DNA of 33,920 nt, from contig JAJYCY010000017.1 in assembly GCA_021778035.1 (NCBI GenBank), positions 1 to 33,920 on the forward strand, written 5' to 3'. The DNA comes from Pseudomonadota bacterium (GTDB lineage: Bacteria > Pseudomonadota > Gammaproteobacteria > Acidiferrobacterales > UBA6901). This document shows, piece by piece, positions 1 to 33,920 of this stretch (its first letter is position 1; the number at the start of each line of letters is the position of its first letter). The translations under genes were made by a program, and so were the position numbers. Below the pieces are notes generated by a model. That model was given only the letters and a program-made list of their open reading frames with translations, had not been told where the DNA came from and did not search any database.

Positions 1-188
1 AGGGTAAGGGAATCGGAAGCATGATAATTCGCCACCTCGTCGACTCGGCAAAGGTTGATGTCATCATGTTGTATGCGGTTCCGGGAAAATCGAAGTTCTA
101 CGAGCGGTTTGGGTTCAGAAAAATGGCTACTGCCATGGCAATCACGCCCAATGAAGAAGAGGCAAGAAAGCGGGGCCTAATCGAGTGA
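1..188 (+). CDS. GNAT family N-acetyltransferase, C-terminal fragment (5' end outside window)
   Basis: Only the last 61 codons are inside the window, read in the frame beginning at base 3 and ending at TGA 186-188. The visible part starts with GKGIGSMIIRHLV, which fits the acetyl-CoA pyrophosphate-binding loop and following helix of GNAT proteins (the R/QxxGxG/A region). It continues to VPGKSKFYERFGFRKM, the typical GNAT C-terminal strand-helix where a Tyr and the FYxRFGF segment close the fold. GNAT enzymes transfer acetyl from acetyl-CoA to an amine; the substrate cannot be told from this fragment. A hairpin resembling an integron attC site starts two bases after the stop codon, so this could be the end of a gene cassette. 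The fragment is not visibly broken. Confidence 0.8.
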   Translation, partial: GKGIGSMIIRHLVDSAKVDVIMLYAVPGKSKFYERFGFRKMATAMAITPNEEEARKRGLIE

Positions 189-189
189 T

Positions 190-276
190 GTCCAACGACG
201 CCATCAACACGGACAGTCTTGGTCAACGCGCCTCCGGCGCGCTGCCCAAGCCCGCCGGTTATGGCGAGCGTTAACC
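190..276 (+). other. attC-like recombination site (possible integron cassette end)
   Basis: Seen: the segment opens with GTCCAAC (190-196), a match to the RYYYAAC box of attC sites, and closes with GCGTTAACC (268-276), near but not matching GTTRRRY. The outer arms pair as AACG/CGTT plus CGCCAT/ATGGCG with an asymmetric bulge at 198 versus 267-268. The inner part pairs as CTTGG/CCAAG and CGCGCC/GGCGCG with a 3-nt loop. An 87-bp imperfect palindrome with an asymmetric bulge, two bases after a stop codon, is typical of attC. Against it, the last R-box positions do not match, the unpaired spacer between boxes is too short, and no integron integrase is in the window. Bases 277-497 hold nothing else I can support. 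Confidence 0.4.
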
Positions 277-497
277 GTCTGCTTTCCACGTTTCGAGTGA
301 TCGCTTTCCGGGATAGTCGACAGGCCGCTCCTGGCCAACACCAGCCGGTCGACCTATGCAAAGAGCAGACATCAGAAACTTCGGACACGGACATTCGATC
401 TGATCCAAAAGCAGATGTTCAGATGCGAGCCCGCCGGCCTACGCCTCGAGACCACAAGAACAACACTATCCGCTCCGTTAACCCCACATTCCATTCG

Positions 498-1154
498 TCA
501 CCGCAGCCTGCGGTACGCTGTGCGCACCCCGCGCTTGCGCGCTGCCGGACTTAATCTGGCCGCTGATTGTGACGCTGCCTTTGTCTGCGTTGTTGCGGCC
601 AAGTCCATGATGGCACGCCGGCACCCAGAAAGAATATTGTCTTTCAGTGTCGAGTCAGTCACCGCGGTGCTCACGGCCACGCCACCCACCATGAGCACGG
701 CAATTGCGAGCGTGCGCTCTTCGGTTTTCGGTCCGCTTGCATGTGAGCCTATCGCACCGACCAGTGAAAGGAACGCGGTGGTATAGGTGCTGCGCACCCG
801 GTGTTCGCGCACCCCCACGTCGGTAGAGAAAAACGCCAGCGGGCACGGGGCCATTTTCCCGTCCACGTGCCCGCGGCTCAGGTAACTGTCCACTATGTTC
901 TCCAATGTCCTGAGACCCTTCGGGCCGCCAGCCAAGGCAGCAATCGCGCTGGTGCGAATGCCATGATCGATAGCCTCGGCGTAGAGATGCTCCTTGGAGT
1001 CGAAGTGGGCATAAAATGCACCTCGCGTGAGACCGGCATGGGCCATCACTTCGTCGATGGTGACTTGCGCAAACCCGCGCTCCGAAAACAGGCGCAGGGC
1101 GCCGGCCAGCACACGCTCGCGCGCGCGGCCCTTGTGCTCACGGGAATAGGGCAT
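498..1154 (-). CDS. TetR/AcrR family transcriptional regulator
   Basis: A 218-residue protein of normal TetR length. Residues about 8-55 form the TetR helix-turn-helix: ERVLAGALRLFSERGF, then TIDEVMAHAGLTRGAFYAHFDSKEHLY, with the characteristic GxFYxHFxxKExL recognition helix. The rest is the ligand-binding and dimerisation domain, whose inducer cannot be predicted. The gene is divergent from the cupin gene at 1244, with a perfect palindrome between them, so it probably represses its own gene and the cupin gene. The start at 1154 puts the N-terminus in the usual place, about ten residues before the first helix. The last ~30 residues are Arg- and Ala-rich and may be an unstructured tail. Family assignment is secure; the physiological signal is unknown. 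Confidence 0.93.
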   Translation of the reverse strand: MPYSREHKGRARERVLAGALRLFSERGFAQVTIDEVMAHAGLTRGAFYAHFDSKEHLYAEAIDHGIRTSAIAALAGGPKGLRTLENIVDSYLSRGHVDGKMAPCPLAFFSTDVGVREHRVRSTYTTAFLSLVGAIGSHASGPKTEERTLAIAVLMVGGVAVSTAVTDSTLKDNILSGCRRAIMDLAATTQTKAASQSAARLSPAARKRGVRTAYRRLR

Positions 1155-1168
1155 GGGACCCCCCTTTC

Positions 1169-1192
1169 AATATATGTTATTGAACATATATT
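1169..1192. promoter_or_regulatory. Palindromic operator of the TetR regulator
   Basis: Two perfect 10-bp inverted arms, AATATATGTT (1169-1178) and AACATATATT (1183-1192), are separated by ATTG. The size and symmetry are those of TetR-dimer sites. It lies in the divergent gap between the TetR gene and the cupin gene and overlaps the -35 element proposed for the cupin promoter, so binding would block transcription. That this is the TetR site is inferred from position. Confidence 0.8.
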
Positions 1193-1207
1193 ATTTTACC
1201 GTATTGT
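1180..1207 (+). promoter_or_regulatory. Candidate sigma70 promoter of the cupin gene
   Basis: TTGAAC at 1180-1185 could serve as -35 and TATTGT at 1202-1207 as -10, with a 16-bp spacer. The -35 box lies inside the palindromic operator (1169-1192). The cupin ATG follows 37 bases after the -10. Matches to consensus are moderate and no transcript start is known. Confidence 0.45.
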
Positions 1208-1243
1208 GCGGCACTGCACCTAAACCAATATGGAGACGTTGCA

Positions 1244-1684
1244 ATGCATCAGAACGGAAAAAACTACGCGGTCGCGCATCTGGGCAAGCTCAACGACTGG
1301 GCTAAACACAGCTTCATCCACTCCGCGTTTCCCCGGCCTGTGCCGGGCAAGGCATTTGTAAAGAATGATCTGGGCCTAAGCAGTATGGAGGTGAGTGTCA
1401 ACAATGTGCCTGCGAACGCCGCCATTCCTTTTTATCACCGGCATAACGCCAACGAGGAGTTATATCTTTTCCTTTCCGGCCATGGCGAAATGCAGGTGGA
1501 TGGCGAAGTGATTGCCGTGACCGAGGGCAGCGCCGTGCGTGTGGCGCCCAACGGCAGGCGCGCCTGGCGCAATACCGGCAAGGACGCACTGGTGTTTCTC
1601 GTGATTCAGGCTCGCGCCGGATCGCTCGCACAAGGCGACATCAGCGACGGCGAGATCGTGCCTGGCGGGGTCGTCTGGACCTAA
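1244..1684 (+). CDS. Cupin-domain protein, TetR-controlled
   Basis: 146 residues with one cupin barrel. Motif 1 is clear at about residues 61-82: HRHNANEELYLFLSGHG supplies the HxH and Glu metal ligands. Motif 2 is GSAVRVAPNGRRAWRN at about 95-110, where the usual PxGxxHxxxN histidine is replaced by Ala, so one canonical ligand is missing. Small cupins of this kind are often oxygenases, isomerases or binding proteins of unknown substrate. The ATG at 1244 follows a GGAG at about 1231. The gene is divergent from a TetR regulator and is probably its target, suggesting a ligand-inducible single-gene response. A metal-dependent catalytic role is uncertain because of the missing His. Confidence 0.85.
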   Translation: MHQNGKNYAVAHLGKLNDWAKHSFIHSAFPRPVPGKAFVKNDLGLSSMEVSVNNVPANAAIPFYHRHNANEELYLFLSGHGEMQVDGEVIAVTEGSAVRVAPNGRRAWRNTGKDALVFLVIQARAGSLAQGDISDGEIVPGGVVWT

Positions 1685-1725
1685 GCAGCTACGCCCTTAA
1701 CGCAAAGTGCATTGCACGCCATGAT

Positions 1726-1766
1726 CGCTAACCGGCGTGATGAACGTTTTATCACGCCGGTTAGCG
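1726..1766. repeat. Perfect 16-bp inverted repeat (hairpin) downstream of the cupin gene
   Basis: Arms CGCTAACCGGCGTGAT (1726-1741) and ATCACGCCGGTTAGCG (1751-1766) are perfectly complementary around a 9-nt loop. It starts 41 bases after the cupin stop codon. There is no T-tract on either side, so a standard intrinsic terminator is not well supported. It could be an RNA-stabilising 3' hairpin, a protein-binding palindrome or a mobile repeat. Confidence 0.75.
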
Positions 1767-2108
1767 CCGGTGGTTCGTATGCCAGGGACCAGACCAACCT
1801 TAAGGTCGGGAATGACCAATTTTGTGAAAACCGGACAGCGGATCTGAGAGACTGCTGAGGTCGAAAAGTGCGCGTTCCCAAACCGGAAAGCCGAACTTCG
1901 GCATTGGCGAAGAAGAAATGGCTGGTATGTGGCCCTGAACAGACACTCAAGGCAGATGGTGCGGCAGACCGCTCCGGCCGAGAAGTAGATATAGCGCTGA
2001 ACCGTTCCGAAGGTGGGCCGCTGTTAACGGCTAGTCCGCCAACGGCTCTCACGTGTGTGCTGCACTTGAGGATACTATAACGACGACAGCTTCGGGGAAC
2101 ACAGGAAA
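1767..2108. other. Non-coding gap before the GNAT gene
   Basis: About 340 bases without a gene I can support. Short open frames on both strands show no recognisable motif, signal peptide or ribosome-binding site. The only useful element is the AGGA at about 2103, which serves the GNAT start at 2109. Confidence 0.5.
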
Positions 2109-2831
2109 ATGATGGAACGGCACAACGACCTTGGCCAGCCGATCGGCCCTGCACTGGCTGGCTGGACGCCGCCTCCCATGCCTGCAGCGGGACTGATGGA
2201 AGGGCGCTTTTGCCGACTCGAGCCGCTCGACGCGGATCGTCATGCCGCCGACCTTTACGCGGCCAGCCAACGGGACGCCGAAGGCCGCAGCTGGACCTAT
2301 CTGCCGTATGGTCCGTTCAAATCCATTGATGTGTATCGAGACTGGATTCACTCAATACAGGGCGGCCCCGACCCGCGCTTCTTCGTAATCATCCCGAAAG
2401 CCATAGGCAAGGCGCTCGGCGTGGCCAGCTATCTGCGGATCATCCCGGCCGCCGGTTCCATCGAGGTCGGCCACATCCACTACGGCGAAGCCCTCAGGCG
2501 CAGCACGGCTGCAACGGAAGCCATGGTCCTGATGATGACGCACGCCTTCGCGCTGGGCTATCGGCGCTACGAGTGGAAATGCGATGCGCTCAATGCCCCT
2601 TCGCGTGCCGCGGCAGAGCGGCTTGGATTCCAGTTCGAGGGCATCTTCCGGCAGGCAACGGTGTATAAGGAACGCAGCCGGGATACGGCCTGGTATGCGA
2701 TTATCGATAAGGAATGGCCGCAGTTGCGGGCGGCTTTCGAAACCTGGCTCGCCCCGGACAATTTTGATGGACATGGAAGGCAGCGGGTAGGATTGCGTCA
2801 GTTGATGCGGCGTGTAAACCAGTACCTCTGA
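2109..2831 (+). CDS. GNAT family N-acetyltransferase (RimJ/RimL-like)
   Basis: 240 residues, longer than a minimal GNAT and typical of the RimJ/RimL-type branch. Residues about 33-45 (RFCRLEPLDADRHAADLY) match the first strand and helix. VGHIHYGEALRRSTAATEAMVLMMTHAF (about 120-147) is the strand 4 / acetyl-CoA loop region, and WKCDALNAPSRAAAERLGFQFEGIFRQATVYK (about 157-188) is the hallmark C-terminal motif with CxxxNxxSRxAAERLGF. Members acetylate protein N-termini, antibiotics or small amines; the substrate here is unknown. ATG 2109 has AGGA six bases upstream; a second ATG follows immediately. It stands alone between a hairpin-bearing gap and a decayed azoreductase gene. Confidence 0.92.
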   Translation: MMERHNDLGQPIGPALAGWTPPPMPAAGLMEGRFCRLEPLDADRHAADLYAASQRDAEGRSWTYLPYGPFKSIDVYRDWIHSIQGGPDPRFFVIIPKAIGKALGVASYLRIIPAAGSIEVGHIHYGEALRRSTAATEAMVLMMTHAFALGYRRYEWKCDALNAPSRAAAERLGFQFEGIFRQATVYKERSRDTAWYAIIDKEWPQLRAAFETWLAPDNFDGHGRQRVGLRQLMRRVNQYL

Positions 2832-2880
2832 GCGTCGGCGACGTATCCAGTAGCAGTCGATTGAATGGCGTGGTCATTGA

Positions 2881-3121
2881 CCGCTTATCGGAAAGAGACA
2901 GCGCCTGTCGTTGAGTGGCATCGCGCGCGTCGGGCGGAGCAGGACTCACGCCGACAAAACCGGCATCCGGATGGGGCACGGGGTTCGCCGCAAGATCGCG
3001 CTCAACGACCAGAAGCCCCGGATTGCCAGTCTTCCGGTGGCGAAGGTATTCCTCGGCCGCCCGCCGGCTGTGCGAGGCCGCCCCCGCGCGGGCTCACAGC
3101 GAGATAGAGGAGCCGTTTCAT
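2881..3121 (-). pseudogene. FMN-dependent NADH-azoreductase, truncated and frameshifted remnant
   Basis: Reading the minus strand from ATG 3121 gives MKRLLYLAVSPRG, the start of the AzoR/ACP-phosphodiesterase family with its flavodoxin-like phosphate loop. The frame then shifts within a G-rich run near 3085. In the next frame the family pattern continues as ASHSRRAAEEYLRHRK, VERDLAANPVPHPDAGFVGV and ATQRQALSLSDK. Similarity then stops, so only about 75 of roughly 200 residues remain. Its ATG overlaps the TGA of the upstream GNAT gene (ATGA), showing that it was once the third gene of that operon. AzoR enzymes reduce quinones and azo dyes with NADH. Family identification is from recalled motifs. 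Confidence 0.65.
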
Positions 3122-3561
3122 GATTCCGCCGGGATCGAGAAACGCAACGACGTCGCCAACAGTCCGCAGCGAAAATAGAAGCGGTGGCCCAGTGAGTTGC
3201 TCATCGGCGTGTCCAGCACCAGCTTGGCGCAGCCTATCGTCTTTGCCTCGGATCGCAGGTGTTGGAGGAGCCGTTCGCCATATCCCTGGCTGCGGCGATC
3301 GGCATCGGTTACCAGATCGTCGACATAGAGGAAGCGGCCGTACACCAGGTTTTCCTGCACCCGGTAGCCCGCGAGGGCCACGGCCTGCCCTTGGTTATAG
3401 AGGGCGATGAGCCGATACCCTACCTCCGACTGCCGGCGCCAGTACGCGACGAACGCATCCGCATCGGGCAGGTAGGGACGCAACTGAGCCATCAGAGGGT
3501 AGATCTTGCGTACCGCCACGTGGTCTTCGATCGGACACACGGTTCTTGAGACCCCGCTCAT
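3118..3561 (-). CDS. GNAT family N-acetyltransferase, operon with AhpD-like gene
   Basis: 147 residues from ATG 3561, whose ATG overlaps the TGA of the upstream AhpD-like gene (ATGA). A longer open frame upstream exists, but it lies inside that gene and is not plausible. Visible GNAT elements are RLIALYNQGQAVALAGY (central strands), FLYVDDLVTDADRRSQGYGERLLQHLRSEA (about 82-111, the strand 4 and R-x-x-G-x-G/A coenzyme loop), and CAKLVLDTPMSNSLGHRFYFRCGL (C-terminal strand and helix). The substrate is unknown. Its own TGA overlaps the ATG of the azoreductase remnant. The arrangement suggests co-regulation with redox genes by the divergent MarR protein. Confidence 0.9.
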   Translation of the reverse strand: MSGVSRTVCPIEDHVAVRKIYPLMAQLRPYLPDADAFVAYWRRQSEVGYRLIALYNQGQAVALAGYRVQENLVYGRFLYVDDLVTDADRRSQGYGERLLQHLRSEAKTIGCAKLVLDTPMSNSLGHRFYFRCGLLATSLRFSIPAES

Positions 3562-4052
3562 GTTCCGGCCTCCTGCACCGGGGCCGCAACCGGGATCGGC
3601 GGCGCGAAGCAGAGGCCGCCCGCGATGCGATTCCAGGCATTGATGGTGGCGACCGCTGCGGTCAGATAGGCCACCTCCTGCATCGAGAACTGGCCGAGGA
3701 GGCCAGCGTAGACCGCCTCGGGTACCGGCTGCGTGGACATGCGGGTAAGCGTCTCGGCCCATACCAATGCAGCACGCTCGCGGGCCGAATAGAGGCTTGT
3801 TTCGGCCCAGGTGGCCACCAGATCGATCTTCGACGCGGGCACACCGAGCTTCCGGGCCACGTTCAGGTGATACTGGAGGCAGAAGGCACAACCATTGATC
3901 TGCGAGGCACGAATTTTGACCAATTCGGTGAGCTGCTTGTCCAGACCCGATGCGTCCGTTGCGCGCCCAAGGCTCATGAGGGCGGCGACCACGTCCGGGG
4001 CGATCGCGTCATAGGTCGCGCGGTCGATCCGCCGCGAAAAGGGCGATGTCAT
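3558..4052 (-). CDS. Carboxymuconolactone decarboxylase / AhpD-like family protein
   Basis: 164 residues with the AhpD-like core. ELVKIRASQINGCAFCLQYH (about 44-63) contains the CxxC pair and the His four residues after it that form the proton-relay/thiol active site in AhpD-type proteins. KIDLVATWAETSLYSARERAALVWAETLTRM (about 75-105) is the family's second conserved helix pair. Such proteins act as thiol-disulfide reductants or peroxidase partners, typically as trimers or hexamers in the cytoplasm. The start at 4052 has a GAGGAGAAGAAG purine run just upstream. It is the first gene of a three-gene overlapping operon (AhpD-like, GNAT, decayed azoreductase) divergent from a MarR regulator, consistent with an oxidant- or electrophile-responsive unit. 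Confidence 0.92.
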   Translation of the reverse strand: MTSPFSRRIDRATYDAIAPDVVAALMSLGRATDASGLDKQLTELVKIRASQINGCAFCLQYHLNVARKLGVPASKIDLVATWAETSLYSARERAALVWAETLTRMSTQPVPEAVYAGLLGQFSMQEVAYLTAAVATINAWNRIAGGLCFAPPIPVAAPVQEAGT

Positions 4053-4066
4053 AGCTTCTTCTCCTC

Positions 4067-4113
4067 GGATATAATATCAGAACTCGAACAATCCCATTAT
4101 ATTCGAATTCGAA
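4067..4113. promoter_or_regulatory. Divergent promoter/operator region between the MarR gene and its neighbour operon
   Basis: A perfect TTCGAATTCGAA palindrome lies at 4102-4113, and a related CTCGAAC half-site at 4083-4089. TATAAT on the plus strand (4070-4075) and its complement ATTATA (4096-4101, a minus-strand -10 candidate) are both present. The palindrome ends four bases before the marR ATG, so bound regulator could block its own gene and the divergent AhpD-like operon. That this is the MarR site is inferred from position and symmetry. Confidence 0.6.
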
Positions 4114-4117
4114 CATC

Positions 4118-4597
4118 ATGCGCAAACCGCCACGCAACTCGACTGTGATCCCCGAAATCGGCGAAGGCAAGCGCGGCGAAGCGGGCCACATCGGTTACTT
4201 GCTGCGTCAGGCCCAGGTCGCGCACCGGCTGCGGATGGAGCGCGCGCTGGCAAACGTTGGGCTAACGCTGCCGCAGTTCTCGGTGCTGACCATGCTGGTC
4301 GCCTATCCGGGCGCGTCTGGCGCGGACATTGCCAGACTGTCGCTGCTGACACCGCAGACAGTAAGCGTGATCGTGGCGAACCTCGAGCGCATGGGGGCGC
4401 TCAAACGCAAACCCCACGCAACGCACGGGCGCGTACTTCGGATCGAGGTGAGCGCAAAGGGTCGAGAACTACTGTCCCGATGCAGGAACCGCGTGCGCGC
4501 GGTGGAGAATGAACTCCTGCGCGACCTGGACCCAGGCGAGGAGACGGTGGTGTGCCGGTGGCTGGTGCGGGTGGCGATCCTTGGGAAGGAGGCTTGA
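4118..4597 (+). CDS. MarR family transcriptional regulator
   Basis: 159 residues, typical MarR size. The dimerisation helix is around residues 25-45 (GYLLRQAQVAHRLRMERALA). The winged helix-turn-helix follows: LTLPQFSVLTMLVAYPGASGADIARLSLLTPQTVSVIVANLERMGALKRKPHATHGRVLRIEVSAKG, with recognition helix TPQTVSVIVANLERMG and an Arg-containing wing. MarR proteins are dimeric repressors released by phenolic ligands or cysteine oxidation; here no N-terminal sensing Cys is obvious. No clear Shine-Dalgarno precedes ATG 4118, because the operator palindrome reaches to within four bases of it, so a leaderless message is possible. It most likely controls the AhpD-like/GNAT operon on the opposite strand and itself. 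Confidence 0.92.
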   Translation: MRKPPRNSTVIPEIGEGKRGEAGHIGYLLRQAQVAHRLRMERALANVGLTLPQFSVLTMLVAYPGASGADIARLSLLTPQTVSVIVANLERMGALKRKPHATHGRVLRIEVSAKGRELLSRCRNRVRAVENELLRDLDPGEETVVCRWLVRVAILGKEA

Positions 4598-4899
4598 AGG
4601 GCGAGGCGAGACTGCATGCGTCGCACGAACGGCAGGTAACCGGCACTTTGCTGACCGATTTGGTTAGCCAGTCGGACGGCGGCAATGGCCGAGGACCCGC
4701 CACTGAATAGTGTGCGCCCACCCGTCAGCGATAGCCGAAATAGCGCACTGGCTCCTTTTCCTGCACAAGCAAGCTGTGCTGTAATCCTGCTGTAATTCTG
4801 TTGCACTCCGGTCCACTATGAAACATTTCGATACATGATAAAGTTATGGCAGATCATGCACTTATGTGTATGGAAGCGGACGATAACGCATCATTTGGC
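4598..4899. other. Gap without a gene before the tRNA fragment
   Basis: About 300 bases with no supported coding sequence. Base composition becomes AT-richer toward 4800-4899. Nothing that looks like the 5' half of the tRNA is present immediately before 4900, so the tRNA is a true fragment. Confidence 0.5.
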
Positions 4900-4946
4900 G
4901 ATTCGTAATCAGTAGGTCATCGGTTCGACTCCGGTCACCGGCACCA
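4900..4946 (+). repeat. tRNA-Thr(CGT) 3' fragment, probable island attachment site
   Basis: The segment contains the anticodon loop TTCGTAA, the 3' anticodon stem, the variable AGGTC, a T arm that folds as ATCGG-TTCGACT-CCGGT, and the acceptor 3' strand CACCGGC followed by an encoded ACCA. The matching 5' half is absent: bases before 4900 do not pair with the anticodon stem or acceptor. Tyrosine recombinases typically cross over in the anticodon or T loop and leave such a 3' copy. A recombinase remnant begins 88 bases downstream. The Thr identity rests on the CGT anticodon. Confidence 0.8.
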
Positions 4947-5004
4947 ATAAAATCAAGTAGTTATGATAGGTTAACCCACCCAAACTTGCCATCCGACCGG
5001 GTTT

Positions 5005-5127
5005 TGCCATAGCCAGTTATGGCAGGAGGGCAGGATGGCGACATTCCGGAAACGCTCTGGCCCAGCGGGCAAGATCGTCTGGCAGGCCCAGATCGTTCGT
5101 ATCGGGGAGCGCCAGAAGCACGGGACT
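5005..5127 (+). repeat. Direct repeat copy 1: recombinase upstream palindrome plus 5' coding end
   Basis: The 123-bp segment recurs at 7681-7803 with four mismatches, and identity starts and stops abruptly at both ends. It begins with TGCCATA-gccagt-TATGGCA, a perfect 7-bp inverted repeat, followed by AGGAGG and the ATG and first 31 codons of a tyrosine recombinase. The palindrome just upstream of the ribosome-binding site could be an autoregulatory operator or part of the recombination site. Confidence 0.92.
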
Positions 5128-5582
5128 TTCGACACCACGCTCGCAGCCCAGGAATGGGCACGGCAGGTCGAGAACCTGATGGATCGGCGCGAGTGGGTGG
5201 ATCGGACCGAAGGCGAGCGCACGCTGCTCAGTATGGCGCTCGAACGCTACGAGCGCGAGATTCTGCCAGGCAAGGCGCCTTCAGCCCGGGTTGCGGAGCG
5301 GAATCGGCTTCAGGCCCTATCCGGTTGCCGCGTTGCCCGGATTGCCTTGACCAAGATCGGCGGTGCGGATGTCGCGGAATTTCTTCGCGAGCGTTTGGAC
5401 GAGGGAGTGTCCGCGAATACCATCCGTGTGGATCTTGCCCCGATGACGAGCCACTGTTTGTCAACCGCCATGGCCAGCCATTCGGTGCTTCCGGCGTGCG
5501 ATTCAAGCTGGCGCAGTACGTGAAGTCTGCGACGCAAACGACACCATCTTTGGCAAAGAAAGACATCTTGCCGCACACAATC
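5035..5582 (+). pseudogene. Tyrosine recombinase (phage-type integrase), chimeric remnant
   Basis: ATG 5035 follows AGGAGGGCAGG. The first ~135 codons read as an integrase N-terminus: MATFRKRSGPAGKIVWQAQI, KHGTFDTTLAAQEWARQVE, then a SAM-like core-binding segment ending at VSANTIRVDLA. The catalytic domain that should follow is missing. From about 5440, in a different frame, another tyrosine-recombinase piece appears: DEPLFVNRHGQPFGASGVRF, then LAKKDILPHTI. This resembles the stretch before the catalytic HxxR box of transposon-type XerD-like recombinases, and breaks exactly at that box (PHTI, then unrelated sequence). No catalytic Arg, HxxR or Tyr remains, so the gene cannot be active. It sits beside the tRNA fragment, as expected for an island integrase. 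Confidence 0.82.
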
Positions 5583-5891
5583 CAAGAGGGCCTGCTTGAT
5601 TTACAAGAACCACTTAATACAGGACATTCGTGATTTGAAAAGAGCGCTCGCGGGAGTGGAGCAAAGCTAGAGACAACACAACTGTTGATTTACGTGCTCG
5701 AATGACCCTACAGCTCGATCTTTTTGCATAAAATAGTGATCTGCCAAAGGCATCCAATTTTCGTTTGGCATTAACGGCATGCCCGGGTTCCCTGGCTAGG
5801 GTTTCGATGCAATTACAGAGTCAGGATTGGATGCAAATCTGCACACTCCCATTGTCCGCGTCATCTAGACTGACTGAGCAGGAATAGGGGA
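5583..5891. other. AT-richer leader region before the HIT gene
   Basis: About 310 bases without a supportable gene. The segment around 5725-5740 is T- and A-rich (TTTTTGCATAAAAT) and could hold a promoter for the HIT-HNH pair, but no -35/-10 pair is convincing. AGGAATAGGGGA just before 5892 supplies the ribosome-binding site. Confidence 0.45.
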
Positions 5892-6278
5892 ATGACAAAT
5901 TCACAAGATGATTGCGTGTTCTGCAACATGGCGCCGGATCGAATCGTTACGCAGAATGAGTACGCTTACGCAATCAGAGATGGATTTCCAGTAACAAATC
6001 TTCACTCGCTGATAGTACCAAAGAGGCATGTGGACGAGTATTTCGGACTCAATAAAGCCGAACTCCTCGGCTGTGATTCCCTGCTGCACGCGGTCAGAGC
6101 CGAAATCTTAACTATCGACCCGACTGTCAAAGGTTTCAACATTGGCGTGAATTCGGGGATGGTCGCAGGACAAACCATCTTTCATTGCCATATTCATCTA
6201 ATTCCGCGAAGGGCAGGTGATGTCGCCAACCCAAGAGGCGGGGTGCGGCACGTAATTCCAGGAAAAGGAAATTATTAA
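5892..6278 (+). CDS. HIT-domain protein (histidine-triad nucleotide hydrolase/transferase family)
   Basis: 128 residues, a complete single HIT domain. The catalytic triad motif HCHIHLIP is at residues 98-105 (His98, His100, His102), the HxHxHxx loop that binds the nucleotide alpha-phosphate. NLHSLIVPKRHV (36-47) is the conserved strand region, and an N-terminal CVFC (8-11) may help bind zinc as in many HIT proteins. HIT enzymes cleave or transfer nucleoside monophosphates from dinucleotides, adenylates or phosphoramidates; the substrate is unknown. It ends four bases before the ATG of an HNH gene, so the two are almost certainly one operon. The pair lies between duplicated recombinase fragments in DNA visibly less GC-rich than the surroundings, suggesting horizontal acquisition. 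Confidence 0.93.
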   Translation: MTNSQDDCVFCNMAPDRIVTQNEYAYAIRDGFPVTNLHSLIVPKRHVDEYFGLNKAELLGCDSLLHAVRAEILTIDPTVKGFNIGVNSGMVAGQTIFHCHIHLIPRRAGDVANPRGGVRHVIPGKGNY

Positions 6279-6282
6279 TTGG

Positions 6283-7311
6283 ATGACCGCACTGTTCCTA
6301 TCCAGAGAACCGACGCTAGAAGAATACTGGAGGGCGATCGTCCTTTTCGGCAGGAATGTCGCCAGCTACAAGTTCGCGCTAGCGAAGTCTTTGTTGGAGA
6401 TTCGCCCGGCAGCCGGGCAGCTTTTGAAGCTTGAGGATCTTGCCCCTACCTACTCAAGGCATCTATCACAACACCTTCAAGGAGCAAACAAGCAGGGGAC
6501 CTTTAAAAGTAGCAAATTCCTGGATGCATGTCGCAAGTCTAACACTGGCGAGATTAATGCTTCCCAGCTTATTGAAGCCACGGTTCGATATGGATTCAGC
6601 AACGTTATCGATGCATTTCATGTCGTGGGCCAACGGGAAACACCACAACGTTTCTACATCGACGAACGTAAGATCAACGCGGGTATCCGTATTACGGATG
6701 AGTTCGCAAGCCTTCTTAACAGTTCTCAGATAGTAGATCTTCCCCAGGAAGTTGAGGCTCGCTGGCGTCTTGTAGAGACAGCGTGGGAGCTGGGCATCAC
6801 CCGGAGTCTTGTTGCTGTGGACTATGACACCAGCACAGAAAGTCTAGTTTACGTTGACAAAAGTCGAAGAAGAGGGCCGATAACAGGAAGCCGGGACTCG
6901 CTTAATGGCTATCAGAAAGGGAGATGCTTTTACTGTTACTCAGAAATTCACATCGATCCATCCGGACCGTCTCACCCAGACGTCGACCATTTCTTTCCAC
7001 ATATATTAAAACGGATTACGAGCACAATATCGATCGATGGAATCTGGAATCTTGTCCTTGCCTGCAAAGATTGCAACCGAGGGATTGGCGGAAAATTCGA
7101 TCGTGTTCCTAATCTCGCGTTACTGGAGCGGCTTCATCGAAGAAATGAGTTTCTCATCTCCAGCCACCACCCATTGCGAGAAGTCCTCATGCAGCAAACT
7201 GGTAACTCTGAGGGGGCAAGGGCCACCTTTCTTAACAGCACGCATAACCAAGCAAGAGCGGTATTGATTCATGAATGGGCACCGGTCCAAAAGGCGAATC
7301 CATGCTTTTGA
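6283..7311 (+). CDS. HNH-family endonuclease with long N-terminal domain, partner of the HIT gene
   Basis: 342 residues. The C-terminal third carries an HNH (beta-beta-alpha-metal) module: zinc pairs C215-x2-C218 and C261-x2-C264, DH at 235-236 with FFPH after it, W255-N256 and the final C-N at 264-265. This is the layout of active HNH nucleases that cut DNA or RNA. The N-terminal ~200 residues are a separate helical-looking domain (RAIVLFGRNVASYKFALAKSLL at its start) that I do not recognise; it could bind target or partner. It begins four bases after the HIT stop codon. No methyltransferase or helicase accompanies it. A defence or toxin role is inference from the nuclease fold, the HIT partner and the mobile context. 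Confidence 0.88.
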   Translation: MTALFLSREPTLEEYWRAIVLFGRNVASYKFALAKSLLEIRPAAGQLLKLEDLAPTYSRHLSQHLQGANKQGTFKSSKFLDACRKSNTGEINASQLIEATVRYGFSNVIDAFHVVGQRETPQRFYIDERKINAGIRITDEFASLLNSSQIVDLPQEVEARWRLVETAWELGITRSLVAVDYDTSTESLVYVDKSRRRGPITGSRDSLNGYQKGRCFYCYSEIHIDPSGPSHPDVDHFFPHILKRITSTISIDGIWNLVLACKDCNRGIGGKFDRVPNLALLERLHRRNEFLISSHHPLREVLMQQTGNSEGARATFLNSTHNQARAVLIHEWAPVQKANPCF

Positions 7312-7680
7312 TTTTTATAGAATGGATCCGTTGCGACAGATCAGTTGGATGATCTTGGTGCAATTTCCCTGGATGCAATCGGGAGACTTTTGGCATCGCG
7401 AGGGGATTTGCATGTAAGTCGATCCGGGGGCTGGAAAGCAAGCAGTCATGATGTCTAAAAAGATCCCCATTATCGGGCACCGATGGAAATATTCTCTTTG
7501 GTTGGCGCAATCTGTCTCATCGATCCCTGCGCCGGCGTGTGCGGACGTCGCTGTTTCAGAAGGTATTGATTACACAAGACCTGAATGCCGATGATATCCA
7601 TGGGAATGGACGCGCGCTGAGCCCACGACAGGCGATCGTTGTGCGGTAAATGTCTTGAAGAGCTGCGGACCGACAATTTG
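7312..7680. other. Gap between the HNH gene and the second recombinase copy
   Basis: About 370 bases with no gene I can support. Short frames on both strands lack motifs. It separates the HIT-HNH operon from the second 123-bp repeat and may be the decayed edge of the insertion. Confidence 0.4.
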
Positions 7681-7803
7681 TGCCATAGCCAGTTATGGCA
7701 GGAGGGGAGGATGGCGACATTCCGGAAACGCTCTGGCGCAGCGGGCAAGATCGTCTGGCAGGCCCAGATCATTCGTATCGGGGAGCGCCAGAAGTACGGG
7801 ACT
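7681..7803 (+). repeat. Direct repeat copy 2 (recombinase upstream palindrome and 5' end)
   Basis: Matches 5005-5127 with four substitutions in 123 bases, at a constant offset of 2676. It again carries the TGCCATA/TATGGCA inverted repeat, AGGAGG and the recombinase ATG. Identity ends after GGGACT, beyond which the sequence is unrelated. Confidence 0.92.
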
Positions 7804-7812
7804 CGATTCTAG
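7711..7812 (+). pseudogene. Tyrosine recombinase N-terminal stub (second copy)
   Basis: ATG 7711 with AGGAGG upstream starts the same protein as at 5035 (MATFRKRSGAAGKIVWQAQI), followed by IRIGERQKYGT. After 31 codons homology ends and the frame reaches a TAG at 7810-7812. Only the DNA-arm-binding N-terminus is encoded. It could be a duplicate of the first integrase gene or a stub left by an independently inserted relative; 97% identity over 123 bp favours recent duplication or a closely related second element. Confidence 0.82.
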
Positions 7813-7902
7813 CGGCCTCTCCCGACCACCAACAGCGGGACTTTTCCGGCTCCTTGACGGTTACAGCGCAACCGCCACCAACGAACCGTTACGCGAAGCA
7901 GG

Positions 7903-8208
7903 TCACGCCGCCTTCCTGCGCGGGGTCACTTTGCGCTTGATCTCTTTGCGGGTGGGAAGCGTGCGCAGATCGTAGTCAGCCTGCAGCGCCAGCCAGCTCG
8001 CGGCATCGCCGCCGAAGTACCGCGCTAGCCGCTCGGCGGTGTCAGCCGTTACGCCGCGGCGCTCTTTCACGATTTCATGAATCCGCGTTGCCGGAACGCC
8101 AAGCTCCATGGCTAGCGCATGCGCGCTCATGCCGATGGGAGCCAGGTATTCCTCGCGCAGTACCTCGCCGGGGTGAACCGGGCGCATGCGGTCAGTGGGT
8201 TTGCTCAT
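7903..8208 (-). CDS. higA: HigA-type antitoxin (XRE family)
   Basis: 101 residues. It starts with RMRPVHPGEVLREEYLAPIGMSAHALAMELGVPATRIHEIVKERRGVTADTAERLARYFG, the diagnostic HigA/VapI signature: the HPGExLxEE box and an XRE helix-turn-helix whose recognition helix is PATRIHEIVKERRGVT. It ends with a Lys/Arg-rich tail. HigA neutralises the RelE-like mRNA interferase HigB and represses the operon. The partner toxin gene lies just upstream on the same strand in the usual toxin-first order, but is frameshifted. The antitoxin is intact and could remain as an orphan regulator or anti-addiction factor. Confidence 0.95.
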   Translation of the reverse strand: MSKPTDRMRPVHPGEVLREEYLAPIGMSAHALAMELGVPATRIHEIVKERRGVTADTAERLARYFGGDAASWLALQADYDLRTLPTRKEIKRKVTPRRKAA

Positions 8209-8501
8209 GTGGGTACCCTAAGTGGTAATCGACAATCTCAACGTTGCGTGGCCCCGCATCCATCCAGATGAAACATACACGGAATTGGTCATTAGATGCG
8301 GATGCTGTGCTGGCCCTTACGGTTGCCTTTCAAGGCTTCAAGCCGGTTTCCCGGTGGCGAGCGAAGAAAGTCGAGTGTTTTGGCGACATTCAGCATTCTG
8401 AGCTTGCGAGTGGCCACGTTCTCGAAGGCCCGGAACGCTTGCGGATGGCCGCCGTGGAACAGCGCTTCCGTGAGCTTGCAGGCGAACGACTGAATAGCCA
8501 T
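8192..8501 (-). pseudogene. higB: HigB toxin (RelE-like mRNA interferase), frameshifted
   Basis: From ATG 8501 the frame reads MAIQSFACKLTEALFHGGHP, then LDFLRSPPGNRLEALKGNRKGQHSIRI, and hits TAA at 8294-8292. Removing one base (the A at plus position 8294, T on the coding strand) restores NDQFRVCFIWMDAGPRNVEIVDYH, the standard HigB ending. The restored frame runs to TGA at 8194-8192 inside higA, because the usual stop after DYH has also been lost. HigB toxins cleave mRNA on the ribosome; the lost part contains the C-terminal catalytic strands, so the product should be inactive. A sequencing error is the main alternative. Confidence 0.88.
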
Positions 8502-8578
8502 GGCGAAATGATATTACGCAGAGCGTAAAACTGCAAGCGTAATAGGTACGAAAACGCCACGCGTCAAGGCAAGGTCAT

Positions 8579-8848
8579 GTCGTTCTTGTTGGTTTTCACA
8601 TAAGGCTTCCCGAACTGCGGGGCCATGAGCCTGACCATGTGTCCAGGCTGTTCGAGTCTGCGCGCCCAGCGGTGAGCGCTGCTGCAGGCCTCCAGGCCAA
8701 TGAGACTGGGTGCGAGCTTCCCGGAAAACGACAATACTTGGTCGCGCTGGAACTGCTTCTTCAGCAACACTTTGCCCGCCCGTTCACGCCGTGTACCTGG
8801 ATCTTGTTCTTTGCCAAGTCGATTCCGACTGTCGTAACCTTAGGTCAT
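8579..8848 (-). pseudogene. IS110-family transposase, 5' fragment with frameshifts
   Basis: On the minus strand, GAGGAGG precedes ATG 8848. After one extra T (8842) the frame reads VTTVGIDLAKNKIQVHGVN, the DEDD-type catalytic start of IS110 transposases (first Asp in GIDLAK). A second frameshift near 8787 leads to LLKKQFQRDQVLSFSGKLAP and MAPQFGKPYVKTNKND, a characteristic IS110/IS1111 block. The similarity ends there, leaving about 90 of some 340 residues. The element is dead and marks earlier transposition into the island. Confidence 0.85.
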
Positions 8849-8962
8849 GTATCGCCTCCTCTTCAGTTGAGTGAAACCGAACCAACTTCACTCTGGCACT
8901 TTCGATGCCGTATGGGGAGGGGGCGACCATTCCATTAGTTTTGCGTGAAAATTATCCCCGTA

Positions 8963-9262
8963 AGTGGGTCAATTCTGGATGAACGGCAACACCCCTGGAT
9001 CATGGTCGACTGGGGGCGGCAATCATGCCGGACCGGGCTGGTCGATGTCCCTATTGTAGGGGCGGGAACATAGAGCACGGACCGGCGCATTGCTCCCTCG
9101 CAGCTCGATCGATTCGTCTGGACCTTACATTGTCGGGGCTGGTTCACACGCCGTGAGAAGGAATTCGCCGGTCGCAGGCTGCCTTCGGGTTCATGTCACA
9201 TTGGAAAAGGCTCGTACTGGCAGCTGGCCGGCTAACGGCATATCATCGGAATGCGTGGCCGG
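8963..9262. mobile_element. Possible IS21-family terminal remnants
   Basis: Two short patches resemble ends of IS21-type elements from memory: GTGGGTCAATTCTGG at 8963-8977 and ATCGGAATGCGTGGCCGG at 9244-9261. No transposase or helper ATPase gene remains between them, and the flanking bases to 9424 encode nothing I can support. This region is the border between the decayed island and the compact GC-rich part of the window. Confidence 0.35.
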
Positions 9263-9424
9263 GGACACTGCGGCGAGCAGTCACCCCGGTCAACGCACAG
9301 GCGCGGATCGCGTGGCCGCAGCGCATGATGGTGCTGGCGGAGGAATTCACGATCTGCTGCTTCACCATGCATGGATCCCGGGTGCGGGGAGGCGCGCATC
9401 GCGGGCCCGAGGTGGGGGCGGGCG

Positions 9425-12181
9425 ATGATACCGTTGCATCCGAGAGACCTTGTGCGCACCGGTTTCCGCTCACGGATCCACCAGCTGCCGGTTGCCGATG
9501 CGCTGCGGGATCTTGGAAGCGCGGTGCAGGGTCTGGCGGCTGCCGAAGCCCAGCGCAGGCTTGATGCCTACGGACCAAACCGCGTGGAGGAAGTGGGGCG
9601 CGATCCGCTCGTGCTGCGTTTCCTTAGGGAGTTTACCCGCTTTTTCTCCATTGTGCTGTGGATCGCCGCCGGTCTGGCGCTGCTCGCGGAGCACTACGAA
9701 CCCGGCCAGGGGATGGCAAGGCTTGCCTACGCCATCATCATTGTAATTGTGGTGAGTGGCGTCTTCTCGTTCTGGCAGGAATATCGTGCGGAACGCACGC
9801 TCAATACGCTGCGCGAGCTGCTCCCGCCGCAGGCAAAGGTGCTGCGTGACGGAAACCTGGTGCAGCTGCCGGCTGCGGAGCTTGTGCCTGGTGACGTCGT
9901 GCTGCTCGCGCAAGGCGACAGCGTGCCTGCGGATTGCCGCCTCATCGAGGGTTTTGCGGTTCGGGTCAACAATGCCACGGTCACCGGGGAGTCCCTGCCG
10001 CTGGCACGGGAGGCCGGTCCCGCCACCGCAGAGGAAGCAGTCTGGGCCAGGAATATCCTGCTTGCCGGCACCTCGCTTGTCTCCGGCCACGCCACCGCCG
10101 TCGTATTTGCCACTGGTGCGTATACCGAATTCGGCAGGATCGCCCACCTCGCGCAGACAGGGCGGGAAGCGGTATCGCCGCTGCGCCGGGAGATTTCGCA
10201 TCTGAGCCGGCTGATCATCGTTCTGGCCGTGATCATCGGAGCAGTGTTCCTGGCAGTAAGCTGGTGGGCGGTCGGTATCCGTTTTTGGCGGGCTTTCATT
10301 TTCGCGATCGGAATCATTGTTGCGATGGTGCCAGAGGGCCTGCTCCCCACGCTTACTCTTGCGCTCGTTCTGGCCACGCAGCGTATGGCCAGGCGCAACG
10401 TGCTCATCCGTCATCTACCGTCGGTCGAGACCCTCGGGTCCACGACTGTGATCTGCACTGATAAGACCGGTACGCTGACGCAGAACCGGATGCTGGTAAA
10501 ACGGTTATTTCTCGAAGACCGCTTCCTGCCGATGGAAGAGGCGGTGAGTTCCCGGTCTGGTTCCGCACGCTACCGGCATTTTTTCATGGGGGCGCGTCTG
10601 TGCCACGACCTCAGGGAGGGGCTCGCGGACGGAAAAAAAGTGCTTCTCGGCGATCCGATGGAAGTTGCCCTGGTCGAGATGGCGGGGGCGTCGCAGTACG
10701 ATGTGCCCACGGGGCGGCGGACGTTCGAGGTACCGTTTGATGCTGACCGCATGCGCATTTCCGTGGTGTATGAACAGGCTGACGGATCCATCGTGTACTG
10801 CAAGGGGGCGCCGGAGAAGGTGCTGCCGCTCTGCAGCCGGACCCTGGTTGCAGGCGAAATCCGCCCTTTTCCGGCTGAGCTTCGTAGCGCTGTCGTGCGC
10901 GCGCAGGAGGAAATGGCTGGACAGGGGCTCAGGGTCCTGGCGTTTGCCTATCGCCCCACCGGATCGACGCTCGAGCAGGAACATCTTGAAGAGGACATGG
11001 TGTTTACCGGCCTCGCAGGTCTCGAGGATCCGCCGCGCCCGGAAGTGGCCGCAGCGGTTGCCCGCTGCCGCGACGCAGGCATTCGTGTCATCATGATAAC
11101 CGGAGATCATCCGCGCACGGCCATCGCGATTGCGCGCGAGACAGGACTTGTGTACACGCAGACCGTGCGTGTGCTCACCGGGGAGATGCTGCACCGGCTT
11201 TCTGACATAGAGCTGCGCCTGGCGCTGGACGGGGGGGAGGTCATCTTTGCGCGGGTGAGCGCCGGTCAGAAGCACCGGATCGTCGAGGCGCTGAAGGCAA
11301 AAGGGGAAGTGGTGGCAGTCACGGGTGACGGCGTGAATGACGCTCCGGCGCTGAGAAGCGCCCATATCGGCATTGCCATGGGTGTCGCGGGAACGGATGT
11401 GGCGCGGGAAGCCTCCGACATGGTACTGCTCGACGACAACTTCGCCAGTATCGTCAGTGCGATTGAAGAGGGCCGGGCCGTTTTTCAGAACATCCGCAGG
11501 TTCCTCACCTACATTCTGACGCACAATGTCGCGGAGCTGGTTCCGTATCTTGCCTTTTCCCTGTTCGGCGTTCCGCTGGCACTGACACCCATCCAGGTGC
11601 TGTCGATTGACATGGGTACCGACTCGCTGACCGCTCTTGGTCTTGGTGTGGAGCGTCCCGCCCCCGACGTCATGCGCGATCCGCCACGTCCTGCCGCAGA
11701 GCGCCTGCTCAATCTTCCGCTGGCGTTGCGTGCCTATCTGTTTCTGGGACTGATCGAGGCCGCGGGGTCCATGGCTGTTTTTTTCTATGTCCTGCACGGA
11801 GGAGGGTGGAGCTGGGGCGGGGGCCTGGCATATGGCAGCCCGCTTTACAAGGAGGCCACGGCCAGCTGCCTGAGTGCAATCATCGTGATGCAGATTGCCA
11901 ATGCCTACCTGTGCCGGAGTCCGGTGGAGTCGGTGTTCTCGACAGGATTTTCCGGGAACGTTCTGATAGGCTGGGGTGTCCTGCTGGAAATCGCATTGAT
12001 GCTGATTATCGATTATACCCGGGTGGGCAACGCCATCCTGGGGACCCGGCCTCCGGCCCCGGATGTCTGGTTCGTCATTGTTCCGCTGGCCGCTGGTATG
12101 GCGCTGCTCGAGGAAGCACGAAAATGGCTGGTCCGTACGCGCCGCAACGGCAGCGCTGGCGGCAATGATGGGCACGGTTGA
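9425..12181 (+). CDS. P2-type cation-transporting ATPase
   Basis: 918 residues from ATG 9425, chosen because GAGGTGGGGG lies just upstream; an earlier ATG at 9371 has no such site. The order is canonical: N-terminal cation ATPase domain (LGSAVQGLAAAEAQRRLDAYGPN), TM1-2, actuator with TVTGES, TM3-4 with the PEGL ion-site motif, phosphorylation motif DKTGTLTQNRM (Asp at about 346), nucleotide-binding CKGAPE, MITGDHPRTA, hinge GDGVNDAPALRSA, then a C-terminal domain of about six TMs. PEGLLPTLTLAL, NVAELVPYLAF and DMGTDSLTALGLG are closer to Na,K/H,K-type (IIC) than to heavy-metal pumps. It should export or exchange Na+, K+, Ca2+ or H+ at the cytoplasmic membrane. The ion cannot be fixed by eye. 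The next gene overlaps it. Confidence 0.95.
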   Translation: MIPLHPRDLVRTGFRSRIHQLPVADALRDLGSAVQGLAAAEAQRRLDAYGPNRVEEVGRDPLVLRFLREFTRFFSIVLWIAAGLALLAEHYEPGQGMARLAYAIIIVIVVSGVFSFWQEYRAERTLNTLRELLPPQAKVLRDGNLVQLPAAELVPGDVVLLAQGDSVPADCRLIEGFAVRVNNATVTGESLPLAREAGPATAEEAVWARNILLAGTSLVSGHATAVVFATGAYTEFGRIAHLAQTGREAVSPLRREISHLSRLIIVLAVIIGAVFLAVSWWAVGIRFWRAFIFAIGIIVAMVPEGLLPTLTLALVLATQRMARRNVLIRHLPSVETLGSTTVICTDKTGTLTQNRMLVKRLFLEDRFLPMEEAVSSRSGSARYRHFFMGARLCHDLREGLADGKKVLLGDPMEVALVEMAGASQYDVPTGRRTFEVPFDADRMRISVVYEQADGSIVYCKGAPEKVLPLCSRTLVAGEIRPFPAELRSAVVRAQEEMAGQGLRVLAFAYRPTGSTLEQEHLEEDMVFTGLAGLEDPPRPEVAAAVARCRDAGIRVIMITGDHPRTAIAIARETGLVYTQTVRVLTGEMLHRLSDIELRLALDGGEVIFARVSAGQKHRIVEALKAKGEVVAVTGDGVNDAPALRSAHIGIAMGVAGTDVAREASDMVLLDDNFASIVSAIEEGRAVFQNIRRFLTYILTHNVAELVPYLAFSLFGVPLALTPIQVLSIDMGTDSLTALGLGVERPAPDVMRDPPRPAAERLLNLPLALRAYLFLGLIEAAGSMAVFFYVLHGGGWSWGGGLAYGSPLYKEATASCLSAIIVMQIANAYLCRSPVESVFSTGFSGNVLIGWGVLLEIALMLIIDYTRVGNAILGTRPPAPDVWFVIVPLAAGMALLEEARKWLVRTRRNGSAGGNDGHG

Positions 12182-13490
12182 CGTGGCCCGACCAGATGCC
12201 GCATCGGACCGCGACCATCCCATGGCGTGGTGGGAAGTGCTGTTCAGGTACTCCCTGTTCGAGGCGGGTGATTCCGCGTGGTCGCTCATCATCGTTTCGA
12301 CCTACTTTGGAGCCTTCCTGCAGGCAGTACTCGGCAGGACGGGCGCTGATTTCGGCTGGGCGGTCACCACTGGAGCACTGGTTATTGCGTTCATTTCACC
12401 GCTTCTCGGGGCGGCGGCCGACCACAGTGGCCGGCGCCAGCCGTATCTGCGGTTCTTTGTGCTTGCCGCGGTAGCAGCGACTGCAGCCCTTGCGTGGATC
12501 CGCACCGTGGACGCGGCGATGGCTCTTTTCATCATCGCATACATCTGTGTCAACGGCGCATTCACCTTCTTTACCGCGATGATTCCGTCGGTGAGCACCG
12601 AGCGCAATATCACGGGTGTCGTGAGCATGACCGTGGGGGTCGGCTATGGCGGTGCACTGCTGTGCATGCTGGTGCTGAGCCCGCTGGTCGCGCATGATGC
12701 GCAAGCTGGCCGGGTGTTTCTGCCGATGGCCCTGATCTATCTCGCGCTGGCCGTGCCGGCGATGTTTTTCGCTCCCGATTTCGGGCGCCGGAGCGGCGCC
12801 ACGATGGATCTGGTCGCGGCCTACGGACGATTGAGGCGCACGCTGCAGGATGCGCGCCAGTACCGTTATCTGTTCCGTTTTCTGATAGGCGATTTCCTCT
12901 ACGAGAATGCGGTGGCATCGACCATCACCCTGATGGGTCTGTACTCGCGTAACGTCATGGGGTTTCATGCGGGCCAGCTCGCGGCGCTGTTCGGGCCGGC
13001 TATCGTGGTGGCGATGCTGTCAGCCTGGATTCTCTTCGGACCTCTGGTGCGCCTGATCGGTCCGAAGCGTGCGGTGCTGGTGGATCTGGCGGTGTGGCTT
13101 GCGCTGTTTGCCGCGGTGCTCGCCATCCGGCCGGGCAGCACGTTTTCTGCCGGGCCGCTGCGCCTTGACAGCCAGCAGCTGTTTACGGTGGTAGTGGCCC
13201 CGCTTGCCGGTATCGGGCTTGCAGGGGTCTGGACGTCCAGTCGCGTTCTGCTCACCGCGCTTACGCCCGCCGAGAAATCCGGCGAGTTCTGGGGTCTGTA
13301 CAACCTGTCGGGGCGCACGGCAAGCGTCCTGGGCGACGCGACGTGGTCCCTGATCCTGACCGTCCTGGGAGAACATATCTTTGGCTACCAGATGGCCATC
13401 GTGGCACTTGCAGCGTATGTGGTGTGCGGTGGTATCCTGATTGCGACAATTCCCGACATGCGGCCATCGTCCGGAAATTTCCTGCCGTGA
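12165..13490 (+). CDS. MFS transporter, UMF1 (Atg22-like) family
   Basis: About 441 residues with roughly 12 hydrophobic segments. AWWEVLFRYSLFEAGDSAWSLIIVSTYFGAF near the N-terminus is a UMF1-like opening. SPLLGAAADHSGRRQP is the loop 2-3 MFS motif (G-x3-D-x2-GRR). Near the C-terminus, TPAEKSGEFWGLYNLSGRTASVLG is the UMF1/Atg22 hallmark in which PAxxxxEFFGLY occurs. Substrates in this family are poorly known; yeast Atg22 exports amino acids from the vacuole. The start codon is uncertain: ATG 12165 or 12168 overlaps the ATPase 3' end by 14-17 bases, and GTG 12183 or ATG 12222 are alternatives. Overlap suggests translational coupling to the ATPase and a joint transport role. Confidence 0.9.
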   Translation: MMGTVDVARPDAASDRDHPMAWWEVLFRYSLFEAGDSAWSLIIVSTYFGAFLQAVLGRTGADFGWAVTTGALVIAFISPLLGAAADHSGRRQPYLRFFVLAAVAATAALAWIRTVDAAMALFIIAYICVNGAFTFFTAMIPSVSTERNITGVVSMTVGVGYGGALLCMLVLSPLVAHDAQAGRVFLPMALIYLALAVPAMFFAPDFGRRSGATMDLVAAYGRLRRTLQDARQYRYLFRFLIGDFLYENAVASTITLMGLYSRNVMGFHAGQLAALFGPAIVVAMLSAWILFGPLVRLIGPKRAVLVDLAVWLALFAAVLAIRPGSTFSAGPLRLDSQQLFTVVVAPLAGIGLAGVWTSSRVLLTALTPAEKSGEFWGLYNLSGRTASVLGDATWSLILTVLGEHIFGYQMAIVALAAYVVCGGILIATIPDMRPSSGNFLP

Positions 13491-13659
13491 TGGCGGTTCC
13501 GCGGGAAGCGGACGGACAGCCAGCTCACCCGCGTGCTTGTGCCGGTGCGTGCGAATTTGCAGAATCGACGTGATGCCGTTGTGGCGCACACCGCGGCGCA
13601 CGACCGGTACAGTTTGTCCGTTGCAGGACCTTATGGCACCTACCGAAGGAGTATGACCA

Positions 13660-14223
13660 GTGGATCGCATATATAAAGTTGCTGTGATGGTGGGCAGTCT
13701 GCGCAAAGGTTCCTACTGCCGCATGCTGGCGCGCGCGGCCGCGGGGCTGGCTCCGCCGTCGCTCGTTCTCGACATCGTCGAGATCAGGGATCTGCCCCTT
13801 TACAATGAGGATCTCGACGGCGCCAGTCCGCCGGCGGCGTGGACCGCGTTCCGGGAGGCAGTCAGCAAGGCGGATGCGCTGCTGTTCGTGACGCCCGAGT
13901 ACAACCGTTCGGTGCCCGGGCCGCTCAAGAATGCCATCGACGTCGGTTCGCGGCCGTACGGCCGCAGCGTTTTCGGCGGCAAGCCGGGCGCGATCATCAG
14001 CCTCTCGCCCGGCGCTCTTGGCGCCTTCGGCGCAAATCACCATCTGCGCCAGTCGCTCGTGTTCCTGGACGTGCCGATGCTGCAGCAGCCGGAGGCCTAT
14101 ATCGGGAACGGCGGGAGCCTGTTCGACGACAAGGGAAGTCTGAAAAACGACAGCACGAAGGAATTTCTCCAGAAATACCTGCAGACCTTCGGCCGCTGGG
14201 TGGCCAGGCAGACGGCGGCCTGA
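13660..14223 (+). CDS. NAD(P)H-dependent FMN reductase (chromate/quinone reductase-like)
   Basis: 187 residues from GTG 13660, with AAGGAG eight bases upstream. It has a flavodoxin-like fold: KVAVMVGSLRKGSYCRMLARAA (phosphate loop GSLRxGSxxR), ALLFVTPEYNRSVPGPLKNAIDVGSRP (the TPEYNxSxPGxLKNAID flavin-binding block at about 73-99) and FGGKPGAIISLSPGALG. Relatives (ChrR/YieF, SsuE-like) reduce FMN, quinones or chromate with NAD(P)H in the cytoplasm and protect against oxidative stress. The next gene is convergent, with a strong hairpin between them. There is no obvious operon partner; the upstream MFS gene is 169 bases away. Confidence 0.93.
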   Translation: MDRIYKVAVMVGSLRKGSYCRMLARAAAGLAPPSLVLDIVEIRDLPLYNEDLDGASPPAAWTAFREAVSKADALLFVTPEYNRSVPGPLKNAIDVGSRPYGRSVFGGKPGAIISLSPGALGAFGANHHLRQSLVFLDVPMLQQPEAYIGNGGSLFDDKGSLKNDSTKEFLQKYLQTFGRWVARQTAA

Positions 14224-14276
14224 AGGCGCGATGCGGATGCTGTTGCGGGATGGGTATCCTGAGTCACCCATCTTGC

Positions 14277-14305
14277 GGCACGGGCGCCGAAACGGCGCCC
14301 GTGCC
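14277..14305. terminator. Bidirectional terminator-like hairpin between convergent genes
   Basis: Arms GGCACGGGCGCCG (14277-14289) and CGGCGCCCGTGCC (14293-14305) pair perfectly over 13 bp around a 3-nt AAA loop. It sits between the stop codons of the flavin reductase (+) and the GST (-). There is no long T-tract on either side, so termination may be partial or factor-assisted, but the position supports a terminator for both genes. Confidence 0.7.
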
Positions 14306-14316
14306 GTGTTGACAGG

Positions 14317-14925
14317 TTACTTGATGAGCCCTTCCTCGCGCATCGCTTCTTTCACTGCCGGGCGGGCAGCCACGCGCGCGATGTAGTCCTTGATGCGCGG
14401 CCATTTGCCGAGGTCCATGTTCAGGTATCCGCTCCAGCTGAGTACCGTAAAGAGATAGGCATCGGCGATGGTGAAGCTGTCTCCGAGCAGGAAGTTGCGG
14501 TTGTTCAGGTGCGTGGACAGGTAGTCAAAGCGGCGGCCCAGAGCGTTCATCTGGTTTTGCTTCCATTCCGGAGTGATTTTGGGGTTGAACATCGGTCCGA
14601 ACTGCTTGTGGATTTCGGACGTGATGAAATTCAGCCATTCGATCAGCCGGTAATGGTCCATCGTTCCGGACCGCGGTGACAGACCCGACGCCGGTTTCTG
14701 GTCAGCAAGATACTGCAGGATCACGGCGACCTCGGTAAGCAGTTCACCGTTGTCGAGCGTTATTGCCGGCACGTAGCCCTTGGGATTGATGGTGTAGTAG
14801 TCCTCCCCGGTATCTGTGCGATGGGTTGCAAGGTCGACCTTCTGGAGTTCGCAGGAAATCCCGAGTTCACGCAGCGCAATGTGGGGCGCGAGCGAACAGG
14901 CACCGGGGGTAAAGTAGAGCTTCAT
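14317..14925 (-). CDS. Glutathione S-transferase, beta class
   Basis: 202 residues. The N-terminal thioredoxin-like domain has MKLYFTPGACSLAPHIALREL with Cys10, the beta-class active-site cysteine. GYVPAITLDNGELLTEVAVILQYLAD contains the cis-Pro (VP) and the glutathione gamma-glutamyl contact (TE). The C-terminal helical domain includes FLLGDSFTIADAYLFTVLSW, the N-capping box. The enzyme conjugates glutathione to electrophiles or acts as a thiol-disulfide oxidoreductase in the cytoplasm. AGGAGG lies upstream of ATG 14925. It is convergent with the flavin reductase and divergent from the ABM monooxygenase gene, so this stretch groups detoxification functions. Confidence 0.95.
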   Translation of the reverse strand: MKLYFTPGACSLAPHIALRELGISCELQKVDLATHRTDTGEDYYTINPKGYVPAITLDNGELLTEVAVILQYLADQKPASGLSPRSGTMDHYRLIEWLNFITSEIHKQFGPMFNPKITPEWKQNQMNALGRRFDYLSTHLNNRNFLLGDSFTIADAYLFTVLSWSGYLNMDLGKWPRIKDYIARVAARPAVKEAMREEGLIK

Positions 14926-15148
14926 ACGCAGGTTTCCTCCTGGGTTGGTGGAATCGGCTGATTCCGGTCGGCACCGTCCGCAGCGGGCTGCTGCGGTGGA
15001 TTCCGGGACCAGAGCATCATACCTTCAGGCCAGACTTTCCGGTAATCGTTCCCTGGCAAGGTGGCGCGGGCCGGTGGTACTCCTGCGGCCTGCCGGATAG
15101 TATCATCAGGCCGGCCCGCCTCCGGGCCAGACCCATGCCGAGGATCCC

Positions 15149-15454
15149 ATGCACGTCACCCTGGTCGAGGTACGAGTGAAACCGGAGCATGTCAGCGATT
15201 TTATCGTCGCAACACGCATCAACCACCTGGAGTCGGTCCGGGAACCTGGCAATCGTCGCTTCGACGTGCTGCAGTCGCCGCAGGAGGAAAACCGCTTTCT
15301 GCTGTATGAGGCATACGTGTCGGCCGAGGCAGCCCAGGCCCACCGGCAGTCGGTGCACTACCTGACGTGGCGCGATTCAGTGGCCGGGTGGATGGTGGAG
15401 CCGCGCAGAAGTGTCCTGTACCGCGGCCTGTTTCCGGAGCTGGCACAACCGTGA
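15149..15454 (+). CDS. Antibiotic biosynthesis monooxygenase (ABM) domain protein
   Basis: 101 residues forming one dimeric alpha-beta barrel of the ABM superfamily. Visible features are VTLVEVRVKPEHVSDFIVATRINHLESVREPGNRRFDVLQS and ENRFLLYEAYVSAEAAQAHRQSVHYLTWRD, with the family's FxxxxxxxxxxS, P-G-xxRFDVLQ and YE-Y-xxxAxxxHxxxxHY pattern. Members are quinol oxygenases or LsrG-like isomerases. GAGGA lies upstream of ATG 15149. Its TGA (15452-15454) shares a base with the ATG of the next gene, an iron-type alcohol dehydrogenase (TGATG), so the two are translationally coupled and probably act on the same pathway. Confidence 0.9.
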   Translation: MHVTLVEVRVKPEHVSDFIVATRINHLESVREPGNRRFDVLQSPQEENRFLLYEAYVSAEAAQAHRQSVHYLTWRDSVAGWMVEPRRSVLYRGLFPELAQP

Positions 15455-16641
15455 TGTTGCAGCCGTTTTCGGTCGGAGCACTGCCGCACATCCTCTTCGG
15501 CGAGGGACGGCTCTCGGAGCTGCCGGAAATTGCCGGCCGGTTTGGGCGCAGGCTGCTGATCGTGACCGGTGCGCGGTCGTTTCAGGAAACGCCGCAGTGG
15601 CCGCGGCTTATGACGGGCCTGCGTGCTGCCGGGTTCGGTTTCGTGCAGTTCACCGTGGACGGTGAACCTTCGCCACAGCTGGTCGATGTGGCAGTTGCTG
15701 CGCACCGCTCCGATGGTATCGATGTGGTCGTCGGTATCGGGGGTGGCAGCGTGCTGGATGCGGCCAAGGCCATCGCCGGTCTTCTGCGCCACGGCAATCC
15801 GGTGATGGATCATCTGGAAGGAGCCGGTCCCGAATTGCCGTATCAGGGGCCCTCCACGCCTTTCATCGCCGTACCGACAACCGCCGGCACCGGCAGCGAG
15901 GCGACGAAGAATGCGGTATTGGGTGTCCGCGGGCCCGGGGGTTTCAAGAAATCATTCCGTCATGACCTGCTCGTGCCGCGGGTGGCCATAGTAGACCCGG
16001 CGCTGCTGGCAGGCTGTCCGCCTTCCCTCATCGCAGCGAACGGAATGGACGCCCTGACCCAGCTGCTGGAATCCTACGTGTCGCTGCGCGCCAGCGCCTT
16101 CACGGATGCGCTGGCCGTGAGCGGGCTTGCCGCGGTCCGTGATGGACTGCTCCCGTGGTATGAGCAGGGGTCAGGAGTCGGCGATGCGCGTGCTGCAATG
16201 GCTTATGCCGCACTGCTCTCCGGCATCACGCTGGCCCAGGCTGGACTGGGTTCGGTGCACGGTCTGGCGTCGCCGGTCGGAGCCCTGTTCCCGGTGCCCC
16301 ATGGCGTTGTCTGCGGTACGCTGGTCGCGGCTGCAACCGCAATCAACATCTCGGTGCTGGAACGGCGTGCGCCCTCCCACGTGGCGCTGCAGAAATATGC
16401 CCATGCGGGCCGGCTTCTCAGCGGGCACGGGAACCTTCCGGATGCGGATGCGCGCCAGCGGCTGGTCGATCTGCTTGCCGACTGGACCCGGCGGATGGAT
16501 CTGCCGCGCCTGGCGCATTATGGAGTGACTGCCGGGGATTTCGGCGCCATCATCTCCGGTTGCCGCGGCAGCAGTATGAGAACCAATCCGGTAGTACTGG
16601 ATGATGCCGAGGTCAGGGAGATCCTGCAGGCACGAACCTGA
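15454..16641 (+). CDS. Iron-containing (group III) alcohol dehydrogenase
   Basis: 395 residues. The N-terminal nucleotide domain has GIGGGSVLDAAKAIAGLL (GGGSxxDxAK, NAD(P) binding) and VPTTAGTGSEATKNAVL. In the C-terminal metal domain, GMDALTQLLESYVS carries the first ligand Asp, but Gln stands where FucO-type enzymes have His. SVHGLASPVGALFPVPHG keeps both later His ligands. The Gln variant is, from memory, common in one subgroup of this family. It oxidises alcohols or reduces aldehydes with NAD(P); the substrate is unknown. The start ATG overlaps the stop of the ABM gene. The two genes could remove or recycle a carbonyl product. Confidence 0.93.
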   Translation: MLQPFSVGALPHILFGEGRLSELPEIAGRFGRRLLIVTGARSFQETPQWPRLMTGLRAAGFGFVQFTVDGEPSPQLVDVAVAAHRSDGIDVVVGIGGGSVLDAAKAIAGLLRHGNPVMDHLEGAGPELPYQGPSTPFIAVPTTAGTGSEATKNAVLGVRGPGGFKKSFRHDLLVPRVAIVDPALLAGCPPSLIAANGMDALTQLLESYVSLRASAFTDALAVSGLAAVRDGLLPWYEQGSGVGDARAAMAYAALLSGITLAQAGLGSVHGLASPVGALFPVPHGVVCGTLVAAATAINISVLERRAPSHVALQKYAHAGRLLSGHGNLPDADARQRLVDLLADWTRRMDLPRLAHYGVTAGDFGAIISGCRGSSMRTNPVVLDDAEVREILQART

Positions 16642-16698
16642 GCATGCCGCGACGCAGGAGCTGGCGCGGCACCGGCCGTCCGGGAGTGCTAGCGATTA

Positions 16699-16989
16699 TT
16701 ATTTATCGTCGCCCAGATGGCGGATAAAGGTGTAATACGCCGGGTGCTTCACCAGCGTGTCAAAAGTCTCGCCGACGCTGCGGGAAGGAAGCGAAAACGG
16801 CAATGCACCCACGAATATGACGGATCCCGCGACCAGGGTGACCAGACCTACAGGACGCAATACCAGCAGATCCAGCAGGATCGCGCCGCCATCCCCTTCC
16901 TGGGAGGCATAGGCCTGTGGCGCCGCCGCCAGCCCCATGAGCAGACCGGCCAGCACGGCAGTTACGACCAGTTTCTTCGGTTTTTCCAT
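16699..16989 (-). CDS. Small secreted or inner-membrane protein of unknown function
   Basis: 96 residues from ATG 16989, with GAGGAA just upstream; a longer frame exists but lacks such a site. MEKPKKLVVTAVLAGLLMGLAAAPQAYAS is a standard Sec signal with AYA-S cleavage. A second hydrophobic stretch, LRPVGLVTLVAGSVIFVGALPF, would span the membrane, followed by LPSRSVGETFDTLVKHPAYYTFIRHLGDDK. I recall similar small proteins with an LRPxGL...LPF...TLVxxPAxYTFxRPLG pattern across proteobacteria, without known function. It is convergent with the dehydrogenase gene and divergent from ampD. Confidence 0.8.
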   Translation of the reverse strand: MEKPKKLVVTAVLAGLLMGLAAAPQAYASQEGDGGAILLDLLVLRPVGLVTLVAGSVIFVGALPFSLPSRSVGETFDTLVKHPAYYTFIRHLGDDK

Positions 16990-17103
16990 CGCTATAGTTC
17001 CTCGTAATACCGGACCCGGTTCGGGATCCCCGGACAGGCTCTGCAGCACCATATCACCATTGCGGGTTCCCGTGAACCGCGTTCTGGCGAAGAACCCTAC
17101 CTA

Positions 17104-17109
17104 TATAAT
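17104..17109 (+). promoter_or_regulatory. Candidate -10 element for ampD
   Basis: A perfect TATAAT lies 126 bases before the ampD GTG in the divergent gap. The -35 region (TTCTGG at 17082-17087, 16-bp spacer) is poor. It is offered only because this gap must hold the ampDE promoter. Confidence 0.3.
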
Positions 17110-17234
17110 GTTAGTGTTGCACATGGACGTGAATCCGCAAGGTTCGGGCGCCAGCCGGTGCGGACCGTCCCGGTGGCCGCGGATCAGGTATAGTACCGGT
17201 CACCGCGTTTATTATGAGCAAAGGATGAAGCCTG

Positions 17235-17825
17235 GTGGATAGATGGCCCCCGATTCCGGCCGCTACACCCGTTTCGGTGGATCCGGCGACCGGCCTGCTG
17301 AAGGGGGCGCGCCATGTTTCGTCGCCCAACTTCGACGTCCGGCCACCGGGATGTCCGGTCGAAGTGCTGATTGTGCATTCGATCAGCCTGCCTCCGGGGG
17401 AATTTGGAGGCGAGGACATCGAGCGGCTGTTCTGCAATGCACTGGATGTTTCCAGCCACCCGTTCTACGAAGGGCTCAGGGGCCTCAGGGTGTCCGCGCA
17501 TCTGCTGATCCGCCGTGATGGCGAACTGGTCCAGTTTGTACCGTTTCATGCACGTGCCTGGCATGCAGGGGTCTCGGTGTGCGAAGGTCGGCCGAAGGTG
17601 AACGATTTTTCCATAGGCGTCGAACTTGAAGGAGCCGACAGTGTCCCTTTTGCCGATGCCCAGTATGCGGTGCTGCCGGCGGTGACGCAGGCCATCATGC
17701 GTGCCTACCCGCACATCACCTCCCAGCGCATCTATGGCCATTCTGACATCGCGCCTGGACGCAAGACCGATCCGGGCCCTTCGTTTGACTGGTCCCGTTT
17801 CAGACGGTCCTTGGACCATATATAA
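17235..17825 (+). CDS. ampD: 1,6-anhydro-N-acetylmuramyl-L-alanine amidase AmpD
   Basis: 196 residues from GTG 17235, with AAAGGA upstream. This is a zinc amidase_2 domain: VLIVHSISLPPGEFGG carries the first zinc His, VSAHLLIRRDGELVQFVPFHARAWHAG is the substrate-binding strand region, and YGHSDIAPGRKTDPGPSFDW supplies the second His, the catalytic Lys and the zinc Asp. AmpD removes the stem peptide from anhydromuropeptides in the cytoplasm during peptidoglycan recycling. In organisms with AmpR/AmpC it sets beta-lactamase induction; no ampC or ampR is in this window. The next gene encodes an AmpE-like protein, the classical ampDE pair. Confidence 0.95.
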   Translation: MDRWPPIPAATPVSVDPATGLLKGARHVSSPNFDVRPPGCPVEVLIVHSISLPPGEFGGEDIERLFCNALDVSSHPFYEGLRGLRVSAHLLIRRDGELVQFVPFHARAWHAGVSVCEGRPKVNDFSIGVELEGADSVPFADAQYAVLPAVTQAIMRAYPHITSQRIYGHSDIAPGRKTDPGPSFDWSRFRRSLDHI

Positions 17826-17895
17826 TGCAGTGCAAGGAAGGTTCGCGGACCGCAGCGGCGGCAGCGTTCCACGTGTTGATTTTCCGGACAAAGCC

Positions 17896-18825
17896 ATGAT
17901 CTACATCCTGTTCACCATCCTGCTTGCGATTCTTCTGGACCGCGTGTCCCCTGCCCGCAATGGGGCACGGCTTTGGTCCTGGTACGGGGACTGGGCCGAG
18001 TCGATCGAGCAGCGTTTCAATGGCGGCACGCGCAGCCAGGGCCTGAGCGCCGTGTTTATCGCCGTAGTGCCGATGATTGTCGCCGTGTTTCTGGCCGACC
18101 TGATTCTCGGCGAGATATTCTGGGGACTGAAGTTCATATTCGACGTCGTTGTTGTCTATCTGTGCGTCGATCTGTACCGGCTGGGCAGCGCGGCGCAGGC
18201 GGTTTCTGCGGCGCTCGACAGTGGCGATATCGTCGAAGCCGCGGCGCAGCTGCGCGAACTGACTGGAAAGGACGTGGCAGAACACACTGATGCTGCCGTG
18301 GCGCGCGCAACCGTGGAAGCGGTGCTGAAGCAGGCCAATTCGCTGGTGATCGCTCCGCTGTTCTGGTTTGTCGTGCTCGGACCGGTTGGCGCGGTGCTGC
18401 AGCGCATGGCGTCCGCCCTCGACCGGCAGTGGGGACACCGCAGCGCGCGCTTTGCCGAATTCGGCTGGGCAGCAGCGCGTCTCGATGACCTCCTGGGCTG
18501 GATTCCGGCGCGCATCACGGCGATCAGCTATGCCATCATGGGAAGTTTTGAGGATGCGCTGCACTGCTGGCGCCGCCAGGCAGGCATGTGGTCGGATATC
18601 AACAGCGGTCCGCTGCTCGCCTCCGGATTCGGAGCAATGCACCTGGAGTCATGCGAGGATCCGGAGGAGGATGCGTACGGAAACCGGGTCGTCACACGGG
18701 CGGCAGCAACCGATGCCGGCGATGTACGCCGGGTGGTTGCGCTGGTGTGGCGGGTGCTGCTTTTCTGGCTCGGTGTGGCGGTACTCATGCTGGGCGCCCA
18801 TATATTTGGATTCTTCGTGCGCTGA
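17896..18825 (+). CDS. ampE: AmpE-like inner-membrane protein (AmpE/CobD-CbiB superfamily)
   Basis: 309 residues from ATG 17896, 70 bases after ampD. Hydrophobic segments occur at the start (MIYILFTILLAILLDRVSP), around 45-90, around 155-180 (SLVIAPLFWFVVLGPVGAVLQRM), and at the end (LLFWLGVAVLMLGAHIFGF). DDLLGWIPARITAISYAIMGSFEDALHCWR matches the conserved AmpE/CobD segment (W-x-P-x-R-x-x-x-x-x-YA-x-x-G). AmpE is a membrane modulator in the ampD operon; its biochemical role is unclear. The related CbiB makes adenosylcobinamide phosphate. Since B12 genes follow 108 bases downstream, CbiB activity should be considered, but ampD pairing favours AmpE. Confidence 0.85.
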   Translation: MIYILFTILLAILLDRVSPARNGARLWSWYGDWAESIEQRFNGGTRSQGLSAVFIAVVPMIVAVFLADLILGEIFWGLKFIFDVVVVYLCVDLYRLGSAAQAVSAALDSGDIVEAAAQLRELTGKDVAEHTDAAVARATVEAVLKQANSLVIAPLFWFVVLGPVGAVLQRMASALDRQWGHRSARFAEFGWAAARLDDLLGWIPARITAISYAIMGSFEDALHCWRRQAGMWSDINSGPLLASGFGAMHLESCEDPEEDAYGNRVVTRAAATDAGDVRRVVALVWRVLLFWLGVAVLMLGAHIFGFFVR

Positions 18826-18932
18826 GTGCCGCCGTGCCCCAGCCGGCCTGATCCCGTATCTGGTCCGTGTTTCCTGGTGATGATGCTGTGCCGGTGCGGC
18901 AGCGGCTGGCCGGCGTGGCCCAGGGAGAAAAG

Positions 18933-19547
18933 ATGACGGACGGAGCCTTCCCTATCCTGATAGACCTGATGCGGCACGGCCAGCCGGTCGGCGGTCGCCG
19001 TTACCGAGGCCAGATCGACGATCCCTTGAGCAATGACGGGTGGATGCAGATGCGCGCCGCGGTCGCGGGCCTGCAGGGCTGGGATGCGATTGTCACCTCT
19101 CCATTGCTGCGGTGTGCCGAGTTTGCGCGTGAGCTGGGTGCCCGCCTGGGCCTGCCAGTCTCCGAGGACCGGCGGCTCATGGAAATCGGGTTCGGTGCCT
19201 GGGAAGGCCTGAGTCCCGGGGATCTGGATTGCGTCAGCCCGGGGGCGCTGCAGCGGTTCAGGCGCGACCCGGCGGGAAACCGTCCCCAGGGCGCCGAAGT
19301 GCTGACAGATTTCCAGCAACGGGTGCATGATGCCTGGAGGGATCTTGCGGCAGGACATGCTCACCGACACGTCCTGGTTGTCACGCATGCCGGCGTCATC
19401 CGCATGGTCATGAGCATCGTGCTCGGGCTGCCGTGCGAGCGCATGTTCCATATCAGCGTAAGCAATGCCAGCATGACACGCGTCCGGATCGAGCGTGACA
19501 GCGACGGCGATTTTCCGGTTTTGGTGTTCCACGGCGGAAGGCCGTGA
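18933..19547 (+). CDS. cobC: Histidine phosphatase, probable alpha-ribazole phosphatase CobC
   Basis: 204 residues from ATG 18933, preceded by GGGAGAAAAG. The catalytic LMRHGQP is at about 12-18 (phospho-His in RHG), with RGQIDDPLSNDG, SPLLRCAEFA, EIGFGAWEGL and the second catalytic His in VTHAGVIRMV. The short GxxDxPLS and F-G-x-WEG pattern is typical of CobC-like enzymes, which dephosphorylate alpha-ribazole 5'-phosphate (or adenosylcobalamin phosphate) late in B12 assembly. The general phosphoglycerate-mutase family fold is certain; the specific role rests on overlap with btuF (TGATG) and the surrounding B12 genes. Confidence 0.88.
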   Translation: MTDGAFPILIDLMRHGQPVGGRRYRGQIDDPLSNDGWMQMRAAVAGLQGWDAIVTSPLLRCAEFARELGARLGLPVSEDRRLMEIGFGAWEGLSPGDLDCVSPGALQRFRRDPAGNRPQGAEVLTDFQQRVHDAWRDLAAGHAHRHVLVVTHAGVIRMVMSIVLGLPCERMFHISVSNASMTRVRIERDSDGDFPVLVFHGGRP

Positions 19548-20431
19548 TGGGGCGGGTGGTCTGGCTGGGGCTGCTGTTCATGCTGTATGCGGCCTGCACG
19601 CAGGCACGTATCCGCGTCACTGATGACCGCGGCACGACAGTCGTGCTGTCCGGACCGGCGCAGCGGATCATCAGTCTCGCACCCAGCGTTACGGAACTGC
19701 TGTTCGCTGCCGGTGCCGGAAGCCATCTGGTAGGAGTATCCGCCTTCAGCGATCATCCGCCAGCGGCACGGTCGCTGCCCGTCATCGGCGACAGCTATCA
19801 CCTCGATCTCGAGCGCCTGCTTGCCCTGCACCCCGATCTTGTCGTCGGATGGGCGAGCGGAAACCGCCCCCGGGAGGTCGCCCGGCTGCGCGGCCTTGGG
19901 CTTCCCGTATTCCTGACCAACCCTACGCATCTTGGAGAAATCCCGGATCTGATCGAAAGGCTCGGGCGGCTGGCTGGTACCGGACGCCGTGCGCGGCGCG
20001 CTGCAACATCTTTCCGGACTTCCCTGCGCGCGCTGCGGGTGCGCTATGGCGGCAGGCGGCGCATGGCGGTGTTTGTCCAGATCTGGTCCCGACCCCTGAT
20101 GACGCTGACGCACAGGCAGATCGTGAACGATGTGCTACGCCTGTGCGGAGGAAGCAATGTGTTCGCCGGACTGTCCGGGGTCGCCGTCCAGGTCGGACGG
20201 GAGGACGTCGTGCGCGCCAACCCGGATGTCATTCTGATCGCCGAGCCGAAGGCCATCGCCATCAATGACCTTGCGCGCTGGCGACGCATGCGGTCGCTGC
20301 GGGCGGTGCGTTCCGGCCACCTCTATATCGTCAGACCCGGAGAAGTCACCTCACCGGGACCGCGCATCCTGGCTGGAGCGCGCACCGTCTGCGCCGATCT
20401 GGATTCAGCCAGGGCCGGGCGCGGCCACTGA
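19547..20431 (+). CDS. btuF: Periplasmic cobalamin-binding protein BtuF
   Basis: 294 residues from ATG 19547; a GTG one codon earlier is also possible. The N-terminus, GRVVWLGLLFMLYAACTQA, is a signal peptide; the Cys after YAA is near a lipobox but with Tyr at -3, so lipoprotein status is doubtful. The mature part is a class III solute-binding fold: RIISLAPSVTELLFAAGAGSHLVGVS, then HPDLVVGW and VFLTNPTHLGEIPDLIERLGRLAG, with the long backbone helix, and a second lobe with LRLCGGSNVFAGLSG and ANPDVILIAEP. It should deliver B12 to BtuCD. Its stop lies 15 bases from that of the convergent adenosyltransferase gene. Confidence 0.92.
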   Translation: MGRVVWLGLLFMLYAACTQARIRVTDDRGTTVVLSGPAQRIISLAPSVTELLFAAGAGSHLVGVSAFSDHPPAARSLPVIGDSYHLDLERLLALHPDLVVGWASGNRPREVARLRGLGLPVFLTNPTHLGEIPDLIERLGRLAGTGRRARRAATSFRTSLRALRVRYGGRRRMAVFVQIWSRPLMTLTHRQIVNDVLRLCGGSNVFAGLSGVAVQVGREDVVRANPDVILIAEPKAIAINDLARWRRMRSLRAVRSGHLYIVRPGEVTSPGPRILAGARTVCADLDSARAGRGH

Positions 20432-20446
20432 GGGTATCCGCGCGCC

Positions 20447-21016
20447 TCAGGTTCCGTGGTCGCTGTCGGTATGCGTCCGCGGCTGCCACAACACATCGCC
20501 GGATCCACCCGCGCGGTTGAGAATACGAGCGAGCACGAACAAAAGGTCGGACAGCCGGTTCACGTAATGCAGGACAGTCGGTGAGACCGTCTCCTGACGC
20601 ATCAGCGCCAAAATCCTGCGTTCAGTCCGCCGGCAGATGCTGCGCGCCAGATGACAGACCGCCGCCGGGCGGGTACCACCGGGCAGAATGAACTCCTTCA
20701 GCGGCGCAAGCCCGTGGTTCCACTCGTCCATCCTGGATTCGAGCCAGAGAACCTGATTTTCCTGAACGATGCTGTGTCCCGGTACCGATACTTCGGCTCC
20801 CAGGTCGAACAGTGTGTGCTGCACGCGGATCAGCGTCTGTGCCGCATCCGGGTCAAGTGCTTCGGCGAGCAGCAGCCCGAGCGCACTGTTCAGTTCATCC
20901 ACCGCTCCCAGCGCCTCGATCCGCGTGCTGTCCTTGGCGATGCGCGTACCATCGCCCAGCCCGGTCGTTCCGTCGTCACCGGTTCGCGTGTAGATCCTCG
21001 TGAGACGATGTCCCAT
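20447..21016 (-). CDS. Cob(I)yrinic acid a,c-diamide adenosyltransferase, PduO type
   Basis: 189 residues. It opens with IYTRTGDDGTTGLGDGTRIAKDSTRIEALGAVDELNSALGLLLA, the ATP-binding signature of PduO/MMAB enzymes (TRxGDxGxTxLxxGxR...GxVDELNS). FILPGGTRPAAVCHLARSICRRTERR contains the Arg residues that bind ATP and close the active site, and YVNRLSDLLFVLARILNR ends the helical bundle. It transfers the adenosyl group of ATP to cob(I)alamin, making the active coenzyme. It is the last gene of the riboswitch-led btuB-tonB operon, 13 bases after tonB. CobA and EutT are unrelated folds. Confidence 0.95.
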   Translation of the reverse strand: MGHRLTRIYTRTGDDGTTGLGDGTRIAKDSTRIEALGAVDELNSALGLLLAEALDPDAAQTLIRVQHTLFDLGAEVSVPGHSIVQENQVLWLESRMDEWNHGLAPLKEFILPGGTRPAAVCHLARSICRRTERRILALMRQETVSPTVLHYVNRLSDLLFVLARILNRAGGSGDVLWQPRTHTDSDHGT

Positions 21017-21029
21017 GGCCGCGTAGCTC

Positions 21030-21665
21030 TCAGCTGTCCGTCAGCCTATACACGATCGGGACCAGAACGTCAAAGGGTGTCCCGCCCAGGGCAAACGTGT
21101 CTGGCGGCAGCCGCGAGACCTGCTCCATGCTCCGCAGCGCAGCCTGGTCGAGGACCGTGTATCCGGAACTGTCAGCGATGCGCATGCGGCTGAGGCGTCC
21201 GTGCGGGCCGATACGCAGCCGTATGGTGACCCGGCCCTGCCAGCCCTCTTCGCGCGCGAGCAGCGGATAGCGGAAATAGGGAACCAGCGCATCGAGTATC
21301 AGGCGCACCATGCGCTGCCCTGGCAGCCCCGACTGCGCATTGGGGTGCATCTGCACGTCCGGCGGACCGGGATGTGGCACCGCACGGGAGACGGGCGCGT
21401 TTCCCGTATCGCCGGATGCGGCAACGGGGGCAGTTTCCGGACGGATGGATTCACGGGTATCGGTGGCGACATGTGCTGCGCCGGATCGCACGGCGGACCA
21501 CGGCGACCGCGCAGCAACGGAGCGGGCAGTCACCCCGGTGGATGCCAGCACCACGTCGAGGTTGCGGTCAGCGTGCTGCGAAAATGACGGAGCATGCAGC
21601 AGTCCGATAATCAGCACATGCGCCGCCAGCGAAAGCAGCAGAAACCCCGACAGTCGAGTTGACAT
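21030..21665 (-). CDS. tonB: TonB-family energy transducer
   Basis: 211 residues: a short cytoplasmic N-terminus, one membrane anchor (SGFLLLSLAAHVLIIGLLHAP, with the SxxxH seen in TonB anchors), a periplasmic linker of about 90 residues, and a TonB C-terminal domain. The domain reads PYFRYPLLAREEGWQGRVTIRLRIGPHGRLSRMRIADSSGYTVLDQAALRSMEQVSRLPP, the standard Y-P-xx-A-xxx-xxG-x-V-x-x-x-x-xx-x-G-x...VxxSSGxxxLDxAAL pattern. The linker is not strongly Pro/Lys-rich, so its periplasmic reach may be short. The gene begins five bases after the btuB stop, so this TonB is probably dedicated to B12 uptake; ExbB and ExbD must be supplied from elsewhere. Confidence 0.93.
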   Translation of the reverse strand: MSTRLSGFLLLSLAAHVLIIGLLHAPSFSQHADRNLDVVLASTGVTARSVAARSPWSAVRSGAAHVATDTRESIRPETAPVAASGDTGNAPVSRAVPHPGPPDVQMHPNAQSGLPGQRMVRLILDALVPYFRYPLLAREEGWQGRVTIRLRIGPHGRLSRMRIADSSGYTVLDQAALRSMEQVSRLPPDTFALGGTPFDVLVPIVYRLTDS

Positions 21666-21670
21666 CGCAG

Positions 21671-23548
21671 TCAGCGGCGCGGCGGCGCGTAGCGCACGGT
21701 GAAGAACACCGATCGCGTCGGCGTGTTGTATCCGGAGACCAGCTGGTAGTGCTGATCGAAGACATTGTTCAGGCGTGCTTCAGCCGTCCACGATCGCGAT
21801 ACGGGCCAGGCGCCGAACAGGTCCATCACCGCGTAACCGGGAACACTGATGGTTCCATAGGTGATGTTGCTGATGTCGGCGTGATCCGATGCCGCGAACA
21901 GCTCGGCGCCGAGGTTTTCGTGACGCGCAAAGGAACGTTCCAGCATCATGTACAGCTTTCTCTGCGGGCGGCGCAGCAGGTATTGGCCGGTGATGGCATC
22001 GACGGCCTTCTGCAGCGTCGCATTGGATGTGTAATACCATGGTCCGTGGCGCCATGAATAATCCAGTTCCAGGCCGCGGATGCTTGCCTTGTCAATATTG
22101 ATGGCCTGGTCATTGACACCACTGAAATCGATCAGGTTGCTGATGCGCGTGTAATAGACGCTGGCACCGAGGCGCTGCCCGGTGGTGATGAGATAGTGGG
22201 TCCCGATCTCGGTGCTGCGGGATGTCTCGGGACGCAGATTCGGATTCCCGGCGAAAAAGCCGCTGTAGCCCGGGCTGAAAAGCTCGTTGAAATCCGGAGC
22301 CCGGAACGCGGTACCGTAGGATGCGTACCACCGCCACGCCGGATCCACCTTCCAGCCCCAGCCGACCTGGCCGGTGGTGTGGCCGCCGAAGCGGCTGTGC
22401 TGGTCCTGGCGCAGCCCGAACTGAAGCTGCTGGCTTCCAATCCGGCTGAGAAGATCGGCAAACACGGCGTTGTCGTGCACCGAATCGGAGTAGGTCACGG
22501 CATTCGTGATGTCGTTTGAAAATCCATCATCGTTGACGAAGCTGTATCCGACCGACAGCAGATTGTGTTGTCCGAGGCTGAGATCGTGCTGCCAGTCGAT
22601 CGAATTGCGGTGAGTGCTGATCTCGGACAGGTCGCTGCCGTAGGTGTCGAGGTTCACCGTTGCATTGCCTATGCTCAGTGTCTGTACCCAGCTTGGAGCG
22701 GTAACATCTTTCAGGCGCAGATTCACGATACGGTTCTCGCCATGGCTGGAGCTTCCGGCCGGATCGAACTGGGTGTCGTCAAGCGTATCCCAGGCCGTCA
22801 GACCGACCGACGCGTCTGTTCCGAGCGGGGCACGCAGACCTGCAGTGATGCTGTGCTGCTGGTAGCCATCGTTCTGCGGGCTGTAGAGAAAAGGGCCGGC
22901 GGAAGGATTGGTCGCCGGAAAACCGGTGGCGCCGCGGTATGAAGCGTCGGCGAATACCCGGATGCGGCCGGAAGTTCCGTCGCCGATCTCCGCGCCGTGC
23001 GTACCGAAGCTGCCAAGCCTGAAGCTTGCCACCGGACCACGGGGCTTCCGTGTGAAGATCTGTATCACTCCCCCGATCGCATCCGATCCGTACAGGGTTG
23101 CCCGCGGGCCGCGCACGATCTCAATGCGCTCGATCTGGGATGGATCCAGGTTCTCCCAGGCAAAGTCCCCGCTGGTACTATCGGCGGCGCGCACGCCATC
23201 GATCAGCACCAGCACGTGGTTGGAGTTTGTTCCCCGCAGAAAAATGCTCGTCTGGGCGCCGGGCCCGCCGGTACGGGCGATGTCGAGGCCGGCCACGGAA
23301 CGCAGCAGCTGGACCATGTCGGTGGCCTGGGTGCGTTCGATGTCCTTGCGCGTGATTACCGTTACGGAGGCAAGCGCCTGGTTTTCAGTCTGGGCAACAC
23401 GTGATGCGGTTACGATCACCGGGCTGGAGGATGGCACTCCGGTGTCGGCGAGGACTGGGGCAGAGGCAACGGTCAGTATTATCCCGGACAGGACCGGGCT
23501 CCAGGTCTTGACAGGCAAGCTGTGCTCCCGCGCACCCACCGTGCGCAA
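21671..23548 (-). CDS. btuB: TonB-dependent outer-membrane cobalamin receptor BtuB
   Basis: 625 residues from ATG 23548. A TTG at 23518 with GGGAG upstream would give a more usual signal peptide (VKTWSPVLSGIILTVASAPVLA) and may be the real start. The Ton box region is SPVIVTASRVAQ. The plug follows (ASVTVITRKDIERTQATDMVQLLRSVAGLDI, then SIFLRGTNSNHVLVLIDGVR, IERIEIVRGPRATLYGSDAIGGVIQIFTRK). A ~480-residue beta barrel ends in SVFFTVRYAPPRR, with an aromatic-rich last strand. BtuB takes vitamin B12 across the outer membrane using TonB energy. The cobalamin riboswitch directly upstream confirms the substrate class. Confidence 0.95.
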   Translation of the reverse strand: MRTVGAREHSLPVKTWSPVLSGIILTVASAPVLADTGVPSSSPVIVTASRVAQTENQALASVTVITRKDIERTQATDMVQLLRSVAGLDIARTGGPGAQTSIFLRGTNSNHVLVLIDGVRAADSTSGDFAWENLDPSQIERIEIVRGPRATLYGSDAIGGVIQIFTRKPRGPVASFRLGSFGTHGAEIGDGTSGRIRVFADASYRGATGFPATNPSAGPFLYSPQNDGYQQHSITAGLRAPLGTDASVGLTAWDTLDDTQFDPAGSSSHGENRIVNLRLKDVTAPSWVQTLSIGNATVNLDTYGSDLSEISTHRNSIDWQHDLSLGQHNLLSVGYSFVNDDGFSNDITNAVTYSDSVHDNAVFADLLSRIGSQQLQFGLRQDQHSRFGGHTTGQVGWGWKVDPAWRWYASYGTAFRAPDFNELFSPGYSGFFAGNPNLRPETSRSTEIGTHYLITTGQRLGASVYYTRISNLIDFSGVNDQAINIDKASIRGLELDYSWRHGPWYYTSNATLQKAVDAITGQYLLRRPQRKLYMMLERSFARHENLGAELFAASDHADISNITYGTISVPGYAVMDLFGAWPVSRSWTAEARLNNVFDQHYQLVSGYNTPTRSVFFTVRYAPPRR

Positions 23549-23642
23549 TCATTATTTTCTGGATATCGGCTGGAACGCGGGAAAGCAGGTCGATCGAACA
23601 CCCGGAGGGTGCGACCGGCTGCCCTCCGCAGCGTTGCCACAT

Positions 23643-23880
23643 GGCTCAGGCCGGTCTCCGGGCTTACGAGCGGTTCATGCGAACCTGGCAAATCACCTTC
23701 CCGCGCCGTGTCCGCAAGTGATGGCCGGACAGCAGTGTACGCAGTGGTTTCTGATTTGCCGCAACTCGATCACCGTTGCGGGGGCAGCGCTGGAATCAGT
23801 TCACGGAACGGTTCCGTGTACATCACCAGCTTCCCGTTTCACCCTGCAGGCATCAGCTTGGCAGGGCACCTGTAGCTTGG
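23643..23880 (-). promoter_or_regulatory. Cobalamin riboswitch in the btuB leader
   Basis: On the minus strand the element begins with ACAGGTGCCC (about 23875), followed by CAGGGTGAAACGGGAAGCTGGTG split across conserved positions (GGTGCC, GGGAA, GGTG). The B12 box GCTGCCCCCGCAACGGT is at 23788-23772. GCGGGAAGGTGATTTG follows, and GTAAGCCCGGAGACCGGCCTG closes at about 23647. All landmark segments are in order over ~238 bases. It should lower btuB expression when adenosylcobalamin is abundant, so the btuB-tonB-adenosyltransferase operon is induced by B12 shortage. The distance to the btuB start is about 95 bases. Confidence 0.95.
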
Positions 23881-24348
23881 CTGCACGATATGCGTGTGGT
23901 CGTACTCTGTCAAGCCTGCCTGCTGGCGTGTCAGCCCAAAGTCCTGATGCCCCCTGTCTCCAAACGGCGCACTTTGGCAAAGCACCACGCAGCCCGGAAA
24001 ATGCCCATCAGCCCCATGCAGGCAGCCCCGAGGTGCTCTTTCAGATCACCGGTGAACGGCACGAGTGAGTCCTGTCGAAGTCGCTCGCCGGCCGGTACCG
24101 TCGCGCTGTACCTAATCCGCGCCGGCGGAGCGCCGGCTGCCCTCTGTGCGGTGCACGCAGTACAGTCCGTGATGATGGGGGCCGATGGGTCGACCGTCCC
24201 GCCCCGCCGTCCGCAACAAAGTACCATCTCCCTGATTACCCCCTAGGAAAAGGGGGCATCTCCAGCTTGCGTAAAACGGGGCATTTCCCTGTATGGATTG
24301 ACCGCCTGCCAACGCTGCCGCTGCGGCCGCGGGCACAACGGGTCGGTG
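23881..24348. other. Gap between the GGDEF/EAL gene and the riboswitch
   Basis: About 470 bases without a gene I can support; one minus-strand open frame (23931-24227) has no recognisable motif. CCCCCT (24239-24244) and AGGGGG (24251-24256) could form a weak hairpin downstream of the GGDEF/EAL gene. The btuB promoter must lie in this segment, upstream of the riboswitch. Confidence 0.45.
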
Positions 24349-26838
24349 TCAGTGCAGGATCTCAGGCAGGCCGAGATACCAGCCTTGGGCGTTGCGAATA
24401 CCCATTTCCAGCAGGGCGTCGCGAGTGTCCTCGTTTTCCACGCTCTCGGCGATGGTCTCCATGCCGAAGGAGGTGGCGAGTTCATGGATGTGTTCGACAA
24501 TCTTGCGGTCAGATTCGTGGTCCAGCATGCCGCGCACGAAGGCGCCTTCGATCTTGAGGAACTCGGGGCGGAAAAGATTCAGGAAGTGATAGGTCGAGTA
24601 TCCGCTGCCGAAATCATCGAGCGCGAGTTTGCATCCCAGGCGTCGCAGCGCCTGGATGTCGGCAAGCAGGGTATCGGTAATCGCAACGTTTTCGCGTTCA
24701 GTGATCTCGATGACGATCGACTTGCCCGCCTGGCAGGACGGACCGACGAGCTCCTCAAGCTGCGTGACAAAACCGCGGTCATTGAACGAGCTTGGATCCA
24801 GGTTGAGGAACAGGCCGTAGCCGGCGGGAGCGAGCCGCAGCGCATGCGCGATGATGTGCAGGTCTATCTCACGCGTAAGCCCGAGTTCCTCGGCGACAGT
24901 GATGAAATCACCAGCCTTGATTGTTGCCCCTCCGTGCTGCATGCGTGCCAGAGCTTCATAGGCGATCGGTTTGCCGGTGCGGATGTCGCATATCGGCTGG
25001 AACGCTGGCATGAGATGACCCTGTTCCAGGGCATTTCGCAGCTGGAATCCCTGGCTGAAGATCGACATGAGCGCGCGGCTGATGTCCGGAGACAGGACTT
25101 CGACACGGTTGCGCCCCCGGCGCTTGCTGTGATAAAGCGCGACATCCGCCGCACTGACCAGATCCTGGGCCTTCTGGCCGTGGGTGGGGGCTTCCGCCAC
25201 GCCGATGCTGCATTGAAGCTGTATATGGCCAACCGGCAGGTTGATGTAGGTACTATTGATTGCGGCGTGCAGTTTTTCGGCGATGCTGGTGGCGTCGCCG
25301 ATGGAGGTATTCTTCAGCACCATGGCAAATTCATCGCCTGCCAGCCGCGCAATGTAGTCATTGCGCCTGATGGTTTTCTTCAGCAGACCGGAAATAGCCC
25401 GCAGCGCATTATCCCCCGCCGGATGGCCGTAGGTGTCATTGATGAACTTGAATCCGTCAAGGTCGACGATCAGCAGGCAGACCGACTGTTTTCGCGGCAG
25501 GTGTTCGGCAAGGATGGCTTCAAGCTGGGTGTCAAAGTGGCGCCGGTTGTAGAGGCCGGTCAGCGGGTCGGTGACCGAAAGGTAATACAGGTCGTCCTGG
25601 TACTTGGTTAGCAGCCGGTTGAGCTCGACACTCTGCGTGATGTCCCCGAGGGTGCCGATGACTCCGATGAACTGGCCCGAGGCGTCGTGCTGGGCATCCG
25701 CATCGAGATGCACCCACAGGTGCTTGCCGGCTGCACTGCGCAGGCAGATCTCGCGGTTTTTTTCCCGCATATGGGGCAGGTTCTGCGCGCTGAAATCGGC
25801 GGCCACCTTCTTTTCCATTACGAAGTCGGCGAACGGCCGGCCAAGCGCATCCTCCAGCCTGAGTCCCGTAAGCGTCTCCCATGCCGGATTGAGAAAACTG
25901 ATGTTGCCGTCTTGGTCGAGCTCGAAAAGGATCTCGTGCATGCCGTTCACGAGCGTGCGCAGGCGGTTTTCGCTGTGCTCCAGCAGCTCGCGGGTCTCTT
26001 CGAGATTGCGGATGTAGTGCCGCATGGCGGCAGAGCTGTCGGCAAACGCATGGTTCAGTTCCTGCAGCTCGCGGCTTCCGGATTCAATCAGCGTCACCTT
26101 CGGGGCCCAGTTTCCGCGCGACATCTGACGGGCTATCTCGGTCAGGGGCTTGAGCGGCGCGGTGAAGCGGCCGAGCAGAGAATAGGTCAATGCCAGGGTT
26201 GCTCCCAGCACTGCCGCCAGGAACAGGACGCTGCTGAGCAACAGTTTGTAGGCCCCCTCATTGAGCGCACGGTTCGACAGTACGAGCTGCAGCGCCAGGC
26301 GGGGCTGCCCGGACAGTCCAAGGGGTACGGCGACGGTGCGCTCGCCGCCGATGCCGGTCAGAAGGCGGGCGAGATAATCCGGGGCGCCTGGCAAGGATCC
26401 CTGCTGGTAAAGGATTTTTCCATTGCCGGAAATGATCCGGGCGGCGGCAATCTGGGGTGCGCCGGCCAGTCTGCGCAGAACCTGGTTGATAGCGGCGGAA
26501 TCATGTTTTTCGGCGAACTGGCGCAGTGCGCCTGTCTCGATCATTGCCAGTCCGCTTCCGGCCCGTGCCTGTGTCTGTGCCTCGAGAGCAGTGAAGCGTG
26601 CGCTGAGATAGGCCAGGACAACGAGCGCACTGAGCGTGATCAGTACCGAAAGCGTCAGTGCCAGCCGTGTACGGAGAGATGCCGGAAAACGCCAGCGACG
26701 GGCGCGGAGAAGAAGCGGCAGGAGCAAGCGGTGGTAAAGACGGCCTTCCGCCAGGGGCTGGCGGCCGGACCCGGAATTTGGTCGTTCGGACACGGGTTTG
26801 AAGTATACATGAATTGCCCCCGCGTCCAACCCTCTCAT
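24349..26838 (-). CDS. Membrane-bound HAMP-PAS-GGDEF-EAL c-di-GMP enzyme
   Basis: 829 residues. TM1 is at about 59-80, a ~115-residue periplasmic sensor at 81-195, TM2 at about 198-222, HAMP at about 223-275, and PAS at about 292-405 (ILFELDQDGNISFLNPAWETLTG). GGDEF is at about 418-585 with RLAGDEF (AGDEF at 500-504, an accepted active variant) and an intact RRND inhibitory site five residues before it. EAL runs at about 595-829 with YEALARM, LFLNLDPSSFNDR, EITERE and LDDFGSGYS. Both catalytic centres look functional, so it may make and degrade c-di-GMP in response to a periplasmic signal. Its ATG overlaps the btuD TGA (ATGA), making it the last gene of the HAD-btuC-btuD operon; GTG 26793 is an alternative start. 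Confidence 0.95.
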   Translation of the reverse strand: MRGLDAGAIHVYFKPVSERPNSGSGRQPLAEGRLYHRLLLPLLLRARRWRFPASLRTRLALTLSVLITLSALVVLAYLSARFTALEAQTQARAGSGLAMIETGALRQFAEKHDSAAINQVLRRLAGAPQIAAARIISGNGKILYQQGSLPGAPDYLARLLTGIGGERTVAVPLGLSGQPRLALQLVLSNRALNEGAYKLLLSSVLFLAAVLGATLALTYSLLGRFTAPLKPLTEIARQMSRGNWAPKVTLIESGSRELQELNHAFADSSAAMRHYIRNLEETRELLEHSENRLRTLVNGMHEILFELDQDGNISFLNPAWETLTGLRLEDALGRPFADFVMEKKVAADFSAQNLPHMREKNREICLRSAAGKHLWVHLDADAQHDASGQFIGVIGTLGDITQSVELNRLLTKYQDDLYYLSVTDPLTGLYNRRHFDTQLEAILAEHLPRKQSVCLLIVDLDGFKFINDTYGHPAGDNALRAISGLLKKTIRRNDYIARLAGDEFAMVLKNTSIGDATSIAEKLHAAINSTYINLPVGHIQLQCSIGVAEAPTHGQKAQDLVSAADVALYHSKRRGRNRVEVLSPDISRALMSIFSQGFQLRNALEQGHLMPAFQPICDIRTGKPIAYEALARMQHGGATIKAGDFITVAEELGLTREIDLHIIAHALRLAPAGYGLFLNLDPSSFNDRGFVTQLEELVGPSCQAGKSIVIEITERENVAITDTLLADIQALRRLGCKLALDDFGSGYSTYHFLNLFRPEFLKIEGAFVRGMLDHESDRKIVEHIHELATSFGMETIAESVENEDTRDALLEMGIRNAQGWYLGLPEILH

Positions 26839-27596
26839 GCAGGAACAAACATGCGGTCTCCGGCACTGCCCGCCAGACGGAAGGAACAGCCGTAAATCTG
26901 CTCAAGGACCGCGGTATCGAGAATCTCGTCGAGGCGCCCCTGGCGATACCCGCCCTCGGTGAGCAGCAGTCCGTGGCTGCAGAAGCGGGTCGCCAGATTG
27001 ACGTCATGAAGCACCATGACAGTCAGATGACCAGGACGGCGGGAACGGGCGGCAAACAGGCCGAGTACCTGCATCTGGTGGCGCAGGTCGAGATGGTTGG
27101 TCGGTTCATCGAGCAGGCAGAGGGGAGGGTCCTGCGCGAGCAGCGCCGCGATCTCCACCCGCCGCCGTTCCCCGCCGGAGAGGGTCGCCAGCGGTCGTGC
27201 CGCGAATGCCCCGAGGTCCATCGCCGCCAGCGCTGCGGCGGCGATGCGGTAATCGGCCGCAGTCTCCCATCCCCATGCCCGTAGGTGCGGATGGCGTCCG
27301 GTCAGCACGGTCTGCATGACATCGGCGGCGAGTCCCGGTTCGGGATCCTGCAGCAGCAGGCCACGCCTGCGCGCCACAGCCCGCGGCCGCAGCGAACGCA
27401 GGTCGCGTCCCTCCAGCAGTACTGACCCGCGGTCCGGAGCGCGGAGACCCGCCAGCGCGTGCAGCAGCGTAGTCTTGCCGCTGCCGTTGGCGCCGAGGAT
27501 GGCCCAGGTCTCGCCGCTGCCCATCGCCAGGTCGAGGCCGGTGCACAGCCGCCTGTCGCCGGCGTCAAGGCCGAGGCCTCTGGCTTCCAGAAGCAT
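26835..27596 (-). CDS. btuD: Cobalamin ABC transporter ATPase BtuD
   Basis: 253 residues from ATG 27596. It has Walker A GANGSGKTT, Q-loop LLLQDPEPG, signature LSGGERRRVEIAALLAQDP, Walker B LCLLDEPTNHLD and H-loop VLHDVNLA. The sequence is of the FecE/BtuD/heme subgroup of ATPases. Its ATG overlaps the btuC stop by one base (TGATG) and its TGA overlaps the start of the GGDEF/EAL gene. It should energise B12 import through BtuC, receiving B12 from BtuF encoded 7 kb away on the other strand. Substrate choice is inferred from the B12 neighbourhood; iron-siderophore ATPases look alike. Confidence 0.9.
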   Translation of the reverse strand: MLLEARGLGLDAGDRRLCTGLDLAMGSGETWAILGANGSGKTTLLHALAGLRAPDRGSVLLEGRDLRSLRPRAVARRRGLLLQDPEPGLAADVMQTVLTGRHPHLRAWGWETAADYRIAAAALAAMDLGAFAARPLATLSGGERRRVEIAALLAQDPPLCLLDEPTNHLDLRHQMQVLGLFAARSRRPGHLTVMVLHDVNLATRFCSHGLLLTEGGYRQGRLDEILDTAVLEQIYGCSFRLAGSAGDRMFVPA

Positions 27597-28567
27597 CACG
27601 GCAGGCGGGCCCGGGTGAGCAGCACCAGAAATGCCGGCACGCCGATCAGTGCCGTGATCACCCCAACCGGCAGTTCCATGGGTGCCACGATGCTCCGCGC
27701 CAGCGTATCGCAAAGGACGAGAAAACTGCCGCCAAGCAGCGCTGAATCAGGTAGCAGGCGCCGGTGATCGGAATCGCCGGCCAGCCGCAGCATGTGCGGA
27801 ATGATGAGTCCAACGAAGCCGATGCTGCCGGCGATCATCACGGCGCTTGCTGTCATCAGGGATGCGAGCAGATAGACTGCGGTGCGCAGAAAGCGGACAT
27901 CCGCTCCAAGCGCCGCGGCAGCGAGCTCGCCGCGGCTATACAGGTTAAGGCCGCGCGCAAGCGGTAGCGCCAGGGCGAGTCCCGTGGCCAGCGCCACGTA
28001 GGCCCAGACGATGTGCCGGGGATACGAAAGATCGCCCATGAGCCAGAACAGCATTCCCTGGATGTCACTCGCTGGCGAAACGGCGAGGAGCAGACTTATG
28101 ACCGCACCCCAGCCGGCCGCGATCACCACACCAGTGAGCAGCAGCCTCGTATGTGTCCAGGGGCCGCGCAGGTGACTCAGTCCGAAGACGGCTGCCATCG
28201 ATGCCAGCGCACCGAGAAATGCATTGAGTTCCGGCCAGGCACCACCGAGTCCGAGCAGCATGGAGGCAAGGGTGGCAACCGATGCGCCGCCGGAAATGCC
28301 GAGCACGTAGGGGTCGGCGAGCGGGTTGCGCAACAGCACCTGGAGCAGGGCGCCGGACAGGGACAGCAGCGCGCCCGTGGCAAACGCGGCTGCCGCGCGC
28401 GGCAGCCGCAGGCGCCACAGAATGGTGATATCCAGCGCCGGGCCATGGCCCCACAGCGCGTGCCACAGTGCCGTCCATCCCAGAGGCACGCTGCCGGTTG
28501 CCGCCGCGAACAGCAGGCTTGCCGGCACCAGTGCAGCCAGAAACGGTGTCACGCCGGCGCGGCGCAT
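27596..28567 (-). CDS. btuC: Cobalamin ABC transporter permease BtuC (FecCD family)
   Basis: 323 residues with about ten membrane segments, the FecCD/BtuC topology. Landmarks are ILWRLRLPRAAAAFATGALLSLSGALLQVLLRNPLADPYVLGISGGAS (R-x-PR, Q-x-xx-NPLA-P-x-LG-x-x-GA), GGxMxWxMGD-like LFWLMGDLSYPR, and IGFVGLIIPHMLRLAGDSDHRRLLPDSALLGGSFLVLCDTLAR, the coupling-helix region. It forms the inner-membrane B12 channel with BtuD. It starts six bases after the upstream HAD gene stop and overlaps btuD. B12 specificity is by context with btuF, btuB and the riboswitch. Confidence 0.92.
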   Translation of the reverse strand: MRRAGVTPFLAALVPASLLFAAATGSVPLGWTALWHALWGHGPALDITILWRLRLPRAAAAFATGALLSLSGALLQVLLRNPLADPYVLGISGGASVATLASMLLGLGGAWPELNAFLGALASMAAVFGLSHLRGPWTHTRLLLTGVVIAAGWGAVISLLLAVSPASDIQGMLFWLMGDLSYPRHIVWAYVALATGLALALPLARGLNLYSRGELAAAALGADVRFLRTAVYLLASLMTASAVMIAGSIGFVGLIIPHMLRLAGDSDHRRLLPDSALLGGSFLVLCDTLARSIVAPMELPVGVITALIGVPAFLVLLTRARLP

Positions 28568-28573
28568 GCGCTG

Positions 28574-29230
28574 TCAGTCCAGGTTCAGGACCGGCCAGCC
28601 GCGTTCGCGGGCGTGGGCAGCAAGCACCGCATCCGGGTTCACGGCAACCGGGTGGTCGACCAGCTCGAGCAGTGCCAGGTCATTGTGTGAGTCACTGTAG
28701 AACCAGCTGCCGGCGAGGTCCTCGTGATGGACAGCCAGCCAGTCGCGCAGCCGCGTCACCTTGCCTTCGCGGTAGCTCGGTACGCCGCTCACCTTTCCGG
28801 TGAACCGGCCGTCCCGCTCTTCAGGTTCGGTGGCGATGAGATTGGGGATGCCGAATTCTCTGGCGATCGGCGCCGTGATAAAGCGGTTGGTGGCAGTGAT
28901 GATCAGCAGTGTGTGTCCCTGGATCCGGTGGCGTTCGACCAGAGCGCGCGCCGCCGGCCCGATGAGCGGCAGTATCTTGGTATGCAGAAAATCCCTGCGC
29001 CAGTCCTCGAGTACCGGACGCGTGAACTGCGCCAGGGGCTTGAGCTGGTGCTGTTCCAGGAATTCGAATATGTCCAGTGTTCCGTCCAGGTAGGCCTGGT
29101 AATAGCGGTTGTTTTCCAGCGCGAACTGTTCGCTGTCGACTGCCTCGCGCTCGACCAGGAATTCGCCCCAGGCGTGGTCGCTGTCGCCATGCAGCAGGGT
29201 GTTGTCGAGATCGAACATCGCGAGTGTCAA
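28574..29230 (-). CDS. HAD-superfamily hydrolase, SerB-like (HAD-IB)
   Basis: 218 residues from TTG 29230, chosen for AAGGAG six bases upstream. Motif I is FDLDNTLL (nucleophile Asp7, Asp9), motif II TAT in LLIITATNRFITAPIA, and motifs III/IV are GKVTRL and YSDSHNDLALLELV. A helical cap of the phosphoserine-phosphatase type lies between motifs I and II (YYQAYLDGTLDIFEFLEQHQL). Substrates of this branch include phosphoserine, lysophospholipids and small phosphorylated metabolites; it is not a certain SerB. From memory, a close homologue sits beside rppH in pseudomonads, as here (divergent). It also heads the btuCD operon, so a B12-related role is possible but unproven. Confidence 0.9.
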   Translation of the reverse strand: MTLAMFDLDNTLLHGDSDHAWGEFLVEREAVDSEQFALENNRYYQAYLDGTLDIFEFLEQHQLKPLAQFTRPVLEDWRRDFLHTKILPLIGPAARALVERHRIQGHTLLIITATNRFITAPIAREFGIPNLIATEPEERDGRFTGKVSGVPSYREGKVTRLRDWLAVHHEDLAGSWFYSDSHNDLALLELVDHPVAVNPDAVLAAHARERGWPVLNLD

Positions 29231-29435
29231 GCGCAGCTCCTTGTCGGGTGGTCTGCTTTGCCGGGCCGGGGCGCCAAGGATAGCAGGCGTATGCGCTGTT
29301 GCCGAAGGCTTTTCCCCGTGCTCTGGCAGATTGCCGCAATTCAGCGGTCAGCGATGCATTGCCGCTGGCCGCGGATCGTGGAAAAATCCGGACATTATCC
29401 TTTATAGAGCAACCTGCACATGCCCCTGATCCGAT

Positions 29436-29918
29436 ATGATCGATGAAAACGGTTACCGGCCTAATGTGGGAATCATCCTGTGTAACGGTGACGACCGCGT
29501 GTTCTGGGCGCGGCGGTCGAGCCAGGATGGTTGGCAGTTCCCGCAGGGTGGCATCAAGCGCAGCGAGACTGCCGAGCAGGCCCTGTTCCGCGAGCTGCGG
29601 GAGGAGATCGGACTGGACCGCGACCATGTCCAGCTGATCGGCCGCACGCGCGACTGGCTGCATTACGATATTCCCCGGCGCTATCTGCGTACCGCGCGCC
29701 ATACCCAGTTCCGCGGCCAGAAGCAGATCTGGTTTCTGCTCAGGCTGGTGGCGCAGGACGAAAACGTCCGGCTGGACACGACCGAAGACCCGGAATTCGA
29801 CTCATGGCGCTGGGTTGATTACTGGAGTCCGCTCGACAACATTGTTGAATTCAAGCGCCGGGTCTATGAGCAGGCGCTGACCGAGCTCGCGCCGCTCCTG
29901 TCCGGAACATCCGGGTGA
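29436..29918 (+). CDS. rppH: RNA pyrophosphohydrolase RppH
   Basis: 160 residues, matching the family. [17 protein letters not shown] is the near-invariant RppH start, WQFPQGGI is the conserved RNA-binding stretch, and the Nudix box is [23 protein letters not shown] (G-x5-E-x7-REUxEExGU) with all catalytic Glu residues present. [10 protein letters not shown] and [12 protein letters not shown] close the domain. RppH removes pyrophosphate from the 5' end of transcripts and starts RNase E-dependent mRNA decay. No strong ribosome-binding site precedes ATG 29436. It is divergent from the HAD hydrolase and its TGA overlaps the GTG of the next gene (GTGA), so the pair is translationally coupled. Confidence 0.97.
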
Positions 29919-30535
29919 TCGACAGGCTTCTCGATCTTCCGGGCCGCAGCGTCTATCGCCTGCATGGAAGTGGCGCCGCGGCGACGGTCTATTATCTCGC
30001 GGATGATGCTGCCGGCGGCGTCCTCATCAATACACCCCGCTACGATGCGCAGCTCGAGGCCCGTCTTGCTGCCCTCGCACCGGTGCGGTTCCTGTTTTTC
30101 CCGAGCCATTTCGGAGCCTGCGATGTCGATCTCTGGCGCGCGGCGACCGGGGCCGAAAGCCTGGCGTTTGCCGCTGAGACCGGATCCATTGCCGGAACAG
30201 TGGACATCGTGCTCGAACGCCAGAGCAAGCTTACGCGCACGATCGACCTGCTGCCCATGCCCGGGCGTACCGCCGGCAACGCCGTGTTGCATGCCCGCAA
30301 TCTGCCAGGTGTGGTGTTTTTCGGACCGGCGCTCACTCCTGGCGGGTCCGGCTGGCCGGCGCTCGTCCGGCAGCCAGATGATCATTCGTATGAAAACCGA
30401 CTGTTTGGCTGTCTCGCCCTGCAGGACCTGGACTTTGCCTATGCCTTTACCGATGTTTTCGTGGAAGGCATGACCTGCTTCGGTCCTGGCGCCTCGCGCG
30501 CCATCCGGCAGGAACTTGAACGTGTTCTGGCCTGA
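29915..30535 (+). CDS. Metallo-beta-lactamase-fold protein lacking zinc ligands
   Basis: 206 residues from GTG 29915, overlapping the rppH stop (GTGA). The strand order resembles an MBL fold: [30 protein letters not shown] (first beta sheet), [32 protein letters not shown] where the HxHxDH motif should be, then [32 protein letters not shown] in place of the PGHTPGS...GD motif. The zinc-binding His and Asp residues are mostly absent ([15 protein letters not shown]). If the fold assignment is right, this is a non-catalytic or metal-free member. Coupling to rppH suggests, without proof, a role in RNA metabolism. A completely different fold cannot be excluded. Confidence 0.7.
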
Positions 30536-30710
30536 GCAGGCTTGAAACAGCCATTGGCCCATTTGCGCGCTGCTTGCGTTTCCAGGGCGGTTGCGGCGGA
30601 ACCGACGGATACTGCAGGGTGGCTGCGGCGGATGGCGGGCCTGCTGCAGTGTCCGGTCCGCGATGTGTTCCGCAGTGGCACATGCCGTGCCACGGGCGCC
30701 AGGTGATCCC

Positions 30711-33700
30711 GTGACACCGATGCAGCACCGACATCCTGTCGCCGCGACGGCGCTGCTGGTGGCGACTGCGCTGGTCGGGATGATTGCGTTTGTCCATCTC
30801 CATGCCGGCCTGCCCTCGTTCCTGCGCTATCCCGCGGTGCAGGTGTCGGTCCGGGATCCGGGATTCGCCGCCTCGGCCATGGATCGGCGCATCGCCCGTC
30901 CCCTGCTTGACGATCTCGCACGGATTCATGGTCTGCGTGATTTGCGCAGCCGGAGCACGGAGGGTGAAACGGTGGTCACCCTGGTTTTCAGGAGTGATTC
31001 CCGGCTGGACCGCGCCATGCCGCAGCTGGGCGCGCTGCTGGCGGGCAATCTGGCGCTGCCGGCGTCCGCCATGCATCCCGAGCTGACCAGGCTTGCTGCG
31101 CCAGACCGGATTGCGGGCGATATCATGGTGACCGGCAAGGATCAGTCGTTGCCAGCGCTGCGTATCTGGACCGAGGACACGCTGCTGCCGCAGTTCCTGG
31201 GCATCGGCGGCATTGCCGGCGGCAGGATCGAGGGCGGTCCGGTTCGGGAGATACGCGTGGTGCCCCGACAGGGGCGGCTTGCGCGGCTCGGTCTTGCACC
31301 GGGTGATGTGGCTGAAGCGGTACGTATCGCGCAGAGACAGCAGCATTCGGGCTATTTCGCCGCAGCGGCGCACTCCGGACCCGCGGCCGTCGCGGCTCTG
31401 CCGGTGAGGTTGCCGAACGGGAACATACTGGCGCTGTCCCAGGTTGCCGTCGTGCGGCAGGTAAGCCGGCCGGGCGCGGAGGTGCGCCTCGATGGCCGCC
31501 CGGCGATCCGCCTGGTGCTGCGGCGTGCCCGCAACCGGGATCCACTGGCAGCGGCCGCTGCCATCAGGGCGCATGCGGACTGGTTGCGGGCAAACGGACT
31601 GCTGCCGGCAGGCGTGCAACTGCAGGTGCATTCGGTTCTGGCACGGTATCTGTCGGATCTGCTGCACCGGTTCGCGGTGATGGCTGTCGTGAGCCTGGTG
31701 CTGGCGGTGGCGCTGGTGGTCCGCACGGCCGGAAGCGCGCGTGATGTCGCACTGCAGCCTGTGGCCGGACTTGCCGCGCTGTTCGGTACGGGCGCGGTCC
31801 TGGCCGTGACTGGCAGTTCACTCAATGCAATGGACCTGAGTGGACTGATCGTCGCTTCCGGCCTGTGCCTGGCGGCTCCACTTTCGCTGTGCGCCTACGC
31901 GCCGCTGGCGGAGCGACCCGCCATCACCAGGGCGCTGTATGCGGTCCTGCCGGTGGCCATTGTCCTGCTCGCGCTGCTGGCAGTGCCCGGCCCGCTGCGT
32001 CTGCTGTTCCGCGATTTTGTCGTTGTGGTGCTCTCGGCTCTCTGTCTGTCTTTCATCCTTGCTGTTGCGGTGGCCGGTACCGTGCCCGGAGGGGGTGTGC
32101 GGCGGACCAATGCGGCGGGCGGATGCCGGCTGGCGGGGGGGTGCTACCGCCGATGGGTGGTGAGCGGCACCGGGAAACCCGCGCGTGCTGCCGCTGCATG
32201 GGTTGCGACGGCTGGTATTCTGGCGGCCGTGGCTGCGCTCGCGTTGCGCGGGATGGAGTTCTTTCCGCCGCCCGGGACCGGCGAGGTGCTGGTGCGCATC
32301 CGCGCCGTCGGCACCGCCGGCGCCCGCAACCTCAAGGCCCAGGTGCCGCACATTCTCGGAATCGCCCGTTCACTGGGCGGAGTGGCACGGGTGACCTCCA
32401 TCATGGATGCTGCCCCGGCAGGCCGGCTGCGCCTGCACGTCGTTTTTGCCGGCCACCCGGGAGCGGCGGAGGCGGAACAGTGGGTGCAGTCGTTCGAACG
32501 CTCGGTCCGGGCTACCGGGCTGCAGCATCTCCGGATCCGGGCCGTGGCCGCCGCATTCCCCGGAGTCCGTTCCAGCCGTCGGAGCACCCCGGTGCTCGGA
32601 GCCATGGAAGGACTCGCTGCTGTCGAGGTGACTGGCCCCGCCGGACCTGCACCCGACGGCGTCGGTGCCCGCGTTGCGGAAATCCTGAGTGCCTTCCCGC
32701 AGCTGCGCGACGTGCGGCTGTCATCAGCGCGGACCACCGCCGGTCTTGCTCTGCACCTGGACCCGGTGCTTGCCGCGGAACACGGTGTTGACGAAATGCA
32801 GGCGATGCGTGCGCTGCGTATCGCGCGCGGCGGTGTGGTGGCCGGCACGCTTCTCGAAGGAGAGCACCGGCACGCCATACGCGTGGTGCTCCCGGCATCC
32901 GCCGGGCGGTTTGCGGCGCTGCCCGCCTTGCTGCTCCGGGGCGAAACCCGGACACGGCGGGCGGTGCATCTGGGTGATGTCGCCACCATCGCACGCGTGA
33001 GCGGGCCGGCAGAATATCTGCGCGATCACGGGCAGCCGGTTGTGACCGTGACCGGGGTGCTGACCGCGCAGGGGTCAGCGGACGGAACGGTGGATGCGCT
33101 GCGGCAGCGCATCGCTGCACTCAGCCTGCCTCCAGGCTACCGGCTGTCTCTGGGCGGGGTTGCTGCTGTAACCGGAGAAGTCGCACATGAGATGGCTGCT
33201 TGCGGTCTGGGCGCGCTGCTGGCACTGCTGGCTGCGCTGGCCTGGCGTCATCGTGGATGGCGCCGTCCGCTCATCATCCTGCTGGGCGCCTTGGTGCCGG
33301 TTGCCGGTGCGCTAGCGGCGCTTGCAGTCGGCGAGCATACGCTGTCTGCGCCGGGGTGGATCGGACTGGTCATCGGGGTGGCGACATCGGCAGGGCTGAC
33401 GTCTCTTGCAGTGGATGTCCTGGACAGCTGCCGGCCGGCCGGACCATACCGTGGCGCACTGCTTGCGGCGTCGGCCCTGCGGGCCGCCCCGGTTGTGGTG
33501 CAGATCGGCGTACCAGTGCTGGTCGGTGCAATCCTGCTGGGCGTGGCCGGGGGGTCTGCTTTCGCCATGCTGCGGCCCCTGGCACTGGCACTGGCGGGCG
33601 GGACGGCGGCCGGCATGGCTGGCTGTCTGCTGTGGACTCCGCTTTTCTATATGATCCTGCTGGGTGAACGCCGCGCCGCGCGGCTGCAAAGCGGCGGACA

Positions 33701-33713
33701 GGCACCGGAATAA
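30711..33713 (+). CDS. RND-superfamily permease (AcrB/CzcA-like), atypical
   Basis: 1000 residues from GTG 30711, preceded by AGGTGA; an earlier TTG at 30591 is less likely. Topology is that of full RND pumps: TM1 near residues 10-28, a ~300-residue periplasmic region, TM2-6 around 315-455, TM7 around 490-515, a second periplasmic region, and TM8-12 to about 990. YPAVQVSVRDPGFAASAMDRRIARPLLDDLARIHGLRDLRSRSTEGETVVTLVF matches the conserved RND start, and MEFFPPPGTGEVLVRIRA the start of the second half. In TM4, where CzcA/CusA have VDAAIV with the proton-relay Asp, this protein reads LAAPLS, so usual proton coupling appears lost. No membrane-fusion or outer-membrane partner is adjacent. The substrate is unknown. 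Confidence 0.88.
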   Translation: MTPMQHRHPVAATALLVATALVGMIAFVHLHAGLPSFLRYPAVQVSVRDPGFAASAMDRRIARPLLDDLARIHGLRDLRSRSTEGETVVTLVFRSDSRLDRAMPQLGALLAGNLALPASAMHPELTRLAAPDRIAGDIMVTGKDQSLPALRIWTEDTLLPQFLGIGGIAGGRIEGGPVREIRVVPRQGRLARLGLAPGDVAEAVRIAQRQQHSGYFAAAAHSGPAAVAALPVRLPNGNILALSQVAVVRQVSRPGAEVRLDGRPAIRLVLRRARNRDPLAAAAAIRAHADWLRANGLLPAGVQLQVHSVLARYLSDLLHRFAVMAVVSLVLAVALVVRTAGSARDVALQPVAGLAALFGTGAVLAVTGSSLNAMDLSGLIVASGLCLAAPLSLCAYAPLAERPAITRALYAVLPVAIVLLALLAVPGPLRLLFRDFVVVVLSALCLSFILAVAVAGTVPGGGVRRTNAAGGCRLAGGCYRRWVVSGTGKPARAAAAWVATAGILAAVAALALRGMEFFPPPGTGEVLVRIRAVGTAGARNLKAQVPHILGIARSLGGVARVTSIMDAAPAGRLRLHVVFAGHPGAAEAEQWVQSFERSVRATGLQHLRIRAVAAAFPGVRSSRRSTPVLGAMEGLAAVEVTGPAGPAPDGVGARVAEILSAFPQLRDVRLSSARTTAGLALHLDPVLAAEHGVDEMQAMRALRIARGGVVAGTLLEGEHRHAIRVVLPASAGRFAALPALLLRGETRTRRAVHLGDVATIARVSGPAEYLRDHGQPVVTVTGVLTAQGSADGTVDALRQRIAALSLPPGYRLSLGGVAAVTGEVAHEMAACGLGALLALLAALAWRHRGWRRPLIILLGALVPVAGALAALAVGEHTLSAPGWIGLVIGVATSAGLTSLAVDVLDSCRPAGPYRGALLAASALRAAPVVVQIGVPVLVGAILLGVAGGSAFAMLRPLALALAGGTAAGMAGCLLWTPLFYMILLGERRAARLQSGGQAPE

Positions 33714-33820
33714 ACCGCGACACTCTCGCGTCTCATTCCTGCGCAGCAGCGGCTGGATCCCGGCCTTGAATCCGGGAGGCGCTGCGGCAGAAATTCACCC
33801 CGTATTCCCAGGAGACTCCC

Positions 33821-33920
33821 GTGACAACTCTTGACCGCAGATCCTTCCTGAAGAGCAGCCTTGCAGGCAGCGCCCTTGCGCTGTCGGTGGCCGCCGGCCT
33901 GCTGAGCCCGAGGCGCGTGC
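33821..33920 (+). CDS. soxY: Twin-arginine exported protein, probable SoxY (3' end outside window)
   Basis: Only 33 codons are present, from GTG 33821 with AGGAGA seven bases upstream. The sequence is a twin-arginine signal: DRRSFLK, then a hydrophobic core SSLAGSALALSVAAGLL, ending near SPRRV where the window stops. The R-R-x-F-L-K box and AAGLLxP core are like SoxY, the periplasmic carrier subunit of the thiosulfate-oxidising Sox complex, but the carrier cysteine at the far C-terminus is not in view. Other Tat substrates could look the same over 33 residues. If it is SoxY, soxZ should follow directly. Confidence 0.5.
   Translation, partial: MTTLDRRSFLKSSLAGSALALSVAAGLLSPRRV

Follow-up and report, generated by a model that had tools for sequence, protein, structure and literature searches.

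A full-length RND protein lacking proton-relay residues and an adaptor gene, upstream of soxYZ in a genus of Acidiferrobacterales

The locus analysed here raises the question of why a whole RND-type permease should be retained beside a gene of sulfur oxidation when both the residues that drive such a pump and the genes of its partners are missing. The window (the whole stretch of DNA analysed, 33920 bp) is the entire contig G000:C29 of a 2.17 Mb genome that is 90.5% complete, and it holds the following features.

29436..29918, + strand: rppH (RNA pyrophosphohydrolase; NF001937, 241.9 bits vs 139), the upstream anchor of the conserved locus, overlapping orf206 by 4 nt
29915..30535, + strand: orf206, filling the slot of the adaptor (MFP) gene; 74–77% identical within the genus
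30711..33713, + strand: relay-less RND (AcrB-like) protein, 1000 aa, assigned by Pfam ACR_tran, the AcrB fold and alignment with AcrB, MdtBC, CusA and its own paralogues
31248..31463, + strand: docking subdomain DN, the most conserved region within the genus (0.68 pairwise)
31827..31892, + strand: TM4, with LAAPLS; relay codons 388–389 (Ala-Ala) at 31872–31877, and the genus-specific Asp375 at the periplasmic end
32739..33002, + strand: docking subdomain DC, the second most conserved region within the genus (0.67 pairwise)
33345..33404, + strand: TM10, with Gly (residue 895) where AcrB has K940 and the relatives have Asn
33821..33920, + strand: 5' end of soxY, with a GTG start and the Tat signal DRRSFLKSSL, cut by the contig end; continuation taken from G001:C4 and G002:C97

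Fold, proton-relay residues and partner genes

The RND reading frame, which offers a GTG start at 30711 and an ATG at 30720 on the + strand, scores 214 bits with Pfam ACR_tran (E 3.6e-63; cut-off 28 bits). Its AlphaFold model, made from an alignment of 58 sequences (pLDDT 77.7, pTM 0.76), predicts 12 TM helices, the porter subdomains and both docking subdomains, and compares with AcrB chains at TM-scores of 0.78–0.83, in agreement with the 12 TM segments and two RND halves described in the initial annotation. With ACR_tran, 12 TM helices and porter plus docking subdomains, the protein agrees in domain content with HAE-1/HME permeases. The protein falls below the NCBIfam permease subfamily cut-off (NF033617, 198.5 bits vs 1250), as does its normal relative from Sulfurifustis (674.9 bits). 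Orthologues with 48–55% identity occur in four further species, and what is said below of the genus refers to five draft genomes of this one genus, in one of which (G003) the orthologue lacks the C-terminal quarter.

The functional hallmark of RND pumps is their TM4 aspartate. Alignment with AcrB, MdtB, MdtC, CusA and the protein's own paralogues sets Ala-Ala (residues 388 and 389) of its TM4, AMDLSGLIVASGLCLAAPLSLC, at AcrB D407/D408, which upholds the earlier reading of LAAPLS in place of the relay Asp and puts neither Asp nor Glu at the relay site. The other AcrB relay positions have changed as well (E414 to Ala, K940 to Gly, T978 to Gln). Across the five species the D407 column reads A, A, G, A, L; within the motif GxxxDxxxxxxE, G403 is kept while D407 and E414 are absent from every one of them. 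K940 is Gly and T978 is absent in all four species that cover TM10–11, and within the genus the window protein alone retains Arg in the R971 column. D407 and E414 are both present in 70/70 normal relatives, and each of the genome's five other RND proteins keeps D407. Four other species show the same loss in their genomes, so that an error of sequencing or assembly in TM4 was rejected as its cause. The motif was present in all 254 RND proteins examined from Burkholderia (PMC2891726), and in MexB charge-changing mutations of the aspartates abolish transport (PMC5719797).

No acidic residue lies in the bilayer core of TM4 or TM10 in the aligned proteins of the genus. The only conserved new acid of TM4, Asp375, is fixed in 5/5 species at a site where the relatives have Thr or Ser; it stands at the periplasmic end of the helix, 13 residues from the normal relay site, and it lends no support to the suggestion that the protein is driven another way.

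The locus holds no MFP or outer-membrane gene, as had been noted at the outset, and the five genomes of the genus (90–99% complete) yielded no orthologue of the cognate MFP, their best MFP matches reaching only 24–34% identity. Other MFPs are present elsewhere in the window's genome.

The locus across Acidiferrobacterales and the soxY junction

The closest RND relatives outside the genus are Acidiferrobacterales permeases encoded in the order rppH-MFP-RND-soxYZ (28–31% identity, best E 2.4e-91). A scan of genome contigs with the window protein as sole query gave no matches; with the normal relatives as queries it gave 80 loci, in which every full-length RND protein keeps the relay. The relay-less type was found neither in the other 52 genomes of the order nor among 369 sampled genomes of the class, and the RND gene is missing in two genera of the same family (G005, G006). 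In an approximate maximum-likelihood tree the genus stands beside the normal clade and outside the Acidiferrobacterales part of it, with a branch length of 1.57 substitutions per site; this position is likely to reflect long-branch placement, and the orthology of the RND gene therefore rests on synteny.

Genes for GGDEF-EAL, BtuD, BtuC and histidinol-phosphatase-like HAD proteins, together with rppH, flank the locus in other Acidiferrobacterales too. The order rppH-MFP-RND-soxY-soxZ, with a normal RND gene, was found in the complete chromosome of Sulfurifustis variabilis skN76 (G017; 3,958,814 bp) and at G015/L060, L058 and L062; L059/G016 and L061/G011 show rppH-MFP-RND with little or no DNA beyond and no soxY match there; in L063 and L064 several kb separate RND from soxY; and in a sister family (f4; G027, G031, G049) the order is rppH-orf206-soxY-soxZ, with no RND gene. 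Considering that the window's genus has rppH-orf206-RND-soxY, the MFP gene is gone, orf206 stands in its place and the RND gene has stayed. The window RND is either a descendant or the closest sister of the normal MFP-RND pair between rppH and soxYZ. Moreover, as the RND-soxYZ order is common to normal pumps, it predates the loss of the motor, and the adjacency is old within the order.

The orf206 family (about 205 aa) lies directly after rppH both in the genus and in family f4, and directly before soxYZ in three genomes. No match was obtained in Pfam, NCBIfam or the PDB, and a single-sequence model was useless (pLDDT 37.8). A by-eye reading as a metal-free metallo-beta-lactamase fold was dropped when hmmscan of 14 members, a PDB search and comparison with the GloC profile gave it no support.

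The SoxY-like Tat gene annotated about 100 bases downstream begins 107 bp after the RND gene, and the window holds its first 33 codons (100 bp). In a sister species (G001:C4) the continuation scores 153.9 bits against the 125 of TIGR04488 and carries the Tat signal and a C-terminal GGCGG; sister-species contigs run into full soxY-soxZ, and the idea that an ordinary Tat gene had been mistaken for soxY was thus rejected. The last 127 bp of the window (33794–33920) recur without a mismatch at the end of another contig of this genome, C71 (L025 19343–19469), on which the soxY start stands after soxX. Correspondingly, in G001 the RND contig and the soxX contig each overlap, by exactly 127 bp, a contig that continues soxY-soxZ-soxA, and in G002 each overlaps by 77 bp a contig that continues soxY-soxZ. 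The breaks look like de Bruijn-graph junctions at a soxY start that occurs twice in identical form, behind soxX and behind the RND gene; the window contig would then end inside soxY because that start is duplicated. The two copies are identical at least over the overlapping stretch. In the Sulfurifustis chromosome the RND-linked and soxX-linked SoxY proteins are 70% identical, so the two copies are old in the order.

Several side observations belong here. The duplication breaks assemblies of the genus systematically, sister-species contigs ending at the same soxY start. Past the joined soxYZ, soxA follows in G001:C4 (L035) and an opposite-strand EAL-domain gene in G002:C97 (L036), the latter matching the rppH-orf206-soxYZ-EAL order of family f4; given these differing genes, the two contigs are probably exits of different soxYZ copies. 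On G000:C71 (L025 11347–19469) the sulfur cluster runs, with names given by eye except for soxX and soxY, through HdrA-, HdrB- and HdrC-like, DsrE-like, TusA-like and rhodanese genes to an M48-like protease gene, soxX and soxY; an M48-like gene also lies upstream of the soxX-soxY copy of Sulfurifustis. The HdrA-like gene contains about 100 consecutive N (L025 around 11850–12060), masked or a scaffold gap.

Does the adjacency mean anything? Homologues of the protein do occur near sox genes in Acidiferrobacterales, and the RND gene directly adjoins soxY in G017, G015/L060, L058, L062 and four species of the window's genus, which argues against mere accident. On the other side, a soxY match was found in the stretch of DNA retrieved around only 5/80 relatives of the normal RND gene, all in the rppH-linked Acidiferrobacterales group and none outside it, the f4 genomes keep soxYZ at the locus with the RND gene absent, the two genes in the window do not overlap, and L063 and L064 have them kilobases apart. 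We therefore give slightly better than even chances to an accidental adjacency with no functional tie of the RND protein to sulfur oxidation, a reading compatible with our preferred explanation of the protein itself. The proposed link to sulfur oxidation thus stands as gene position, seen in several Acidiferrobacterales families, and is weakened by the normal pump found there, the sister family without RND and the outside relatives without soxY.

Selection and conservation within the genus

Pairwise dN/dS of the RND gene in the genus is mostly 0.30–0.45 at dS of 0.2–1.2 (Nei–Gojobori), against about 0.1–0.2 for the neighbouring genes. The gene is under purifying selection, weaker than that on its neighbours, and since its values are two to three times theirs, part of the pattern is relaxed constraint. 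In the full-length copies about 1000 codons have stayed open at dS up to about 1.2, with no stop and no frameshift.

The constraint that remains is turned round, with the docking domain best conserved and the relay helices relaxed. Pairwise identity of the docking domain is 0.67 in the genus vs 0.40 in normal pumps matched for overall identity, while that of relay helices TM4, TM10 and TM11 is 0.50 vs 0.82; in the matched pumps the relay helices are among the most alike parts and the docking domain among the least. The docking/core ratio of the genus is 1.21, and 400/400 sampled normal-pump quartets fall lower (maximum 0.62). Under a column bootstrap within the genus, docking exceeds core (95% interval 0.01–0.22) and porter (0.08–0.20). 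Additionally, the genus has a DN hairpin some 10 residues shorter than that of normal relatives, so the docking crown has been altered.

Could the gene simply be decaying, useless as a pump after adaptor loss and drifting towards loss, its frame not yet broken in five species? A dN/dS above that of all neighbours, the long branch and the absence of the gene from G005 and G006 would fit such a fate. Set against them are the open frame over that divergence, the new Asp375 conserved in all five species and a docking domain whose conservation exceeds that in working pumps; given that decay would cost the core its excess of conservation without relative gain elsewhere, we argue against simple decay and regard it as unlikely. 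Still less probable is a protein that goes on pumping through other residues (e.g. Asp375 of TM4 or Asp902 of TM10), with another ion, or as one member of a heterotrimer, alongside a proton-competent RND protein and served by a borrowed adaptor: the fixation of Asp375, a Glu947 to Asp change in 4/4 species, the other MFPs of the genome and the existence of a heterotrimeric RND pump, MdtBC (PMC8277102), speak for it, and against it speak a bilayer core of TM4 and TM10 devoid of acids, relay helices no better conserved than the remainder, and a nearest own RND paralogue that, at 26% identity, is too distant for easy co-assembly.

A possible periplasmic role and known RND systems

We favour, as fairly probable, the explanation that the window protein is a permease now devoid of proton motor and adaptor, retained for a passive function that faces the periplasm. 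The loss of the relay in 5/5 species, the loss of the MFP and a docking domain that has overtaken the TM core in conservation together argue well, at the level of sequence, for the non-pumping RND derivative proposed initially. With proton sites and adaptor lost, the protein would, judging from the established work on AcrB and MexB, be unable to pump; it may still form a membrane-anchored trimeric funnel of the AcrB type, whose docking crown, to go by the conservation pattern, would serve to hold a further protein of the periplasm or outer membrane or to set its position. SoxYZ, encoded directly downstream, is a candidate partner by gene position alone. In its most specific form, with the trimer as a fixed periplasmic platform whose docking crown binds SoxYZ (or the orf206 product or an outer-membrane partner) and the sulfur carrier held at the membrane, the proposal is speculative, and we would give it only a slim chance.

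In all five known species of this sulfur-oxidising genus, then, the protein has probably been reused for a non-pumping job, the periplasm-facing part being chiefly under selection. A whole 1000-residue RND protein kept through speciation after motor loss would be a natural separation of scaffold from motor, and suggests that the RND architecture is selectable for something other than export; the shift of constraint to the docking crown gives a defined place in which to look for a partner. In the literature covered, outside which most subscription journals lie, we found no report of relay-less RND proteins or of an RND-soxYZ link.

Finally, three known systems may be compared. The f4 locus shares the flanks, the position of orf206 and the downstream soxYZ with the window and differs in the absence of the RND gene. 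The rppH-MFP-RND-soxYZ permeases of Acidiferrobacterales (Sulfurifustis variabilis skN76 and metagenome-assembled genomes) occupy the same conserved chromosomal place; unlike the window protein they keep D407, E414, N940, R971 and T978 together with the MFP, and they are 61–66% identical to the Sulfurifustis permease, whereas the window protein is about 30% identical to it. With the HAE-1/HME permeases (AcrB, MdtB/C, CusA) the window protein shares the fold, the two 6-TM halves, the porter and docking subdomains and the length; it differs from them in being without D407/D408, E414, K940, T978 and an adaptor gene, in its shortened DN hairpin and TM4–TM5 linker, and in having the docking domain, not the TM core, as its most conserved part.
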